DNA from: Terriglobia bacterium
Lineage (GTDB): Bacteria; Acidobacteriota; Terriglobia; Acidiferrales; UBA7541
Length of the DNA: 64,000 nt
NCBI GenBank assembly: GCA_020072785.1
Contig: JAIQGG010000002.1
Span: 310,001-374,000 of the forward strand
Direction: 5' to 3'
Shown here one piece after another: positions 1 to 64,000 of the stretch (its first letter is position 1; each line of letters starts with the position of its first letter). Below the pieces are notes generated by a model. It made no database searches. It was not told the DNA's origin and saw nothing but the letters and a program-made list of their open reading frames with translations. Both the position numbers and the translations under genes were made by a program.

Positions 1-1
1 C

Positions 2-88
2 GAAGTCGCCCAGCGCATCCTCGACGAAGTGCTGCGGCTGCGCGCCACGCCGCGCCTGGCGCCGGTGGCTCGGCGCTCGCAGGCCTGA
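2..88 (+). CDS. 3' end of a truncated gene, probably CoaBC (phosphopantothenoylcysteine decarboxylase/synthetase)
   Basis: Only the last 28 codons are present, ending at TGA 86-88, so the gene begins outside the window. The visible tail contains EVAQRILDEVLRL, which resembles the C-terminal helix of CoaBC (Dfp) proteins, where a similar A-x-R-(IL)-LDE motif occurs. CoaBC would convert phosphopantothenate to phosphopantetheine in coenzyme A synthesis. It sits 7 bp upstream of the UDG gene and runs the same way, which suggests a shared operon. The assignment rests on a short tail and on neighbouring genes, so it is tentative. Confidence 0.35.
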   Translation, partial: EVAQRILDEVLRLRATPRLAPVARRSQA

Positions 89-95
89 AGCGATC

Positions 96-1007
96 ATGCC
101 CGCCCGCCTCGACGAAGCACTCCGCGAAAAGCTGACCCAGCGCCTCCGCTACTACGAGGACATCGGAATCACTCTGTTCTATCGGGGCCGGGCTGCGGCG
201 GCCGCCGCGGCCGAGCCGGAATTGCCGTCCATTGAGCTTTCCGTGGAAGCCCCCGTGGAAGAATCTGTCGCATACGAATCCCCATCCGCTGCTGTCCCGG
301 AAAAGGAAGAGATCTTGGCGAAGCGCTCTGCCGCACCCGCAACATCCCATTCCAGCCCTGCCGTGCCGAAGGCCGCTGTGCTTTTCACTCCCCCGGCGCT
401 CTCGCTCTTCGAATCCGCCGCGCGCGTGGCCGGCGATTCGCTGGTAAAAATCCGCGCGGAGATCGGCGAGGACTGTCAGCGCTGCAAGCTGTGCCGCCAG
501 CGCAGCAAGATCGTCTTCGGCGACGGCAATCCGCGCGCCGAGCTGGTCTTTGTGGGCGAAGGGCCGGGGCACGACGAAGATGTGCAGGGACTGCCGTTCG
601 TGGGCCGCGCCGGGAAGCTGCTGACGCAGATGATCGAGGCCATGGGCCTGGCGCGGCAGGACGTGTACATCTGCAACGTGGTGAAGTGCCGCCCGCCGGA
701 GAATCGCCAGCCGGAAAAGGACGAAGTGGAGATTTGCTCGCCCTACCTGGTGCGGCAGATCGACGCGATCGCGCCGAAAGTGATCGTGGGCCTGGGAGCC
801 ACGGCCTCGCGCACCCTGCTCAACACCGAGCGCGGAATCTCCCAGTACCGCGGAGAGTGGCAGGAGTTCCGCGGCAGGAAGTTCATGGCCACCTATCATC
901 CCGCCTACCTGCTGCGCAACCCGGCCGCCAAGGCCGACGTCTGGAAAGACCTGCAGAAAGTCATGGCCGTGCTCGGCCTGGCTCCCAGGAAGGGCAAGCC
1001 GGCGTAG
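96..1007 (+). CDS. Family 4 uracil-DNA glycosylase (4Fe-4S)
   Basis: 303 residues. The catalytic domain starts near residue 115; the first ~110 residues are a low-complexity Ala/Glu/Pro-rich extension not needed by the family. Motif A is GEGPG (154-158) followed by DEDVQGLPFVGRAG, and the motif-3 region is TYHPAYLLRNP around His278. Cys127/Cys130, Cys208 and Cys224 have the spacing (CxxC and C-x15-C) of the 4Fe-4S cluster ligands of family 4 UDGs. The enzyme removes uracil from DNA as the first step of base excision repair. It lies between the CoaBC-like tail and priA on the same strand. The N-terminal extension may be a flexible linker or partner-binding arm; this is inference. Confidence 0.9.
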   Translation: MPARLDEALREKLTQRLRYYEDIGITLFYRGRAAAAAAAEPELPSIELSVEAPVEESVAYESPSAAVPEKEEILAKRSAAPATSHSSPAVPKAAVLFTPPALSLFESAARVAGDSLVKIRAEIGEDCQRCKLCRQRSKIVFGDGNPRAELVFVGEGPGHDEDVQGLPFVGRAGKLLTQMIEAMGLARQDVYICNVVKCRPPENRQPEKDEVEICSPYLVRQIDAIAPKVIVGLGATASRTLLNTERGISQYRGEWQEFRGRKFMATYHPAYLLRNPAAKADVWKDLQKVMAVLGLAPRKGKPA

Positions 1008-1095
1008 CCGGCATGGCAATTCTCCGTGGCCTGTCTGCCGCGCTGCTCCTGCGGGAGAAGCCGCCGCTGCCAATCCTGCTAAACTACAACGCGCA

Positions 1096-3534
1096 ATGAG
1101 CGAACTGTACTGCGATGTGGCGTTGCCGGTGCCGCTGGCCTCCCTCTTCACCTATGCCGTGCCGCGGGAGATGGCGGAGACCGTGCGCGTGGGTAGCCGG
1201 GTGCTGGTGCCCTTCCGGCGGCGCACCTTCGTGGGCGTGGTGGTGGCGCTGGGTACGCAGCCACCGGCCACGGCGCAGATGCGGCCCATCACCCAGCTGC
1301 TCGATCTCCTGCCGGCGCTGCCTCCCTCCCTGATGGAACTCGGCCAGTGGATCACCAGCTACTACCTCGCTCCCCCGGGCGAAGTCTTTCGCGCCATGCT
1401 CCCGCCGGTGACGGAACTGCGCTCGCGGCAGGAGCTGCGGCTCACGCGGGCGGGGCGCGCGGCAATTGCCGAAGGCCCAGAGGGCGGCCTCTCCGCGGAC
1501 GAACTGGACACGTTGCAGGAAGTGGAGCGCGGGGAGAAGCGCGCGGGATTTGCCGTGCTGCCGAAGCAGGAAGAGAAGAAAACGCTGGCCGCCCGGCTGC
1601 TGCGCCGCGGCCTGCTGCAATTGCAGGAAGGCCTGGTCGGGACGAAACGCCGGCTGCAGCGCGTGATCGCCTGGAAGAGCGGGGCAGCGGAGAGTCTGAC
1701 GCACCTGGCGGAAAAAGAGGAGCGCATCCGGCAGATACTGGAAGTGGAGCGCGGGCCGCTGCCGCTGCCGGTGCTGTTGCGCGTGGCGCACGTGACGCGC
1801 GCGGTGATCGAGCGCCTGGTGAAGCAGGGGTTGCTCGAGAGCTGGGAAGAGCCCATCGATCCGGGCGAAGATCCCTTCGATGCGGGCTTCACACCCCCGG
1901 CCCACGAGCTCAACGAAGGGCAGGCGGCGGCGGCCGCGGCGATTCGCGCGCGGCTGGATGCGGGGGAATTCGGCGTGAGCCTGCTCTTCGGCGTCACCGG
2001 CAGCGGGAAGACGGAAGTGTACCTGCGCTGCGTGCAGGAGACGCTGGCGCGGGGCAAGACGGCCATCGTCCTGGTGCCGGAGATTGCGCTGACGCTGTGG
2101 ATCGGGCGGCTGTGCCGCTCGTGGTTCGGGGCGCGCTTCGAAGGCGTGGCCGTGCTGCATTCGGCGCTGAGCGACACCGAGCGCGCCCGCGAATGGTGGC
2201 GGGTGCGCAATGGCGAGGCCCGCGTGGTGGTGGGGACGCGCTCGGCGGTCTTCGCGCCGCTGGAAAACCTGGGCCTGCTCATCGTCGATGAGGAGCAGGA
2301 GGGCAGCTACAAGCAGGAAGAGACGCCGCGCTATCACGGGCGCGATGTGGCCATCGTGCGCGCCCAGCGGGAGAAGGCCGCGGTGCTGCTGGGTTCGGCC
2401 ACGCCGTCGCTCGAAAGCTTTCACCACGCGCGCTCGGGAAAGTACCAGTTGCTGCGCCTGGGCGGCCGCGTGGAAAACCGCCCCATGGCGCCGGTGGAGA
2501 TCGTGGACCTGCGCGACGACTTCCGCGAATCGCACAACACCAGTCCGATCTCGGGCGGGCTGCGGCGCGGCATCGAAGAGTGCCTGGCGGCGAAGACCCA
2601 GGCGCTGATCCTCATCAACCGCCGGGGCTATTCCTGGTTCGTGCTGTGCCGGAGTTGCGGGCTTTCGGTGCAGTGCGCGAACTGCAGCATCTCGCTTACC
2701 TATCACAAGCAGCGCAACCGCCTGGAGTGCCACTACTGCGGCGCCATGCAGCCCGTGCCGAAGAAGTGCCCGAAGTGCGCGTCGCAGTACCTGCACTATT
2801 TCGGGGAAGGCTCGGAGCAGCTGGAAGAACGCCTGCGCAAGGAGTTTCCCGGGGCGCGCGTGGGGCGGCTGGACCGCGACACGGCGCGCACCAAGCGCCA
2901 GTATCAGGAGACCCTGGCGGCGTTCGCCGGCGGCGCGCTGGATATTCTGGTGGGCACGCAGATGCTGGCCAAAGGGCACGACTTCCAGCGCGTGACGCTG
3001 GTCGGCGTGGTCTCCGCGGACTCCACCCTGAGCCTGCCGGACTTCCGCGCCGCCGAGCGCGCCTTTCAACTGCTGACGCAGGTGGCGGGCCGCGCGGGGC
3101 GCGGCGAGTTGCCCGGCCGCGTGCTGGTGCAGACCTTCTATCCTGAGCACTACGCGATCCGCGACGCCGCGCAGCAGGACTACGAGGCGTTCTTCGAGCG
3201 CGAGCTGCACTTCCGCCGCATGATGGGCTATCCGCCCTTCACCGCGCTGGCCAATATCCTCGTGCGCGACACCTCCTTGGAAAATGCCATCCGCTGGTCG
3301 CGCAAGCTCGGCGAGTTCTTCGCGCCGCACGACGGCCAGGGCGTGAAGGTGCTGGGGCCGGCGGCCGCGCCGCTGGCGCGCATTAAGAAGGAGCACCGCT
3401 TTCAGTTTCTGCTGAAGTCGCCGAAGCGTTCGCTGCTGACCAACCTCCTGCAGCAGACCCTGGCCTTCTGCGCGGCGCAGGAGATTCCGCGCACCGCCGT
3501 GCTGGTGGATATGGATCCGCTGAGTCTGTTGTAG
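1096..3534 (+). CDS. priA: Primosomal protein N' (replication restart helicase PriA)
   Basis: 812 residues, the usual length for PriA. An N-terminal 3'BD-like domain is followed by an SF2 helicase core with Walker A GVTGSGKTE (near residue 300), Walker B DEEQ (near 397) and a GSATPS motif. A zinc-binding region of paired cysteines (CRSCG, CANC, CHYCG, CPKC, roughly residues 518-560) is inserted in the second helicase domain. The sequence VAGRAGRG marks motif VI. PriA recognises abandoned forks and reloads the replicative helicase. ATG start at 1096; the gene is 88 bp after the UDG gene on the same strand. Confidence 0.95.
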   Translation: MSELYCDVALPVPLASLFTYAVPREMAETVRVGSRVLVPFRRRTFVGVVVALGTQPPATAQMRPITQLLDLLPALPPSLMELGQWITSYYLAPPGEVFRAMLPPVTELRSRQELRLTRAGRAAIAEGPEGGLSADELDTLQEVERGEKRAGFAVLPKQEEKKTLAARLLRRGLLQLQEGLVGTKRRLQRVIAWKSGAAESLTHLAEKEERIRQILEVERGPLPLPVLLRVAHVTRAVIERLVKQGLLESWEEPIDPGEDPFDAGFTPPAHELNEGQAAAAAAIRARLDAGEFGVSLLFGVTGSGKTEVYLRCVQETLARGKTAIVLVPEIALTLWIGRLCRSWFGARFEGVAVLHSALSDTERAREWWRVRNGEARVVVGTRSAVFAPLENLGLLIVDEEQEGSYKQEETPRYHGRDVAIVRAQREKAAVLLGSATPSLESFHHARSGKYQLLRLGGRVENRPMAPVEIVDLRDDFRESHNTSPISGGLRRGIEECLAAKTQALILINRRGYSWFVLCRSCGLSVQCANCSISLTYHKQRNRLECHYCGAMQPVPKKCPKCASQYLHYFGEGSEQLEERLRKEFPGARVGRLDRDTARTKRQYQETLAAFAGGALDILVGTQMLAKGHDFQRVTLVGVVSADSTLSLPDFRAAERAFQLLTQVAGRAGRGELPGRVLVQTFYPEHYAIRDAAQQDYEAFFERELHFRRMMGYPPFTALANILVRDTSLENAIRWSRKLGEFFAPHDGQGVKVLGPAAAPLARIKKEHRFQFLLKSPKRSLLTNLLQQTLAFCAAQEIPRTAVLVDMDPLSLL

Positions 3535-3643
3535 GCCTGCTGTGGTCTTCTTTTGTAGCGGCGCCCGACAGGCCGGCAACTTGCCGTTGTGGCGCCTGCC
3601 GAAGTTTTCCCGAGACGCTCGAGATACAGCCCCCCTGAAATTT

Positions 3644-4975
3644 TCAGGCCGCGCGTTTGTGCCAGAAGAAGTAGGCGGGGAGACCGAGGGCGAAAAGTCC
3701 GATGGCGATGGCGATGTTGGCGAAGCCCTGGGGATCGCGCAGCGCGACGTAGACGGCGTTGCCGACCAGGGCGGCGGCGACAATCACAAAGAGCAGCGGC
3801 GTCCAGGGATAGAAGGGGACGCGGTAGGGAATGGCTTTGGCGCCGTTGGCGCGGCGCAACGGGAAGATGCTGGCGGCGCCCAGGCCGTAGAAGATCCAGC
3901 CGATGAAGATGACCCCGCCGATCAGCTCGGTGAATTTTCCCGCGCAGGCCAGCAGGGCCGACCACACACCCAGGCTGATGACCGCGGCGGCGGGGGTGCG
4001 GAACTTGGGGTGCACCACGGCGAGCTTCTTGAAGAACAGATTGTCCTGGGCCATGGCGAAGAAGACGCGCGGGGCGGTGAGGATAACGCTGTTGGCGGCG
4101 CTGAAGGTGGAAATCAGGATGGTGAGGGCCACGATGCGGCCGGCCCAGGGGCCGAGGACGGCGGCGATGGACGTGGCGGCGATGGTGTCGCTGGCGGCCG
4201 CCGCGGCGGGGCCCAGCGCGACGAGATAGGCGAGCACGGCAATCAGATAGAGGCCGGAGAGAACGAGCGAGCCGGAGAGAAACGCGCGGGGAAAACTTTT
4301 CTGCGGATCCAGGACTTCGCCTGCGCTGTAAGTGCCGAACTGCCAGCCTTCGTAGGCCCACAGGACGGTAATCATGGCCAGGCCGAAGCTGGAGAGCAGC
4401 GAGAAGCCGTGCTGGTGGGAAACGAGCGCCGGGGGTAGATCCGCGGCATGGTGGCCCAGGGAGAGCAGCACGGCGCTCAGGATGACGATGATCAGCACCT
4501 TGATGAGCGTGGTCCAGTTCTGCAGGTCGGAACTTTTTCGCGTGCCCCAGACGTTGACCGCGGTGACCACCCCGATCATCAGGACGGCGGCAGCGGTGGT
4601 GCCGCCGCTGGAGAGGGGAATGACTTCGGCGAGGTAGCGGCTGAAGGCCCGGGCCAGCGCGGCCACCGAGCCGCTGGCAATGACCAGGAAGAGGCACCAG
4701 CCGTAGAGAAAGGCCAGGGGGCGGCCAAAGCCGTCGCGGATGAAGCAGTAAAGGCCGCCGGCGGAGGGATTCGTGGCCGCCAGCTCGGCATAGGTGAGCG
4801 CGCCGAGCAGCGAAAGGATGCCGCCGATGATCCACACCAGCATGGCGGCGCCGACGGAGCGGTCCACCTGGCGGAGAATGATGCCGGGGGTGAGGAAGAT
4901 GCCGGAGCCGATGACCGATCCGACGAACAGCAGGAGGAGGTCGCGCAGCCGTAAGGTACGAATCAGTGTGCTCAT
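3644..4975 (-). CDS. APC-superfamily amino acid permease
   Basis: 443 residues from the start chosen at 4975 (MSTLIRTLRLRD). An in-frame upstream start at 5098 would add 41 residues without membrane character. The protein is mostly hydrophobic, with about 12 predicted membrane helices. The first carries GSVIGSGIFLTPG, the glycine-rich unwound TM1 signature of the APC family. The substrate cannot be read from the sequence; neutral amino acid exchange, as in LAT-like members, is possible. It is convergent with priA and has no obvious operon partner. Confidence 0.85.
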   Translation of the reverse strand: MSTLIRTLRLRDLLLLFVGSVIGSGIFLTPGIILRQVDRSVGAAMLVWIIGGILSLLGALTYAELAATNPSAGGLYCFIRDGFGRPLAFLYGWCLFLVIASGSVAALARAFSRYLAEVIPLSSGGTTAAAVLMIGVVTAVNVWGTRKSSDLQNWTTLIKVLIIVILSAVLLSLGHHAADLPPALVSHQHGFSLLSSFGLAMITVLWAYEGWQFGTYSAGEVLDPQKSFPRAFLSGSLVLSGLYLIAVLAYLVALGPAAAAASDTIAATSIAAVLGPWAGRIVALTILISTFSAANSVILTAPRVFFAMAQDNLFFKKLAVVHPKFRTPAAAVISLGVWSALLACAGKFTELIGGVIFIGWIFYGLGAASIFPLRRANGAKAIPYRVPFYPWTPLLFVIVAAALVGNAVYVALRDPQGFANIAIAIGLFALGLPAYFFWHKRAA

Positions 4976-5118
4976 GCATCTCCCGGCGAAACGATTGGCG
5001 AAAAGCAACTGGCAGTTTGCGTGAAGCGGTGCAGAGACTGACAGTTGAGATCCTCCGGCCCCGGCAAAATCCGCCGGTACCTTAGGAGGACGGTCCAAAA
5101 ACTAATTGCAGCACGCAG

Positions 5119-5643
5119 CTAGTGCAACAGGAATCCGGTGATCGAGACAGCTACGCCCGAGGTGGCGGAAATGACTCCGAGCACGGGAAAAAGCTTCTTC
5201 TTGGAAATGAAGTACAGCGAACAGAGCACGAGGCCGAGCTCGAGAAAGCCCTCGCCGAGGTCGAAGCGCAGGGCCTGCTTTTCCGCCAGCACGCATTCTT
5301 TTTCCTTCGTCTGCGCCTCTTTCTGGATCTCCTTGGCTTCTTCGGCGTAGCGCTCCATTTCGATCTTGTAGCGCTCGATGAGGGCGGCGGATTTCTCGGT
5401 GAGCGGAAGGTTGCTGAGGAGGTCGCGCCCGAGCTCGAGGTTGTGACCTTTGATCTTCTTGGCCTGATAGAAGGACCACTGGTCGTTGGCTTCGGTGCGC
5501 ACGATCACCGCCTGGGTATGCGAGCGGTGGGACTGGATGGTAACCACGGCGAGAAACACGCCGATGACCGCGGCCATGATGCCGATCCTTTGCCCGGCCG
5601 GATCCGACTCATGTCCGCCTTCGTGATGCATCTCGTGTTCCAC
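5119..5643 (-). CDS. DUF4337-family membrane protein
   Basis: 174 residues. A His/Glu-rich N-terminus (MEHEMHHEGGHE) leads into a first membrane helix (about residues 20-37). A charged central stretch with coiled-coil character (EAKEIQKEAQTKEKE) follows, and two more helices end the protein. The pattern, including the QSHRSHTQAV...NDQWSFYQAKKIK block after the first helix, matches DUF4337. No function is established for this family. It lies between the permease and an HU-like gene, all on the minus strand, but gaps above 100 bp argue against tight coupling. Confidence 0.7.
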   Translation of the reverse strand: MEHEMHHEGGHESDPAGQRIGIMAAVIGVFLAVVTIQSHRSHTQAVIVRTEANDQWSFYQAKKIKGHNLELGRDLLSNLPLTEKSAALIERYKIEMERYAEEAKEIQKEAQTKEKECVLAEKQALRFDLGEGFLELGLVLCSLYFISKKKLFPVLGVISATSGVAVSITGFLLH

Positions 5644-5857
5644 GGGTAGCGACTCTCCTTCGCTTCAGATTGTGCAGTGGAGACAGCCAAAAAATAATCA
5701 TACCGTCCCTGCAGCCGGGGTCAACGGTAAGTTCGAAGGGAAGTGCGGGGGCGGCGGAGAGGCGGGTGCGCTTTTCTTCGGCCGCGCCGGGAACGGCGCG
5801 GAGGAGGGAGCCGGGTAAGCGCCTTGCGGTGTGCGCCGCGGCGAGCGCCGCCGCGCC

Positions 5858-6124
5858 TTAGATGCCTTGCAGTTCTTTGCCGGGCTTGAAGCGCACGGCC
5901 TTGCCCGGGGGGATGCTCACTTCTTCCCCGGTGCGGGGGTTGCGCCCGATGCCGGTCTTGCGCGGCTTGACGCTGAAGACGCCGAAGCGGCGCAGCTCGA
6001 TGCGCTGGCCGCGGCCCAGGGCGCTCTTGAGCGCCTCAAAGATGGTTTCCACGGCCTGTTCGGCCTTGGTGCGGCTGATATTCGTGCGGGTCACGACGGC
6101 GTTGACGATGTCCAGCTTGATCAC
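5858..6124 (-). CDS. HU/IHF-family nucleoid protein
   Basis: 88 residues. The DNABII fold is clear: an N-terminal helical part (MIKLDIVNAVV...SRTKAEQAVETIFE), then GRGQRIELRRFGVFSVKPR and the DNA-inserting arm RNPRTGEEVSIPPGKAV, closing with RFKPGKEL. The arm proline (NPRTGE) that kinks DNA is present. It would act as a dimer that bends and compacts DNA. The IELRRFGVF and NPRTGE pattern is closer to the IHF-like branch, but HU and IHF cannot be separated here. Confidence 0.92.
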   Translation of the reverse strand: MIKLDIVNAVVTRTNISRTKAEQAVETIFEALKSALGRGQRIELRRFGVFSVKPRKTGIGRNPRTGEEVSIPPGKAVRFKPGKELQGI

Positions 6125-6256
6125 AGAGTCCTCCCCGGACCGCGGCGAACCCGATGCTAGTTGCTGAGTTCCGGGTTGTCAAGACGTGCCCTGTGTACTA
6201 CACTGCGCTTCTTTTTGCAGCACACCATTCTTCGCTGAGAGCCACGGGAGGTACGG

Positions 6257-6811
6257 ATGTCGGTCAAGCCGGATCGCTGGATTCGCCGCATGGCGTTGGA
6301 ACACAAGATGATTGAGCCGTTCACGGACCGCCAGATGCGCGAAGGGGTGATCAGCTACGGCGTATCGTCCTACGGCTACGACATCCGCGTGGCCGACGAG
6401 TTCCGCATCTTCACCAACGTGAACTCCACCATCGTGGATCCCAAGCATTTCGATCCCCGCTCGCTGGTGGATTTCAAGGGCGACGTGTGCATCATCCCGC
6501 CGAATTCCTTCGCGCTGGCGCGCTCCATCGAATATTTCCGCATCCCGCGCAACGTCCTGACGCTATGCGTGGGCAAGTCCACCTACGCGCGCTGCGGGAT
6601 CATCGTCAACGTCACGCCCTTTGAGCCGGAATGGGAGGGCTTCGTGACCCTGGAGATCAGCAACACCACGCCGCTGCCGGCCAAGATCTACGCCAATGAA
6701 GGACTCTGCCAGGTGGTCTTCTTCCTCTCCGACGAGGACTGCGAAGTCTCCTACAAGGACAAGAAAGGCAAATACCAGTCGCAACAGGGAATCGTCCTGC
6801 CGCGGCTGTAA
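6257..6811 (+). CDS. dcd: dCTP deaminase
   Basis: 184 residues, the family length. It has the trimeric dUTPase-like fold signatures: SSYGYDIRV near the N-terminus, the KSTYARCGI segment (about residues 112-120) and [14 protein letters not shown], which carries the catalytic glutamate. The enzyme deaminates dCTP to dUTP for thymidylate synthesis. The start at 6257 is preceded by GGGAGG (about 6246-6251). It is divergent from the HU-like gene across 132 bp. Confidence 0.93.
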
Positions 6812-6829
6812 GTCCTGCGTTTGCTCCCC

Positions 6830-7798
6830 CTAGCCTTGCGGCGAGCGTTCCGCGGGGGAGGATCTCCCCGCGGAAGAGAGCGGATAGCCGCGCGCGCGCC
6901 AGGCGCCGAGCCCGCCCTGCAGCGGACGGATGCGCGCGATGCCCTGTTTCTTGAGGAGCAGCGCCACACGGGCGCTCGTGGCTTCGTTGGGTCAAGTACA
7001 GTAGAGGATGACCTCGCGGTCGCGCGGCAGCCGTTCGTTCCTCTCCTGCAGTTCCTGCGCGTCCATGTGCAGTGCGCCGGGAATCGTTTCTGGAGCGGCG
7101 TCGAAATCCAGGGCGTGGCGCAGGTCCACGATCACCATCTCTTCGCCGGCCTCGAGCTTTTCTTTCAATTCCTCGGGGGTGATCCGCGCAATGCGCAGCT
7201 CGCGGAGGAAGCGCTGCCGGGCAATGAATTTCCAGCCAATGTAGGCGGCCAGAGCGCCGGCCAGCAGAACAAGCAAGGCCCCGCCCAGCGAGAGTGCGCG
7301 CTCGGCAACGCTTTCCAGTTGTCCGCTGAAAGCATAACCCAGCCCCAGGAAGCTCCCGGCCCAGAATAGCGCGCCCGCCGCGTCGAAAAGCAGAAAGCGC
7401 GCCGGCTGCATGCCGAAAATCCCGGCCAGGGGCGGAGCCACGGTGCTCAATCCCGGGAGGAATTTGGCCACCAGCAGGGAGCGCGCGCCGTGCCGGGCGA
7501 AGACGCCTTCGGTCCGGCGGACGCAGGAATCGGGCTCGAGCGAAATGCGGCAGAGCCACTGCAGGACGCGATTCCCGCGGCGGCGGCCCAGTTCGTACCA
7601 GAGCACGTCGGCGAGGAGCGCCCCGCAAACCGCGGTGATCAGCGAGACTGCCAGACTCAAGCGCCCCGCTCCGGCCAGCGCGCCCGCCGCCAGCAGCAGC
7701 GGGATCGCCGGCAGCGGCAGGCCGAGCTGTTCGGCAAAGACCCAGACGAAGAGAACCAGCGAGCCGTGTTTCAGTAGAAATTCGAGCGGGCCGTGCAT
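6830..7798 (-). CDS. DedA-family membrane protein fused to a rhodanese domain, with an in-frame TGA (possible selenocysteine codon)
   Basis: The N-terminal ~200 residues are a DedA/VTT membrane domain (FAEQLGLPLPAIPLLLAAG, then a re-entrant ELGRRRGN...FLPGLSTVAPP motif). A rhodanese domain follows (VIVDLRHALDF...GALHM). Standard translation stops at TGA 6992-6994, codon 269, right after ILYCT. Beyond it the same frame runs 53 more codons to TAG 6830-6832 and encodes the rest of a normal rhodanese domain (PNEATSARVALLLKKQG, then LQGGLGAWRARGYPL). The TGA takes the second Cys position of a C-x-C-P-N-E motif. Selenocysteine insertion, a nonsense mutation or a sequencing error could each explain this. 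If read through, the product is 322 residues. Confidence 0.75.
6963..6982 (-). promoter_or_regulatory. SECIS-like hairpin just after the in-frame TGA
   Basis: On the minus strand a hairpin starts 9 nt after the TGA. GCCACG (6982-6977) pairs with TGTGGC (6968-6963), five Watson-Crick pairs plus a G-U, around the loop AGCGCCCG. Bacterial SECIS elements are short stem-loops a similar distance downstream of UGA, with a G in the first two loop positions; here loop position 2 is G. A six-pair stem in GC-rich DNA can occur by chance, so this supports but does not prove selenocysteine insertion. Confidence 0.35.
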
Positions 7799-7807
7799 GA
7801 AACGCGA

Positions 7808-8425
7808 TTACCCTTTCTTCCCGCTGGGAACGAGCGGGGAGATGTTTCCCCACGTGCCCGACATGACGAACTCGGAAAGGGGCTTGCGGCTCCGCGGCTC
7901 CAGTTCGCGCTGGCGCAGGTTTTCCGGCAGGGAAGCGGGGTCGCCAGCATAGCCGATGGCGATGGCGGCGACGGGTTCCCAGCCGTCCGGGATATGGAAC
8001 GTTGCGCGGGCTTTATCGGCGTCGAATCCGCCCATCTGGTGGATGAAAAGCCCGCGGGCGGTGGCTTCCAGGGCCAGGCTGGTGCTGGCCGCGCCCACGT
8101 CATGCAGGGCGTGACGGTTGGGCTTGCCGTTGTGGTGGAAGCTGGTGCGCGCGACGGAGAGCGCGAGGACCGGCGCCGCAGCGGCCCAGGCCTGGTTCCA
8201 CTCTATCAGGATGGAGAGCATGCGCTGGTATTCTTCCGGGTACTCTTTGGTGGCGACGAGATAGGCCCAGGGCTGGTCGTTGAAGCAGGAGAGCGCCCAC
8301 CGCGCCGCTTCGAACAGGCTGCAAAGCTCCGCGGCCGGGACGCGCTTGTCCGCGAAGGCCCGGGGGCTCCAGCGGCGCCGCAGCAGTTCGTGGATGGGGA
8401 AATCGTTCGTTGCCGGGTTTTCCAT
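7808..8425 (-). CDS. Nitroreductase-family FMN oxidoreductase
   Basis: 205 residues. The N-terminal RRRWSPRAFADKRVP is the FMN-phosphate binding arginine/serine motif of the family, and EAARWALSCFNDQPWAYLV is the helix that stacks on the flavin. The DVGAASTSLALEATARGL helix and EPVAAIAIGYAGDP near the C-terminus are also typical. It probably reduces quinones, nitro compounds or other electrophiles with NAD(P)H; the substrate is unknown. GGAAGG lies just before the ATG at 8425. A MarR regulator follows upstream on the same strand 62 bp away and may control it. Confidence 0.88.
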   Translation of the reverse strand: MENPATNDFPIHELLRRRWSPRAFADKRVPAAELCSLFEAARWALSCFNDQPWAYLVATKEYPEEYQRMLSILIEWNQAWAAAAPVLALSVARTSFHHNGKPNRHALHDVGAASTSLALEATARGLFIHQMGGFDADKARATFHIPDGWEPVAAIAIGYAGDPASLPENLRQRELEPRSRKPLSEFVMSGTWGNISPLVPSGKKG

Positions 8426-8487
8426 GTGCCTTCCTTTCGTCGTCAGAATTCTCCGGGCTGCGCGCTGGGCGCATGGCGCAGGTGCGG

Positions 8488-8943
8488 CTATCGCGGCGCG
8501 CGAGCGCGCACTTCCTCGAGCAGCCCGGCAAGGGTTTTCAGACGCGCTGCGGGGATGTGCCGTAGCTGGCGGCGGTGCAGCTCGCGCAGCGGCTGGTCCA
8601 GCCGCTGGAGGAGCTCCAGGCCCTGCGGCGTTATCCGGGTGGTCACTACGCGCCGGTCGTCTTTCCGGCGCTCCCGGGAAAGGAGCCCCTGCTTTTCGAG
8701 CCGGTCAAGCAGGCGGGTCATGTCCGGATCGCGCGTAACCATGCGCGCGGCGACTTCGCGGCAGCTGAGGCCCTCCGGGCCGGCGCCGCGCAGAATGCGC
8801 AGAACGTTGTACTGGGCCGGGGAGAGGCCGTGCGGCTTGAGCAGGCGCTCGACGCCCTGGAGCAGCCAGTCGGCGGCGCGCTGGAAGCTGACGAAGACCT
8901 CTTCCTCGCGGGGCAGGGGCGTGTGCGGGGAGCGCGGGTCCAT
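8488..8943 (-). CDS. MarR-family transcriptional regulator
   Basis: 151 residues with a winged helix-turn-helix: LSPAQYNVLRILRGAGPEGLSCREVAARM, then RLLDRLEKQGLLSRERRKDDRRVVTTRITPQGLELL, the DxR wing of MarR proteins. Such proteins bind palindromes as dimers and release DNA on ligand or oxidant binding. It lies directly upstream of, and co-directional with, the nitroreductase gene, so detoxification control is a reasonable inference. Confidence 0.9.
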   Translation of the reverse strand: MDPRSPHTPLPREEEVFVSFQRAADWLLQGVERLLKPHGLSPAQYNVLRILRGAGPEGLSCREVAARMVTRDPDMTRLLDRLEKQGLLSRERRKDDRRVVTTRITPQGLELLQRLDQPLRELHRRQLRHIPAARLKTLAGLLEEVRARAPR

Positions 8944-9035
8944 GGCGGCATAATACTCGTTATAACGACTATTGGCAACAGAAAAAGAATCCCCGCCGGC
9001 GGCCCCCGCCTACGGTCCTTCTGCTTACGGCCCCC

Positions 9036-9785
9036 CTACGGTTTGTGCAGCGGGCGCATCTGCACTTCGCTCACGAAGCTTTGCGGGCCCTGCGTCACCA
9101 GCATCTCCACCACGTGCGCCACGTCCTCCGCCTGCAGCAGTTTGGTCCGGTCCCGGTCGGTCCGCGGGGAGAACTCCGTGGCCACGCTGCCCGGGCAGAC
9201 GGTGCTCACGCGGATGCCGTACTCGCGCAGGTCTTCGGCCATGCACCCGGAGAGCCCCTGCAGGCCCCACTTGGAGGCGCAGTACAAGCCTCCGTTGGCA
9301 AAGGTATTTTTCCCGGCGAGCGAGCTGATGTTGAGGATGTGCCCTTTGCGGCGGGCGATCATCGTGGGGACCACTGCGCGGGAGACCAGGAAGACGCCTT
9401 TGAGGTTGGTGTCCAGGATGCGGTCCCACTCCTCTTCGCTGCGCTCGTGTGCCGGGCCGAAGAGACCGAGGCCGGCGTTGTTGACCAGGATGCTGACGGG
9501 GCCGAGGGCGGCCTGGCTTTCGGCGGCGAGGCGTTCGGTGTCCGCGGCGCGGGTGACGTCGGCGATGCACGAGAAAGCAGGAACGCCAGTGGCGCGCAGG
9601 GCCGCTTCGCTGGACTGCAACGCGGCGGCGTCCCGCCCGCAGACGGCCACGGCAGCGCCCAGCGATGCCAAGCGCAAGGCGATGGCCCGACCGATGCCGC
9701 GGCTGCCGCCGGTAACCAGGGCAACTTCTCCGGAAAGGGGGCCGGAGCCGGAAGCGTGTATAGTGCGCATCATCTTCTCCGACAT
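9036..9785 (-). CDS. Short-chain dehydrogenase/reductase
   Basis: 249 residues from ATG 9785; GAGGGGGA lies upstream, so this start is preferred over an in-frame one at 9809. It has the classical SDR features: TGGSRGIG cofactor motif (residues 25-32), NNAG (in ILVNNAGLG), the catalytic Ser in ISSLAGK, and the YCASK active-site Tyr-Lys pair. NAD(P)-dependent oxidoreductase of unknown substrate; 3-oxoacyl-ACP reductase-like. It is divergent from the secreted TPR-like gene. Confidence 0.9.
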   Translation of the reverse strand: MSEKMMRTIHASGSGPLSGEVALVTGGSRGIGRAIALRLASLGAAVAVCGRDAAALQSSEAALRATGVPAFSCIADVTRAADTERLAAESQAALGPVSILVNNAGLGLFGPAHERSEEEWDRILDTNLKGVFLVSRAVVPTMIARRKGHILNISSLAGKNTFANGGLYCASKWGLQGLSGCMAEDLREYGIRVSTVCPGSVATEFSPRTDRDRTKLLQAEDVAHVVEMLVTQGPQSFVSEVQMRPLHKP

Positions 9786-9935
9786 AACATTCCCCCTCGC
9801 GCAGACCACTCTTTTTGTGCGAAACTCATCCTACCATCCAGGCAGTTGAAGCCCCGGAGGTGCGCCGAAGGAAAGGGAAACCGTATACCGCTGGAGTAAC
9901 CCACGCAAGAAGTGGTTTGCTGCAGGGTAACGGGC

Positions 9936-9964
9936 TTGCGGAGTTTCCGCAGCTTCCCTATAAT
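9936..9964 (+). promoter_or_regulatory. Sigma70-type promoter for the secreted protein gene at 10063
   Basis: TTGCGG (9936-9941), a 17-bp spacer and a perfect TATAAT (9959-9964). Transcription would begin near 9971, giving a leader of about 90 nt before the ATG at 10063, which has GAGGAGAC upstream. Confidence 0.6.
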
Positions 9965-10062
9965 TCTGCAGTTTTCCCGGCCGATGTGATTCCCGCTGGA
10001 ATCATCTCCCGGCGCAGAGCTGGACCGATCCCCAAACGATTGTTTGATCGAGGAGACTAGGG

Positions 10063-11397
10063 ATGAACGGAACACGAAGACTGGCAGTTGCCGCGCTTGC
10101 CGCTGCGCTTGTTTTGACCCTTGCGGGAGGCCTGTTCTCCAGCGCGCACGCGCAGGCGACGGCCGGCAAGCAGCCGTACACGATGGCGGAGTATAATACC
10201 TATACTGCGGCGGCCAGCGAGAAGGTGCCGGCGCAGCAGATCAAGCTGCTGGATGATTTTGTCGCGAAGTACCCCAATTCCGCGCTGCTGACCTACGTCT
10301 ACGAGCTGTACTATCAGAATTACAGTGCGCAGCGGAACTACCCCAAGGCCATCGAATACGTGGATAAGCTGCTGACGCTGGGGGACAAGGTCGACAGCGC
10401 CATGCGCTACAAGGCCTACTACGCGCGGGCCTTCGTCTTCAACAACCTCAATCTCACTGACAAGGATCCCACGGCCGTGGAACAGGGGCAGAAGGCGCGC
10501 GATGCCGCCATCGCCGGACTGAAGACGGTTGCCGAGATCAAGAAGCCGGACAACGTGGATGAGAAGACCTTTGCGGAGCAGAAGCGGCCGGCGACCATCT
10601 TGTTCAACTACACCGCGGCGGCAGCCTCGATGATCGCCAAGGACTATCCCGGCGCGGTGCAGTACTACAAGGCCACTCTGGAGTTGACGCCCAACGAGGC
10701 GGTGACGTGGTTCCGGCTGGGCGTGGCGTATCTCGCGATGACCCCGCCCCAGCAGATGGATGCTTTCTGGGCCTTGGCCCATTCGGTGTCCCTGAAGGGC
10801 CCCAGCGAGGCCCAGGTGCGGAAATACCTGCGCACGCAAATGCTCAATTACCAGCAGTCCACCTGCGAGAATTTGCTGGACGCGCAGATGAACGAACTGG
10901 TGGCGCTGGCGGGCAGCTCCGCGGAGCGTCCGGCGAGCTATAAGCTGCCGAGCGCGGCGGATCTGGAAGCTGCACGCAAGGACATGACCATCGCCTCGGT
11001 GCTGGCGGACCTCAAGGCCGGCGGCGACAAGGGCAAGGTCACCTGGCTGGCTTCCTGCGGTCTGGAATTTCCGGGCGTGCCGGGAAAGCTCATCGGAGTG
11101 ACGCCAACCGCGGATGGGGCCACGCTCGAGGTGGCATTCGTGACCAGCGATGCGGAGTTCGAAGCCACCACCACGGCCAACATGGAAGTGAAAGTAACCG
11201 GGCAGCCGGAAGCGGTGCGCCTGGAAAAGGACAGCTTGGTGCACTTCACGGGCACGTTGACCTCCTACGATCCCGATCCGGCCTTCCTGCTGCACTGGGA
11301 TAAAGCCAAGGTGAACCCCGAGGACATCCCGGCGGAAAAGAAGGCTCCCGTAAAGAAACCCGTGCGCCGCCCGGCAACGAAGAAGCCGGGGCACTAA
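10063..11397 (+). CDS. Secreted TPR-like repeat protein of unknown function
   Basis: 444 residues. A signal peptide (residues 1 to about 29) ends in SAHAQA. The mature part has helical repeats with TPR spacing (YPKAIEYVDKLLTLGDKV; YPGAVQYYKATLELTPNEAVTWFRLGVAYLAM). The C-terminal third is beta-rich, and the protein ends in a Lys/Pro-rich tail (KKAPVKKPVRRPATKKPGH). TPR proteins usually scaffold protein contacts; the role here is unknown. It is a single gene flanked by its own promoter and a strong bidirectional terminator. The basic tail could contact anionic envelope polymers; this is inference. Confidence 0.7.
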   Translation: MNGTRRLAVAALAAALVLTLAGGLFSSAHAQATAGKQPYTMAEYNTYTAAASEKVPAQQIKLLDDFVAKYPNSALLTYVYELYYQNYSAQRNYPKAIEYVDKLLTLGDKVDSAMRYKAYYARAFVFNNLNLTDKDPTAVEQGQKARDAAIAGLKTVAEIKKPDNVDEKTFAEQKRPATILFNYTAAAASMIAKDYPGAVQYYKATLELTPNEAVTWFRLGVAYLAMTPPQQMDAFWALAHSVSLKGPSEAQVRKYLRTQMLNYQQSTCENLLDAQMNELVALAGSSAERPASYKLPSAADLEAARKDMTIASVLADLKAGGDKGKVTWLASCGLEFPGVPGKLIGVTPTADGATLEVAFVTSDAEFEATTTANMEVKVTGQPEAVRLEKDSLVHFTGTLTSYDPDPAFLLHWDKAKVNPEDIPAEKKAPVKKPVRRPATKKPGH

Positions 11398-11425
11398 ACC
11401 GCGCAGCTTCGCCTCAGAATGAAAA

Positions 11426-11450
11426 ACGGCTCCGGCAGTGCCGGAGCCGT
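11426..11450. terminator. Bidirectional intrinsic terminator
   Basis: ACGGCTCCGGC (11426-11436), loop AGT, GCCGGAGCCGT (11440-11450): a perfect 11-bp stem. A-rich sequence lies on the left and T-rich on the right (TTTTGTTTTT to 11460), so it can stop transcription from the gene ending at 11397 and from the Fis-like gene on the minus strand. Confidence 0.9.
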
Positions 11451-11490
11451 TTTTGTTTTTAGGGACGCCGGCGTTACCGGGGTGCGTGGG

Positions 11491-11709
11491 TCAGCGTGTG
11501 CGGCGGCGCGGGTCCAGCTTGTATTCGCCGATTTTCCGGCTGAGGGTGTTGCGGTGAATCCCCAGTATCTGCGCGGCGCGGCACTGATTGCCTTTGGCGT
11601 GTTCGAGGACGTGCTTGATAAAGCGCTTTTCGAATTCCCCGACGGCTTCCTCGAACAGGATGCCGTGCTCCACCATTTGGCTGACGAGCCCTTCCAATTG
11701 GTCTTTCAC
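11491..11709 (-). CDS. Fis-type helix-turn-helix protein
   Basis: 72 residues from a GTG start (11707-11709). The C-terminal half (EKRFIKHVLEHAKGNQCRAAQILGIHRNTLSRKI) is the Fis/NtrC-type HTH with the conserved GNQxxAAxxLGIxRxTLxxK pattern. The N-terminal half is a short helical segment, as in stand-alone Fis. It may be a nucleoid protein or a local regulator. It follows purC on the minus strand 53 bp away. Confidence 0.85.
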   Translation of the reverse strand: MKDQLEGLVSQMVEHGILFEEAVGEFEKRFIKHVLEHAKGNQCRAAQILGIHRNTLSRKIGEYKLDPRRRTR

Positions 11710-11762
11710 GTGATCACGCTCCGCACAGAATTCGTCCGCTCCGCGCCGCTTAAGAATCCTGT

Positions 11763-12662
11763 TTAGTCCAGCTCGCGCCCGGTCAGAATCCGGTACGCCT
11801 CGCGGTATTTGGCCCGTGTGCCGGCCACCACGTCGTCGGGTAGTTCCGGGCCGGGGGCCTGTTTGTTCCAGCCGATACGCTCGAGATAATCGCGCACGTA
11901 CTGTTTGTCGAAAGAGGGCTGCGCCCCGCCGGGCTTGTACTGCGCGGCTGGCCAGAAGCGCGAGGAGTCCGGGGTCAGCGCTTCGTCGATCCAGATGAGT
12001 TCGTTGCCCAACAGCCCGAATTCGAATTTGCTGTCCGCGAGGATGATGCCGCGGGGCTCGGCGTAGGCCGCGGCGCGCCGGTAGATCTCCAGGCTGATAG
12101 CGCGCACGCGCTCCGCCAGCGTTGCGCCGACCAGCGCCGCCGCCTGCGCGAAGGGGATATTTTCATCGTGGCCGGAAACGGCTTTGGTGGCCGGGGTGAA
12201 GATGGGCTCGGGCAGGCGGTCGGATTCGCGCAACCCGGCGGGCAGCGGGATGCCGCAGAGCTCGCCGCTGGCCTGGTAATCCTTCCAGCCGGAACCCGAG
12301 AGGTAGCCGCGCACGACGCATTCGATCGGCAGCGGCTTGGTCTTGCGCACCAGCATGGTGCGCCCCGCCAGATCGGCGCGGAAGGCGTCGAAAGGCGGAG
12401 GAAGCTCGGTGCCGCTGAGGACGTGATTGGGAGTGACATCGCGCAGCAGGTTGAACCAGAACAGGGAAAGCTGTGTCAGGACCCGCCCCTTGTCCGGAAT
12501 GCCGGTGGGCAGAATGACGTCGAAGGCCGAGAGGCGGTCCGTGGCCACGATGAGCAGGCGCTCGCCCAGATCGTAGATGTCGCGGACCTTGCCGCGCGCT
12601 ACGGGCGTGAGGCCCGGGAAGTGGGTCTCGCGGAGAACGCGTTGTGCTGGAGCTGTCGCCAC
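11763..12662 (-). CDS. purC: Phosphoribosylaminoimidazole-succinocarboxamide synthase (SAICAR synthetase)
   Basis: 299 residues. Family signatures: GKVRDIYDLGERLLIVATDRLSAFDVILPTGIP near the N-terminus, VRGYLSGSGWKDYQ in the middle, and ILADSKFEFGL plus DEALTPDSSRFWP near the C-terminus. The length fits the longer, eukaryote-like/Acidobacteriota form. It joins CAIR and aspartate using ATP in purine synthesis. GTG start at 12660-12662. No other pur genes are nearby. Confidence 0.95.
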   Translation of the reverse strand: MATAPAQRVLRETHFPGLTPVARGKVRDIYDLGERLLIVATDRLSAFDVILPTGIPDKGRVLTQLSLFWFNLLRDVTPNHVLSGTELPPPFDAFRADLAGRTMLVRKTKPLPIECVVRGYLSGSGWKDYQASGELCGIPLPAGLRESDRLPEPIFTPATKAVSGHDENIPFAQAAALVGATLAERVRAISLEIYRRAAAYAEPRGIILADSKFEFGLLGNELIWIDEALTPDSSRFWPAAQYKPGGAQPSFDKQYVRDYLERIGWNKQAPGPELPDDVVAGTRAKYREAYRILTGRELD

Positions 12663-12845
12663 GGAATTGTCTACCCCGGGAAAGTGGACGGTATTCTAGC
12701 GCAGGTTTGCGCCCAGGGAAAGGCGGGGCGCGGGCACGGACATTTCGGGCTGTGCAAAATTTCGCGCCCCGTCACACGGCACAGCCGCATCATGCAAGCT
12801 CAAAGCCAGCAAGCTTGGCTGTGTCACGAAAGATGTAACGAAAAA

Positions 12846-15800
12846 TTAAGCCGCGGAAGCAGCCGCGGCCCTCTTCGGCGCGGGCGCCTCGGTCTCTGTG
12901 CCTTCCCAGCGCACGCTGACGAGCTTGGAGACGCCGGGCTCCTGCATCGTGACCCCGTAGAGCACCGAGCCCATCTCCATGGTGCGCCGGTTATGGGTGA
13001 CGATAATGAACTGCGTCAGCGAGCTCATCTGATCCACCAGCCGCGTGAAGCGCCCCACGTTGGCTTCGTCCAGCGGCGCGTCCACTTCGTCCAGGATGCA
13101 GAAGGGGCTGGGCTGGTAACGGAAAATAGCGATCAGCAATGCCAGCGCGGTCATGGCCTTTTCGCCGCCGGAGAGCAGCAGCACGTTCTGCAGCCGCTTG
13201 CCCGGGGGCGAGGCCACGATGTCGATGCCCGCGTCGCCGGAACTATCCGGCTCGGTCAGGCGCATCTCCGCCATGCCCCCGCCGAAGATGGTGTGAAAGG
13301 CATCGGAGAAGCCGCGGTTGATCTCTCGGAAGGCGGTCTCGAATTTTTCGCGGCACGCTTCGTCCAGCTCGCGGATGGCCTGCTGGGTGTCCACGATGGA
13401 CTGCAGCAGGTCGTCGCGCTCGCGGGTGAGGAAGGTGAAGCGCTGCTCGCACTCGTTGTATTCCTCGAGGGCCATCATATTCACCGGCCCCATGGCCTCG
13501 ATGCGCGCCTTCATCTCCCGGTAGCTGGTCTCTGCGGCGGCGAGCTCTTCACCGCTGAGGAACGCCACTTCCTGGGCCAGGAGGTCTTCGGGATGGGCGT
13601 TGACCTCGGCCAGGCAGGTCTCGCGCAGGTGTTGGCGGTCGGAGTCGTTGCGCGCGCGGTCCACTTCGGCGTGGCTGCGGGCCTCGCGCAGTTCCTGCAG
13701 GGACTGCCGGCCCATGCGCAGGTGGTCTTCGGTCTGGGTGACGCGCGTGCGCGCGCTTTCCCATTCCTGCTCGAGTTCTTTCTGGCGCGCTTCCAGGCGC
13801 AGCTTTTCGCTGCGCAGCCCCTCGAGCTGCTGCCCAACTTCCTCGTTCTGGCGTACCAGCGCGGCGGCCTCTTCGTCCATGGCCGCGAGTTGCTGGCGGA
13901 GAGCCGCTTCGCGGCGCTCGTTCTCCAGACGTTCGTCCTCAAGCCGCGCGGCCAGAGACTCCGCGGCCGTCAGGCGTTCGGCGAGCGCGGCCTGTTCGGC
14001 GCGGGCTGCGGCGAGATGTTCCTGAGATGCCTGGATTGACAGGCGCATGCCAGCCAGCTCGGCCACCAGGCGCGTGCTTTCGGCCTCGGCGGCGGCGCGG
14101 CTGGCGGCGGCCACGGCGTGTTGTTCGCGGGCGCTTGCGGCGCGCAGCTTGGCGGCTTCGACGTCGCGGCGGATGCGCGTGAGGTCTTCCTGGCAGACGG
14201 TGAGCTCCAGGCTCAGCCGCGCCAGGTCGTTCTGCATCTGCTGGTAGCGGTGCGTAGCGGCAAAGACCGCGCGTTCGGCTTCGCGCTGCTTGGCGGCCAG
14301 CTCTTCCAGTGACGCTTCAGCGCCGCGCAGCTCCGCGGCGATCGCTTCGATGGCCGCCTGGGCTTCCGCGGACTTCTGCTCGCACTCCCCGATTTCCGTT
14401 TCCAGGGCGCGCAGCTCGCGCTTCATGCCCAGCGGGCCGGCCGCGTCGGGGCGCCCGCCGCTGACCATGCGGCCCTGGTAGCAGGTGCCGTCGGGCAGGA
14501 CGAAGGAGTACTGCGGATATTCGCGCGCCAGCCTTTCGGCGACCGCGGCGCTGTCCGTCAGAAAGGCCGTGTGCAGCCGCGGCAAAAACTGCTTGGCCGC
14601 CGGGCCCAGCGGATCGCGGAATTCCACGAGCTTGTCGAGGCGGCCGATGACGCCGTCTTCCGCGCGGAACGGCCGGACCGGAGCGGAGTCCGAAATCTCC
14701 AGGTTGCGCAGGGAGTCGACAAAGAAGGTGGCGCGTCCGCCCACCTCCTCGCGCAGCAGGGAGATGCCCGCCCGGGCGTGGTCGTAGGTCTTCACCACCA
14801 CGTACTGCAGCTCCTCGCGGAGAAACTGCTCGACGGCGACTTCGTACTGCTGCTCGACTTCGGCGTAATCCGCGAGCACCCCGACGGCGTGGAAGTCGCG
14901 GCCTGTCCCGGCATTGCCGCCCTGGGGCATGGCGAAGAGCTTCTTCACGGCCTCGGCGGTGTAGGAGTGATCGTTGAGAATCTGTTCCAGCGTCTGGCGG
15001 CGCGCGCGCACCGCGGCCAGGGAATCGCGCAGGGCGGCCGCTGTGGTTTCCGTGCTGCTGCGCTGGCTGCGCAGCCCGGCGATGCGCGCCTGGAGCTCGG
15101 CAGCCTGCTGCTCGAGCTGGCGCAGGTTGCCGGCGGCGCTGTCACGCTCGCTGGCGGCGTGGCCGGCATCGTCGCGCAGGCGGATGGAGCCTTCCAGCAG
15201 CTCGCTCTCGCCGCCTTCCAGGCGGCGCAGGGCTTCGCCTCGGTGCAAGAGGGCCTCTTCGGCCTGGCGCTCTTCGCCGTGCAGCCGGGTCAGCTCGTCG
15301 CCGGCCGCCGCCGCGGAGCGGCGCAGCATCTCGATGCGCTGCTCCGCCTGCTGCGTATCGTCGCTGAGGGTCTGGGCGCCGCGCGAGAACTCTTCAACGC
15401 GCGCCATCTGCTCCGCGGCTTCCGCACGCACTGCGGCCACGGTCTGTTCCTGCTCCTGGCTGCGCGCGCGGACCGCGGCGGTTTGCGCCGCGGACTGTTC
15501 GGCTTCCTGGGCGATCTGCTGCCCGCGCCCGGCGAGCTCTTCATTGCGCTGGCGGTTGAAGGCCAGGCGATTTTCCGCGCGGTCCAGCTCCAGAGCGGTC
15601 AGACCCAGGTGGTTCTGGCTCTGGCGCATCTCGGCGTCCAGCTCGTAGATGCGCTGGTTGAGGCGGTCCTGCTCCTGCTCCTGCTGTTGCAGCGCGGCGG
15701 CGCGCTCGGTTTCCGAGCGCAGCAGCTCGTCGTGCTGCGCGGCCAGGCGTTCGGCTTCCGTGTCCAGTTCGCGGGCCTTGCTGGCCAGCATCTGCCGCAC

Positions 15801-16688
15801 GATGCCGCGCATCTGGTCGCGCACCTCCGCGTATCGCCGGGCCTTCGAGGCCTGGCGCTTCAGCGAGCCCAGCTGCTTTTCCACTTCCACCACGATGTCG
15901 TTGACCCGCGAGAGATTGACCTTGGAGGATTCCAGCTTGGCTTCCGCCAGCCGCTTCTTGGTCTTGAACTTGGTGACCCCGGCGGCCTCTTCGATGATCG
16001 CCCGCCGCTCCATCGGCTTGGTCGAGAGGATCAGCCCGATGCGCCCCTGCTCGATGATGGCGTAGGAGTCCGGCCCCAGGCCCACGCCCATGAACATCTC
16101 CTGAATGTCGCGCAGCCGCGCCACCCGCCCGTTGATCAGGTATTCGCTCTGCCCCGAGCGGTACAGGCGCCGGCTGACCACCACTTCGCCGGGCCGGGTG
16201 ACCAGTGCCGGCTTGTCCGCGCCGCGCTTGCGGCGCTTGAACTTCCCGGCGTCGTCGGCCGCGATTTCGGCGCCAGCTTCCGCGCCAGTTTCCACCACAG
16301 GCTCGGCGCTTTCCGAAACCGTGACGTCGGCGGTCCTGGCTGATTCTTCTCCGAGGACGCTGGCCGCCTCGCCTTCCTGCGCCTGGCTTTCCAGGACGAA
16401 CCGCGCGGCTTCCGCCAGCTCGGGATCTTCCATCGTGATGGTGACTTCGGCCAGGCCCAGCGGCGGGCGCTTTGTGGTGCCATTGAAAATGCAGTCGGCC
16501 ATACGCTCGGCGCGCAGCGATTTGTGGCTCTGCTCGCCCAGCACCCAGGAGATGGCGTCCACCACGTTGGACTTGCCGCAGCCGTTGGGCCCCACGATAC
16601 ACGTGATGCCGCTGCCGCTGAACGTGACGGAAGTCCGCTCGCAGAAGGACTTAAACCCAACGATGTCCACTTTTCGCAGCTTAAGCAC
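12846..16688 (-). CDS. smc: Chromosome segregation ATPase SMC
   Basis: 1280 residues from GTG 16688, which has AAAGGGG upstream; the longer in-frame start at 16730 lacks one. N-terminal Walker A is GPNGCGKS (33-40). Long coiled coils flank a hinge near the middle (VGVLADYAEVEQQYEVAVEQFL...). The C-terminal head has LSGGEKA (about 1170) and Walker B FCILDEVDAPLD. An unusual ~70-residue acidic/Ala-rich then basic insert (about 95-165) lies in the N-terminal head before SRRLYRSGQSEYLING, making the protein longer than the usual ~1180 residues. It forms condensin with ScpAB, neither of which is in the window. Confidence 0.95.
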   Translation of the reverse strand: MLKLRKVDIVGFKSFCERTSVTFSGSGITCIVGPNGCGKSNVVDAISWVLGEQSHKSLRAERMADCIFNGTTKRPPLGLAEVTITMEDPELAEAARFVLESQAQEGEAASVLGEESARTADVTVSESAEPVVETGAEAGAEIAADDAGKFKRRKRGADKPALVTRPGEVVVSRRLYRSGQSEYLINGRVARLRDIQEMFMGVGLGPDSYAIIEQGRIGLILSTKPMERRAIIEEAAGVTKFKTKKRLAEAKLESSKVNLSRVNDIVVEVEKQLGSLKRQASKARRYAEVRDQMRGIVRQMLASKARELDTEAERLAAQHDELLRSETERAAALQQQEQEQDRLNQRIYELDAEMRQSQNHLGLTALELDRAENRLAFNRQRNEELAGRGQQIAQEAEQSAAQTAAVRARSQEQEQTVAAVRAEAAEQMARVEEFSRGAQTLSDDTQQAEQRIEMLRRSAAAAGDELTRLHGEERQAEEALLHRGEALRRLEGGESELLEGSIRLRDDAGHAASERDSAAGNLRQLEQQAAELQARIAGLRSQRSSTETTAAALRDSLAAVRARRQTLEQILNDHSYTAEAVKKLFAMPQGGNAGTGRDFHAVGVLADYAEVEQQYEVAVEQFLREELQYVVVKTYDHARAGISLLREEVGGRATFFVDSLRNLEISDSAPVRPFRAEDGVIGRLDKLVEFRDPLGPAAKQFLPRLHTAFLTDSAAVAERLAREYPQYSFVLPDGTCYQGRMVSGGRPDAAGPLGMKRELRALETEIGECEQKSAEAQAAIEAIAAELRGAEASLEELAAKQREAERAVFAATHRYQQMQNDLARLSLELTVCQEDLTRIRRDVEAAKLRAASAREQHAVAAASRAAAEAESTRLVAELAGMRLSIQASQEHLAAARAEQAALAERLTAAESLAARLEDERLENERREAALRQQLAAMDEEAAALVRQNEEVGQQLEGLRSEKLRLEARQKELEQEWESARTRVTQTEDHLRMGRQSLQELREARSHAEVDRARNDSDRQHLRETCLAEVNAHPEDLLAQEVAFLSGEELAAAETSYREMKARIEAMGPVNMMALEEYNECEQRFTFLTRERDDLLQSIVDTQQAIRELDEACREKFETAFREINRGFSDAFHTIFGGGMAEMRLTEPDSSGDAGIDIVASPPGKRLQNVLLLSGGEKAMTALALLIAIFRYQPSPFCILDEVDAPLDEANVGRFTRLVDQMSSLTQFIIVTHNRRTMEMGSVLYGVTMQEPGVSKLVSVRWEGTETEAPAPKRAAAASAA

Positions 16689-17112
16689 TTTTACCCCTTT
16701 GCGTCCTGCTGCGCGCCGGCAGGGACCCACGGAAAGCGCGCGAAAAGAGACGCCGCTTCATTCCCTTATTGGAGGGTGGCTCGAGCGATAAGCCAACCCC
16801 GACCGGGTCGGGGTCGCTCGCAAAAACACTTGGCAGGTTCTCGATCAGAGGCCCAGCCGCCTGGCGCTTGGATGGCGGTACGCCAAGACACTAGCACGGA
16901 GTTTTCTCCCTGTAAAGGGTTGCCCTACATGTTGTAGGCAGTGAGCAAAGGCCACAAGAACGGGACTCGCGACGGGTGCCTGCAACCTGTCTGGCTCTGG
17001 GGACTTCCTGCGGCGCAAGGCGGTTGGGCTTCCTGTGCGCCGCAGCCTTCGGAATCCTCTTTCCCTTCCGCGTGTTCGAGTATCCTAGTCCTCTCCTGCC
17101 GCAGTCTTCTCG
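16689..17112. other. 424-bp gene-free interval with one strong hairpin
   Basis: No convincing ORF on either strand. At 16782-16820 there is a nested inverted repeat: CGAGCG pairs with CGCTCG outside and ACCCCGAC with GTCGGGGT inside. Neither side has a T-run of terminator quality. It may be a structured leader or a protein site upstream of smc. The rest shows no recognisable element. Confidence 0.4.
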
Positions 17113-17829
17113 TCAGGGGATTGCCGGAAAGACGAAGTTGACCGTTTGCGTTTCGTCGCCGGCGATGGTGATTTCCTGGCTCTGCGTGCCGTAGGTCTCG
17201 TGCCAGGCGGTGATGGTGTACTTGCCGGGGGGCAGGTCCGGCAGCCTAAACAGGCCGTCCTCTCCCGTAACCCCAAAGTGGCTGGCCTTCAGGACCACAA
17301 AATAGGCCTTCATCCACGCGTGAATATTGCACTTTACGGGGATGAACTCCTCATTCTCGTAGGAGTAGGAGAAGGGCGGTGTTTCGGGTGGCTGGATCCG
17401 GTTCCACTCGCGGTTGATTTTCGCGAGGGGGTGGATATTGTGCGATAAGGGGTCGCTGTTGGAGATCTCCACATTCTGCCGCGTGCGAAACGCGAGCACG
17501 TGCGTCGTATAGTGGCAGCCCTTCTGGTCGAAACTCACGGAGGTCGCGGGCGCCGCGGAGCTATCCGGCGCGCCGGCGGAAATGTACACGACGACATTCC
17601 CCAGGGTGTTGCCGGGACCGGTGACCACGTTGTCCGTCAGGAGCCCCTTCGGATGCATTTTGGCGCATACCGGCTCCTTGGACATGTCAATGGGCTTGGC
17701 TCTTGCGGGAGTTCCCCTAAAAGTCACTTTTCCGGTGATGGCCCCCGCGCCCGGACCGGGAGAGACCACGGCTGGAGCGGAAACCATGGATAGCGCGACC
17801 ATGCATACTTTTGCCAGTTGCATTCTCAT
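17113..17829 (-). CDS. Secreted cupredoxin-like protein with carboxypeptidase-regulatory-like domain
   Basis: 238 residues with a signal peptide (about 1-22). The middle part is cupredoxin-like: SHNIHP supplies a His and VKCNIHAWMKA gives the C-x2-H-x2-M ligand loop of type 1 copper sites. The C-terminal ~60 residues (VTGEDGLFRLPDLPPGKYTITAWHETYG) form a carboxypeptidase-regulatory-like beta domain. A periplasmic electron-transfer or copper-binding role is likely. Single gene; AGGAGGAA just before the ATG at 17829. Confidence 0.7.
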   Translation of the reverse strand: MRMQLAKVCMVALSMVSAPAVVSPGPGAGAITGKVTFRGTPARAKPIDMSKEPVCAKMHPKGLLTDNVVTGPGNTLGNVVVYISAGAPDSSAAPATSVSFDQKGCHYTTHVLAFRTRQNVEISNSDPLSHNIHPLAKINREWNRIQPPETPPFSYSYENEEFIPVKCNIHAWMKAYFVVLKASHFGVTGEDGLFRLPDLPPGKYTITAWHETYGTQSQEITIAGDETQTVNFVFPAIP

Positions 17830-18575
17830 TCTTCCTCCTGTCTCATCTTTTAAAAATTCGAATGAGTGCGAATGAGAACGGCCTGGCCTAAGCCCTAAAC
17901 CGCGTGCCGCAAGGGAGAAGGATGCCCCAGGGCGTCCCTGCAGCCCAAGAACCTCCGCTACTGCGAAATTCTACGGCCCGGGAAACGAGCAGCGTTTAAG
18001 AAATTTTGCGGTCCGCACCCAATAGATTACTCTTCAACCGGGCCTTATCAGGCTGCGAAAAGACTCGCGTAAAGGTGTCATCTTGATGCGAACCGAGGAC
18101 GGTAAGTTTCGGCAACACAGGAAGTTGAGATTCTTCACTGTAGCTGCTGATAGACATTCCGCTGGATTTTACTTCGAATGGGCTCAGGGTCTAGAAATTG
18201 GTTTTGCACTGGTGAATTTCTGTTCGTCCGCTCGGCTAAGTCCCGATTAGCCGGGTTGCCGGACAAGTGGTTTGTCGACATCCGAGTCCAAAAACGGGGT
18301 TGTGGGTAGTCTTGCTAGGGTTCACGACAACATGCCTGATAAACGCTAACCGGACAACGGAAAGCTTGACCAGCGGGTGGAGCACCCGGGGCGCGGCAGA
18401 ACACCCGCGCTCGCAAAGAAGGCGAAGATGGCCACTCGCAGAAGCTTTAGCCACGACTGTGGCACTGACCATTGGGGCAGGTTCTCGTGGAAAAGGAACC
18501 TGTACCATTTTTTCGTTGCCCCATTTTGCAGCCGCGGCCTAAGGTGGACACTGTAATAGTCTTGCCATAAAAACC
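17830..18575. other. 746-bp interval without a supported gene
   Basis: Short ORFs here are rich in Arg/Pro and lack ribosome-binding sites or recognisable motifs. I see no tRNA-like structure, repeat or clear promoter. Base composition is less GC-rich than the flanking genes around 17,980-18,240. It may hold decayed sequence or regulatory sites for the divergent genes at 17829 and 18576. Confidence 0.4.
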
Positions 18576-19439
18576 ATGGAATCAACACTGGGTCTTCGCG
18601 CCAGCAAAACCCAACCCTCGCCTCTGGAGGGATCCGGGACGTTCCGCGCACAACAGGCGGAATCCAGTCTGCGGCAGCTCGGGCGGAGCGAGTGGTGGCT
18701 TTGGCTCTCCGCGCTCCTGGTGACCGTGCTTTCGGCGATGGCCTTTGTGCTCACCGCCATCCCCTCGTATTTCCGGCACAGCGAGTATTTTTACGAAATT
18801 CGCTCCGATCAGGCGCGGTGGGGAATCCTCTGTCTGCTTCTTCTCTTTGACGGCTGGCTGGTTTACAGGCAATGGACGTTTCGGCGACGGCGGAGGGAAC
18901 TATTCCGGGATGACGCCGGGAAGGAAGTGCCGGCTGGGCCACTCTCCGAATTGTCCAGCATCGATGCGCTGACGGGCTTACACACGCGCGCGTTCATCGA
19001 GCAGCAGCTTGGCAAAGAGATTGCCCGCGCTAAGCGGCAGAACAGTTCGCTGAGCCTGGCCGCGATTCATCTCGATGAATTTGCCGAGATCACAAAGTGC
19101 TACGGGCCATCGGCCACAGACGCGGCTCTAAAAGAGCTGGCCTGGCGCTTGAAGAAAGCGTGTCGTGGCTCGGATTTTGCGGTGCGCCTGGCAAACGATG
19201 ATTTCCTGCTGGTGCTGCCGGAATGCGGCTTGGGTGAAGTCAAAACAGTCTTGAGCCGTCTTGGCTCTCTGGAGATGGTTTGCTCGGGGCGGAAAATAAA
19301 CCTCGCCTACACGACCACATGGGTGGATTATCAACCGGGCGACCTGCCGTCGGAATTGCTCAAGCGCGCCACGCAACTGCTTCACCTGTACGAGAACGCC
19401 GCGAAAGGCAGCTTTTCTTCCACGCTTGCACCGCACTGA
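18576..19439 (+). CDS. Membrane protein with a degenerate GGDEF domain
   Basis: 287 residues. Two membrane helices (about 46-66 and 85-103) precede a diguanylate-cyclase-like domain beginning SSIDALTGLHTRAFIEQQLGKEIARAKR, the standard D-x-LTGL-x-NR entry region. The active-site loop reads RLANDDFLLVLPE where catalytic GGDEF enzymes have GG(D/E)EF, so both glycines and the glutamate are altered. It is unlikely to make c-di-GMP and may be a sensor or scaffold. Single gene. Confidence 0.75.
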   Translation: MESTLGLRASKTQPSPLEGSGTFRAQQAESSLRQLGRSEWWLWLSALLVTVLSAMAFVLTAIPSYFRHSEYFYEIRSDQARWGILCLLLLFDGWLVYRQWTFRRRRRELFRDDAGKEVPAGPLSELSSIDALTGLHTRAFIEQQLGKEIARAKRQNSSLSLAAIHLDEFAEITKCYGPSATDAALKELAWRLKKACRGSDFAVRLANDDFLLVLPECGLGEVKTVLSRLGSLEMVCSGRKINLAYTTTWVDYQPGDLPSELLKRATQLLHLYENAAKGSFSSTLAPH

Positions 19440-19597
19440 ACGGGCCGGGAATCCATTGACCCGGAAGTGAGAAATCGGTCGTGAGGCTTCGCCGGTGGAA
19501 ACAGCGAGCGAATGACTCTCTATTCCCGAGGCCGGTGATCCATCCTCAGAGCGTGTTTTGAAGCATTCCACACTATAGGATTGACACCTCTCAACAG

Positions 19598-21556
19598 TCA
19601 CTTCATGTATTTGTCGTACCAGGCGAGGATGCGCTTCAGCCGGTCGAGCACGTGCTTCTCCTCGACGAAGCCGTGGTTCTCCCGCGGGTAGACCACCAGC
19701 TCGGTTGGAACGCCGTAGCGCTTCAGGCCGCGATAGAGCTCCTGGCTCTGGCCAAGCGGATCGATCGTATCCTCCTCGCCCTGCAGGATCAGCGTCGCTG
19801 TTTTGGCGTTCTTGAGGTAAAGGAAGGGCGAGCTGTTCAGGAAGCCTTCGGGCTTTTCGTAGGGCACGCCCCAGAACCACTCGTCGTAGGAGGGATGCTC
19901 TTCGGTGCCGTATTCGGAGATGAGGTTGGCCATGCCCGCGCCGGAGACGGCGGCCTTGAAGCGCGTGGTCTGGGTAATCGCCCATTCGGCCATGTAGCCG
20001 CCGTAGGACCAGCCGCCGATGCCCAGTTTGTCCGGATCGGCGATGCCGCGGGCCACCAGGTCGTCCACGCCGGCCATCACGTCCTTGAAATCCGCGCCGC
20101 CCCAGTCGGCGCGGTTGCTCTCCACAAATTTCTGTCCGTAGCCGATGGAGCCGCGGATGTTGGGATAGAAAACAGCATAACCGCGCGCCACCAAAAGCTG
20201 GCCCCAGGTTTCGATGGCGTCTTCCCAGTTGCCCGTGGGGCCGCCGTGGATCAACGCAATCAGGGGCAGCTTGGATTTGCCGTCGTAGCCCGCGGGTTTA
20301 AACAGCGCGGCTTCGATGGCCAGGCCGTCAAAGCTCATGTACTTGTAATACTCCGGCTTGGCGAGCGCGTACTGCTGCCAGGCGTCATTGAAGTGCGAAA
20401 GCTTGCGTGGCGCGGACTTCTGGTCCCAGAGCCAGAGTTCCTGCGGCTCGGTGGCCGTCTGCCCGGCGAAAGCCACCTCGCCGCTGGATGCCAGCGCGAA
20501 CTGGCCGGGATTCGTGGCCAGCGCGGGCAGCTCCTGGCGCAGCCCTGTGGGGCCGATGGCCGCGAAAATATTGCGGAAGCCGTCCGCGGCCACCGCCAGG
20601 ATGCCGCCGTCCGGCCGCCAGCGATAGTCGAAGACCAGGCGGTCGAGGCTCGCGCCGGTCACGTTGCGCGCCGCGCCGCCGCTGAGGGGCTGCAGCAGCA
20701 GGTCGTGCGGCTCGGGGCCGTCCTCGCGGCAGCCAATGTAGCTGAGGATCTGGCCGCTCGGCGAGACGCGCAGATTGCCGAACGGGCCGCGCGGCGCGGC
20801 GATCTGTTTCAAGGAGCCGTCGGCGGCGGAGGCGGAGAAGATGCGCTGCGTCTCCTGGTCGGATTCCGGGTGGTCAGTGGCGGCGATGAGCAAGGTGTCG
20901 CCGGCCGGAAGCCAGACCACTTCGCTCACTTGCCAGTTTGAGGCCGTCAGCGCGCGCGTTTCGCCGCTGGCCACATTCAACAGCCACAGGCGGGGGCGCT
21001 TGTCGTCTTTGTCTACGGCGCGCGCGTCGTCCTTGTCCTTCTCCTTCTTTTCTTCCGCCTCGCTCTTGGCATCGGGAGCGAGGAAAGCGATCTGCTTGCC
21101 GTCCGGAGACCACGCGAAATTCGTGATGTTGCGCTTGCCCTTGGTGAGCGCCGCGGCTTCGCCGCCACCGGCGGTGCGCAGCAGATAAATCTGGGCGAAC
21201 TCGTCGCGGTTGGAGAGGAAGGCCAGTGCGGCGCCGTCGGGCGACCAGCGCGGCGAAGTCTCGGACTTCGCGGAAAAGGTGAACTGGCGCATGGCGCCGC
21301 TGGCCTTGTCCAGGACCCAGATGTGGTGCGCGCGCCCTTCGCCCTTAGGGGGCTCGGTCACGACAAGGGCCAGCCGCGCGCCATCGGGCGAAAATTGCAG
21401 GTCGCTGAGGGTGCGCAGATTCAGCGCCGCTTCCGGGGTCAGCGGCGGGCGCGCGCCGGCGGCGGGCTTTTCCTGCGCGGCCAGCGTTCCCGCGAGTCCG
21501 GAAAAAGCGAACAGGGCGGTGGCAGTGCACAGGCCGAGCGAGCGGCGGAGCGGCAT
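19598..21556 (-). CDS. S9-family prolyl oligopeptidase-like serine peptidase, secreted
   Basis: 652 residues with a signal peptide ending near SGLAGTLAAQ. The N-terminal ~380 residues form a beta propeller with WSPDG repeats (SPRWSPDGAALAFLSNRD, FAWSPDGKQIAFLAPD). The C-terminal alpha/beta hydrolase has the nucleophile motif GGWSYGGY (Ser near residue 518), an acid in GEEDTIDPLGQS and the His in PRENHGF. This is the acylaminoacyl-peptidase/dipeptidyl-peptidase architecture, probably periplasmic peptide degradation. Single gene. Confidence 0.9.
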   Translation of the reverse strand: MPLRRSLGLCTATALFAFSGLAGTLAAQEKPAAGARPPLTPEAALNLRTLSDLQFSPDGARLALVVTEPPKGEGRAHHIWVLDKASGAMRQFTFSAKSETSPRWSPDGAALAFLSNRDEFAQIYLLRTAGGGEAAALTKGKRNITNFAWSPDGKQIAFLAPDAKSEAEEKKEKDKDDARAVDKDDKRPRLWLLNVASGETRALTASNWQVSEVVWLPAGDTLLIAATDHPESDQETQRIFSASAADGSLKQIAAPRGPFGNLRVSPSGQILSYIGCREDGPEPHDLLLQPLSGGAARNVTGASLDRLVFDYRWRPDGGILAVAADGFRNIFAAIGPTGLRQELPALATNPGQFALASSGEVAFAGQTATEPQELWLWDQKSAPRKLSHFNDAWQQYALAKPEYYKYMSFDGLAIEAALFKPAGYDGKSKLPLIALIHGGPTGNWEDAIETWGQLLVARGYAVFYPNIRGSIGYGQKFVESNRADWGGADFKDVMAGVDDLVARGIADPDKLGIGGWSYGGYMAEWAITQTTRFKAAVSGAGMANLISEYGTEEHPSYDEWFWGVPYEKPEGFLNSSPFLYLKNAKTATLILQGEEDTIDPLGQSQELYRGLKRYGVPTELVVYPRENHGFVEEKHVLDRLKRILAWYDKYMK

Positions 21557-21717
21557 GGAGATTCCTCCCGGTGAAGAGACGAGGTACGACTCTAGCCCCG
21601 GTGCGTGCCAGCGTCAATTGCGCGTGCGCAAGCCGGGAGCAGAGAGTTTGCTACAGCTTGGAGGCGTCGGCTACAATCTTCTCTTTGTTTGTTGGAGAAG
21701 AAGGCTTTGTGGGAGCC

Positions 21718-23157
21718 ATGGCGGAAATCCGGCTGCACAACACGCTGACGGGGAAGACCGAGCCCTTTGTGACCGGGCACCCGGGCGAGGTGCGCATGTA
21801 TACCTGCGGGCCTACGGTGTACGACTACGCGCACATCGGGAATTTCCGCACCTTCGTCTTTCAGGACATCCTGCGGCGCTTCCTGGAGCTGCGCGGCTAC
21901 ACGATGAAGCAGGTGATGAACCTGACCGACGTGGACGACCGCATCATCGCCAATGCGGCGGCGGCGGGCGTCAGCATCCGCGATTACACCGAGAAATACG
22001 CGCAGGCTTTCTTCGCCGATTGCGCCACGCTGAGCATCGAGCCGCCCGAGCACTGGGTCCGAGCCACCGAGCATATCGAGGATATGGTGCAGCTGATCGA
22101 GCGGCTGCACGCCAAGTCCTATACCTACGAGAGCGAAGGCTCGATCTACTACCGCATCACGAAATTTCCGGACTACGGCAAGCTCTCGAAGATCGACGTC
22201 AGCGGCATTCAGGCCGGGGCGCGCGTGGACGTGGACCGCTACGAGAAGGAGAGCGCGCGGGACTTTGCGCTGTGGAAGGCGCCCAAGCCCGGCGAGCATT
22301 TCTGGGAGACGCGCATCGGCCCGGGGCGGCCCGGATGGCACATCGAGTGCTCCGCGATGGCCATGCGCTATCTCGGCGAAACCCTGGACATCCACAGCGG
22401 CGGAATCGACCTGGCCTTTCCACACCACGAAAACGAAATCGCGCAGTCCGAGGGCGCGACAGGGAAGCCCTTCGTGCGCTTCTGGCTGCACGCCGAGCAT
22501 CTGCTGGTCGAAGGCGAGAAGATGTCCAAGTCGCTCGGCAACTTCTATACGCTGCGCGATCTCTTCGCCAAGGGCTGCAAGCCCTCGACGATCCGCTTTC
22601 TCCTGGCCAGCGTGCCGTATCGCAAGCAGCTTAATTTCACCTTCGACGGCCTGCAGCAGGCGGCCAGCTCCGTTGAGCGCCTGCGCAACTTCGCCGCGCG
22701 CCTGCGCCAGGAAAAATTTCCCGCGGGAGAGCAGGCCGGCTTCGTGGCGCGGGTGGGGCGCGCGGAGGAAGAGTTCGACGCCGGGCTGTCCGACGACCTG
22801 AACACGGCGCAGGCCCTGGCCGCGGCCTTCGACCTGGTGCGCGAGACCAATACCGCCATGGACCAGGGTGAATTCCGCCACGGCGGCGTGCCCGCGGTGG
22901 AAACCTTTCTGGCGAAATTCGACCGCGTGTTCGCCGTGCTCGCAGATACCGATGCGGAAAAGCTGCGCGCGCTGGGCTATGGCGCGGAAAGCGCTGGCCC
23001 CGGCGACGCGGAGATCGAAGCGCTGGTCGCGGAGCGCAACGCCGCCCGCAAACGGCGCGACTTCGCGGCTTCCGACCGCATCCGCCAGCAGCTTGCGGAT
23101 CGTGGTATACTCCTCGAGGACACTAAGGACGGCGGTGTCCGCTGGAAACGCAAATGA
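21718..23157 (+). CDS. cysS: Cysteinyl-tRNA synthetase
   Basis: 479 residues from ATG 21718 ([13 protein letters not shown]); an in-frame start at 21571 would add residues absent from the family. HIGH motif HIGN follows CGPTVYDYA, whose Cys is a zinc ligand; the KMSKS motif is complete ([12 protein letters not shown], about 268-272). Zinc ligands are also seen in HIECSAMAM and HHENEIAQ. It charges tRNA-Cys; a tRNA-Cys gene lies about 9 kb downstream and is the integration site of the island. Confidence 0.96.
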
Positions 23158-23375
23158 GCATAATTTCTCACATCCGCGTTCCGTACCTCCCGGGGCACAT
23201 CCCGCCGGCCGCCCAGCGGCCAAACCTTTATAGCGTTGACTAACATTTTTATCCTTGGCAAGCCTTTCGGGGCGTAGTCCGTTCGAGCACGGCCTCCCCT
23301 CGAGCTTGCGCTTCCCCCGCGGTACCCGGGACAACCTCCAACGCGAAACCGCCCAGGCGGTCAGAGGAGAATGAG

Positions 23376-24725
23376 ATGCAGACCACAGTGGAATCCAAGC
23401 TTCCCCGGCTGGTGACGGCGCTGCCGGGACCCCAGGCCAAGCGCATCGTGGAATACGACGGCAAGTTCATGTCGCCCTCCTACACCCGCGAATACCAGTT
23501 GGTGGCCAAGCGCGGGCGCGGCGCCATCGTCGAGGACGTGGACGGCAATACCTTTCTCGATTTCGCAGCGGGTATCGCCGTGTGCGCCACCGGGCACTGC
23601 CACCCGAAAGTGGTGGACGCGATCCAGAAGCAGGCGGCCGAGCTGATTCACATGTCCGGAACGGACTTTTTCTATGAGTGCTTGCCGCAGCTGGCGGAGC
23701 GCCTGGTGAAGACCATGCCCGGCGCGGAGCCGAAGCGGGTCTTCTTCGGCAATTCGGGGACGGAGGCGGTGGAGGGCGCCATCAAGCTGGCGCGCTACAC
23801 CACCAAGCGGGACAAGATCATCGCCTTCTACGGCTGCTTCCATGGCCGCACGCTGGGTTCGCTGTCGCTGACGGCCTCGAAAGCGGCGCAGCGCAAGGGC
23901 TTCGGCACCATGCTCGGGGGCATCGAGCATATTCCATATCCGGACGCCTACCGCTGTGCGCACGGCCACACCAAAGAAACCTGCGGCACGGAAATCATCG
24001 AGCAGCTCGAAAACGATATCTTCAAGCGGCTGTTCGATCCCGCGGACGTCGCGGCGATCATCATCGAGCCGATCCAGGGCGAGGGCGGATACATCGCTGC
24101 GCCGAAAGCCTTCCTGCAGGAACTGCAGCGCATCTGCCGGAAGAACGGAATCATGCTCATCGCGGACGAAGTGCAGTCCGGAATCGGACGCACCGGGAAG
24201 TGGTGGGCCTACGAACACGCCGGGATCGAGCCGGACATCATCACCACGGCGAAGGGCATCGCCAGCGGAATGCCGCTGGGGGCCTTTATCGCGCGGGAGA
24301 GCGTGATGAACTGGCAGCCGGGCTCGCACGGCACCACATTCGGCGGCAATCCCGTGTGCATCGCGGCGGCGCTGGCCACCATGGACCTGGTCGAGAGCGG
24401 GTACATGGAAAACGCCCGGCGCATGGGCGATTACCTGTTCGGGAAGATGGCGGACTGGACCAAGAAGTTCAAGATCGTCGGCGACGTGCGCGGGCGCGGG
24501 CTGATGATCGGCGTGGAGATCGTGCGGGACCAGAAGACCAAGGAAAAAGCCGCGGATCTGCGCAAGCAGATCGTGAACTTGGCCTTCCGCAAGGGACTGC
24601 TGATCCTGAGCGCCGGGGAGTGCACATTCCGGCTCTCGCCGCCGCTGCTGATCGATGAAGAGCAGGCGGACTTCGCGGTGCGCACGCTCGAAGAGTGCTT
24701 CCGCGAAGTGGAGAAGAGTCTCTAA
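23376..24725 (+). CDS. Class III PLP-dependent aminotransferase (acetylornithine/4-aminobutyrate type)
   Basis: 449 residues. PLP-binding features: GNSGTEAVEGAIKLAR (phosphate cup), FHGRTLGSLSLT, IIEPIQGEGGY, IADEVQSGIGRTG with the ring-binding Asp, and the Schiff-base lysine in TTAKGIASGMPLGA (about 292). The HGHTKETCGTEIIEQLEND insert and overall sequence resemble the acetylornithine-aminotransferase-family subgroup often annotated as GabT. The amino donor cannot be fixed. AGAGGAG upstream of the ATG at 23376. A terminator-like hairpin follows at 24764. Confidence 0.88.
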   Translation: MQTTVESKLPRLVTALPGPQAKRIVEYDGKFMSPSYTREYQLVAKRGRGAIVEDVDGNTFLDFAAGIAVCATGHCHPKVVDAIQKQAAELIHMSGTDFFYECLPQLAERLVKTMPGAEPKRVFFGNSGTEAVEGAIKLARYTTKRDKIIAFYGCFHGRTLGSLSLTASKAAQRKGFGTMLGGIEHIPYPDAYRCAHGHTKETCGTEIIEQLENDIFKRLFDPADVAAIIIEPIQGEGGYIAAPKAFLQELQRICRKNGIMLIADEVQSGIGRTGKWWAYEHAGIEPDIITTAKGIASGMPLGAFIARESVMNWQPGSHGTTFGGNPVCIAAALATMDLVESGYMENARRMGDYLFGKMADWTKKFKIVGDVRGRGLMIGVEIVRDQKTKEKAADLRKQIVNLAFRKGLLILSAGECTFRLSPPLLIDEEQADFAVRTLEECFREVEKSL

Positions 24726-24763
24726 CGCCGAGGCGCAGAGACCGCAGCGGAGAACGGAACAAG

Positions 24764-24818
24764 AAAAATCCCGTGGTTGCCGGAGAAGAGCGCTGGCGGC
24801 CGCGGGATTTTTGTTTTT
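24764..24818 (+). terminator. Terminator-like hairpin repeat, copy A
   Basis: AAAAATCCCG (24764-24773) pairs with CGGGATTTTT (24803-24812), and an inner helix (GGTTGCC with GGCGGCC, using G-T pairs) encloses a GGAGAAGAG loop. A T-rich tract follows. It lies 38 bp after the aminotransferase stop and is one of three related copies in the window (see 27525 and 30508). Confidence 0.75.
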
Positions 24819-24905
24819 CCGCGGGCCGCCATTTCGGAAATTCCGACGATTCCGCCGAGCGGGAGGCGTTCAGGCGGAACCCCCGGCGAAGCTTTTCGCT
24901 CGGAC

Positions 24906-25343
24906 TCAGCCAGCCGTAGAACGGATGGTCTTTTCGGTCCAGCGCCGGCGCACGGCAGCCAGAAATTGCTCTTTGTCTTTTTTCATTTGCCGGACGAGCG
25001 CTGGATTCCCGGTCTCCTCATGCGCGGCGGCCCAGAGGACCATTTCCGTGAGGACCGGGGCAAGATCGATTCCTTTCGGGGTGAGCAAGTAAATCAGTTT
25101 TCGGGCGTCCGAGGAGTCTCGTTCCGCGGTAATGATTCCATGGGCTTCCAGCTTCCGCAGGCGATCTGCCAATATGTTCGTGGCGATTCCTTCGTAGGAC
25201 TGGAGGAATTCCTTGTAGGTCCGGAAGCCCCGCAGCATTATGTCGCGGATAATCAGCAACGACCAGCGATCGCCCAGCATCTCCAGGGACGCATTCAGCG
25301 GACACCCCGAGCGCCGCTTGGGACTCAGCTTCTTCTTTCGCAT
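24906..25343 (-). CDS. HxlR-family winged-helix regulator
   Basis: 145 residues from ATG 25343; an in-frame start at 25373 would add 10 residues. The HxlR signature CPLNASLEMLGDRWSLLIIRDIMLRGFRTYKEF is intact, followed by TNILADRLRKLEAHGIITAERDS and the wing RKLIYLLTPKGIDLAPVL. These dimeric regulators respond to electrophiles or small ligands, some through the N-terminal Cys. It is divergent from the DoxX gene at 25459 across ~115 bp, including an ACTTG/CAAGT inverted pair, so control of that gene is likely. Confidence 0.88.
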   Translation of the reverse strand: MRKKKLSPKRRSGCPLNASLEMLGDRWSLLIIRDIMLRGFRTYKEFLQSYEGIATNILADRLRKLEAHGIITAERDSSDARKLIYLLTPKGIDLAPVLTEMVLWAAAHEETGNPALVRQMKKDKEQFLAAVRRRWTEKTIRSTAG

Positions 25344-25458
25344 ATTTTTACAGTAACATATTGTCACTTGCATTGTACAAGTAAGATGTGCACACTAACT
25401 CCCGTCATGCGAGCGACCTTTAACGGAGGTCACCTGGCCCCATCGGGAGGAAACATTC

Positions 25459-25869
25459 ATGCAACCAGGTACTCAGATGGATCCCGCCTCGAAGAAGAGG
25501 CTCTGGGCCGGACGTATGCTGAGCGGCCTGCCGGTCCTGTTGCTGCTCTTCAGCGGCGTACTAAAACTGATCAAGCCGGCGCCTGTCGTACAGGGATTTG
25601 CGCACTTCGGATATCCGGAAAGCCTCGTTCTGGTCATCGGGATGCTCGAACTCGGCTGTACGATCGTCTACGTGATTCCGCGCACCTCCGTCCTTGGCGC
25701 GATCCTGCTGACCGGCTATCTTGGCGGGGCCACCGCCACGAACGTGCGCGTCGGCGATCCATTGTTCTTTGTCCCAGCCATTCTCGGCGTGCTGGTCTGG
25801 GGCGGGCTTTTCTTGCGCGATGACCGGGTGCGCGCGCTGATTCCTGTGCGAGGCCAGGCAGCGCAGTAG
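25459..25869 (+). CDS. DoxX-like membrane protein
   Basis: 136 residues with four predicted membrane helices. GRMLSGLPVLLLLFSGVLKLIKP begins the DoxX-like fold, and GMLELGCTIVYVIPRTSVLGAILLTGYLGGATATNVRVG matches the conserved E-L-G-x(n)-GYLGGATATH-type segment of DoxX-like proteins. The role is unknown, often linked to redox or thiol stress. It is divergent from the HxlR gene, and the propeller gene follows 83 bp downstream. Confidence 0.8.
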   Translation: MQPGTQMDPASKKRLWAGRMLSGLPVLLLLFSGVLKLIKPAPVVQGFAHFGYPESLVLVIGMLELGCTIVYVIPRTSVLGAILLTGYLGGATATNVRVGDPLFFVPAILGVLVWGGLFLRDDRVRALIPVRGQAAQ

Positions 25870-25952
25870 CAGGAGCACGATCAGCGGTTCCGGACGGAGA
25901 GTTTCGATTTGTCTGAATGAGCGCATAGGCGAAGCACTGAAAGGAGAGAGGA

Positions 25953-27140
25953 ATGAGCAAAGTACGCGTACTGGTGGGCACACGCAAAGGCGCATTCATC
26001 CTGACAGCGGATGGCAAGCGCGAACGGTGGGATGTCAGCGGCCCGCACTTTGCGGGCTGGGAGATCTATCACCTCAAGGGTTCATCTGTGAACCCAAATC
26101 GATTGTATGCGTCGCAGAACAGCGGCTGGTTTGGGCAGATTATTCAGCGCTCCGATGACGGCGGCAAAACTTGGATACAGCCAGGGACACCGCCGGGCGA
26201 ATCGATCACAGCGCCGGGGGGGATGCCCAAGGGCGAGAGCAACAAGTTCGTATACGACACTTCCTCGGGGACCGGGAAACCTCTCACCACTCATCAGTGG
26301 TACGACGGAACCCAACACGCGTGGGAGTTCAAGCGCGTCTGGCACCTCGAACCGTCGCTCGGCGATCCGGACACAGTGTATGCCGGCGTAGAAGATGCCG
26401 CGTTGTTTCGCTCGGCCGATGGAGGGCAGAACTGGCAAGAACTCGCCGGGCTGCGCGGCCATGGCACGGGACCGAAATGGCAGCCGGGCGCGGGGGGGAT
26501 GTGTCTGCACACCGTCATTCTGGATCCGAGCAATCCCCAGCGCATTTACATTGCAATCTCGGCCGCGGGCGCGTTCCGTACTGACGACGGCGGCAAGACC
26601 TGGCAGCCCATCAACAAGGGGCTGTATTCCCAATACATTCCCAATCCGACGGCGGAAGTGGGGCATTGCGTTCACCACGTCGCGATGCACCGCTCGCGCC
26701 CGGGTGTGCTGTTCATGCAGAAGCACTGGGACGTCATGCGCAGCGACAACGCCGGGGAGTCGTGGCACGAGGTCAGCGGGAACCTGCCGACGGACTTCGG
26801 GTTCGTGATCGACGTTCACGCGCACGAGCCGGAGACCATCTACGTCGTCCCCATCAAGAGCGACTCGGAGCATTTTCCGCCCGACGGCAAACTGCGCGTG
26901 TACCGCAGCCGCACGGGAGGAAACGAATGGGAGGCGCTCACGAAGGGTCTGCCGCAGAGCGACTGCTACGTCAACGTGTTGCGCGACGCGATGGCCGTGG
27001 ACTCGCTCGATAAATGCGGCGTATATTTCGGCACCACCGGCGGGCAGGTGTACGCGTCGGCAGATGCCGGAGACAGCTGGGCCCCCATCGTCCGGGATCT
27101 TCCGGCCGTGCTTTCCGTCGAGGTCCAGACACTGCCGTGA
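25953..27140 (+). CDS. BNR/sialidase-like beta-propeller protein
   Basis: 395 residues with repeated Asp-box motifs ([32 protein letters not shown]), the hallmark of BNR/sialidase propellers. No signal peptide is visible, so it is probably cytosolic. It lacks the sialidase arginine triad in recognisable form, so a glycosidase function is not supported. Its stop overlaps the start of a MoaD-like gene (GTGA), a pairing I have seen in annotated genomes, which suggests the two act together. AGGAGAGAGG precedes the ATG at 25953. Confidence 0.8.
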
Positions 27141-27433
27141 TCCGAGTCGTGCTCCCGCCACATCTGCGAGCGCTGGCGCGCGTTCGCGGCGAAGTGGAGC
27201 TCGAGGTCGCGGGTCCGGCCACGCAGCGCTCGGTCCTGGACGCGCTCGAGGCCCGCTATCCGATGCTGCGCGGCACGATCCGCGAGCACATCACACAACA
27301 GCGCCGACCGTTCTTGCGGTTCTTTGCCTGCGAGGAGGATCTGTCCCATGAGCTGCCGGACGCCCCGCTGCCCGAAGCGGTCGCGTCGGGGGCGGAGCCC
27401 CTTCTCATCGTCGGGGCCATTGCCGGGGGCTAG
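27137..27433 (+). CDS. MoaD/ThiS-family sulfur-carrier-like protein
   Basis: 98 residues from a GTG start overlapping the upstream stop by 4 bp. It has the beta-grasp pattern of Moa[38 protein letters not shown], and a C-terminus ending exactly in AIAGG. The terminal Gly-Gly would be adenylated by an E1-like enzyme and carry sulfur or be conjugated. No moa or thi genes are nearby. Coupling to the propeller gene suggests a dedicated role. Confidence 0.85.
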
Positions 27434-27524
27434 GGGCCAGCACTCGTTACGGCAGGGCGGGCAGGTAAGACGCAAATCAATAATCGACAAGCTGCTGCGG
27501 CCGGGGCGCAAAGGAAGAATAGGC

Positions 27525-27574
27525 ATTCCCGTGGTTGCCGGAGAAGAGTGCTGGCGACCGCGGGATTTTTGTTT
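27525..27574 (+). terminator. Terminator-like hairpin repeat, copy B
   Basis: TCCCG (27527-27531) pairs with CGGGA (27561-27565), and the inner GGTTGCC pairs with GGCGACC around the same GGAGAAGAG loop as copy A; TTTTTG follows. It lies 91 bp after the MoaD-like gene. Confidence 0.7.
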
Positions 27575-27625
27575 CTATCTCTGGCCTAGAAGTATTACTA
27601 TCGGATGTCGTTAGCGGAGTCCGAT

Positions 27626-28435
27626 ATGTATAAGCGTAGTGTCTTGGTGACTTTGTGGATCTGCCTTGCGGCTACCTGCGCCCACGCTGGTCCTCCATTC
27701 TTCACGGATGATCCGGAACCGGTTCCCTTCCGTCACTACGAGTTCTATACGTTCTCGACGTTGGATCGTGCTTTTGATTCATATGGCGCAGCAGTTCCGG
27801 CTTTCGAATTCAACCTGGGGGCAGCACCCAACCTCCAGTTACACGTTGTTGCCCCAATGGCGCTGCTCATTCCGAATCAGGGACCCACTACTTCCGGTGT
27901 TGGGGATGTAGAGCTTGGCGCAAAGTACCGGTTCATTCAGGAAAAGGGGGCGCGGCCGCAGATTGGGACCTTTCCAATGCTCGAATTGCCAACGGGCAAT
28001 AGCCAGCGCGGCCTGGGAAACGGGCAACTGTGGGCCAAACTCCCCATCTGGGTTCAAAAGAGTTGGGGACCGTGGACCAGCTACGGTGGAGGGGGTTACA
28101 TCATCAATCACGCGCCGGGCATGCGCGACCATGCCTTCTTCGGATGGCAGGTGCAACGCGAGATCAGCAAGAAATTCACACTCGGGGCGGAATGGTTTTG
28201 TCCCGGACGCGAGAGCGCCGCAACTGGTAACAGCCACATCGTGAATGTCGGCGGGATCTACAACTTTACTCAGAACTTCAGCTTGCTGTTTAGCGCTGGA
28301 CATAGCGTCCACGGCGATTCACATATGGTGGCATACGTTGGTCTGTATTGGACTTGGGGCACCAAGGAAGATCATGGCGAATCCAAGCTGACGAAGGCGA
28401 TGTTCTCAGGTACTAGGCGCGGACTTCGCCTCTAA
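27626..28435 (+). CDS. Secreted/outer-membrane beta-barrel-like protein
   Basis: 269 residues from ATG 27626, with GGAG 6 bp upstream. A signal peptide (MYKRSVLVTLWICLAATCAHA) is followed by alternating beta-strand-rich sequence (NLQLHVVAPMALL, GDVELGAKYRFI, FTLGAEWFC, GGIYNFTQNFSLLFSAGHS) like a transporter-type outer membrane barrel. It is the first gene of a cassette with DoxX, chromate transporter and PadR genes. Function unknown. Confidence 0.65.
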   Translation: MYKRSVLVTLWICLAATCAHAGPPFFTDDPEPVPFRHYEFYTFSTLDRAFDSYGAAVPAFEFNLGAAPNLQLHVVAPMALLIPNQGPTTSGVGDVELGAKYRFIQEKGARPQIGTFPMLELPTGNSQRGLGNGQLWAKLPIWVQKSWGPWTSYGGGGYIINHAPGMRDHAFFGWQVQREISKKFTLGAEWFCPGRESAATGNSHIVNVGGIYNFTQNFSLLFSAGHSVHGDSHMVAYVGLYWTWGTKEDHGESKLTKAMFSGTRRGLRL

Positions 28436-28461
28436 ATTCCAATATGGGCTCAGGAGGGCAA

Positions 28462-28908
28462 ATGTCCTTGAAGCAGTCCCTATTCGGCTCGAACGCTCCG
28501 TCGTCCGTGATTTTGATCCGAGTGATGGTGGGATGGGTCTTCCTATCCGAGGGAATTCAGAAGTTTCTCTTCCCATCCGCACTTGGAGTTGGCAGGTTCG
28601 AAAAGATCGGCATTCCTGCACCGAACTTCTCCGCTCCCTTCGTTGGAGTGGTCGAAATCGTCTGCGGTTTGTTGCTGATCATCGGCCTATTAACGCGGCT
28701 GGCCTCCATTCCGCTTGTCATCAACATTTCAGTTGCCATCGCTACTACGAAGATCCCCATGCTCGCCAAGTCGGGATTCTGGAACATGATGCACGAAGCT
28801 CGGACCGACTTCTGCATGCTGCTGGGTCTGATCTTCCTGCTGATCGTCGGCGGGGGCGCAAAGTCGGTCGATTTACGCCTAGGAAAAATGCATGACTCGA
28901 GTGTCTAA
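28462..28908 (+). CDS. DoxX-family membrane protein
   Basis: 148 residues from ATG 28462, with AGGAGGG upstream. DoxX pattern: LIRVMVGWVFLSEGIQKFLFP, GIPAPNFSAPFVGVVEIVCGLLLIIGLLTRLASIPL and a final LLGLIFLLIVGGG helix. Four membrane segments. It overlaps the chromate transporter gene by 17 bp, so the two are co-translated. Confidence 0.85.
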   Translation: MSLKQSLFGSNAPSSVILIRVMVGWVFLSEGIQKFLFPSALGVGRFEKIGIPAPNFSAPFVGVVEIVCGLLLIIGLLTRLASIPLVINISVAIATTKIPMLAKSGFWNMMHEARTDFCMLLGLIFLLIVGGGAKSVDLRLGKMHDSSV

Positions 28909-30076
28909 GGCCGTTAGCGAGGCTACGGATAAGCCCACTCCGCTGACAGAACTCGGCTTGCTGTTCCTAAAGCTCGGAACATTGGCTTTTGGTGGTCCCG
29001 CCGCCCACGTTGCCATGATGGAAGAAGAGGTGGTGCGTCGCCGCGGTTGGCTTACCGAACAAGAGTTCCTCGATTACTTGAGCGCCACGAACTTCATACC
29101 GGGACCCAACTCGACGGAGATGGCGATTCACATTGGCCACCGAAGAGCAGGCTGGCCGGGGCTCATCGTTGCGGGCACGTGCTTCATCGTCCCGGCGGCA
29201 ACCATCGTCGCACTAATAGGCTGGGCCTACGTCCACTTTGGAAAACTCCCTCAAGCCGAGGGCCTGTTGTATGGTGTGAAACCAGTTGTGATCGCTGTTG
29301 TTTTTCAGGCGCTCTGGAAGTTAGGCCGTTCTGCAGTGAAGACGAAATGGCTCGCGGCAGTCGCGCTGCTGTCTCTGGTGTTGAGCGCCGCTGGCGTAAA
29401 CGAGTTGCTGGTTCTTGTTTTCGGAGGCTTACTGGCCCTGGGGCCGAGGCTGAAGCCATCCCGTGAGAAGCGGCGAAAATTCATGCAATGGCCGGGCGTT
29501 GAGTCGGTGTTTCCCGGAGCCGCCACAGTCATCGGAACGGGCGCATCCGTTGGCCTATGGCCGATATTCTTGATCTTCGCCAAGATGGGATCTGTACTCT
29601 TCGGCAGCGGATATGTGTTGTTGGCCTTCCTTCGCGCCGACCTTGTCGAGCGCCATCATTGGCTGACACAGCAGCAACTCCTCGATGCGGTCGCGGTAGG
29701 GCAAGTGACGCCCGGGCCAGTGTTCACAAGCGCGACATTTGTCGGCTATATCCTTCGAGGTCCAGCAGGAGCACTGGTAGCGACTCTAGGTATTTTCTTG
29801 CCAGCATTTCTGTTCGTTGCGGCGAGTGCGCCTTTGCTGCCGAGGCTTCGTGCGTCACGCACGGTCGGAATCATTCTGGACGGCGTGAACGTCGCCTCTC
29901 TTGCGCTGATGGCCCTGGTGACATGGCAGTTAGCACGATCGGCGGTCATCGACTGGTTCAGTCTAGTTCTTGCTCTTGGAAGTGCCGTGTTGCTGATCCG
30001 TTACCGGCAGATGAATTCCGCCTGGCTAGTCATCGGGTCTGGCATGTTGGGAATACTGAAGCACGGGCTTGGGTGA
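28892..30076 (+). CDS. chrA: Chromate transporter (ChrA, two-domain)
   Basis: 394 residues. Two homologous CHR halves: FLKLGTLAFGGPAAHVAMMEEEVVRRRGWLTEQEFLDYLSATNFIPGPNSTEMA and the second starting FAKMGSVLFGSGYVLLAFLRADLVERHHWLTQQQLLDAVAVGQVTPGPVF. Both carry the conserved PGP motif. About ten membrane helices. It exports chromate, probably in antiport. Its position after DoxX and before PadR suggests a metal or oxidant stress cassette. Confidence 0.92.
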   Translation: MTRVSKAVSEATDKPTPLTELGLLFLKLGTLAFGGPAAHVAMMEEEVVRRRGWLTEQEFLDYLSATNFIPGPNSTEMAIHIGHRRAGWPGLIVAGTCFIVPAATIVALIGWAYVHFGKLPQAEGLLYGVKPVVIAVVFQALWKLGRSAVKTKWLAAVALLSLVLSAAGVNELLVLVFGGLLALGPRLKPSREKRRKFMQWPGVESVFPGAATVIGTGASVGLWPIFLIFAKMGSVLFGSGYVLLAFLRADLVERHHWLTQQQLLDAVAVGQVTPGPVFTSATFVGYILRGPAGALVATLGIFLPAFLFVAASAPLLPRLRASRTVGIILDGVNVASLALMALVTWQLARSAVIDWFSLVLALGSAVLLIRYRQMNSAWLVIGSGMLGILKHGLG

Positions 30077-30108
30077 CGGCTAAACTCCGCCGGGAGGCGG
30101 CAAAGCGA

Positions 30109-30468
30109 ATGCATCGTTATGCAGAGAAGGAAGTGACTGGCTACCAGGAACTCTATTCGGGGCTGATACGTCTTCATGTCCTCCACCACGCATGCGAGGG
30201 CTCAATCTTCGGGCTGGAGATGATTGAGGAACTCTTACGTCACGGATACCGGATTGGACCAGGGACACTCTATCCCATTCTGCACGCGATGGAGGAGAAG
30301 AAGTGGTTGCGGTCCTCTAAGGAGATTAAGAAGGGGCGGATTCGGCGCGTGTACCGCGCAACCTCCGCGGGCCGGAAGGCACTGGCCGCAGCAAAGGAGC
30401 AAGTGCAGGAGCTTTTCGGGGAACTGTTCGACATAAAACCTCCCATCTCCACTAAAAAGGAACGATGA
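30109..30468 (+). CDS. PadR-family transcriptional regulator
   Basis: 119 residues from ATG 30109. The winged helix is clear: HACEGSIFGLEMIEELLRHGYRIGPGTLYPILHAMEEKKWLRSSKE, then the wing GRIRRVYRATSAGRKAL and a C-terminal helix. PadR proteins repress nearby operons and release on ligand binding. It is the last gene of the barrel-DoxX-ChrA cassette. Confidence 0.88.
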   Translation: MHRYAEKEVTGYQELYSGLIRLHVLHHACEGSIFGLEMIEELLRHGYRIGPGTLYPILHAMEEKKWLRSSKEIKKGRIRRVYRATSAGRKALAAAKEQVQELFGELFDIKPPISTKKER

Positions 30469-30507
30469 CTCACTACCAAAGGCAGCCCTGCAAGACGGAA
30501 CAGGAAG

Positions 30508-30558
30508 AATCCCGTGGCCGCCGGAGAAAGAGTGAAGGCGGCCAGGGGATTTTTGTTT
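30508..30558 (+). terminator. Terminator-like hairpin repeat, copy C
   Basis: AATCCC pairs with GGGGATT, and the inner TGGCCGCC pairs perfectly with GGCGGCCA around a GGAGAAAGAG loop; TTTTTG follows. In the inner helix, copy A has TT facing GG and copy B has TT facing GA, while copy C has CC facing GG, so pairing is kept while sequence changes. It lies 39 bp after padR. Confidence 0.75.
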
Positions 30559-30587
30559 ATACTTGAGCGGAAAAGCGGGTGTGGGGC

Positions 30588-31058
30588 ATGCCTCTTTTTT
30601 CACGAGCGATGTTTCTTGCCGTGCACTGGGCGGCGCGCAAGGGATTGCGCGAAGAATCTGCGGCGGCAGGCGACCGGAAAGAACAGGCGCGGCAGACGGG
30701 AATCCGCGGGGAGACCTACGCCTACTGGTATTTGCGGCGCCACGGCTACGTCTTCGTGGCGCGCAACTACCAGCCGCCGGGCGTGAAGGGCGAAATCGAC
30801 CTGATCGGCTACGACGGAGCGGCGCTGGCCTTCGTGGAAGTACGCACGCGCACGGTGCGCGCGGGGCAGCCGGGGCTGCCGGAGATGAGCGTGACGCGGG
30901 AGAAGCGCCGGCACCTGGTGCGCACGGCGCAGGTTTTTCTGGCGGCGCGCCGCGTGGCGGAGACCGCGGTGCGCTTTGACGTTCTGGCTATCGAGAACCA
31001 TCCTGGCCGCGCGCCGGTGGTGCGCCTGCACAAGGACGCCTTCCCCGCGCACTCCTAG
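30588..31058 (+). CDS. YraN/UPF0102-family nuclease-like protein
   Basis: 156 residues from ATG 30588. The UPF0102 core is GIRGETYAYWYLRRHGYVFVARNYQPPGVKGEIDLIGYDGAALAFVEVRTR, with the E(I)D-x(n)-EVR arrangement of a PD-(D/E)XK-like fold; VEVRTR replaces the common VEVK. It is presumed to process DNA or RNA intermediates; function not established. The N-terminal ~35 residues precede the conserved domain. Confidence 0.85.
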   Translation: MPLFSRAMFLAVHWAARKGLREESAAAGDRKEQARQTGIRGETYAYWYLRRHGYVFVARNYQPPGVKGEIDLIGYDGAALAFVEVRTRTVRAGQPGLPEMSVTREKRRHLVRTAQVFLAARRVAETAVRFDVLAIENHPGRAPVVRLHKDAFPAHS

Positions 31059-31191
31059 CGCGACAGGACGCCGATAGTTGCCGCAGGAGCGTGGAATCCC
31101 CCAGAAGGAGGCCGCGCGGATTCAACTTCCTGGGATTTGCGCCGGAATTCCAGAAGAGGGGCGAATTGGACAGGGCGTGTGGGGAGCGGGG

Positions 31192-31219
31192 TTCACATTC
31201 TCCCGGGAAGGGGTACAAT
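31192..31219 (+). promoter_or_regulatory. Candidate promoter for galT
   Basis: TTCACA (31192-31197), 16-bp spacer, TACAAT (31214-31219). It lies 60 bp upstream of the TTG start at 31279. One mismatch in each box relative to consensus. Confidence 0.4.
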
Positions 31220-31278
31220 TCAGGAATACGGGGCCCTCTCCATGGCCCCGGGACTCTTGGCGCTCGAGGAGGAATGGA

Positions 31279-32301
31279 TTGCCTGAGCTGAGAAAAGATC
31301 CGATCACCGGGCGGTGGGTAATCATTTCGACGGATCGCGGCAAGCGCCCCACGAACTTCGTGCGGGAGAGCGTCATCCCACACGGCAAGGGGAATTGCCC
31401 GTTCTGCTACGGAAGCGAAGCCAAGACCCCGCCGGAGCTGCTGGTCTATGGCCGCAACGGCGGCGGGGCCAACACACCCGGCTGGACGATCCGCGTGGTG
31501 CCTAACAAGTTTCCCGCACTGGGCATCGAAGGCGAGATGGATAAAGAGGGCGAAGGCCTGTTCGACAAGATGAACGGAATCGGGGCGCACGAAGTGATCG
31601 TAGAGTCGCCGGAGCACGGCGCCTCGCTGGCCACACTGCCCGAACGCACCATCGAAGACGTCTTCTGGGCCTACCGCGACCGCATGCTGGATCTCAAGAA
31701 CGACCGGCGCTTCCGCTACGTGTTGATCTTCAAGAATCACGGGGAAGCGGCTGGGGCCACGCTGGAACACCCGCATTCGCAGCTGATCGCCCTGCCCATC
31801 GTGCCCAAGCAGGTGCGCGAGGAAGTGGACAGCTGCTGGCACTACTATCACGAGAAAGAGCGCTGCATCTTCTGCGACATCATCCGCCAGGAACAGGATA
31901 CCGGGGTACGGGTGATCAGTGAGAACGAGCATTTCATCGCCCTGGCGCCCTATGCCCCGCGCTTTCCCTTCGAGATGTGGATCCTGCCGCGGGTGCACGG
32001 CTCGTCGTTCGAAAACAACCAGAGTTCCATGTATTCGGCGCTGGCGCGTATGACCAAGGACGTCCTGATGCGCCTGGATGCGGTGCTCGACCACCCGGCT
32101 TACAACCTCATGATCCACACCTCGCCGATCGGCGAAGAGATCAACGATCACTATCACTGGCACATCGAGATCATCCCCAAGCTGACCAAAATCGCGGGCT
32201 TCGAGTGGGGCACGGGCTTCTACATCAATCCCACGCCACCCGAGGAAGCGGCGCGCTTCCTGCGCGAAGCGCAGGTGGGCACGACCGCGGAAACGGAATA
32301 G
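31279..32301 (+). CDS. galT: Galactose-1-phosphate uridylyltransferase
   Basis: 340 residues from a TTG start at 31279, supported by GAGGAGG upstream and by LPELRKDPITGRWVIIS, the usual N-terminus of the family. Zinc ligands CPFC, and the HIT-type active site NHGEAAGATLEHPHSQ with the nucleophilic His in HPHSQ; EEINDHYHWHIEIIP near the C-terminus supplies another metal-site His. It transfers UMP between UDP-glucose and galactose-1-phosphate (Leloir pathway), or acts on a related hexose phosphate. It is the last chromosomal gene before tRNA-Cys. Confidence 0.9.
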   Translation: MPELRKDPITGRWVIISTDRGKRPTNFVRESVIPHGKGNCPFCYGSEAKTPPELLVYGRNGGGANTPGWTIRVVPNKFPALGIEGEMDKEGEGLFDKMNGIGAHEVIVESPEHGASLATLPERTIEDVFWAYRDRMLDLKNDRRFRYVLIFKNHGEAAGATLEHPHSQLIALPIVPKQVREEVDSCWHYYHEKERCIFCDIIRQEQDTGVRVISENEHFIALAPYAPRFPFEMWILPRVHGSSFENNQSSMYSALARMTKDVLMRLDAVLDHPAYNLMIHTSPIGEEINDHYHWHIEIIPKLTKIAGFEWGTGFYINPTPPEEAARFLREAQVGTTAETE

Positions 32302-32388
32302 CGCGGTTCGCTCCGATCGAGTGAGCGATGCCCGTGTGGGTTCCGGCCTTTCCTTCGACGGCTTTTTCCAGCGCAGACCTTGCCGGCC

Positions 32389-32417
32389 CTGACAGGTTCG
32401 GCAGATTTCGCTATACT
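32389..32417 (+). promoter_or_regulatory. Promoter of tRNA-Cys
   Basis: CTGACA (32389-32394), 17-bp spacer, TATACT (32412-32417). The tRNA begins 11 bp later. Confidence 0.65.
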
Positions 32418-32427
32418 GGAAAAGTTT

Positions 32428-32504
32428 GGCGCGGTACCCAAGTGGCCCAAGGGAGAGGTCTGCAAAACCTCCATTCGTGGGTTCGAATCCCACCCGCGCC
32501 TCCA
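32428..32504 (+). tRNA. tRNA-Cys (anticodon GCA)
   Basis: Acceptor stem GGCGCGG pairs with CCGCGCC (32494-32500), discriminator T, and CCA encoded at 32502-32504. The anticodon arm GAGGT-CTGCAAA-ACCTC has GCA at positions 34-36. The T-arm GTGGG-TTCGAAT-CCCAC is perfect. The 3' 24 bp of this gene are repeated at 59061-59084 and form the attachment core of the island. Confidence 0.95.
32481..32504 (+). repeat. attL core (24-bp direct repeat in tRNA-Cys 3' end)
   Basis: It covers the T-loop, 3' T-stem, acceptor 3' strand, discriminator and CCA. It is identical to 59061-59084; the bases on both sides of the two copies differ, so the identity ends sharply. Insertion restores an intact tRNA at this end. 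Confidence 0.92.
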
Positions 32505-32525
32505 AGCTTTCAGCAATAGAATGAG

Positions 32526-33686
32526 TCAGTTAAGGCGACGGTTTTTCCCGTGTACCCCGCGTGTACCCTGAGTTTCAAAAGCGATGACCGGGTCTCGGCG
32601 CCACGCATTGGTCAGATCCGCTTCTAATTGTTCCTGCCGCGAACGCACCCAAGGTGCGTAGTGCTTTTCCGTAATGCGGACGCTTTGATGCCCAAGCAAG
32701 ATCGAAACCCGCTCAATCGGCACACCAGCGAGCAATAGCTCAACGGCGAATGTATCTCGGAATCGATGCGGGTGAGCGCGTTCTACCTTTGCCAGTTCAA
32801 AGAGCTTAGATAACCTCTTCCTCCAACTACCAACAATTGTTTCCAGGTTCAGCGTACCGTCCCAAAAGAAGTGTTTCTCTGTGACTTTCGGGCTTGTGTC
32901 CAACGCTTTGAGCAAGAAGTCAGGGAGAATTGTGTTCACAGGGACACCGGTCTTCTGGGTGTATAGGAAGAGTTTGTTTCCTTCAATCCGGTCGCTCGTC
33001 AGGCTGACCGCGTCACCGATTCTCATGCCGCTGTAGCGAAGCAGCAAAACTAACGCGCGCATCCGCCGGGCGTTTTCCGAACCGCGTTCGGGGAATTCAT
33101 CCTTATATTTGTCGACGGCTGCCAGAATGCGCAGCATCTCTGTGCGAGTATATGGCATCGTGGGGCAGAGAGTGATTTTCGGAGCTTTCAAATCGGTGGC
33201 CGGATTCTCTGGCATCCACTTCCGCTTCTGGGCGAACCGAAAGAATGCCCGGAGACGTTCGAGTTTCTTCGCGCTTGAACGCGGGCCGTCTTTCCACCCC
33301 GAACGAAACTGGCTCACTGAGGGTAAGTCGAATTCGTCCAGAAAATGCAACCCGTGCCCCTGCCCATACGTTTCCATTTGCCGTTTTAGCAATTTGTACT
33401 TTCGGACCGTAGACTGGTGTAGTTTTCGAGCTTCTACATCAGCAAGAAATTCTTTCCATGCATCCTCCACGCTCTTTCGTTCGGGCCGCGATGTGCGGCG
33501 GTCTTCGGCCTCCCATTCACGAATCATTTCTTGGGCACGCTGCCAGTCGCGGAGCTTCAAGGACTCGCGCATATCTTTCCCGGCGAGTACGCCATCAACC
33601 CAAATGGGACACTGGCAGTGTCGGTGTTTCCGGCCTTTCGCTCGTTGTTTGCAGTTCTTTCGATGACGGCGATAAATCGTCAGCAT
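32526..33686 (-). CDS. Tyrosine recombinase (integrase of the island)
   Basis: 386 residues from ATG 33686 (MLTIYRRHRKNCKQ), preceded by GGAAAGAAG. An N-terminal Cys/His-bearing segment (C-x6-...HRHCQC) and SAM-like core-binding domain (about 70-170) lead to the catalytic domain. That domain has Arg in RYSGMRIGDAVSL, HPHRFRDTF (H-x-x-R), LGHQS and the nucleophile Tyr in TEKHYAPW. It catalyses integration and excision at tRNA-Cys. The 3' end of the gene contains the left GTGTACC pair. It ends 22 bp from attL. Confidence 0.93.
   Translation of the reverse strand: MLTIYRRHRKNCKQRAKGRKHRHCQCPIWVDGVLAGKDMRESLKLRDWQRAQEMIREWEAEDRRTSRPERKSVEDAWKEFLADVEARKLHQSTVRKYKLLKRQMETYGQGHGLHFLDEFDLPSVSQFRSGWKDGPRSSAKKLERLRAFFRFAQKRKWMPENPATDLKAPKITLCPTMPYTRTEMLRILAAVDKYKDEFPERGSENARRMRALVLLLRYSGMRIGDAVSLTSDRIEGNKLFLYTQKTGVPVNTILPDFLLKALDTSPKVTEKHFFWDGTLNLETIVGSWRKRLSKLFELAKVERAHPHRFRDTFAVELLLAGVPIERVSILLGHQSVRITEKHYAPWVRSRQEQLEADLTNAWRRDPVIAFETQGTRGVHGKNRRLN
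32550..32567 (+). repeat. Left GTGTACC direct-repeat pair (candidate arm-type integrase site)
   Basis: GTGTACC at 32550-32556 and 32561-32567, an 11-bp period, one helical turn. The same pair with the same period is found at 58961-58978 near the other end. Confidence 0.5.
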
Positions 33687-33696
33687 TTCTTCTTTC

Positions 33697-34071
33697 CTAC
33701 CTTGCTGCACCTTTCAAGGATAGGCGCATGTATACTCGCTCCACAACCGTCTGCGGAATTCGCAACGTACGATATCGTCTCTTCCCTCGAGGACTTCTCT
33801 CCCCAATCACAAGCACACCAGGCTCGCTGTCGAAAAGGTCACGGATTTTATCAGCGCTCAGGTTCCACATTTCGGCGAGTTCCGTAACGGCGTAATGCCG
33901 CTCGGCATGCGCCGTATGGTCGGGTTGTGTTGAGACTGGCATCTCTGGTTCCGGGCTCCTTGTATTCGCTGGATAGTCCAACCTCAGCGGATCGTTCCTT
34001 GTCCGCTTGTATGAATAGCCTGCGCTAGAACAATTTGTCTGGCTCATGACCTCCAGGTCGTTTTGCTCCAT
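33697..34071 (-). CDS. Excisionase/HTH-17-like small DNA-binding protein
   Basis: 124 residues. The N-terminal ~55 residues are polar and unstructured-looking. From about residue 58 (HYAVTELAEMWNLSADKIRDLFDSEPGVLVIGE) there is a MerR/excisionase-type winged helix, followed by a basic RGKRRYRTLRIPQTVVERV wing region. Located 10 bp upstream of the integrase start and co-directional, it is the likely recombination directionality factor. ATG at 34071; MSQTN at 34047 is an alternative start. Confidence 0.6.
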   Translation of the reverse strand: MEQNDLEVMSQTNCSSAGYSYKRTRNDPLRLDYPANTRSPEPEMPVSTQPDHTAHAERHYAVTELAEMWNLSADKIRDLFDSEPGVLVIGERSPRGKRRYRTLRIPQTVVERVYMRLSLKGAAR

Positions 34072-34300
34072 GCGCCTTTTCTTGAAGTAATGAACTGGGC
34101 TTGTCTGAATGTTGGGTTAACCATGCAAGGAACTCGTCATCCTTATTGAAGAGGAGCTTCAGTGCCTCTGCAACGACGTATGCCGGCGAGCCGTCAATGA
34201 ACTCCGCATACTTTCGGAGCTTAAAGTTGACATCTTCCTCGACGCGCACTTGTATGGTTGCGTTCCTAAGCTGTTTCGCGGGTGTTCTCAGAAGCGGCAT
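34025..34300 (-). CDS. Ribbon-helix-helix-type small protein
   Basis: 91 residues from ATG 34300, with a strong GGAGGAGGG upstream. ATIQVRVEEDVNFKLRKYAEFIDGSPAYVVAEALKLLF fits a beta strand plus two helices of the RHH (CopG/Arc) fold. RHH proteins act as dimeric repressors or accessory factors of plasmids and islands. Overlaps the excisionase-like gene by 47 bp, so int, xis-like and this gene form one transcription unit. Confidence 0.65.
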   Translation of the reverse strand: MPLLRTPAKQLRNATIQVRVEEDVNFKLRKYAEFIDGSPAYVVAEALKLLFNKDDEFLAWLTQHSDKPSSLLQEKAHGAKRPGGHEPDKLF

Positions 34301-34576
34301 GTCGTTCTCCCTCCTCCCCTGTGGGCCTGCGTAGCAGGCCGTCATGCAGATTGAGTTGCATCGTTGTTCCGCTGTGTAAACAGGAAATCTATGAAATTTC
34401 TGTCGGGGCTGGAGCGACCGCCACGGTTTCGGTGGCAAGATTTTGGGGTCGCTCCAGCCCCGATGGGTGTCTTGCCGGTGACCAATTGCAACTGCCGCGC
34501 TCGGCGCAACCTTCGTATTTTGGTTAAGTTCCGTTCACCGCGGCGGTGAACGGAACTGTGAATGGGGTAGTGCGGT
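34301..34576. other. Intergenic region with two large inverted repeats
   Basis: A 17-bp inverted repeat (34403-34419 with 34447-34463) encloses a GCCAC/GTGGC hairpin. A second, perfect 15-bp inverted repeat with a 1-nt centre lies at 34527-34557. Neither is followed by a T-run on either strand, so they are not ordinary terminators. Possible roles are an origin of transfer or replication, a DNA-binding site for the RHH proteins, or a structured leader RNA. Confidence 0.6.
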
Positions 34577-35605
34577 CTAGTTTTCATGCATGTTCACCCG
34601 CGATATAAGTCTGTCGTCGAGAGGCGTGTGTTCGTTGCCTACGAGATAGGTATCGAAGAACACCGTCCGGTCCGGGATGGGTTGCGAGAACTCAATTCGC
34701 AACTGCCGTTCATCAAGCCGCCTGGCATACCAGTCCCGATATAGCTCTTCGAAGCGCTCGCCGCGAAACCTGCGGCGGGCTTCCGCCAGAAACTCGAAAT
34801 CTTCGGTTACCGGGACGATGTATTTGTGGCTCTCCCATTTGCGCCGGATTTCGAAGTAGCGGAAGATCTCACTCGAAACGTCGGCTTCGATGGGCCGTTT
34901 GATGGCGTTCCGAAAACTGGCCTCGGCGTGGCCAAATTGGGTCAACCTCGGGGCTATGTAAAGAAAGCGGAAGGATTGCAAGTGGCGGAACAGGGACTGG
35001 TAAGCGCCGAGATGCGAGGTGAAGTTCGTGAGGCTGGCGCAGCCGTGGTCGACATAGGTGAATGTGACCACAGGCGGGAGACCTGGGAATGGGGGAGCCA
35101 GAAAGAGAGGAAACTTGTCGACAAAAAACCGGATTGTCGGGTGGCTTCCGGGAAGGCCTTCATAAACCTTGGCCGGAAGAGCCTCTTTGGGGACACACAG
35201 AGAGTCGCAGAAGAAATGAACCTTTTCTTGCTCGGTTTCGAGGAAGTCATATTCGGGGTTCTCCAGGATAAAGTCCAGGAGCACGAGGCGCGTGCGGATG
35301 TAATCAAAGGAATGCCGGCGGCGGTTGCGGAAGTTATCCTTTTCGATGGGCTTGTAGATGGTCCGGGAAAAGAGATGAAAAATCGAACCGGTGCCCATGT
35401 AATCGCGAACGGTGGCGTGCGCGTGTTTCAGAAGCTTCAGCGTGAACGTGGTAGTACGCTTCCCCCGGCGGGCACCAGCAAAGGCGAGGAACTGACGCAT
35501 GGTGAAGTAGCCCGAGTGGGTGGCGACGATATAGAGGAAGCGCGCCTCGGATTCCGTGTAGCCCAGGACGGTAATCTGCTCGATATGGGAGGTTGGAAGG
35601 TTCAT
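34577..35605 (-). CDS. Hypothetical protein with N-terminal winged-helix-like segment
   Basis: 342 residues from ATG 35605; a TTG three codons earlier is possible. The N-terminus (ITVLGYTESEARFLYIVATHSGYFTMRQFLAFAGARRGKRTTTFTLKLL) looks like a winged helix of the type in replication-relaxation or plasmid proteins. The middle contains DFILENPEYDFLETEQEKVHFF and an aromatic-rich region; a basic RKWESHKYIVPV...RRRFRGERFEELYRDWYARRLDERQLR lies near the C-terminus. I do not recognise the family. Location next to strong inverted repeats suggests maintenance or mobilisation. Confidence 0.6.
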   Translation of the reverse strand: MNLPTSHIEQITVLGYTESEARFLYIVATHSGYFTMRQFLAFAGARRGKRTTTFTLKLLKHAHATVRDYMGTGSIFHLFSRTIYKPIEKDNFRNRRRHSFDYIRTRLVLLDFILENPEYDFLETEQEKVHFFCDSLCVPKEALPAKVYEGLPGSHPTIRFFVDKFPLFLAPPFPGLPPVVTFTYVDHGCASLTNFTSHLGAYQSLFRHLQSFRFLYIAPRLTQFGHAEASFRNAIKRPIEADVSSEIFRYFEIRRKWESHKYIVPVTEDFEFLAEARRRFRGERFEELYRDWYARRLDERQLRIEFSQPIPDRTVFFDTYLVGNEHTPLDDRLISRVNMHEN

Positions 35606-35842
35606 GGAGACCAAATGTCGTTTTCTAATGAAGCGACGCTCCTCGCAGGAAAATGAGTCGAGAACAACTCCTCTATCTACCTAATCAGCGGCGAAAAAGG
35701 AAAATGTGTCGCTCTTTAATAAAACTTTTCGCAGGAGGTTCCGTATGGCATCACGGTGGCCGGGGACGACACGGGGGTGGGCAGTGCTGCATGGGACGGA
35801 AAGGTCTCTTCTAATCATGCCCGTGCTCGCTACGGGCTGGTT
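35606..35842. other. 237-bp interval, little supported
   Basis: A plus-strand ORF of 53 codons at 35745-35906 has AGGAGG upstream but is Arg/Gly-rich, overlaps the RHH gene by 64 bp and has no recognisable motif. No tRNA or repeat is seen. The interval may hold the promoter of the 34577-35605 gene. Confidence 0.3.
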
Positions 35843-36076
35843 TCAGCGCGGTACTGAAGGTCTCCGGGGACCGCTCAAGGGACCCTCCGGCGGTCGAATC
35901 CGGTAGCGCAGCAGCTGGTTGACTGAGCCTGCCTCCCGGAGCCGCACCACGCTCCATTCCAGGATCAATTCCACGATCTCCTTGGACTGTTTCCGCTCCC
36001 CTGCGGCAAACGCCTCGATCTCCTTGAGCAGGCTTTCGCGTATGGATACGCAGAGCGGCACCCTGGACCAGTCCAT
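35843..36076 (-). CDS. RHH-like small protein, tandem paralogue 4
   Basis: 77 residues. MDWSRVPLCVSIRESLLKEIEAFAAGERKQSKEIVELILEWSVVRLREAGSVNQLL aligns along its length with the three genes upstream (strand, two helices, conserved I/LLEW and REAGS-x-x-x-LL). It is the most diverged of the four and ends in a Pro/Arg tail. It starts 3 bp after the previous stop. Confidence 0.7.
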   Translation of the reverse strand: MDWSRVPLCVSIRESLLKEIEAFAAGERKQSKEIVELILEWSVVRLREAGSVNQLLRYRIRPPEGPLSGPRRPSVPR

Positions 36077-36079
36077 TGC

Positions 36080-36319
36080 TCACTTCCCCTTCGGCGCGTG
36101 GATCGCCGGGCGCAGCCTCGCCAGATCATCCCGCAGCCGAATCTCGGACCGCAGTAACTCCTCCGTGCAGCCAGCTTCCTTAAGGTGCTTGGAACTCCAC
36201 TCGATCAGCAACTCCGTGAGATTGCCGAGTTTCCGGTGCTCCCGGGCGGCAATCTCCTCAAGTTCGGCGCGTAAGGCTTGCCGGACCCGCACACTGATTT
36301 GTGCTTTCCAGTCACCCAC
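36080..36319 (-). CDS. RHH-like small protein, tandem paralogue 3
   Basis: 79 residues from a GTG start with AAGGAGG upstream. MGDWKAQISVRVRQALRAELEEIAAREHRKLGNLTELLIEWSSKHLKEAGCTEELLRSEIRL shares the MGxWK...RVRxxLRAxLEE...LGNL...LL(I/V)EW...L-K-x-AG-x-T-x-x-LL framework. Overlaps the preceding gene by 8 bp. The strand-helix-helix pattern suggests a ribbon-helix-helix dimer; the partner DNA is unknown. Confidence 0.72.
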   Translation of the reverse strand: MGDWKAQISVRVRQALRAELEEIAAREHRKLGNLTELLIEWSSKHLKEAGCTEELLRSEIRLRDDLARLRPAIHAPKGK

Positions 36320-36566
36320 GACTCACCTCCTTCTTTTTGTTGCCCGGAAGTCCCCCGGTTGCGGTGGGGGTAGTTCCCGTCAGCCGAATGCCGCACTGAA
36401 GCAAGCGGTCCGTTGAGCCAGCAACCTTGAGCTGCTCGAAGCCCCACTCCACCAACAGCACCCCAAGGTTGCCGAGCACGCGCTTTTCCCGCTCAGCAAA
36501 TTCCTCCAGTCCCGCTCGCAGTTCTTGGCGGACGCGCAAACTAAGCGGTACTTTCCATTCGCCCAT
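36312..36566 (-). CDS. RHH-like small protein, tandem paralogue 2
   Basis: 84 residues. MGEWKVPLSLRVRQELRAGLEEFAEREKRVLGNLGVLLVEWGFEQLKVAGSTDRLLQCGIRL is highly similar to paralogues 1 and 3; the C-terminal ~20 residues are unrelated. The Shine-Dalgarno AAGGGGGTGA contains the stop codon of the upstream copy, so translation is coupled. Confidence 0.72.
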   Translation of the reverse strand: MGEWKVPLSLRVRQELRAGLEEFAEREKRVLGNLGVLLVEWGFEQLKVAGSTDRLLQCGIRLTGTTPTATGGLPGNKKKEVSRG

Positions 36567-36569
36567 AGC

Positions 36570-36806
36570 TCACCCCCTTTTCACTATCCAGGCAGTATCC
36601 CGTTGTTGGGTAGCCCCTTTGGAATGATTTCCCCTCCGCAGCAAGCGCTCCGTCGAGCCAGCCGCTTTAAGCTGCTCGTAGCCCCATTCCAGGAGAATCG
36701 CTCCCAGATTGCCCAGGGAGCGTTGCTCGCCAGCGGCAAACTCCACCAGTTCAGCGCGGAGTTCTGGCCGAATACGCATAGTGACTGACATTTTCCATAT
36801 GCCCAT
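36570..36806 (-). CDS. RHH-like small protein, tandem paralogue 1
   Basis: 78 residues. MGIWKMSVTMRIRPELRAELVEFAAGEQRSLGNLGAILLEWGYEQLKAAGSTERLLRRG. First of the four-gene array, starting 5 bp after the stop of the 36812-37138 gene. The four copies differ mainly at the putative DNA-contact strand (residues 3-12) and at the C-terminus, which would fit different DNA targets or heterodimers (inference). Confidence 0.72.
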   Translation of the reverse strand: MGIWKMSVTMRIRPELRAELVEFAAGEQRSLGNLGAILLEWGYEQLKAAGSTERLLRRGNHSKGATQQRDTAWIVKRG

Positions 36807-36811
36807 CGTCG

Positions 36812-37138
36812 TTACCTCGGAATCGGCTTCATGTATTCGCGGATGATGTCGAAGTCGAAAGTCTTCGCGTCGCAGATGTCGGCCCCGGCGATGAACATGT
36901 TGCAGGCGTAGCGGAGCGAGAACTCTGTCTTATCGGTGAAGCGGACAGAGATATAGATCGTCCCGTCCTCGATGGAATTGTTGATGAAATCCACGACCTT
37001 GCCATGGACCTCGGGATATCTCCTGCGCAGCCGTTCGTGCCGCTTCTTTATCCGCTCGTCGAGTTGCCTGTTTTCCTCGGCGCTAATCGGGGTTACGGAC
37101 GTGCCTCCGACCCGCATGACCTTCGGCTTCTTCGTCAT
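36812..37138 (-). CDS. Hypothetical small protein upstream of the RHH array
   Basis: 108 residues from ATG 37138, with AAAGGA upstream; a longer in-frame start at 37210 adds 24 residues. A basic helical N-terminal half (ENRQLDERIKKRHERLRRRYPEVHGKVVDFINN) is followed by a beta-rich half (GTIYISVRFTDKTEFSLRYACNMFIAGADICDAKTFDFDIIREY). I do not recognise the family. It probably shares an operon with the RHH array. Confidence 0.55.
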   Translation of the reverse strand: MTKKPKVMRVGGTSVTPISAEENRQLDERIKKRHERLRRRYPEVHGKVVDFINNSIEDGTIYISVRFTDKTEFSLRYACNMFIAGADICDAKTFDFDIIREYMKPIPR

Positions 37139-37276
37139 GGCAATAAATCCTTTCCGCGGCGTGGTGGCCGCAAGTTGGGCGGTGGATGGAACCGCCGGGA
37201 CACACGACACCTGACGGAGCCGGTTGCCGGCACGGAGAGAGAGAGGAAATCAGCCTAATAGGACTACGTCACAGGT

Positions 37277-37399
37277 TTACGGCGGGGGATGCGCGATGCG
37301 CGGAGGGATGCTCAGGGGAATGAACTGCTGCGGTGTGCCATGCTGGAACAAAGCGGGTTGCGCCAAAAACAGGAACCCGCTACCTTCTTCGATAGCCAT
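37277..37399 (-). CDS. Candidate 40-residue small protein
   Basis: ATG 37397-37399 is preceded by a perfect AGGAGG at optimal distance (37405-37410), which decides in favour of a gene despite the size. The product begins MAIEEGSGFLFLAQPALF and ends in a Pro-rich PPRIAHPPP. It lies in the otherwise empty 342-bp gap between the HTH gene at 37481 and the 37138 gene, same strand. Function unknown; it could be a leader peptide. Confidence 0.35.
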   Translation of the reverse strand: MAIEEGSGFLFLAQPALFQHGTPQQFIPLSIPPRIAHPPP

Positions 37400-37480
37400 C
37401 GTTGCCTCCTTATCCGAGGTGATGCTGGTCAGGGGCGTGTCGGTGCTCAAACACCGGCGCGTCCCGTTTGCTTAATTGGA

Positions 37481-37702
37481 TTACTTCTTGCCTTTCCTTC
37501 TACGACTTCCTTTACCCCAATAATGCTTGTCCTTATATTTTCTGACCTGCTCTATCTCGGCTTCGGTCCAGAGTCGAATACTGAGGCCCCCAACAGATTG
37601 AACAGGAGGTGCGGGGACCTTATTCGTATGTATCCATCGATGCAGTGTGTCATTTCCGATCCCCAGAAGCTTTGCGACCTTTACCGTAGAGTAGGTCTTC
37701 AT
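37481..37702 (-). CDS. MerR/HTH-17-type small DNA-binding protein
   Basis: 73 residues. MKTYSTVKVAKLLGIGNDTLHRWIHTNKVPAPPVQSVGGLSIRLWTEAEIEQVRKYKDKHY is a complete MerR-type HTH (VAKLLGIxxxTLHRWI) with the wing and a following helix, then a basic tail GKGSRRRKGKK. Likely an island regulator or second directionality factor. Co-directional with the RHH operon downstream. Confidence 0.75.
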   Translation of the reverse strand: MKTYSTVKVAKLLGIGNDTLHRWIHTNKVPAPPVQSVGGLSIRLWTEAEIEQVRKYKDKHYWGKGSRRRKGKK

Positions 37703-37724
37703 TCATAGAATCCTAAATGCATTA

Positions 37725-38063
37725 CTATTTGTCAAGCACAAAATCACACCCGGCAGGACAACCCCTCATAGCCCCATCCGGCCCGCCTTGAAGAGTACCG
37801 CAATCCTCACCCGAATCGAAAGCCCCTGCGAGCATCCCTCCGCTATTGAAATCAATTGTTCTGGCATCTATAAAGCTCGAATCCCAGAAGCTCTGGCAAG
37901 TGCTGAGGCTCAAGTTGATCGACTTGACCATATGGAGCCCAGCCATCTGTCGATCCTCGACCGAAATGTGGATTAGGTTAGTACCACTAATTATTTGGCT
38001 AATGAATTGCGCGTTTGCATCGGTCTCAGGAGGAGAGGTGGTATTATTGCTGCTGTCGTTCAA
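37725..38063 (-). CDS. Doubtful 112-residue ORF (TTG start)
   Basis: TTG at 38061-38063 with no ribosome-binding site. The product is Ser/Asp/Gly-rich (MNDSSNNTTSPPETDANAQF) with several Cys near the C-terminus and resembles no known family. It occupies the region upstream of the Ubl operon in opposite orientation. It may be real island sequence with atypical composition or non-coding DNA. Confidence 0.25.
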   Translation of the reverse strand: MNDSSNNTTSPPETDANAQFISQIISGTNLIHISVEDRQMAGLHMVKSINLSLSTCQSFWDSSFIDARTIDFNSGGMLAGAFDSGEDCGTLQGGPDGAMRGCPAGCDFVLDK

Positions 38064-38076
38064 GGCATAGTAAACT
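38047..38076 (+). promoter_or_regulatory. Weak candidate promoter for the Ubl operon
   Basis: TTGCTG (38047-38052), 18-bp spacer, TAAACT (38071-38076), about 20 bp before the leader ORF at 38099. Local AT-richness makes chance matches likely. Confidence 0.25.
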
Positions 38077-38098
38077 TAATTACATCAAACGAGGTTCG

Positions 38099-38194
38099 AT
38101 GGACAAAAATGCGAGAGAAGCAAAGATCGATGATGACACGTGCCGCTCGCTGGCACATAATTCAGGCTGCTTGGAGGAGAATATAAATGGATGA
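38099..38194 (+). CDS. 31-codon leader ORF coupled to the Ubl gene
   Basis: ATG 38099 with GAGG 4-5 bp upstream; the product starts MDKNAREAKIDDDTCRSLAH and ends EENING. Its stop TGA (38192-38194) lies inside the first codons of the Ubl gene (ATG 38187), and the Shine-Dalgarno of the Ubl gene lies within this ORF. This is a typical arrangement for translational coupling or attenuation. Function unknown. Confidence 0.35.
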   Translation: MDKNAREAKIDDDTCRSLAHNSGCLEENING

Positions 38195-38438
38195 ACCGAA
38201 AAAAGAGCGAACATATCACTATTTTGTTGATGGAGTGAAATACGAAACGCAAATGTCTTCGATCACGGGAGCCGAGATCAAGGCCAAGATTCCAAACTTT
38301 AATCCAAGTTACAGCCTATATTTGGAAGGGCAAGGGGGCGAACCGGATAAGCTAATTACCGACACCGATTCTGTCCCACTCGAACACGGCCCCAATCGTT
38401 TCCATACTGTTCCTCCAGCCTCCTTCGGCAGAAAATGA
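38187..38438 (+). CDS. Ubiquitin-like modifier (Multi_ubiq-type beta-grasp domain)
   Basis: 83 residues. The sequence TYHYFVDGVKYETQMSSITGAEIKAKIPNFNPSYSLYLEGQGGEPDKLITDTDSVPLEHGPNRFHTVPPASFG has the pattern of prokaryotic multi-ubiquitin domains: FxVDGxxYxT, (S/T)GxEIKA, xxYxLYLEG, Vx(L)EHGxNRFxTVPPAxFG. Only one domain is present. The C-terminus is FGRK, a single Gly followed by two residues, not Gly-Gly, so trimming by the JAB or DUF6527 partner may be needed. GGAGGAG precedes the ATG. First gene of a five-gene operon. Confidence 0.82.
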   Translation: MDEPKKERTYHYFVDGVKYETQMSSITGAEIKAKIPNFNPSYSLYLEGQGGEPDKLITDTDSVPLEHGPNRFHTVPPASFGRK

Positions 38439-38818
38439 GTATTCTGGAAACGCAACTTGCAGATCTCAAGGCACAACCTGGCTGTGCCGATGCAGAGGTC
38501 CAGTTAGTGCCCGATGGTTCTGCCATCATAACGATCCCCAATGTCACGCTCCCGACTGGATGGTCTAAATCTGCTACGACAATCCGATTCGTGGCTCCAG
38601 TTGGATACCCACATGCAAAGCCCGACTGTTTTTGGGCAGACACTGACCTTCGATTGCAGAGTAATGCGATGCCACAAGCTACAAACATCACACCTATACC
38701 TGGAACAGACTTGAGCAACTTGTGGTTTTCGTGGCACACGATGCATTGGGATCCCAATCGAGATAGCTTGACGACGTACCTCAATGTTGTGCGACAAAGA
38801 TTTAAGGAGCCAAAGTGA
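38435..38818 (+). CDS. E2-like protein (Prok-E2 family E type)
   Basis: 127 residues, overlapping the Ubl gene by ATGA. It fits the prokaryotic E2_E pattern: ITIPNVTLPTGWSKSATTIRFVAPVGYPHAKPDCFWADTDL, then LWFSWHTMHWDPNRDSLTTYLNVVRQRF. Only Cys17 and Cys65 (in KPDCFW) are present; neither sits at a position I can confirm as the catalytic Cys of classical E2s. The conserved WH...W-x-P-x-x-D-S-L-x-T-Y-L block is intact. It would receive the modifier from the E1 or present targets. Confidence 0.75.
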   Translation: MSILETQLADLKAQPGCADAEVQLVPDGSAIITIPNVTLPTGWSKSATTIRFVAPVGYPHAKPDCFWADTDLRLQSNAMPQATNITPIPGTDLSNLWFSWHTMHWDPNRDSLTTYLNVVRQRFKEPK

Positions 38819-40152
38819 ACGATACAGTTGTATTCCCCGGCGCGACATTTCAGCGCCTTCGAAGCCAACTGCTTGCAAGCGATCGTGAAACGTGTGCGGT
38901 GCTTCTTGCTCTGCCTTTGCAGGTTGGGAGAGGCACAAAATTTATAGTCAAAGAGGAGATTTACTTTGGAGAAGGCGATTACGTTGAAAGGTCGGGCTTA
39001 AGATCTTCCCTGCGATCAGAAACTGTCTTTACCATAGCGCAAAAGGCAAAGAGGCAAAATCAATCTGTCGTTTTCGTTCACACCCATCCGGGTGTCCACG
39101 GTTTTCCGCAATTCTCAACAGCTGATGATAAAGGGGAAGCTGTCCTAGCTCCGTTCCTTAAACAATACTTTCAGACCGAGTTGGCCCTCAGTTTGATCCT
39201 CGCTGCAGGCGGCTGCGCTGGAAGGATTATCCCTTGCGGAGCACCTTTGCGAATCGTTGAAGCAAGTAGTGAGTTCACTTTTCTTTCTAAACTTGACGCA
39301 GAGGAATCAGAATTCGAGCGCAGTGATCGTCATATTAGAGCCCTCGGCAGATCTGCCGTACCGATCCTCCAAAATCTAAAAATCGGAATCGTTGGACTGG
39401 GAGGCACGGGTTCACTAACCGCCCAGCAGCTTGCTTATTTGGGAGTTCGTGATTTTGTCCTGATGGATGACGACGTGATTGAATTGACAAATCTCAATCG
39501 TGTTGTGGGCGCAAGTCAGACCGATGTGAATCGACCGAAGACGAAAGTTACTGAAGATCTCATCAGGCGGATAGCCCCTGCTGCAAGGGTGCGCATTTAT
39601 GATGAGAGTGTTCTTGAAGATGTCTCGGTCCGAAAATTGTTGGACCGCGATCTCTTATTCTGCTGTACCGACTCTCACGGTAGTCGTGCCGTTATGAATC
39701 AGTTTGCTTATCAGTATGTCATCCCATGCATCGATATGGCGATCAGCATCTCGACTACGGATGAAAAGATCTCATATATAGTCGGGCGGATTCAATTGCT
39801 TGCTCCTGGTCTTGGATGTCTGACCTGCGGTGGACTTTTGGACGCGGGAGAGGTTCGCGTAGACTTGATGAGAGAGCATGAGCGGCGGCGGGACCCCTAC
39901 TTCCTTGGTCAAGCTGAACCTCAACCGGCCGTGATCTCCTTGAATTCAACCGTGTCATCACTTGCTGTAACTATGTTTCTAGGCACGATCACCCATGCGC
40001 CCTTGAATGCCCGATTCCAGCACTATGACGCCATCGCCGGAATTGTCAGAAGTGTTGAGCATCGTCCAAGACCGAATTGTATTGTTTGCTCCGAATCAGG
40101 CGCACTAGCTAGGGGAGACACCTGGCCGCTGCCGACCCGGAAGTCGCCATGA
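38815..40152 (+). CDS. JAB peptidase-E1 fusion (Ubl-activating enzyme with deconjugase domain)
   Basis: 445 residues, GTG start overlapping the E2 gene by 4 bp with AAGGAG upstream. Residues 1 to ~165 are a JAB/MPN-type domain with Glu25, HTH (89-91) and SxxD (101-104), the JAMM metal set with slightly longer spacing. From ~185 comes a ThiF/E1 adenylation domain with GIVGLGGTGS (191-200), DDDVIELTNLNRV and RPKTKV. Zinc CxxC pairs are at 335/338 and 422/425. It would adenylate the Ubl C-terminus and also cleave or mature it. Confidence 0.85.
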   Translation: MNDTVVFPGATFQRLRSQLLASDRETCAVLLALPLQVGRGTKFIVKEEIYFGEGDYVERSGLRSSLRSETVFTIAQKAKRQNQSVVFVHTHPGVHGFPQFSTADDKGEAVLAPFLKQYFQTELALSLILAAGGCAGRIIPCGAPLRIVEASSEFTFLSKLDAEESEFERSDRHIRALGRSAVPILQNLKIGIVGLGGTGSLTAQQLAYLGVRDFVLMDDDVIELTNLNRVVGASQTDVNRPKTKVTEDLIRRIAPAARVRIYDESVLEDVSVRKLLDRDLLFCCTDSHGSRAVMNQFAYQYVIPCIDMAISISTTDEKISYIVGRIQLLAPGLGCLTCGGLLDAGEVRVDLMREHERRRDPYFLGQAEPQPAVISLNSTVSSLAVTMFLGTITHAPLNARFQHYDAIAGIVRSVEHRPRPNCIVCSESGALARGDTWPLPTRKSP

Positions 40153-41684
40153 ACGACCACGCACCTCGCCTTATAGTTCTCTGGTCCGGAGCGCCGCCGT
40201 CTGATGTAATCGAGACTGAATTTCAGCGAAGAGGACTTGAACTAAGGATTGTTTCCAATGCGAACGAGGTTCGGGCGCATCTCCCTCTTTCGCGTGCCTT
40301 AGTATTTTGTGTTCCCACACTTAACCAGCAAGGTGTCACCGCCATTCTGCTTGCGTGCGCGGAATCAGTAGTTGTACACGGATTGGATCTGTGGATCCTC
40401 CCTGAAGACGAGGCTGTAGGAAAAAAAGTGCAGGAAGAAATGTACACTGCCTTTAAGAGATTTTTTAGTGGCAGAGAAGTGAGTCTACAATTTCGGCTCG
40501 CTCCGCACTTCGAGGAGCTCAAAGCTGCTCCCCATTTAATTCCTGAAGCTTGCGCACGCTACAGGCCAGGGCCACGCCCAAAAGCCGACTTGAAGCTGAG
40601 TCCGAAACCAACAGTAATTACTCGAAAGTACGGTCCAACCCTCGCGGAACTCTTGAGACGCTCGTTTAATGATTGCGTCCAGATTGAGCTTGAAGAACTG
40701 AGTGGCGGATATTCAGCCAAAGTTTTCAAAGTGCACGCAAGCTTTGAGCAACGCCGACTTGTTAACAGGCCCCTACCGTTCTATGCCAAGTACGATCTTC
40801 TCTTCAAAATCAATCAGGAACTACAGAACTATGAAGACCTGGTTGAAGCGGCTGTGCCTTTCAATCTGCGACCAAATCTGGACCCCAGTCGATGCATTCG
40901 GCGAGGTTACACCCATGGCTTAATCGTGGGCAATTTTGTTGAATACTCAGAGCCTCTTTGGGAAGCTGCTCGGAGGGGTCATGGCGCTGGCCCTATATAT
41001 TCGCTTTTTGATCAAGCGTTCAAGAGTTGGCGACTTAACTCTCAGCGAGAAACCCATCAGTCTATATTCCAAGATTTGGACGCAGCCAATATTCGCATCG
41101 AAGTCGATCGGATTGATGAGAGGAGAATTGAACATGTCAAAGCATTGGGAGCCAAGACAACTCCGAATGAGCTCTTGTCAGTCCTCAAGCGACTTCCGGC
41201 TCTTCCTCATCGCAAGGGTGTTATTCACGGCGATCTTCACGTCGGCAATGTTCGGGCCCGCGGAAACGATGCCGTGCTCATTGATTTCTACTCAGTGAAC
41301 AGCGGAGCACCGCTAGCTTTTGACCCTGCAACTCTTGAAGTGAGCTTGGCATTTGCAAAATATGAGAATGGCGACGTCGATTCTGACTGGAAAGACACGA
41401 TAGCTAGGCTCTATGATCCTTCCACTTTCCTTAAACCCCCTGAGCCCGCGCTGCAACAGCATAAGCGTGAATGGTTGTGGAATTGCGTGAGGCAGCTGCG
41501 AACGATTGCCCTGTCTCGGGAAGAACCCGATGGCACTCGTGAATATCAAACTGCGATCACCTTCGTTCTACTCCGCAGGATGATATACCCTTCCGATAAG
41601 CGCTATCCCGAATCCAGATTCGCAGTTGGATATCTGATCGCGGAGAGTCTACTTCTGAACCTCGCAAGTGAAGCGGGTATATGA
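40149..41684 (+). CDS. APH/TCAD-like protein kinase in the Ubl operon
   Basis: 511 residues, ATGA overlap with the E1 gene. The C-terminal two thirds look like an aminoglycoside-phosphotransferase-type kinase: lysine-bearing RPLPFYAKYDLLFK, catalytic loop HGDLHVGNVR (about 360-369) and metal motif LIDFYS (Asp near 379). The N-terminal ~130 residues (LIVLWSGAPPSDVIETEFQRRG...) form a separate alpha/beta, receiver- or TIR-like, domain of unknown role. The region from KYGPTLAELLRRSF resembles kinase-like domains of ternary conflict systems (TCAD9); this is from memory. It could phosphorylate the Ubl, the E2 or a target. Confidence 0.65.
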   Translation: MNDHAPRLIVLWSGAPPSDVIETEFQRRGLELRIVSNANEVRAHLPLSRALVFCVPTLNQQGVTAILLACAESVVVHGLDLWILPEDEAVGKKVQEEMYTAFKRFFSGREVSLQFRLAPHFEELKAAPHLIPEACARYRPGPRPKADLKLSPKPTVITRKYGPTLAELLRRSFNDCVQIELEELSGGYSAKVFKVHASFEQRRLVNRPLPFYAKYDLLFKINQELQNYEDLVEAAVPFNLRPNLDPSRCIRRGYTHGLIVGNFVEYSEPLWEAARRGHGAGPIYSLFDQAFKSWRLNSQRETHQSIFQDLDAANIRIEVDRIDERRIEHVKALGAKTTPNELLSVLKRLPALPHRKGVIHGDLHVGNVRARGNDAVLIDFYSVNSGAPLAFDPATLEVSLAFAKYENGDVDSDWKDTIARLYDPSTFLKPPEPALQQHKREWLWNCVRQLRTIALSREEPDGTREYQTAITFVLLRRMIYPSDKRYPESRFAVGYLIAESLLLNLASEAGI

Positions 41685-42220
41685 ACATGAGGGCGAATGC
41701 GGTCAGGTTTAAGGGCTTCGTCGCTGATCGAATTGAAGCCGGTGCGGTACTAAAGAAACCGGGCGACCTTGCCGTCATCAGTAGGGAGAAAATGCCTCGT
41801 TGGATCGTATTACGTTGTCCGAGCGGATGTGGTGATGATGTTCTGTTGAATCTGGATCGCAGAACCGGACGAGCCTGGTCTCTTTATAGAGAGTCTGGCA
41901 AGCGGGTCTCGATATACCCTTCAATCTGGAGGGATACGGGGTGTGGGAGCCATTTTATCGTCTGGAAGAATCGTGTTATCTGGTGCGACTATGATGAAGC
42001 ACTCCTGGATGTCGGCGAGGCAATTGATGCTGACAAGTCTGCCTCCGTTCTAAAAATCATCGGCGAAAGTCAAACGTATATTTCTTATGAGGAAATCGCG
42101 ACACGTCTCAACGCGATTCCATGGGAGATTCTCACGCTTTGTCATCGTTTGGTTCGCGAAGGTCTAATCGAAGAAGGGCGCATTAAAGAGCGAGGGAGAT
42201 TTAAGCTCGTTGACAGATAG
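41681..42220 (+). CDS. DUF6527-like putative peptidase of the Ubl operon
   Basis: 179 residues, ATGA overlap with the kinase gene. The middle contains GDLAVISREKMPRWIVLRCPSGCGDDVLLNL...SLYRESGKRVSIYPSIWRDTGCGSHFIVWKNRVIWC, with the CP-S-GCG and CGSHF-x-(VI)-x-x-x-x-(IV)-x-WC motifs of DUF6527, a family found with bacterial ubiquitin-like operons. The C-terminal ~60 residues (ISYEEIATRLNAIPWEILTLCHRLVREGLIEEGRI) look like a winged helix. A zinc-dependent peptidase that matures the Ubl is a plausible role. Confidence 0.7.
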   Translation: MNMRANAVRFKGFVADRIEAGAVLKKPGDLAVISREKMPRWIVLRCPSGCGDDVLLNLDRRTGRAWSLYRESGKRVSIYPSIWRDTGCGSHFIVWKNRVIWCDYDEALLDVGEAIDADKSASVLKIIGESQTYISYEEIATRLNAIPWEILTLCHRLVREGLIEEGRIKERGRFKLVDR

Positions 42221-42408
42221 GGCATGATGACGAGTCTGGGTTAGTGGCAATATCCCGTCGCGCTTGGCTGTCGGACTGCTATTGACCTGCTCATCCGTAA
42301 GATTGGCCGTTCTTGAATCCCTGTTCTACTCTGACGTTTAACTTATTGAATCCGCTCACGGAATAGCCGTGATTTTCCATGTTCGGAATACAGTATTTTT
42401 TGAATCGT

Positions 42409-42951
42409 CTAACCTTTGCGAAAATAGGCTTCTACCCAGAACTCAAGGGTCTTGTCGTGCCAATCGAGGGAGCCTGTTAGGGCTGGCCGTAGTTCCATTG
42501 CGTACCGCTCCCGCAAAACCTCTTGGTCGAGATGCAGTGTCTTCGCCAGATACTCAACATCCTCCCGGTCTCGCGGTCCATTCCGGCTTATCTTTGAGAG
42601 AACCAAATCGTAAGGGTCGAGAACGAAGAGCCGCATGTTTTTGAAGCGTTCGGGGAATAGCTCTTTCATCCGCTCTTCGTAGCTCTCTGGTACGGATGCG
42701 ACCGCCGCATGTTGCACATGGACCTTATACTTTCGCGCCAAGGGTGAACCTTCCCCTGCTATCTCTTGTAAATCACGTGCGCGATTGTAGGGAACGAGGG
42801 AAAAATAATCCAAGTCATTTGTGCTTCGCGGCAGTCCGTAGGCAGCGACAATCGCAAATCCGCCGATGCAGTGAAACTCGAAAGGCTCACTGAGGAGGCC
42901 GTCAAGTTCTTCTAGAAACATGGCCCACGGTGAAGGAAGGTCAGACGGCAT
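42409..42951 (-). CDS. DUF6036-type nucleotidyltransferase-like protein (toxin candidate)
   Basis: 180 residues. EFHCIGGFAIVAAYGLPRSTNDLDYFSLVP has the GG-x(n)-TxDLDY nucleotidyltransferase motif with two acidic residues. LDPYDLVLSKISRNGPRDREDVEYLAKTLHLD matches the C-terminal K(I/L)xR...RDxxDV region of AbiEii/DUF6036 proteins. It overlaps the XRE gene by 11 bp; the pair resembles a toxin-antitoxin module in which the NTase modifies tRNA or protein. Confidence 0.75.
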   Translation of the reverse strand: MPSDLPSPWAMFLEELDGLLSEPFEFHCIGGFAIVAAYGLPRSTNDLDYFSLVPYNRARDLQEIAGEGSPLARKYKVHVQHAAVASVPESYEERMKELFPERFKNMRLFVLDPYDLVLSKISRNGPRDREDVEYLAKTLHLDQEVLRERYAMELRPALTGSLDWHDKTLEFWVEAYFRKG

Positions 42952-43600
42952 AGCGCAACATATCGGGCCGCAGATCGCTCAGAAGATTCCATTGCCGTGC
43001 TTCTTCTGAGCTATGCTCTCGAAGCCAGCGGCGCTCTGGTTCGTTGAGTTCCTTGCAGAAGGAATCTTCCCTTTCGAGTTTGCTCTCGGCAAGTGCTTTT
43101 TCAGGTTCTCGAAGAACGTCGTTCCCGCTTGCCAGTCTTGTCAGAGTCACAGTGAATCCTAGGCGATTTTGCAGGTTTCTCATTCGAGCCTGTGGAACTA
43201 GCCAGTCAAAGTCCATGTCTGGATAGCGAGAAACGAGCCAGGGGAGACCTTCGACAACGCGGGCCTCAAGATTACGTTGGGCCAAAGCCGCCAGCAAAAA
43301 CTCAACCGGGTTCACTTTCCTTGTTCCTCGGCGAAAATGTGCGAAACCAGGGTATCCCAGGGAAGCAAGCTCGAAAGCCAAGAAATCAGGAGTCACGTTC
43401 TTAGGAACCTCAGAAACAGAGAGTACCGTAGGCGGCAGCCCGTATACGTGCATCAGTTTTCGAGCAAGCTCAGGAGAAGGATTTCTCTCACCTCTCTCCA
43501 GCATCGAAAGATAGGCTTGGGTCACACCCAGACGGTCAGCGGCCTGCTGTTGGTTGTAGCCAAGCTGTAGTCTAGCCTGTTTTAGTTGTTCTGAACTCAT
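42941..43600 (-). CDS. XRE-family regulator (antitoxin candidate)
   Basis: 219 residues. An N-terminal HTH (QLKQARLQLGYNQQQAADRLGVTQAYLSMLERGERNPSPELARKLMHVYG) is followed by a ~150-residue helical domain unique to this type. ATG at 43600 lies only 6 nt from the -10 box, so its mRNA is likely leaderless. The operator (43608-43628) overlaps the promoter, which predicts autorepression. Partner of the NTase gene downstream. Confidence 0.85.
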   Translation of the reverse strand: MSSEQLKQARLQLGYNQQQAADRLGVTQAYLSMLERGERNPSPELARKLMHVYGLPPTVLSVSEVPKNVTPDFLAFELASLGYPGFAHFRRGTRKVNPVEFLLAALAQRNLEARVVEGLPWLVSRYPDMDFDWLVPQARMRNLQNRLGFTVTLTRLASGNDVLREPEKALAESKLEREDSFCKELNEPERRWLREHSSEEARQWNLLSDLRPDMLRYAV

Positions 43601-43606
43601 GCAAAA

Positions 43607-43635
43607 TTTATAACACCAAGTGTTATAAGTGTCAA
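43607..43635 (-). promoter_or_regulatory. Promoter with embedded palindromic operator for the XRE/NTase pair
   Basis: On the minus strand: TTGACA (43635-43630), 17-bp spacer, TATAAA (43612-43607). The 9-bp inverted repeat TTATAACAC/GTGTTATAA, 3-bp centre, spans 43608-43628 and covers the spacer and most of the -10 box. The start codon A (43600) falls at the expected transcription start. Confidence 0.75.
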
Positions 43636-43669
43636 GAACATTTTAGCAGAACCGAGGGACGGTTGTTGT

Positions 43670-44380
43670 GTGCTAGACTCTCTGCCATGCCTGAATGGAT
43701 TGGATTGGCGACGAAGGGCATTGCAGTGTCATCAAAAGGGACTGCCGTATTCCGACCAAACGAAGCCCTTCAATTTTGTCCTTAGCCCGATCATCAACGC
43801 CCTAACCGGCGGGCGTCCGGTCGGTGCGGACCCAGACAAATTCACGCTGATCACTCCGTTTGCTTCCGACAGTTCCCTTTGGTATGGCAAAACCTTCGTT
43901 AATATCCACGATGAGAAATCGTATAAGTTGGCGCAGCCTGGGAAACGCTTGCCTCATGAAGCAGAACCAAGTACCTACGGCGATATAGTCAGTCGATATC
44001 GCTGGCACAAGGAGGCAAAGAGCTTGGCACCAGACGGAAAGCCCTGCGCCTCGCACACCGCCGGCTTACTGCGTCGCACACCGGTGTTTGCAGCCATTCC
44101 ATTCCGATCCATCGGCAAGGAAACGGACCGACGGTGGGAACGAGAAGAAGACATCAGCTTGATTGAGCCCCTTACCGTGGAGTACACGCCAAATGAGACC
44201 GAGCACCTAGTCGCCGACCCGATCCTCCAGCTTGAAGCTCGTCGGGTGTCGAATCGGAACCTAGCCAGGACGGCGGGAGTAAGTGCGAGGACCGTCAAGG
44301 ATATTCGTAAAGGGAAGCGGGTTAGAAAGGCAACAGCTAAAAAGTGCATTGCAGCGCCGGATTTATGTAAGATTAAGTAG
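43670..44380 (+). CDS. Hypothetical protein with C-terminal HTH-like segment
   Basis: 236 residues from a GTG start. The N-terminal LDWRRRALQCHQKGLPYSDQTKPFNFVLSPIINALTGGRPVGADPDKFTLITPF and the central TYGDIVSRYRWHKEAKSLAPDGKPC...TAGLLRRTPV resemble a family I recall from Acidobacteriota accessory regions, with no known function. The C-terminus (SNRNLARTAGVSARTVKDIRKGKRVRKATAKK) looks like a DNA-binding HTH. Divergent from the XRE gene. Confidence 0.55.
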   Translation: MLDSLPCLNGLDWRRRALQCHQKGLPYSDQTKPFNFVLSPIINALTGGRPVGADPDKFTLITPFASDSSLWYGKTFVNIHDEKSYKLAQPGKRLPHEAEPSTYGDIVSRYRWHKEAKSLAPDGKPCASHTAGLLRRTPVFAAIPFRSIGKETDRRWEREEDISLIEPLTVEYTPNETEHLVADPILQLEARRVSNRNLARTAGVSARTVKDIRKGKRVRKATAKKCIAAPDLCKIK

Positions 44381-44456
44381 TCCTGACTGAACAACCTCGC
44401 GCCCGCTGTCGGCGATACCGATTGCAGGTCCAGTCTTAATTAGGTGTGAAAGAGTG

Positions 44457-44822
44457 ATGGTTCACCGACCAAACATCGATCCTAATCTGGCTTTCGTCCT
44501 TATGCCGTTTAAGCCTCCTTTCGATAGTTACTACGATGAAATCATCAGACCAGCCGCCAAATCGGTCGGCCTTGAAGTTCGAAAGGCAGACGAGGTATAC
44601 GGGACCGGACCAATAATCAATGACATCTGGAAGCAGATTTGGGCTGCAACTGTTGTCATTGCGGACGTCACCGCCTACCCGTATCCGTTTCCGATTGTGC
44701 CAATGGGAACACACGACAAACACGACGCTGTTGGGCATCTTTCACGCGACGGTCGGGTTCACGTTTTCAACAGTGCAATCGTCGAGCAACTTGTCCGTGC
44801 TGGTTTACGCGCACGTGTCTAG
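44457..44822 (+). CDS. TIR-like/nucleoside-deoxyribosyltransferase-like protein, probably truncated
   Basis: 121 residues from ATG 44457. The first ~70 residues (LAFVLMPFKPPFDSYYDEIIRPAAKSVGLEVRKADEVYGTGPIINDIWKQIWAATVVIADVT) match the start of a predicted nucleotide-binding/TIR-like family. Normally GRNPNVFYELGLAHALGK-type sequence follows; here it is replaced by unrelated AYPYPFPIVPMGTHDK. No other frame restores it. The gene is probably a degraded remnant. Confidence 0.55.
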   Translation: MVHRPNIDPNLAFVLMPFKPPFDSYYDEIIRPAAKSVGLEVRKADEVYGTGPIINDIWKQIWAATVVIADVTAYPYPFPIVPMGTHDKHDAVGHLSRDGRVHVFNSAIVEQLVRAGLRARV

Positions 44823-44967
44823 GAAAATGGAACCAAATCATCTGGCGCAATCTTCACCCCGGTAGCCTCAAGCCGGGGCGACTGATTTCGGCGCTTTCAA
44901 CTCTTCCCAATCGTACCTGCCAACTGTCAGTGTCGGCGAAGATGCTGGCCGTACCAGGGGTACGAAA

Positions 44968-45927
44968 ATGACAAACTTCGGTGAACTTCATACATGCGAG
45001 CAGATAGAGGCGATGACTGCGGTGGGGTCGGCGGTAAGCCCGCCGCAATACAGCAACAAATCAGACCCATTCAGTGTTAGTCGGGACGGCAATTTTATCG
45101 GCCAAGACGGCTTCATTGTTCCTAAGAACTTCGGCGAGTTTTACGCGAAGTATCCCAAGTACGTCCGCCGCTGGGCAATCAAGCGCCTCGGGCGGGTGGG
45201 GTATACCGATGCCATCCGGGACCTTGAACAGGATATGCTTGTTTTCCTGTTCTCCTTACCGAAGACATCCAAGTTTCGCGAACCGAGTGAACAGCATCCC
45301 CACGGCTGCACGGACGTAATCCAGTGTTTCAATCCCTGGCGTCAGTATGGCGCAAGCGAACGCCGCTGGCGCTGTTGGCTGAATCTGTGCCTCAGTAATC
45401 GCGCCTCTACGATCTATCAGCGCCAAAAGAAAGACGCGCTGAGCCGAAAGAACAACATGCCATTTGACGTTGATTCGGAAGGTGTGACCGTTGACGAGGA
45501 ATATCTCCATAGTCATTCGGAAACTCTGCGGCGCAAGAGCGCAGAGCAATCTTCCGCCGTCGAGAAGCGTCTCTTGGCGAACCAATTCATAGATTTTGTG
45601 TTGGAAAAAGAGCCGCGTCTTTATGGCACCGTGCTCGCCATCTCGGAGACCCGAACACTCCGTGATGCCCAGGAGCTTTTGCGAGTGGACGAAACGGCAC
45701 TCACCCGCGACCTAACACGAATCATTCAGTTGAAGGACGCTTTTATAGACGGTGGTCCGATTCCAAAGCAGCGCAAGCCTTACAGGAAACGCGGCAAAGT
45801 TCACGCATCCTCCACTCCTTCTACCATTCGCAGTACAACGATCACTGCGGGACGGAGATTGGTACGACCAAGGCGTGAACTGACTCGCCGAGGCGACGAG
45901 CGCGTACCAGGACGGGCAGATCGGTGA
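44968..45927 (+). CDS. Sigma-factor-like hypothetical protein
   Basis: 319 residues. NFGEFYAKYPKYVRRWAIKRLGRVGYTDAIRDLEQDMLVFLFSLP resembles a sigma region 2-like helix pair. A C-terminal stretch (SAVEKRLLANQFIDFVLEKEPRLYGTVLAISETRTLRDAQELLRVDETALTRDLTRIIQL) looks like a region 4-type HTH. The last ~60 residues are basic and overlap the convergent CapP gene by 86 bp, so the true end may have been extended by rearrangement. Identification is weak. Confidence 0.45.
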   Translation: MTNFGELHTCEQIEAMTAVGSAVSPPQYSNKSDPFSVSRDGNFIGQDGFIVPKNFGEFYAKYPKYVRRWAIKRLGRVGYTDAIRDLEQDMLVFLFSLPKTSKFREPSEQHPHGCTDVIQCFNPWRQYGASERRWRCWLNLCLSNRASTIYQRQKKDALSRKNNMPFDVDSEGVTVDEEYLHSHSETLRRKSAEQSSAVEKRLLANQFIDFVLEKEPRLYGTVLAISETRTLRDAQELLRVDETALTRDLTRIIQLKDAFIDGGPIPKQRKPYRKRGKVHASSTPSTIRSTTITAGRRLVRPRRELTRRGDERVPGRADR

Positions 45928-46879
45928 GTTGAGTTCCGTCGCTGGCCTTCCACCAGTTGAGATTTTCCTGTGCCTCGCCGCGCCGAGAGTCCGCCGAAAA
46001 GACTTTCGAGATGATCGATGCTTCTGGTACCCGGAAATTACGAAACATCTGCATTCCTTGAAGCCGAGCAGCTTCGTTGATTGTTACGTTGACGGCGCGC
46101 AGAGTTGGGGTCGGAGCTGTCGTAAATCCGAACGCTGTCTGCGCCGGGTTGCCATCTCCCTTCTTATATGCCAGCGCTGCCTCCATGAGGATGCATGGTC
46201 TGGGCCACGCCTTCGCAATTCCGATAATTGCCGAGGTCAGGCTACCGTCAGGACACAGTTCGTCTCGGATCGCTTCGATGACTTCGAAAGAAATCTCTCC
46301 AAGCGCAAACGGCTTGACCATTGGGGCGTAGTAGGCGAACTCGCCAGCTAAGACATCCACGAGTGACTCCTCGGGACTCTTGTATTCATGCAGCGTGTGT
46401 GTCCGCTTGAAGGCGAAACGACGTTGGTCCGTAAGAATCAACAGATGGCCCAGTTCGTGCCACTTTGTGAAATAAACTCTGGATGCTTTCGCGCCGCGAC
46501 AATCTATGATTGAGACATACGGCAAATCAAACCGCCCCGGATTCACGAGCTTCAAGGTGATGCCGAAGACTTCGTCTGTTAGCTCCTGAGGGAGTGTGGC
46601 AAAGGCTAATTCCCCCTTATCAGCGTATTCCCTCACGACTTGCTCCAAATCAGCATCCGATCGAATTTCGACAAATATCGTGCCGAGCTTATTCGCGACC
46701 AGCGAAAGCAGGTCGGAAGGCCTTGAACAATTTTCTAGGTCAGTGAGAAATCGTTTCACCTTGCGGTGACAAAGAGCAACAATGTCCCCGACGGGATTTG
46801 TGGTCAGATGAAGACCCAAATCCGAAGCGAGCACATGAATCGAAGTGCTGTCGTTTAGTTTTATTCCTGACCGTGTCAT
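45842..46879 (-). CDS. capP: ImmA/IrrE-type zinc metallopeptidase (CapP-like CBASS regulator)
   Basis: 345 residues. The zinc motif is HELGH (141-145) in YFTKWHELGHLLIL, with a downstream acidic region (SPEESLVDVLAGEFAYYAP) that supplies the third ligand, E-x-x-x-x-x-A-x-EFA as in ImmA/IrrE. The C-terminal ~120 residues probably sense a signal. It is co-transcribed with the XRE gene (ATGA overlap) and faces away from the CBASS operon. In described CapH/CapP pairs the peptidase cuts the repressor when DNA is damaged; assignment here is by architecture and position. Confidence 0.78.
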   Translation of the reverse strand: MTRSGIKLNDSTSIHVLASDLGLHLTTNPVGDIVALCHRKVKRFLTDLENCSRPSDLLSLVANKLGTIFVEIRSDADLEQVVREYADKGELAFATLPQELTDEVFGITLKLVNPGRFDLPYVSIIDCRGAKASRVYFTKWHELGHLLILTDQRRFAFKRTHTLHEYKSPEESLVDVLAGEFAYYAPMVKPFALGEISFEVIEAIRDELCPDGSLTSAIIGIAKAWPRPCILMEAALAYKKGDGNPAQTAFGFTTAPTPTLRAVNVTINEAARLQGMQMFRNFRVPEASIISKVFSADSRRGEAQENLNWWKASDGTQLTDLPVLVRARRLGESVHALVVPISVPQ

Positions 46880-47286
46880 CCGAACACTTTCTTTATTGCC
46901 CTGTAGAGTTCAATCCAATCCTTGACCTCGAAAGGTTTAATCGTTTTGTTACTGCGACGTGCAATCACTGAGCGATGCGCTTCTAACAATTCCACGGTAT
47001 CAGAGTATGAAAGACTCAATTGTTCCGCAGCGGACGCGAGCGCTTGCGGGATCACGGTCGGTTCCCTCTGTGAGGCGGGAAGTGGCTCGTCCCCTCGCAA
47101 CAAATAATCAATCGAAGCTCCGAGCGCGTTCGCGATCTTCAGAACATATTCCGAACTCGGATTTCGCTTGTTATTCTCTATATCGCTGAGGAAGCCCTTA
47201 CTGACGCCACTCTTGGTCGCCAGTTGATCCTGGGTCCACTTCTTCGCCTCCCTTATCTCCTTAACGCGGTCTCCAACAGTCGGCAT
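46876..47286 (-). CDS. capH: XRE-family repressor (CapH-like)
   Basis: 136 residues from ATG 47286, with GGGGGG-AAG upstream; an in-frame extension to 47601 lacks support. HTH: VKEIREAKKWTQDQLATKSGVSKGFLSDIENNKRNPSSEYVLKIANALGASIDYLL. A C-terminal helical part (SAAEQLSLSYSDTVELLEAHRSVIARRSNK...WIELYRAIKKVFG) probably holds the dimerisation and cleavage region. It sits between capP and the divergent CD-NTase gene, placed to repress both. Confidence 0.8.
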   Translation of the reverse strand: MPTVGDRVKEIREAKKWTQDQLATKSGVSKGFLSDIENNKRNPSSEYVLKIANALGASIDYLLRGDEPLPASQREPTVIPQALASAAEQLSLSYSDTVELLEAHRSVIARRSNKTIKPFEVKDWIELYRAIKKVFG

Positions 47287-47309
47287 TCTGCTTCCCCCCA
47301 GATTGTTGG

Positions 47310-47338
47310 ATTTTAGCGAGCTGGCGTGACCTTGTAAA
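47310..47338 (-). promoter_or_regulatory. capH-capP promoter
   Basis: On the minus strand: TTTACA (47338-47333), 17-bp spacer, TAAAAT (47315-47310), 24 bp upstream of the capH ATG. Confidence 0.65.
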
Positions 47339-47355
47339 GGCGATTCCGCCTCTTC

Positions 47356-47384
47356 TTGACATGGGGTTCGATGTTCGCTATACT
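47356..47384 (+). promoter_or_regulatory. CBASS operon promoter
   Basis: TTGACA (47356-47361), 17-bp spacer, TATACT (47379-47384): near-consensus. Its -35 is 18 bp from the -35 of the divergent capH promoter, so a repressor bound between them could silence both. Confidence 0.75.
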
Positions 47385-47425
47385 GTATGTGAATTACACT
47401 ATCGGCGATGTTGCGGAGGGCCGGA

Positions 47426-48577
47426 ATGGCGACAGCGAAACTGGGAATTTGGGATAGCAGGTTTGGGCAAATGAACGATTTGCTGCGGAGCATCTGCGAG
47501 GAACTCCAAGTCAGCCCAACGGCATACGACCAAGCCGTGAACCGATACACCGCCGTCTGCAACTGGTTAGAAGCCGACGGGAGCGCTGTAGCTGTTTTCA
47601 ACCCGACGATCTATCCGCAAGGGTCAATGAAAATTGGGACGACAGTGAAGCCATTCGGTCGGGACGAGTATGACTTAGATCTCGTCTGCGAGTTCCGAAT
47701 CTCGGTGGATAAACTTCAGTCACCGCTCCAACTCCTGAAGCTCCTTGAGGCGCGGATGCGCGAGCACGAACTCTATCGCTCCATCCTGGAAATGAAAAAC
47801 CGCTGTGTACGGCTGAATTACGCTAACGAGTTCCATCTGGACATCCTTCCCGCCTGCCCCGACCTCAGCGTCGGTGGTACCTGTCTCTTCGTTCCTGACC
47901 GGAAATCGCAGACTTGGAAGCCTTCGAATCCCAAAGGTTACGCCGATTGGTTCGAATCGCGCTGTGAGTTGGCGCTGAAGATGCTGATTGAAAGCCGGAG
48001 ATTGATGACAAAAGCTGAACCAATTCCCCCGCAAGAAGCAACGGAAGAGAAGGCAATCCTCAAGAGAGTGGTCCAGTTATTGAAGCGGTGGCGCGATGTC
48101 CGCTACCAGCGGGAACCAAAACTCGCCCCGATTTCGATGGTGCTCACGACTATGGCTGCCCAAGCATACGGAGGAGAGCGCACAGTTACAGAGGCGATGA
48201 CTTCGGTGCTGAACAGTTTCGTCACCCAAATCGCCTCAACCAATTCCCGCGTGTATGTCCTAAATCCCGCCAACCGCAAGGAGGACCTTAGTGAGCGTTG
48301 GGGCGATGCAGCCCAATACCGTGTATTCGTTGATGGGATTCGAGAATTCCACGAGCAATGGGACCGTGTGTTGGCAACCAGTGGGATACACAACGTTTCC
48401 GAACAACTCGAAGGGTTTTTTGGGGAACCTGTGAAGGCCGCAATCAAAAAGCAAGCCCGGACTTTGCAGGACTTGCGCGAGAAATCGTCCTTGAGGGTAG
48501 CGCAGGCCGGATTGTTAAGCTCAGCCCCTGCGATTGGAGTTCCTGTGAGGTCAAACACATTTCATGGCAAATGGTAA
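47426..48577 (+). CDS. CD-NTase (cyclic oligonucleotide synthase) of a CBASS system
   Basis: 383 residues from ATG 47426, with GGAGGG upstream; 47408 is an alternative start. Nucleotidyltransferase motif GS (66-67) in YPQGSMKIGTTVKPF, then EYDLDLV with Asp83/Asp85, and the third carboxylate Asp139 in FHLDILP. A helical OAS-like C-terminal domain follows. The C-terminus NTFHGKW may be the site acted on by the E2-like partner. It would make a cyclic di- or trinucleotide on infection, which activates the CapV effector. Confidence 0.9.
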   Translation: MATAKLGIWDSRFGQMNDLLRSICEELQVSPTAYDQAVNRYTAVCNWLEADGSAVAVFNPTIYPQGSMKIGTTVKPFGRDEYDLDLVCEFRISVDKLQSPLQLLKLLEARMREHELYRSILEMKNRCVRLNYANEFHLDILPACPDLSVGGTCLFVPDRKSQTWKPSNPKGYADWFESRCELALKMLIESRRLMTKAEPIPPQEATEEKAILKRVVQLLKRWRDVRYQREPKLAPISMVLTTMAAQAYGGERTVTEAMTSVLNSFVTQIASTNSRVYVLNPANRKEDLSERWGDAAQYRVFVDGIREFHEQWDRVLATSGIHNVSEQLEGFFGEPVKAAIKKQARTLQDLREKSSLRVAQAGLLSSAPAIGVPVRSNTFHGKW

Positions 48578-49007
48578 AAGTAGTCTCCGTCAACGCGCAC
48601 CCAGTTTCGATCAGCAAATCTACAGAATGGGTGTGTTGTGGCCGAAGTTTGTTTTGGACAAGACAAGGAGACAGGTCGAAGCAGTCTGGAAAGGATTTCT
48701 GCAACCCTCGCCCCTGAGCGAGAATTATTTGATCACCCTTCGCTTCCGCCCTGGTCGGAATCCAGAAACACGCGTGTTATCACCAGAACTGAAAATTCGA
48801 GACAGATTCCGCGATCTACCCCATATCAACCCAGACGGCAGCCTATGCCTTCACGTGATGGGAGATTGGCAGCCCTGGATGTACGTCGCAGATTTCATCC
48901 CTCCATGGGTCAGTACGTGGCTCTACTTCTATGAAGTCTGGTACGCCACAGGTAACTGGCATGGGGGCGGGACCCATCCGGACAAACCGGAGCATCGGAG
49001 TGAGTGA
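48564..49007 (+). CDS. Stand-alone E2-like protein of short type II CBASS
   Basis: 147 residues, overlapping the CD-NTase gene by 14 bp. A UBC-like core with Cys95 in NPDGSLCLHV, the probable catalytic cysteine, followed by WMYVADFIPPWVSTWLYFYEVWYATGNWHGGGTHP, a signature seen in CBASS E2 proteins. No E1 or JAB partner is encoded in this operon, so it is the short form in which E2 alone primes the CD-NTase. Possible cross-use of the JAB-E1 protein 8 kb upstream is speculative. Confidence 0.82.
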   Translation: MANGKSSLRQRAPSFDQQIYRMGVLWPKFVLDKTRRQVEAVWKGFLQPSPLSENYLITLRFRPGRNPETRVLSPELKIRDRFRDLPHINPDGSLCLHVMGDWQPWMYVADFIPPWVSTWLYFYEVWYATGNWHGGGTHPDKPEHRSE

Positions 49008-49076
49008 TGCCAAGCATGGAGAGGGGCGAACCGTACGTGGGACATCACTCGTCAGGAAGGAGAAGGTGACACAGAC

Positions 49077-50045
49077 ATGACAAGGCGAGTGCTCTGTATT
49101 GATGGCGGTGGTATCAAGGGGGTATTCCCCGCATCCTTCCTCTCCACGATTGAGGAATCAGTGGGAAAGCCAGTAGCAGATTACTTTGACCTGATTGTGG
49201 GAACGTCAACGGGCGGAATAATTGCCCTGGGTCTCGGACTTGGATTGAGTGCGAATGATCTGCTGCGCTTTTATCAAGAACGCGGCCCCGCAATCTTCAA
49301 TGGAAACGGGGAAGTTCGGTGGCTTCGTCAGTGGTTCCGAGCAAAATACAATCCCGAACCATTGAGACAATCTTTGTCTGAGGCGTTCGGCTCCCGGCGA
49401 TTGGGGGATAGTCGTAAGCGTCTTGTCATCCCCTCATTTAACGTTGAGACTGGCGAAGTTCATGTTTGGAAAACAGCCCATCACCCCCGTTTGGAACGAG
49501 ATTACCTTCACTCCGCCGTTGAGGTTGCCCTTTCAACGGGTGCTGCCCCTACCTACTTTCCAACGTACAAAGCTCTATCTGGCACACCGTTGATTGATGG
49601 TGGGGTGTGGGCGAACAACCCGGTTGCGATTGCGGCGGTTGAGGCCATCGGGGTACTCGGCTGGCAAGCGTTTGAACTGCGGATTCTTAGCCTTGGTTGT
49701 ACAACCACCCCTTTCAGCATTGACTGGGGGCGTAGGCACTCTCTCGGTGTGTTCGGCTGGGCGACAAAAGTCACGGACCTCTTCATGACGGCGCAATCCG
49801 TTTCGGCAACCGGGATGACGCAACATCTACTTCCCGACCCCAACAATCTTGTGAGAATTAGTCCCATGGTCGGCAAGAACCGCTTTGAGCTTGATCGTGT
49901 TCGGGAGATTCCTTCGCTCAAAGGCTTGGGCGATTTTGAGGCCCGCAAAGCTCTTCCTCAACTTCGCCCTATGTTTTTCACTGCCCCCGTGGGGGAAGAT
50001 TTCGTTCCATACCACGTGGTAAGTGAACAAAAGGAGGCAAGATGA
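49077..50045 (+). CDS. capV: Patatin-like phospholipase effector (CapV-like)
   Basis: 322 residues. Oxyanion loop DGGGIKG (9-15), nucleophile Ser44 in GTSTG and catalytic Asp174 in DGG, the Ser/Asp dyad of patatins. The effector hydrolyses inner-membrane phospholipids when it binds the cyclic nucleotide, leading to abortive infection. Third gene of the CBASS operon, with a 69-bp gap upstream. Confidence 0.9.
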   Translation: MTRRVLCIDGGGIKGVFPASFLSTIEESVGKPVADYFDLIVGTSTGGIIALGLGLGLSANDLLRFYQERGPAIFNGNGEVRWLRQWFRAKYNPEPLRQSLSEAFGSRRLGDSRKRLVIPSFNVETGEVHVWKTAHHPRLERDYLHSAVEVALSTGAAPTYFPTYKALSGTPLIDGGVWANNPVAIAAVEAIGVLGWQAFELRILSLGCTTTPFSIDWGRRHSLGVFGWATKVTDLFMTAQSVSATGMTQHLLPDPNNLVRISPMVGKNRFELDRVREIPSLKGLGDFEARKALPQLRPMFFTAPVGEDFVPYHVVSEQKEAR

Positions 50046-50281
50046 ATGTAATCTGTCCGCAATGTGGTGTTATAGAGCGAACGGTTGCTCAGCAAATCGG
50101 AGGAAAGATCACTTTCGGTTTGGCCGCTGCTGCGCTGGGTACACGGGCTGTTAAGAATCCTCTGGTCACAGCTATTTGCGTAGTGGCTGGGTTGATGGTT
50201 GGGCACTACATAGACCAGGAACTCAGCAAGCGTTGTCCTCAGTGCGGTGCGATTCTTCGTGTCACAGGTCTCTTGCCATGA
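50042..50281 (+). CDS. Small zinc-ribbon/membrane protein coupled to CapV
   Basis: 79 residues, ATGA overlap with CapV. Two CPQCG motifs (residues 5-9 and near 65-69) frame a hydrophobic, Gly/Ala-rich middle with a possible glycine-zipper membrane segment (NPLVTAICVVAGLMVGHYI). The cysteines could form one zinc site. I do not recognise it as a known CBASS gene. A membrane-directing or lipase-control role is possible. Confidence 0.6.
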   Translation: MNVICPQCGVIERTVAQQIGGKITFGLAAAALGTRAVKNPLVTAICVVAGLMVGHYIDQELSKRCPQCGAILRVTGLLP

Positions 50282-50469
50282 AAAATAAAAAGCGATTCAA
50301 AGTCGGAGCCAAGGTCCGAATCCTGATACCTGGTATCAATGGTGTTGTTAAACAAACTTCGGATGAGATGGGACCGCTCGGGGAGTATTGGCCCGCGATT
50401 GAAACAAAGTCCGGCGAAAGAAAGGAACCCGGCTCAAACCTCGAGCTAACTCCTATCGAGCAAGGATAG
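50278..50469 (+). CDS. Small basic KOW/SH3-like protein at the end of the CBASS operon
   Basis: 63 residues, start ATG 50278 overlapping the previous stop by 4 bp. KNKKRFKVGAKVRILIPGINGVVKQTSDEMGPLGEYWPAIET resembles a KOW/SH3-like beta barrel (VGAKVRI...GVV). Basic N-terminus. Function unknown; translation is coupled through the CapV-ribbon chain. Confidence 0.55.
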   Translation: MKNKKRFKVGAKVRILIPGINGVVKQTSDEMGPLGEYWPAIETKSGERKEPGSNLELTPIEQG

Positions 50470-50557
50470 GTCACGTGTTAGGCATTGGCTTCCACTATTC
50501 GTCACCTCTTACAAAGTTGACCTCATTCACGTAGCTCTATAAGTCCACTTCATGCTC

Positions 50558-51559
50558 TCACGCAAGCAATTCCCCTAAATTCAGAAATCGCAGCCGACCG
50601 CCATCCCATTTGTAAGAGAGTATTTCGATTCCCAGTTTCTTCAACGCGAACTTGGTTTTGGGCGTCGGCGTGCCAGGGGCAACAAACACTCGCCTCGGTT
50701 CCTTTGGCTCAGCCGCAGCATGAAACATCAGTTGTCCGATTGCGCAGTAAACGCTTGCCGTAGATAGATCTGTCTTTGCCTCGAAGAGCATCTGGATATG
50801 ACCTGTGGATGAAAAGGTATAGAGGTCGCGAGGAATGTCATTCGCACAGCGGAGTCCACGCTTTTGCAGCGCGTCGGCCAAAGCAGAGATTACCGGACCG
50901 TGGTCGCACTCGCCCTCGATTTCATTGTGAATTGCGTAAGCCTTTCGGCGGCCCATAAATTCCAGGCTGAATGTGGACTTTTGCTTTTGGGATTTGGTTG
51001 GACTCTTCCTTCCCATCGCACTTTTCTTGAATCGGTCGATTTCGCTAACAAAGTGGGCGATCTGTCCTTGAAGATGAGCGCCATCAACCCGCCCGATTAC
51101 AATCATCTCCGTCTCTTTCTTGTCCGGCCAGATCACCGTGTTCCAGTTCTTCCCGCGATATGCGGCCACAAAGGCCGATTTCCCAATACCGGAACGCCCT
51201 CCTCCTATCTTGCCGCTGTGCGCGACATAGACTTGGCCTTGGCTGTCGCAAACGAAGGCTCCGCCCGTCCTCCGATTAAAGCCCTTCACGGTCGGATTGA
51301 CCTGACCTGTGATCGAGAACGCCCGATGCTTAGTTGCATCTTTTAACCCGAAGCAGCACCAATATCGCGCATCCTTTGCGCGTACGCGCAGGAGCGTCCA
51401 GAACCTCAGGCGAGGATTCCAGTAGACTGGATACTTTCCCCTCCCACCTTGCCAGCCAACGAATCGGGTTAATTTCAAACATCCCTGAGTAAGATTCTGG
51501 GAGAGCAGCTTAAACGCTTTCCTAGTTTCTTTTTTATCCGTCAGCGGTCTGAGATTCAT
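50558..51559 (-). CDS. Putative PD-(D/E)XK nuclease
   Basis: 333 residues. The C-terminal half contains GPVISALADALQKRGLRCANDIPRDLYTFSSTGHIQMLFEAKTDLSTASVYCAIGQLMFH: an acidic residue in RDLYTF, the E-x-K motif EAK and a following helix with Gln, fitting the PD-(D/E)XK core. The N-terminal part has Trp/Arg-rich WQGGRGKYPVYWNPRLRFW and GGGRSGIGKSAF of unknown role. Orphan gene between CBASS and RM operons, convergent with CBASS. Defence-related by position. Confidence 0.55.
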   Translation of the reverse strand: MNLRPLTDKKETRKAFKLLSQNLTQGCLKLTRFVGWQGGRGKYPVYWNPRLRFWTLLRVRAKDARYWCCFGLKDATKHRAFSITGQVNPTVKGFNRRTGGAFVCDSQGQVYVAHSGKIGGGRSGIGKSAFVAAYRGKNWNTVIWPDKKETEMIVIGRVDGAHLQGQIAHFVSEIDRFKKSAMGRKSPTKSQKQKSTFSLEFMGRRKAYAIHNEIEGECDHGPVISALADALQKRGLRCANDIPRDLYTFSSTGHIQMLFEAKTDLSTASVYCAIGQLMFHAAAEPKEPRRVFVAPGTPTPKTKFALKKLGIEILSYKWDGGRLRFLNLGELLA

Positions 51560-51571
51560 ATGCGAATCGCC

Positions 51572-51600
51572 TTTACATCTTCTGTCCGACCCCGTAAATT
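51572..51600 (+). promoter_or_regulatory. Candidate promoter of the type I RM operon
   Basis: TTTACA (51572-51577), 17-bp spacer, TAAATT (51595-51600), 106 bp before the hsdR start. Confidence 0.45.
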
Positions 51601-51706
51601 ATCGCAAGTGTATCTTATCCGCAGGAGTTAATCATCAGAGTTAAATCGTCCATTATTGCCGTAGGGCCTCTCGCGTTGTTCCGGCTATAATCGGCGTGTC
51701 CAAGCC

Positions 51707-54568
51707 ATGCCAGATACCCCTGAAGCCCGAGCACGGCAGAATATCGACCAGCTTCTTACCGACGCTGGTTGGGTCGTGCAATCTCGTGATGAGGCAAACG
51801 TAGCTGCTGGGCGCGGCGTCGCCATCCGCGAGTTTCCCATGAAGCCCGGATTCGGCGAGGCTGACTACCTTCTCTACGTGGACAGCCAGGCGGTTGGCGT
51901 CGTGGAAGCCAAGAAAGAGGGCAGCACTCTGACCGGGTTCGAAGGGCAAACGGCAAAATACAGCGAGGGGCTTCCTGACTCGCTGCCTGCTCCCCGGCGT
52001 CCGCTGCCGTTCTGTTATCAGAGCACCGGGATCGAAACCCGCTTCACAAATCTTCTGGAACCTGACGCCGCCAGCCGAAATGTCTTCTCCTTCCATCGGC
52101 CAGAGACACTGGCGGAGTGGCTGGGCGATGAACTCAGCCAGCCCGGCTCAACCGTCAAGGCCCGCATCCGGCAGGTGCCCCCTTTGGCGGAACAGGGTCT
52201 ACGCCCAGCCCAAATTCGGGCGATCAAGAATCTGGAGTTATCCCTCGGGCAAGGAAAGCCCCGCGCCTTGATTCAAATGGCCTCAGGCGGCGGCAAGACC
52301 TTCACGGCCTGTAACTTCATCTACAGGCTCATCAAGTACGGCGGTGCCCGCCGCGTGCTCTTCCTGGTAGATCGCAGCAACCTGGGCCGTCAAACGCTCA
52401 AAGAGTTTCAGAACTTCCGCACTCCAGAGGAGCAGCGCCTCTTCACCGAGCTTTACAACGTCCAGCATCTTCAATCCAACAAGCTGGACAAGGTCAGCAA
52501 GGTCTGCATCTCCACCATTCAGCGCCTCTACTCGATGCTGCAAGGCCAGGAGGAGCTAGACCCAGCGCTGGAAGAACAAGCCGGATTCACACTGGAAGCT
52601 CTTCAACGCGAGCCAGCGCCCGTCGCCTACAACCCAACCATCCCCATCGAGACCTTCGATGTCATCGTCACCGACGAGTGCCATCGCTCCATCTACAATC
52701 TCTGGCGGCAGGTGTTGGACTATTTTGACGCCTCCATCATCGGCCTTACGGCCACGCCCTCGAAGCAGACCCTCGGCTTTTTCAACCAAAATCTGGTCAT
52801 GGAATACAATTTCGAGCAGGCCGTCGCCGACGGCGTGAACGTGGATTTCGACCTCTACACCATCCGCACGCTGATCAGCGAGCACGGCTCCACCATCAAT
52901 GCCGGGTATTACGTGGACTTCCGCGACCGCGAGACCCGCCGCGTCCGCTTCGCCAAGGCCGATCAGGACATCCAGTACAATGCCGACGAACTGGATCGTC
53001 GGGTCGTCGCCAGGGATCAAATCCGCACGATCATTCGCACGTTCAAGGACCGCCTGTTCACGGAGATTTTTCCTGGCCGCACCGACGTTCCGAAGACGCT
53101 GATCTTCGCCAAAGATGACTCGCACGCCGAGGACATTGTCCAGATCGTCCGCGAGGAGTTTGGCAAGGGGAATGACTTCGCTCAGAAGATCACCTACCGA
53201 ACGGGCGCTGCCCGTGTAGCGACGAAGAAGCAGCGACAAGACGGAACGGAATACGAAGAGGTCGCCTGGGTAAACACCGGAATCAAGGCCGAGGATTTGC
53301 TCTCCGCGTTCCGCAATAGTTATTTCCCGCGCATCGCCGTCACCGTGGACATGATTGCCACCGGGACCGACGTTCGCCCCCTTGAAATCGTCTTCTTTAT
53401 GCGGGCAGTGAAGAGCCGCTCCCTGTTCGAGCAAATGAAGGGGCGTGGCGCTCGCGTCGTCACGGAGACGGAGTTAAAGCAGGTCACACCGGACGCTCCG
53501 GCCAAAGACCGCTTTGTCATCGTGGATGCCATCGGGATTGACCCCAACGAAATGAACGAGACAAAACCGTTGGAGCGAAAGCGGAATGTCTCCCTCGAAA
53601 AGCTCCTGGAGCTTGTCGCTTTCGGGAACCGTGAACCCGACGTCCTGAGTTCGATTGCCTCGCGGCTGGCCCGGCTTGATCGGCAAATGAGCCAGGAAGA
53701 CAGAGACGAAATTAAGAAAATAACTGGCGATCAATCCATCGCCAACATAGCGAACGGTCTCGTTCGGGCATTGGACCCCGACGAGCAATTCAAGGCCACT
53801 CAGAAGGCAAGCGGGAAAGAAGAACCCACGCCGGAAGAGATTGCCAAAGTTTCGCAGGGTCTCTTGACCCAGGCAGCCCAGCCAATCGTTACGAATCCTA
53901 AGCTCCGCCAACGGCTAGTTGACCTCAAGAAATCCTTTGAACAGGTTATTGATACCGTCAGCAAGGACCAGCTTCTTTCGGCGCGGGTTTCCAAGGATGG
54001 CCGGGACCGCGCTGCCAATCTGGTAAAATCCTTCGAGCAATTCATCGAAGAGAACAAGGATGAGATCACCGCGTTGCAGATTCTCTATAGCCGCCCTTAC
54101 AAGCAGCGTCTGACCCACGAGCAGCTGAGGGAATTGGCCCGAGCGGTTCAGCGGCCCAAGCAGCCCGGCATTGCTCCGATTGCACCGGAAAGAGTCTGGC
54201 AAGCCTACGAGGTCTTGGACAAATCCAAGGTCCGGGGCAGCGCAACGAAATTGATGACCGATTTGGTCTCGCTCGTCCGGTACGCGGTGCACCAGGAAAA
54301 TGAGCTTCGACCGTTTAAGGACGTTGTTTTCACTCGCTTCGAAAAATGGCTCTCGGACCAAGAAACGCAGGGCCGAAAGTTCACGGAGGAGCAGCGGCAG
54401 TGGCTCACCGCAATACGGGACCACATTGCTGCCAGCGTCTCGATAGAGCCGGATGATTTCGAACTGTCGCCATTTTCCCAGTGGGGCGGACTCGGCAAAG
54501 CGTACAAAGTTTTCGGTGATGATTTGCAGCCCATCTTAGATCAACTCAATGAGGCACTTGCAGCGTGA
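51707..54568 (+). CDS. hsdR: Type I restriction endonuclease R subunit
   Basis: 953 residues. N-terminal HSDR_N nuclease with GFGEADYLLYVDSQAVGVVEAKKEG (the D-x(n)-E-x-K core), then an SF2 motor: MASGGGKT (about 191-198), DECH (about 322), TATP (about 348) and late-motif TGTDVRPLEIVFFMRAVKSRSLFEQMKGRGAR. C-terminal EcoEI-type domain. It translocates DNA and cuts when the site is unmethylated. First gene of the RM operon. Confidence 0.93.
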   Translation: MPDTPEARARQNIDQLLTDAGWVVQSRDEANVAAGRGVAIREFPMKPGFGEADYLLYVDSQAVGVVEAKKEGSTLTGFEGQTAKYSEGLPDSLPAPRRPLPFCYQSTGIETRFTNLLEPDAASRNVFSFHRPETLAEWLGDELSQPGSTVKARIRQVPPLAEQGLRPAQIRAIKNLELSLGQGKPRALIQMASGGGKTFTACNFIYRLIKYGGARRVLFLVDRSNLGRQTLKEFQNFRTPEEQRLFTELYNVQHLQSNKLDKVSKVCISTIQRLYSMLQGQEELDPALEEQAGFTLEALQREPAPVAYNPTIPIETFDVIVTDECHRSIYNLWRQVLDYFDASIIGLTATPSKQTLGFFNQNLVMEYNFEQAVADGVNVDFDLYTIRTLISEHGSTINAGYYVDFRDRETRRVRFAKADQDIQYNADELDRRVVARDQIRTIIRTFKDRLFTEIFPGRTDVPKTLIFAKDDSHAEDIVQIVREEFGKGNDFAQKITYRTGAARVATKKQRQDGTEYEEVAWVNTGIKAEDLLSAFRNSYFPRIAVTVDMIATGTDVRPLEIVFFMRAVKSRSLFEQMKGRGARVVTETELKQVTPDAPAKDRFVIVDAIGIDPNEMNETKPLERKRNVSLEKLLELVAFGNREPDVLSSIASRLARLDRQMSQEDRDEIKKITGDQSIANIANGLVRALDPDEQFKATQKASGKEEPTPEEIAKVSQGLLTQAAQPIVTNPKLRQRLVDLKKSFEQVIDTVSKDQLLSARVSKDGRDRAANLVKSFEQFIEENKDEITALQILYSRPYKQRLTHEQLRELARAVQRPKQPGIAPIAPERVWQAYEVLDKSKVRGSATKLMTDLVSLVRYAVHQENELRPFKDVVFTRFEKWLSDQETQGRKFTEEQRQWLTAIRDHIAASVSIEPDDFELSPFSQWGGLGKAYKVFGDDLQPILDQLNEALAA

Positions 54569-56121
54569 CGGAACCTACGCAGAAGAACACGCCTCCTGGT
54601 TGGATAATGGCGACACTGGGTATCCTTTGTGAAAAACCACAGTATGGATGGACGACGAGCGCAACCGTTGAGGGCACTGGGGCCAAGCTTCTTCGCTCTA
54701 CTGACATTTCCCGAGGGACAGTCGATTGGGACACAGTGCCCTTCTGTGAGTCGCTCCCCCCTGTAATCGAAAAATATCAGTTGCACAGCGGTGACATTGT
54801 TATTACTCGGACCGGAGCCGGGGTAGGAAATAGCCTCCTACTGGAGGACTGTCCGCTCGCGGTCTTCGCATCCTACCTGATAAGATTCAGGCCTCACGCC
54901 GCTGTGAGCGCCAAGTACGTTGCATGTTTTTTGAAAAGCCCCTCATATAAGAGCCTCGTCTCCTTGAAATCAGCAGGCATTGCTCAGCCCAATGTGAACG
55001 CCAACAAGCTAGCGTTACTTGAGATACCTGTAGCTCCTCGCAAGACGCAAGATGCAATAGTCGCTGAGATTGAGAGGCAATTCACGCGGCTGGATGCGGC
55101 GGTCGCTGCGCTTAAGCGCGTCCAAGCCAACCTGAAGCGATACCGCGCCGCCGTCCTCAAAGCAGCCTGCGAAGGACGCCTCGTCCCGACCGAAGCTGAA
55201 CTCGCCCGCCGCGAAGGCCGCTCCTACGAACCCGCCTCCGTCCTCCTCGAACGCATCCTGGCCGAACGCCGCTCCCGCTGGGAAGCAAACGAGCTTTCCA
55301 AACTGAAATCTTCCGGAAAAGCCCCAAAGGATTTTCGTTGGAAAGAGAAATACAAGGTTCCCGGTTCTCCCGCTAGTGGAAATGCGCCAGCGGTACCGGA
55401 AGGTTGGGCCGTCGGAAGCCTGGAGCAGCTAACGAGCGCGGTCCGAGTCATTTGCTATGGAATCCTGATGCCCAAGGAAGACATGCCTGACGGTGTCCCA
55501 TACGTTCGAGTTCTCGATCTGAGGGGCGACAGGATAGACATGGAGAGTTTGAAGAGGACATCGCCAGCCATAGCTCAAGTCTATGCGAGGGCTTCACTCA
55601 AGGGGGGAGATGTACTACTCGCGATACGCGGAAGTTATGGTCGTGTTGCCGAAGTACCATTCGCATTGGAGGGCGGGAACATTACTCAGGATACTGCTCG
55701 CCTGGAAGTCTCAGAATTGGTTGATCATCGATACATTGCGACTTGCCTCAGAAGTCCCATCGCACAGAGCTATTTCGAGAGAGTGGCACGGGGAGTAGCC
55801 GTGAAGGGCGTTAACATCGCAGATGTTAGGTTGTGCCCAATCCCAATCCCTTCATATCCAGAACAGGGGAGAATCGTAGTTGAAGTAGAGAGACGTCTCT
55901 CTATCATTGACGAACTCGTGACGCAAATAGATGCTGACTTAAAACGGGCCGCGCGGCTCCGGCAATCGATCCTTAAGAACGCATTTGGCGGGCGTCTCGT
56001 GCCTCAAGACCCAAAGGACGAGCCTGCAAGCATGCTGCTCGAACGCATCCGCGCTGAGCGCGACGCAAACTCTCGCAGCGTGAGGTCGAAGAAACAAGCG
56101 GGAGAGGTGGTCGTACTGTGA
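54565..56121 (+). CDS. hsdS: Type I specificity subunit
   Basis: 518 residues, GTG start overlapping hsdR by 4 bp. Two target-recognition domains (about 1-165 and 270-430) separated by conserved helical regions: LKRVQANLKRYRAAVLKAACEGRLV and KRAARLRQSILKNAFGGRLVPQDP. Each half recognises one part of a bipartite site. A repeated Leu-rich dimer linker is seen (ASVLLERILAERRSR, ASMLLERIRAERDAN). Confidence 0.92.
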   Translation: MTEPTQKNTPPGWIMATLGILCEKPQYGWTTSATVEGTGAKLLRSTDISRGTVDWDTVPFCESLPPVIEKYQLHSGDIVITRTGAGVGNSLLLEDCPLAVFASYLIRFRPHAAVSAKYVACFLKSPSYKSLVSLKSAGIAQPNVNANKLALLEIPVAPRKTQDAIVAEIERQFTRLDAAVAALKRVQANLKRYRAAVLKAACEGRLVPTEAELARREGRSYEPASVLLERILAERRSRWEANELSKLKSSGKAPKDFRWKEKYKVPGSPASGNAPAVPEGWAVGSLEQLTSAVRVICYGILMPKEDMPDGVPYVRVLDLRGDRIDMESLKRTSPAIAQVYARASLKGGDVLLAIRGSYGRVAEVPFALEGGNITQDTARLEVSELVDHRYIATCLRSPIAQSYFERVARGVAVKGVNIADVRLCPIPIPSYPEQGRIVVEVERRLSIIDELVTQIDADLKRAARLRQSILKNAFGGRLVPQDPKDEPASMLLERIRAERDANSRSVRSKKQAGEVVVL

Positions 56122-57098
56122 AACCTGCGACGGATTCTAATTTGAATCGCGCCATCACCGATAGTGATGTGGCTGCCATACGCAGCGTGATCGAACGAGC
56201 TAAGGATACCGAGTTTTTCCGGGACCGATGGGCACGCAATGTGGCTCCGCCGCCTCCCGAATTTTCCTGCGAACGATTCTGGCATGTCCTCGTGGGCTGC
56301 CTTCTTACGACACAGCAGCGTTCCACGAAGGGAAGTCCCGTGGATCGTTTCCTTGATCTAAAAACCTTTCCCTTGGCGTTCGACGCCTGCATGAGCGAAG
56401 AATCGGTTCGGCAATTCGTGTCGGATGCCATAACAAATTTCGGAGGTATAAGGAGAGGCGTCACCATCTCTAGCCAGGCAGCCGAGAATTGGAAACGCTT
56501 GGACGGAGGGTTTTGGAAGAAAGCTGAGGAATCGTTTAATCTTCTAAAGGCGCAGCGATCACGAGCACCACAGCAAGAGGATCGAATCTTGGAGCGCAAG
56601 ACAGCCCATTGGGCGGACGCCAGTTTTGCGGGCCTTGGGCCAAAGCAGAGCCGCAATCTTTGGCAATGGCTGGGTCTGACCCGTTATGAAATTCCCCTCG
56701 ACAGCCGCGTGACGGATTGGGTGAATGGCAATCTTACGAACAAGATCGATCCAAAGCGCCTCAACAATCTCAAGTACTACGAATCGGTTTTGGATTACGT
56801 TCAAGCGATTTGTGAGAAAGCCGGAGTATTACCCTGCGAACTGGATGCGGCGGCCTTTGACTATGAGGATCTGGGGCTAGGGAATGGGAAATTCCGAGCG
56901 ACCACGGAACCTGGCTTTGCCAACCCACATGGGCAAATCACCATTCGCAAAACGGGAACGCCGGGCACGGACCACAATCAATACGTGTACCAGCTTGCCT
57001 GTTCGCACTGCGGCCACGTCTACGGTGCGAACGGCAGCGACATCTTCGAACGTAAGTGCCCCAATTGTCAGGGCGGTCGCACAGGCCTTGTGCTGTGA
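56118..57098 (+). CDS. HhH DNA-glycosylase-like protein with C-terminal zinc ribbon
   Basis: 326 residues, GTG start overlapping hsdS by 4 bp. ERFWHVLVGCLLTTQQRSTKGSPVDRFL and ADASFAGLGPKQSRNLWQWLGLTRYEIPLDSRVTDWVN resemble the helical core and helix-hairpin-helix plus catalytic Asp region of EndoIII/HhH-GPD glycosylases (GLGPKQSRN... then D in PLDSRV). The C-terminus has CSHCGHVYGANGSDIFERKCPNC, a zinc ribbon. Embedding between hsdS and hsdM suggests it modulates restriction or repair; the function is not known to me. Confidence 0.6.
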   Translation: MKPATDSNLNRAITDSDVAAIRSVIERAKDTEFFRDRWARNVAPPPPEFSCERFWHVLVGCLLTTQQRSTKGSPVDRFLDLKTFPLAFDACMSEESVRQFVSDAITNFGGIRRGVTISSQAAENWKRLDGGFWKKAEESFNLLKAQRSRAPQQEDRILERKTAHWADASFAGLGPKQSRNLWQWLGLTRYEIPLDSRVTDWVNGNLTNKIDPKRLNNLKYYESVLDYVQAICEKAGVLPCELDAAAFDYEDLGLGNGKFRATTEPGFANPHGQITIRKTGTPGTDHNQYVYQLACSHCGHVYGANGSDIFERKCPNCQGGRTGLVL

Positions 57099-57121
57099 AC
57101 CACGGAAGATAGGAAAAACGT

Positions 57122-58591
57122 ATGCCAAACGGATCATCTGCCATTGTTCAAAAGCTCTGGAACTATTGCAACATCCTCAGGGATGACGGCCTGTCCTACG
57201 GGGATTACGTCGAGCAGTTGACGTTTCTCCTGTTCTTGAAGATGGCCGACGAGCAGATGAAACCGCCATACAGTCGCCCGCGCCTCATCCCAAGCAGCCT
57301 GGATTGGTCCAGCTTGGAGCGGCTTGACGGAGACGACCTGGAAACCCATTACCGTCATATCCTCACCGAGCTTGGCAAGAAGGAGGGGATGCTGGGCGTG
57401 ATCTTCCGGAAGGCCCAAAACAAGATTCAGGACCCCGCCAAGCTGAAACGCCTTATCACCGATCTGATTGGCAAAGAGCAGTGGATGACTCTGGAAGTGG
57501 ACGTGAAGGGCGATGCCTACGAAGGTTTGCTGGAGAAGAACGCGGCGGACGTAAAGGGCGGGGCGGGACAGTATTTCACCCCTCGTGCGCTCATCAGGGC
57601 CGTTGTGGACGTGGTGCGCCCCGCTCCCGGTGAGACGGTGAACGATCCTGCCTGTGGAACGGGTGGATTCCTCCTGGCCGCTTATGACTACGTGAGCCAA
57701 AGCTACGAACTGGACAAGACCCAGAAACGGGCGCTTCGCCACAAGGCCCTATCCGGCACCGAGTTGGTCGCTTCGGTCGCTCGCCTGTGCGTAATGAACC
57801 TCTTCCTCCACGGCATCGGCGGCGAAGAGTCCCCAATTCGAGATGGCGTTGATGCTCTTGCGCAGACTCCCTCTGTTTTTTACGACGTCGTTCTGACCAA
57901 TCCGCCCTTCGGTAAAAAGTCCAGCATTACCGTGATCAGCGAAGAGGGGGAAGAGACAAAGGAAGCTCTTACCTACTACCGAGACGATTTCTGGGCCACG
58001 ACCAGCAACAAGCAGCTCAATTTCCTACAGCACGTGAAGTCCCTGGTAAAGATTCATGGCCGTGTGGCGATTGTGGTGCCGGACAACGTCCTTTTCGAGG
58101 GCGGCGCGGGCGAAACGGTGCGGCGTAAGCTCCTCCACGAATGCGATGTGCACACTCTGCTTCGCCTGCCGACCGGGATTTTCTACGCGCAAGGAGTGAA
58201 AGCAAACGTCCTCTTTTTCGACCGCAAACCCGCCAGCGAGAAGCCCTGGACCAAGAAGCTCTGGATCTACGACTTTCGCACCAATGAGCATTTCACCCTG
58301 AAAACGAATTCGCTCAAGCGCGAAGATCTGGACGATTTCGTCGCCCGCTACCACCCGGAGAACCGCCACACACGCAAGGAAACCGAACGCTTCAAGTCCT
58401 TCTCTTACGAAGACCTGCTCAAGCGCGATAAGGTCAACCTGGACATCTTCTGGCTGAAAGACGACAGCCTAGAGGACTCTGCCAACCTGCCTGATCCTGA
58501 CGTGATCGCCACCGAAATCGCCGAAGATTTGCAAGCGGCCCTTGATCAATTCTGCCTCATCGCCGCCGATTTGAAGCCAAGGTCTTCATAG
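57122..58591 (+). CDS. hsdM: Type I modification methyltransferase
   Basis: 489 residues. N-terminal HsdM helical domain (LSYGDYVEQLTFLLFLKMADEQ), SAM motif I DPACGTGGF (about 175-183), GQYFTPRALI and catalytic TNPPF (about 258-262), the N6-adenine methyltransferase set. It methylates the site set by HsdS. 23 bp after the glycosylase-like gene. Confidence 0.94.
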   Translation: MPNGSSAIVQKLWNYCNILRDDGLSYGDYVEQLTFLLFLKMADEQMKPPYSRPRLIPSSLDWSSLERLDGDDLETHYRHILTELGKKEGMLGVIFRKAQNKIQDPAKLKRLITDLIGKEQWMTLEVDVKGDAYEGLLEKNAADVKGGAGQYFTPRALIRAVVDVVRPAPGETVNDPACGTGGFLLAAYDYVSQSYELDKTQKRALRHKALSGTELVASVARLCVMNLFLHGIGGEESPIRDGVDALAQTPSVFYDVVLTNPPFGKKSSITVISEEGEETKEALTYYRDDFWATTSNKQLNFLQHVKSLVKIHGRVAIVVPDNVLFEGGAGETVRRKLLHECDVHTLLRLPTGIFYAQGVKANVLFFDRKPASEKPWTKKLWIYDFRTNEHFTLKTNSLKREDLDDFVARYHPENRHTRKETERFKSFSYEDLLKRDKVNLDIFWLKDDSLEDSANLPDPDVIATEIAEDLQAALDQFCLIAADLKPRSS

Positions 58592-58783
58592 ATGCGCTCG
58601 GCAGACGAACTCTTTGCGGCCATTGAACGCCACGACATCATCGGTCCGCCGGGCCTTATTAAGCTCGCCAGCTTGCCTGCCAAAGCCCTGGATAGGCTTT
58701 ACGATGAGACATTCCACGCCATCTACGATGCTCAGCTGGAAAGGGTAGGGGCGGTGGGGATTGAAACCAACTCCCACGAATAG
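58592..58783 (+). CDS. Small protein after hsdM
   Basis: 63 residues, ATG directly after the hsdM stop. RSADELFAAIERHDIIGPPGLIKLASLPAKALDRLYDETFHAIYDAQLERVG is helical and low in Cys; the last ~12 codons are formed by a CRISPR-like repeat, so the C-terminus may be foreign. Could be a subunit of the RM complex or an unrelated ORF. Confidence 0.4.
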   Translation: MRSADELFAAIERHDIIGPPGLIKLASLPAKALDRLYDETFHAIYDAQLERVGAVGIETNSHE

Positions 58784-58901
58784 TACCCTGGGCGGTTTGC
58801 CAGCAGGTCCGACGCGGGCGCGTGGATTGAAACTCTTCGATCTCTATGCCGACAGCGCGACGACCCAATCCGAGGGTGAACCTTGGCTGGACGATTGAAA
58901 T
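58736..58901 (+). repeat. Degenerate CRISPR-like repeats (three, ~67-bp spacing)
   Basis: Three segments end in ATTGAAAC/T: 58736-58767, 58802-58833 and 58870-58901, spaced 66 and 68 bp. The middle one carries CGGGCGCGTGGATTGAAAC, close to the 3' half of type I-C repeats; the others are more diverged. No cas gene is in the window. Reverse-frame translation gives FQSTRP-like peptides typical of such repeats. Probably a decayed array remnant; chance is possible for the outer two. Confidence 0.35.
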
Positions 58902-58960
58902 TCCGACCTGTACGCATCTAGCTATTTAATCCGGACGGGGCGAATTCTCTCAGGTGTTCC

Positions 58961-58978
58961 GTGTACCCGCCGTGTACC
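58961..58978 (+). repeat. Right GTGTACC direct-repeat pair (candidate arm-type site)
   Basis: GTGTACC at 58961-58967 and 58972-58978, 11-bp period, as at the left end. Confidence 0.5.
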
Positions 58979-59060
58979 TCACTTGGGCGAATTCGCTGTA
59001 TTTGCCGCTTTTCGCGTCTAATGAAATCAATAACTTACGTGTTCTCAATCCACCTTAGGA

Positions 59061-59084
59061 GTTCGAATCCCACCCGCGCCTCCA
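59061..59084 (+). repeat. attR core (24-bp tRNA-Cys 3' repeat)
   Basis: Identical to 32481-32504. It lacks the rest of a tRNA and so is the remnant of the original chromosomal 3' end. Confidence 0.92.
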
Positions 59085-59381
59085 CTCTCACCCAGAATGC
59101 CTTTCCAGCCGTATTTTTGCGCCAAGGCCCCGCTTCTCTAGAGCAAGCTTGCCCGGTCAGGGCGATGAAGTGCGTGAAATGAGGTCGCAAAGCTCATATC
59201 AAAAGGCAACGCGGATCGTTCCAGTCTGGAACAGCGGATGAGCTTTGGGGCATTCTCCGGAAGACGGTTCGCATCCCCGCCCCTTCATCATGGCCTAAGT
59301 AATTGATTTTGTGAGCGTTCTGCGCGGCCTCGCGGTCCCGATTGGCTCCTGAGTTGCCCCTTATCTCTAGGGGGTAATGTT
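59085..59381. other. 297-bp chromosomal interval right of attR
   Basis: No supported gene, promoter or RNA seen; short ORFs have unusual composition. It probably contains the promoter of the YfiR gene. Confidence 0.4.
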
Positions 59382-60089
59382 TTGCGCTTAGGAGAGAGGT
59401 ACGCGCCTGCGGCACCTGGGACAAGGGATGCGGCGGGGGTATGCCTGGCGAAGCGGGGTTCCAACGCGTTCGCCAGAAGCCGGCGCAGAGGAGTGGCTTC
59501 GTGGAAGCTGAGGCTGCGCGGTTTGGCGATTCTTTTTACGCTGGTCTGTGCGATGGCCTCCTCGCTGGGAGCCGTGACGCTGAATTCCGAGGAGGACGAA
59601 TACCGCGCCAAGGCCAACTACCTGGCCCAGTTTCCCTACTTTGTCGAATGGCCCGCCAACGCCAGCGATACGACCGACAGCTCATTTCGTTTCTGCGTAT
59701 ACGGGGATTTTCGCTTCGGCACTTCGCTGGCGGAAGCGCTGCGGAGCACCACGGTGCATGGCCGGCGGATGGAACTCCAGTGGGTGCGCAAGGTGAAGGA
59801 GCTGCGCGGCTGCCAGCTTCTATTCGTAAGCCGCTCGGAAGAAAAACATTATGTGCAAATCCTGGATGGATTGCGCGGCGCAAGCATCTTCACCATCGGA
59901 GAGACGCCCGCGTTTCTGGAGGCGGGAGGAGACGTCTATATCTATCCGGAAAACGATGCGCTGCGGTTTGAAGTGAATCTGTCCGCGGTACAGCGGGGCC
60001 GCCTCAAGCTCAGCGCGCGGCTGCTCGTTCTCGCGCGCCGCGTCCTTTCGGACAACGGGGAACTGAAGAGAACCTGCCAGACATGTTGA
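59382..60089 (+). CDS. YfiR-family periplasmic protein
   Basis: 235 residues from TTG 59382; a GTG at 59493 would start just before the signal peptide ([23 protein letters not shown]) and may be the real start. The mature domain fits YfiR (DUF4154): [103 protein letters not shown]. In other bacteria YfiR controls a membrane-bound diguanylate cyclase; here it overlaps a histidine kinase by 7 bp and may modulate that kinase. Confidence 0.85.
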
Positions 60090-63000
60090 ACCTGCGCAAA
60101 CTTTCGCTTCGCCGCAGCCTCCTGCTGCACTCGCTGTTCACGGGGGGCCTCGGTGTCGTATTGGTGTGCGCCGGGTTCCTGGTCTATGACCTCCAACAAT
60201 ATCGTGTGAAGAAAGTAAGCGGCCTGCGGTCCACGGCCGATATGGTACGGGCCAATTCCGATGCCGCGCTTCTGTTCGACGACCCGGATGCGGGAGCCGA
60301 ATTGCTGAGTGCGCTGCGCACGCAGCCGGAAATCCGGGCCGCGGCCCTGTACCATTCCGACGGCCAACTGCTGGCCTCCTATCTCCGCAAAGATCTGACG
60401 GGAAAACGGACACTGCCGATGCAGCCGGCGGAGGGCGTCGAGTGGGGCCGTGACTCCGTCATGATCTGGCAGACTGTGTATGTCGAAGCAAAGCCCGTCG
60501 GCACGCTGTACCTAGAAGCGGACAATTCCGATCTGCGCGAGGCCGTGGTCCTTTACATCTGGACAGCGGGAGTGATGGGCCTGATCTGTCTGCTGATCGT
60601 TTATCCGCTGTCGGCGCGGCTTTCGCGGAAGATCTCGAGGCCGATCTACGACCTGGCGTGGATCGCGCGGCTCGTCGCTTCTGGCAAGAACTATTCACTG
60701 CGTTCACCGGATTTGGGGGGTGAAGAGCTCGGGCAGCTCGGCGCGGATTTCAATTACATGCTGGAGGAGATGGAACGGCGCGACGCGGCGCTCCGCGAAA
60801 TCCGGGACTCGCTGGAAGTCCGCGTGGCGGAGCGCACGGCGGCGCTGCGGGAAGCGGAAGAGAAATACCGCGGCATTTTTGAAGATGCGATCGTGGGCAT
60901 CTTTCAAACCACGCCGGATGGAAGATACCTCAGTGCGAATTCCGCGCTGGCGCGACTGTACGGCTTTGATTCGCCGCAGGATCTGATGGCCACCCGCATG
61001 GACATCGGTGGCCAGGGGTACGTCGATCCGCGGCGGCGCGAAGAGTTCAAGCAGTTGATGGAAGTGCAGAGGATTGTGGAGGGTTTTGAATACGAGGTGA
61101 TTCGCAAGGACGGCAGCAGGATCTGGTTTTCCGAGAATGCGCGCGCCGTCTGCGATGCCGGCGGTGCCTTGGCCTACTACGTGGGAACCGTCGAGGACAT
61201 CACCGCCCGCAGGCGAGCGGAGGAGGATTTGCGGGAGCGAACGACCTTCCTGAATACGCTGATTACGGAGAATCCCATCGGCATCGTGGTCGCGAATGCG
61301 CAGGGTGCCATTGAGATGGCCAATCCGGCTTTCCGGAAGCTCTTCGGCTACGAAAACGAAGAGCTGAGCGGGAGGTTGCTGGACGCCCTGGTGGCGCCGG
61401 GAGAACTGCGGAAAGAGGCGGATGAAATTACAGGCACCGTTCTGACGGGAAAACCATTCCACTCCACAATACAGCGCCGGAGAAAGGATGGGCAGCTGGT
61501 GGACGTGGAGGCCTACGGGGTGCCGCTGGTTGTGAACGGAGTCAGCCGTGGGCAGTTCGGGATGTACAAGGACATCCGGCAGCAAGTGGCCGCAGAAAAG
61601 GCGCTGCGGCAGAGCGAAGAGCTTTTCCGGACACTCAGTGCTGCGGCGCCGGTGGGCATTATCCGGATGGACGCAAAGGGGCATTTGCTCTACGCAAATG
61701 ACCGAATCGTCGAGATGGTGGGGCGCCCGCGCGAAGAAGGCCTAGGTTCCGGGTGGCTCGAATCCGTGCATCCGGAGGATCGCGAGAGGGTCGCGAACAT
61801 CTGGCCAAGAGTTGCCGAATCGCGCGGAATCCTGCAAGACACTTCCCGGTATGTGAACAGCAGAGGCGAAATTGGCTGGGTGGATGCCTACCTGAAGGCC
61901 TTGTTTGCCGAGGACGGCGCTCTCGAGGGCTTCATTGTAATGCTTCAGGAAGTGACGGAGCGCCGCCAGGCGGAGGAACAGCTGCGGGAACGCACCGCCT
62001 ACCTGGACACTTTGATCACGTCGAATCCCCTGGCGATCGTCGTCACGGACGCACGCGGGGAAATCGAGATGAGTAACGCCGCCTTCCACAAACTTTTCGG
62101 TTACGAGAAGGACGAAGTGCAGGGGAAATCCCTGGACGATCTGGTGGCGCCGGGAATCTTGCGGGAGAAGGCCGGGCAGCTCACCGGTGCGGTGCTTGCG
62201 GGGCAAACGGTGCACGCCAGACTGCCGCGGCGGAGAAAAGACGGGCAGCTCGTCGACGTAGAAGCGTACGGCGTTCCGCTCGTTTTGGACGGAGAAATGC
62301 ACGGGCAGTTCTCCATCTATAAGGATATTACGCAGCAGGCGGCCGCGGAAAAGGCGCTGCGGCAGAGCGAAGAGCTTTTCCGGACGCTCAGTGCCGCGGC
62401 GCCGGTAGGCATTTTTCGCACCGATGAGGACGGCCATTGCATTTACCTCAATGAGCGGCTGCGCGAGATGATGGGCCTGAGCCTGGAAGAGGCTCTGGGG
62501 CACGGCTGGGAGAAGTCGATTCATCTCGAGGACCGCGAGCGGATCGCCCGCCGCGTCAGCGGTACCCCGGGACAAGACACGGTTGCGCTGGAGGCGCACC
62601 GCTACCGCACGCCCGACGGAAGAGAAGGCTGGGCAGAAGGCTACATGAAGGCGCTTTTCGCGGAAGACGGCTTGAGCAGCGGATATGTGGGGATCGTGCA
62701 GGATGTTACCGAGCGGCGCCAAGCCGAGAAAGAACTGCGCGAAGCGAAGGAGGCGGCGGAGGCGGCGAACCGCGCCAAGAGCGATTTTCTCGCGCACATG
62801 AGTCACGAGATTCGCACGCCGATGAACGGCATCCTGGGGATGACGGAGCTCGCGCTGGAGACGGATCTTTCCAGCGAACAGCACGATTACCTGAGCATGG
62901 TGAAGTCTTCCGCGGACGCACTCCTGAATATCATCAACGACATTCTGGATTTTTCGAAGATCGAGGCCGGCAAGATCGAACTCGAGCACATCCCTTTCTC

Positions 63001-64000
63001 GCTGCACGAGTGCATCGAGGACGCCCTCCAGCCGCTGAGCATCCGCGCCCAGGAAAAGGGACTGGACCTCGGCTGGGAAGTGGGGGCGGAAATCCCCGAC
63101 GAGATGGTCGGGGATCCGACGCGCTTGCGCCAGGTGCTCTTGAACCTGGCGGGAAACGGGGTGAAATTTACGAAGCGCGGAGAAGTGAGCATTCAGGCGC
63201 AACTGGTTGTAAACGATCCGAATGGCCTGGCCGTGAAGTTCACGGTAGCGGATACCGGCGTGGGCATCCTGCCCGAAAAGCAGAGAAAAGTATTCGAAGC
63301 GTTTGCGCAGGCCGATATGTCCACCACCCGGGAGTATGGCGGGACGGGGCTGGGGCTGTCGATTTCCACGCGGTTGGTCCATCTGATGGGGGGCAAGATT
63401 GAGGTCGAGAGCGAGCCGGGGAAGGGGAGCCGGTTTTTCTTTACCGCGCATTTCGGGAAAACATGCAACCGGGCGCGGACGGGGTCCTGCACTCCGGATG
63501 AGGCCATCCTCCCCGGAAAACGAGTTCTTGCCGCGGACGATTCCGCGGTCAACCGGAGGCTGCTGGAGCAATTGTTCAAGCGCTGGAAGATGGATGCGCG
63601 TCTCGCGGAGAGCGGCAGGGAGGCACTCGAACTCTTCCGCCAGGCGGAAGAAGAGGGTGCGCCCTTCGACGTCTGCGTGCTGGATTTTCACATGCCGGGA
63701 ATGGACGGGCTCCAACTGGCCGCACGCATTCGGGAAATCGCCCGGAACAAACCACCCGTCTTGCTCATGTTGGCGTCATCGGACCTTTCCGGCGTGCGGC
63801 GCGAATGTGAGCAAGCCGGAATCCAGTACACGATGTGCAAGCCGATTCGCATGTGCGTACTGTGCACGGCATTGAATGACGCGCTCCGGCCGCGTTTGCC
63901 GGAGCAACGTTTGCCAACGGGGAAGAGCCATGTCGCCGCCGGCAGCGGTCTGCGAATCCTTCTGGTCGAAGACAATCCTGTGAATCAGAAGCTTGCTGTG
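60083..64000 (+). CDS. Hybrid sensor histidine kinase (3' end outside window)
   Basis: At least 1306 residues. TM1 (about 12-35), a periplasmic CHASE8-like sensor (about 36-157), TM2 (about 158-180), HAMP and a coiled coil, then five PAS domains (about 255-885). PAS2-3 and PAS4-5 are a recent tandem copy with a 753-bp period. HisKA has phospho-acceptor His908 in [11 protein letters not shown]; HATPase motifs N, DTGVGI and GGTGLGLSI follow. REC1 (about 1145-1265) has Asp1201 in [12 protein letters not shown] second REC begins at [11 protein letters not shown]. Its start overlaps yfiR. Confidence 0.93.

Follow-up and report, generated by a model that had tools for sequence, protein, structure and literature searches.

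A predicted APH-fold kinase marks one clade of bacterial Bub ubiquitin-like conjugation operons

The five-gene operon at 38187-42220 on the + strand of the window (the whole stretch of 64,000 nucleotides from a Terriglobia bacterium that was analysed) is, as judged from its sequence, a kinase-bearing subtype of the Bub operons, type 6e of Iyer et al. (2006). The kinase that the sequence-only reading could not place is a TCAD9/APH-family kinase marking one Bub clade. The ORF list was checked against the sequence, which verified the coordinates of the five reading frames and their four junctions, each an overlap of 4 bp (in order ATGA, GTGA, ATGA and ATGA). These overlaps, together with matches to BubCD and BubB, agreed with the earlier proposal of a single co-expressed Bub-type unit of Ubl, E2, E1-JAB, kinase and DUF6527 genes. 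The genes and flanking signals are as follows.

38133-38161, + strand: weak promoter-like element, ATGACA-17-CATAAT, 25 nt upstream of the Ubl start
38187-38438, + strand: Ubl, 83 aa, BubA-like, a single multi-ubiquitin beta-grasp domain
38435-38818, + strand: E2-like protein, 127 aa, BubB-like, Prok-E2_E
38815-40152, + strand: JAB-E1 fusion, 445 aa, BubCD-like
40149-41684, + strand: kinase, 511 aa, APH/TCAD9
41681-42220, + strand: DUF6527 protein, 179 aa, PF20137
42356-42372, + strand: weak terminator-like stem-loop with TTTT behind it, beyond the last gene

Seven promoter-like sites were seen in the region against 4.3 expected, so that the site before the Ubl gene is not significant by itself, and terminator-like stem-loops were no more numerous than by chance. 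The DUF6527 gene has a second in-frame ATG at 41687.

Pfam matches, and comparisons of profiles with solved Bub proteins, upheld the domain assignments made earlier for the five products. The Ubl matched Multi_ubiq slightly under the Pfam cut-off (1.4e-4), and its family profile matched a solved multi-ubiquitin protein (9d59, 1.2e-8); its C-terminus reads ...PPASFG-RK, with F80-G81 invariant in 7 loci. The JAB-E1 fusion matched ThiF above the cut-off (5.4e-33), Prok-JAB slightly under it (6.2e-4) and solved Citrobacter BubCD (9ea4) at 5.5e-57. It carries an intact JAMM motif (E25/H89/H91/S101/D104), the adenylation residues G194..R229, K242 and D286, and zinc cysteines C335/C338/C422/C425; H89, H91, S101, D104, R229, K242 and D286 were invariant across 27 Bub E1s. 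The conserved C-terminal glycine of the Ubl, the predicted E1 adenylation site and the fused JAMM protease are all intact. The only candidate for an invariant catalytic cysteine in the E1 was C284 (26/27 Bub E1s), which we take to belong to a common CTD motif of ThiF/MoeB-type E1s, and a thioester on the E1 is therefore doubtful.

The E2-like protein matched Prok-E2_E above the cut-off (8.6e-11) and Citrobacter BubB (9eae_C) at 6.7e-8. It has no cysteine at the canonical position, S99-x-H101 is invariant, the S-x-H motif was present in 31/31 Bub E2s compared, and RWSRHRSW of BubB aligns to WFSWH..W of this protein. Cys65, within PDCFW, is clade-specific and not found in BubB. It was set aside as the canonical catalytic cysteine: the residue there is methionine in BubB and in every kinase-less Bub E2, and a manual UBC alignment places Cys65 in the core strand after YPxxPP. 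Cys65 may have a non-canonical role.

The DUF6527 protein matched PF20137 above the cut-off (1.3e-16), and its zinc ligands (C46xxxC50...C88xxH91) are invariant. The structure model predicted a C-terminal winged helix at about 120-176 (pLDDT 77-95), for which the best Foldseek matches were mostly wHTH domains (rmsd ca. 1.1-2.3 over ca. 57 residues, E 0.02). For the zinc half, the sequence search gave no solved relative, and confidence in the model was low, giving no trusted fold. DUF6527 was not found by name in the literature searched.

Type 6e, now called Bub, comprises a polyUbl, an inactive E2/RWD-like protein, a JAB-E1 and a zinc protein, and no kinase is named for it in the text and table of the original description (Iyer et al. 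2006). The assignment is based on the agreement of four of the five genes with this type: the Ubl, E2 and JAB-E1 match solved Bub proteins with high significance, and the DUF6527 protein fits the described zinc protein, having CxxxC and a second metal pair about 37 residues on, given as HxxC by Iyer et al. (2006). Like other Bub operons, the cluster is mobile and defence-associated. It differs from them in the APH/TCAD9 kinase inserted between the E1 and DUF6527 genes.

Bil (BilABCD) and type II CBASS (Cap2/Cap3) are bacterial systems of Ubl activation, conjugation and JAB removal. The same activities are predicted here, but the E1 is far closer to BubCD (5.5e-57) than to the BilD model (1.5e-7) or to Cap2-type E1-E2 models, the JAB domain is fused to the E1 and is a separate gene in Bil, and the E2, in contrast to both systems, lacks a canonical cysteine. 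The predicted proteins thus do not place the operon in Bil.

The kinase matched TCAD9 (7.2e-11) and APH (5.8e-8), both above the cut-offs, and consists of an N-terminal alpha/beta domain (ca. 9-105) and a catalytic domain of the APH/choline-kinase fold (ca. 160-508). The active site, on whose integrity the sequence-only reading had made its proposal depend, is intact: K214, E224, H360-G-D362-L-H-x-x-N367 and D379 were invariant across 13 loci, and the Gly loop residue G187 was kept in 12/13. The structure model (pLDDT 77.6, pTM 0.74) matched APH(3')-IIa in Foldseek (1nd4, 1.1e-6), and VIA gave Z 14.7 with an rmsd of 3.9 over 260 residues. The protein is thus a catalytically intact predicted kinase with a modelled APH/choline-kinase fold. 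Its N-terminal domain is modelled with a (beta-alpha)4 order, and sequence searches gave it no solved relative; a comparison with receiver domains showed no relation in sequence (hhalign probability 0.1%). No relative of the kinase was found in the viral and phage collections searched, and no PADLOC 2023 model matched it (best 0.062). No description of this kinase was found in the literature searched, which lacked the main Bub papers, and TCAD9 was named in the relevant literature searched only in the legend of a CRISPR survey.

A search for the same five genes elsewhere recovered the module, with tight junctions, in about 15 distinct loci from at least three phyla; the kinase is not absent from related operons. 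The order Ubl-E2-E1-kinase-DUF6527 is shared by Rhizobium, Mesorhizobium, Bradyrhizobium, Novosphingobium, Sphingomonas, Aurantimonadaceae, Burkholderia and Deinococcus, and by another genome of the window's phylum. Most Bub operons have no kinase, and in the E1 tree (13 kinase-bearing and 14 kinase-less rows) all kinase-bearing operons fell into one clade with support of 100/99. In a kinase-blind screen with the E2 profile, 6/398 Pseudomonadota genomes matched, three strongly and with the kinase, three weakly and without it; a kinase-blind E1 search of plasmids found the kinase in 12 of the best 13 records, the exception being damaged by an IS. Across both screens, every intact clade member had the kinase and none outside the clade did. 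Kinase and E1 distances were strongly correlated (Mantel r 0.90, 0/2000 permutations). The kinase was retained even in one locus (L129) with the reshuffled order E1-DUF6527-second Ubl-kinase, an arrangement in which it has its own adjoining Ubl. The kinase is very probably an obligate part of this clade, and it is coupled with the conjugation genes, a coupling that carries no direction of control.

Degraded copies do exist (remnants L013 and L015 and the IS-damaged L065), as would be expected if the kinase were a pseudo-enzyme or had been inserted at random in this one genome. This explanation is extremely improbable, being refuted by the catalytic residues invariant across 13 loci, by the ca. 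15 distinct loci and by a kinase dN/dS of 0.08, equal to that of the E1, between two Bradyrhizobium loci with dS near saturation. In structure the kinase comes closest to choline, aminoglycoside, methylthioribose and fructosamine kinases, and the profile matches in the PDB are maltokinase and methylthioribose kinase; both lists would suit a small-molecule kinase, an effector or detoxifier, that travels and is regulated together with the Bub genes but has no biochemical contact with conjugation. Such a role is unlikely, since a passenger would not usually be confined strictly to a single E1 clade, co-evolve with the E1 and the E2, be translationally coupled in nearly all loci and persist through a change of gene order.

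The kinase clade is also marked in the other proteins. FG stands at or near the Ubl terminus in all kinase-bearing loci (motif survey), whereas other Bub Ubls end in PG; the E2 has PDCFW...WFSWH in place of DMFY/WQRWSRH; and the DUF6527 tail is 84-112 aa in most kinase-bearing operons versus 11-21 aa in kinase-less ones, the winged helix being present throughout the clade except in two divergent operons. These differences look as if adapted to the kinase, and might indicate that its substrate is one of the operon's own proteins (Ubl, E2, E1 or DUF6527), whose phosphorylation would switch on conjugation or target choice, in the manner of phospho-ubiquitin signalling but in a bacterium. The second Ubl gene directly before the kinase in L129, and the absence of the kinase from most Bub systems, as can be the case for regulators, point the same way. 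However, divergence of the clade would be enough to account for these differences, and no Ubl Ser/Thr/Tyr was both invariant in kinase-bearing and missing in kinase-less operons (small sets, compared by eye). We regard phosphorylation of the machinery as a reading with perhaps one chance in three.

The proposed defence-island setting was confirmed: the operon lies in an island integrated at tRNA-Cys, with an integrase, a 24-bp direct repeat, a CBASS and a type I RM. Across 16 kinase-bearing loci compared, the CBASS cyclase, RM and regulators of this island were not general companions, and a patatin like that of the window occurred in only 2/16, the near-identical Bradyrhizobium pair. Bub operons have so far been without demonstrated phage protection, according to a 2026 paper on Bub-associated regulators (EMBO J 2026, PMC13373217). 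That paper describes CapK+CapS, a kinase-repressor pair whose genes lie upstream of operons for Bub and CBASS. Both are kinases associated with Bub, but CapK is an HTH-STAS-GHKL kinase controlling transcription, whereas the present kinase is APH-fold and within the operon, with no CapS-like gene recognised beside it.

Our preferred explanation, held at a little under even confidence, is a kinase-bearing Bub subtype on a defence island, in which the kinase is an output enzyme under conjugation control. The JAB domain would trim the Ubl tail to ...FG and also remove conjugates; the E1 would adenylate FG, and the E2-like protein might help to hand over the Ubl by a route that needs no canonical cysteine thioester. 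The DUF6527 protein could assist target choice, with its winged helix keeping it in place on DNA, on RNA or on a partner. Attachment of the Ubl to the kinase or a partner, and its removal by JAB, would act as an on/off switch, by analogy with type II CBASS, where the cyclase is primed by Cap2/Cap3 conjugation. The active kinase would then phosphorylate a target that blocks either the growth of the phage or the infected cell itself.

The nearest non-Bub relatives of the kinase are receiver-TCAD9 kinases (L024, L026 and L028), each the last product of a set of three genes that also encodes an SMC/AAA ATPase and a histidine kinase. They share the catalytic family of the Bub kinase, with TCAD9 and APH matches that pass the cut-offs, and are kinases under a sensor, which supports an output role. 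In contrast to them, the Bub kinase has no recognisable receiver, histidine kinase or ATPase partner, and its partner is Ubl conjugation. Against the output role, APH folds act on small molecules as often as on proteins, the N-terminal domain has no sequence match to receivers, and the kinase bears no site marking it as a conjugation target. The kinase-less Bub majority must also have another target, so that the kinase could equally regulate the conjugation machinery. The direction of control, from conjugation to kinase, is rather less likely than not. A broader picture, in which kinase and Ubl cascade regulate each other, with the Ubl, a conjugate or the kinase doubly modified, a cysteine-less E2, and a bacterial origin and role in phage defence, is conceivable at rather low confidence.

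These findings describe a distinct, recurring version of Bub with an intact kinase as a standing part. One bacterial pathway appears to join two kinds of target modification whose combination was believed to be mainly a feature of complex cells. Ubiquitin-like systems of bacteria are a recent subject, and few are understood. In this clade the kinase is an obligate fifth part, and the Ubl tail, the E2 and the zinc protein differ to match; the operon is thus a compact case in which the joining of phosphorylation with ubiquitin-like conjugation can be tested, and a new handle on the function of Bub systems.

Reading of the ORFs and their junctions bore out an operon of five genes joined by four 4-bp overlaps:

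38187-42220, + strand: five-ORF operon; overlaps ATGA, GTGA, ATGA and ATGA

The domain calls of the sequence-only reading were backed by Pfam, with Prok-E2_E (8.6e-11) on the E2-like protein, ThiF (5.4e-33) on the JAB-E1 fusion, APH (5.8e-8) and TCAD9 (7.2e-11) on the kinase and DUF6527 (1.3e-16) on the last product; Multi_ubiq and Prok-JAB matches fell slightly under the cut-offs. The E1 family profile matched solved Citrobacter BubCD at 5.5e-57 (MoeB, ThiF, UBA and Cap2 scored far lower), the E2 profile Citrobacter BubB at 6.7e-8 and the Ubl profile solved multi-ubiquitin proteins at 1.2e-8. These profile matches identify the operon, at the sequence level, as a Bub (bacterial ubiquitination-like) operon, and on them we equate Bub, by our own identification, with type 6e of Iyer et al. 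(2006). The passages found on that type (PMC1779556) describe 1-3 Ubl domains, a Cys-less E2/RWD-like protein, an E1-fused JAB and a CxxxC zinc protein, and mention no kinase. A 2026 paper (PMC13373217) counted 544 Bub operons, named CapW, CapH+CapP and CapK+CapS as upstream regulators, and stated that Bub protection against phage was not yet demonstrated. Separately, at seven loci (L079-L081, L083, L084, L092 and L093) DUF6527 adjoins E1-like proteins, mostly of about 395 aa, in which the ThiF part alone matches; they probably represent the type 6e variant that has 'domain X instead of JAB'.

The same five-gene module was found in about 15 distinct loci, with near-identical Bradyrhizobium copies taken as one and L021, a metagenome-assembly locus with a frameshifted kinase, included. 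Kinase-based searches located the same gene order on plasmids of Mesorhizobium, Rhizobium, Bradyrhizobium and Deinococcus and in another genome of the window's phylum. They also located it in genomes of Rhizobium, Novosphingobium, Sphingomonas, Bradyrhizobium, Aurantimonadaceae and Burkholderia; two further Pseudomonadota genomes carry the kinase-bearing module as well, and L013 and L015 hold remnants. At most junctions the genes overlap or are no more than about 11 bp apart. One locus has the order Ubl-E2-E1-DUF6527-second Ubl-kinase:

L129, 2936-7491: kinase-bearing Bub operon of altered order, with a stand-alone second Ubl gene immediately 5' of the kinase

The host genome of the window holds a single kinase copy, and no kinase relatives were found in the viral or phage collections searched. 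In Deinococcus (L014, 7408-8157), a sixth gene with hydrophobic segments, possibly a membrane partner, overlaps the short DUF6527 gene by 4 bp.

Kinase-less Bub operons are common, on plasmids of Paracoccus, Pseudanabaena, Rhizobium, Enterobacter, Acinetobacter, Nostoc and Bradyrhizobium and in genomes of the window's phylum. In a tree of 27 E1s, all 13 kinase-bearing rows fell on one side of a branch (support 100/99), a grouping recovered in 100% of bootstrap trees. Because the kinase-bearing set had come mostly through kinase searches, the test was repeated blind to the kinase. The E2 profile matched six of 398 Pseudomonadota genomes, and the three strong matches (G399, G785, G512) were exactly the kinase carriers; the three weak ones (G741, G770, G720) had no kinase match. 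Twelve of the 13 best plasmid E1 matches (at least 39.9% identity) had the kinase, the exception being an IS-damaged Roseomonas locus (L065); among the matches listed, none below 34% was in the 14 kinase records. A second incomplete clade locus, Ochrobactrum L066 with a truncated E1, likewise lacks the kinase. Kinase and E1 distances were correlated (Mantel r 0.90; 0 of 2000 permutations as high).

The other proteins carry marks of the same clade. Ubls of kinase-bearing operons have C-termini in ...FG, some exactly, others running 1-4 residues beyond and one second Ubl more; stand-alone Ubls of kinase-less operons have ...PG or other ends. The E2 motif is PDCFW...WFSWH in kinase-bearing operons, whereas it is DMFY...WQRWSRH in kinase-less ones, and the DUF6527 tail after the second metal pair spans 84-112 residues versus 11-21, two kinase-bearing loci being short-tailed exceptions: Deinococcus, with 46 residues, and L130, a divergent one, with 11. 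In the structure model the DUF6527 tail forms a winged helix (pLDDT 77-95), and its best Foldseek matches were mostly winged-helix proteins at a moderate E of about 0.02. The Ubl/E2/E1-JAB/DUF6527 operon recognised earlier is real and of Bub type, and the kinase arrangement that could not then be placed is confirmed as belonging to a kinase-bearing Bub clade.

None of the JAMM residues (H89, H91, S101, D104) or the residues of the adenylation site (R229, K242, D286) varies among the 27 E1s. The E2 has no Cys at the UBC-enzyme Cys position, its Cys65 is clade-specific, and the S-x-H motif is kept in each of the 31 Bub E2s read. Judged from these residues, Ubl transfer would bypass a canonical thioester, possibly via E2 Ser99.

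The proposed defence-island setting was confirmed by the boundaries and cargo of a tRNA-Cys-integrated element, at which GC drops from about 0.65 to 0.49:

32428-59084: island holding Bub with kinase, CBASS and type I RM
32428-32504: tRNA-Cys, island boundary
32526-33710, - strand: tyrosine integrase
42409-43600, - strand: overlapping genes for a DUF6036 nucleotidyltransferase (2.2e-17) and an HTH protein, directly after the Bub operon
45842-50045: CBASS region, CD-NTase and patatin divergent from an HTH and CapP-like metallopeptidase regulator pair
47408-48577: CD-NTase
49077-50045: patatin effector
59061-59084: 24-bp att-like direct repeat of the tRNA-Cys 3' end

The pair at 42409-43600 is likely an AbiE-like toxin-antitoxin. 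Kinase-bearing Bub also adjoins CBASS in Bradyrhizobium L011. On a Nostoc plasmid (L071, 2557-8720), a kinase-less Bub operon is directly followed by a nucleotidyltransferase and a SAVED-domain gene; Bub and CBASS can travel together.

The kinase active site is intact, with K214, E224, H360-G-D362-L-H-x-x-N367 and D379 invariant across 13 loci. The model (pLDDT 77.6, pTM 0.74) predicts an APH/choline-kinase fold at about residues 160-508 (Foldseek 1.1e-6 to 1nd4; for VIA, Z 14.7, rmsd 3.9, 260 residues), preceded by a (beta-alpha)4 N-terminal domain for which no sequence tie to receivers was found. Between the Bradyrhizobium loci L011 and L012, dN/dS was 0.08 for both kinase and E1, with dS near saturation.

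An SMC/AAA ATPase-histidine kinase-receiver-TCAD9 kinase set occurs in Donghicola and Agrobacterium; Hyphomonas has a set alike in gene sizes and order, of which the kinase alone was read:

L024, 4718-8945: ATPase-histidine kinase-receiver-TCAD9 set
L026, 4365-8597: the same set
L028, 4197-8405: the same set

The arrangement suggests a sensor-kinase conflict system that has apparently not been described.

Among those read, the closest non-Bub relatives of the kinase were receiver-TCAD9 kinases encoded 3' of SMC/AAA ATPase and histidine kinase genes; the TCAD9 family therefore occurs as a sensor-system output. Mainly for this reason, the reading that we tentatively favour is that the kinase may serve as the output of this Bub subtype.
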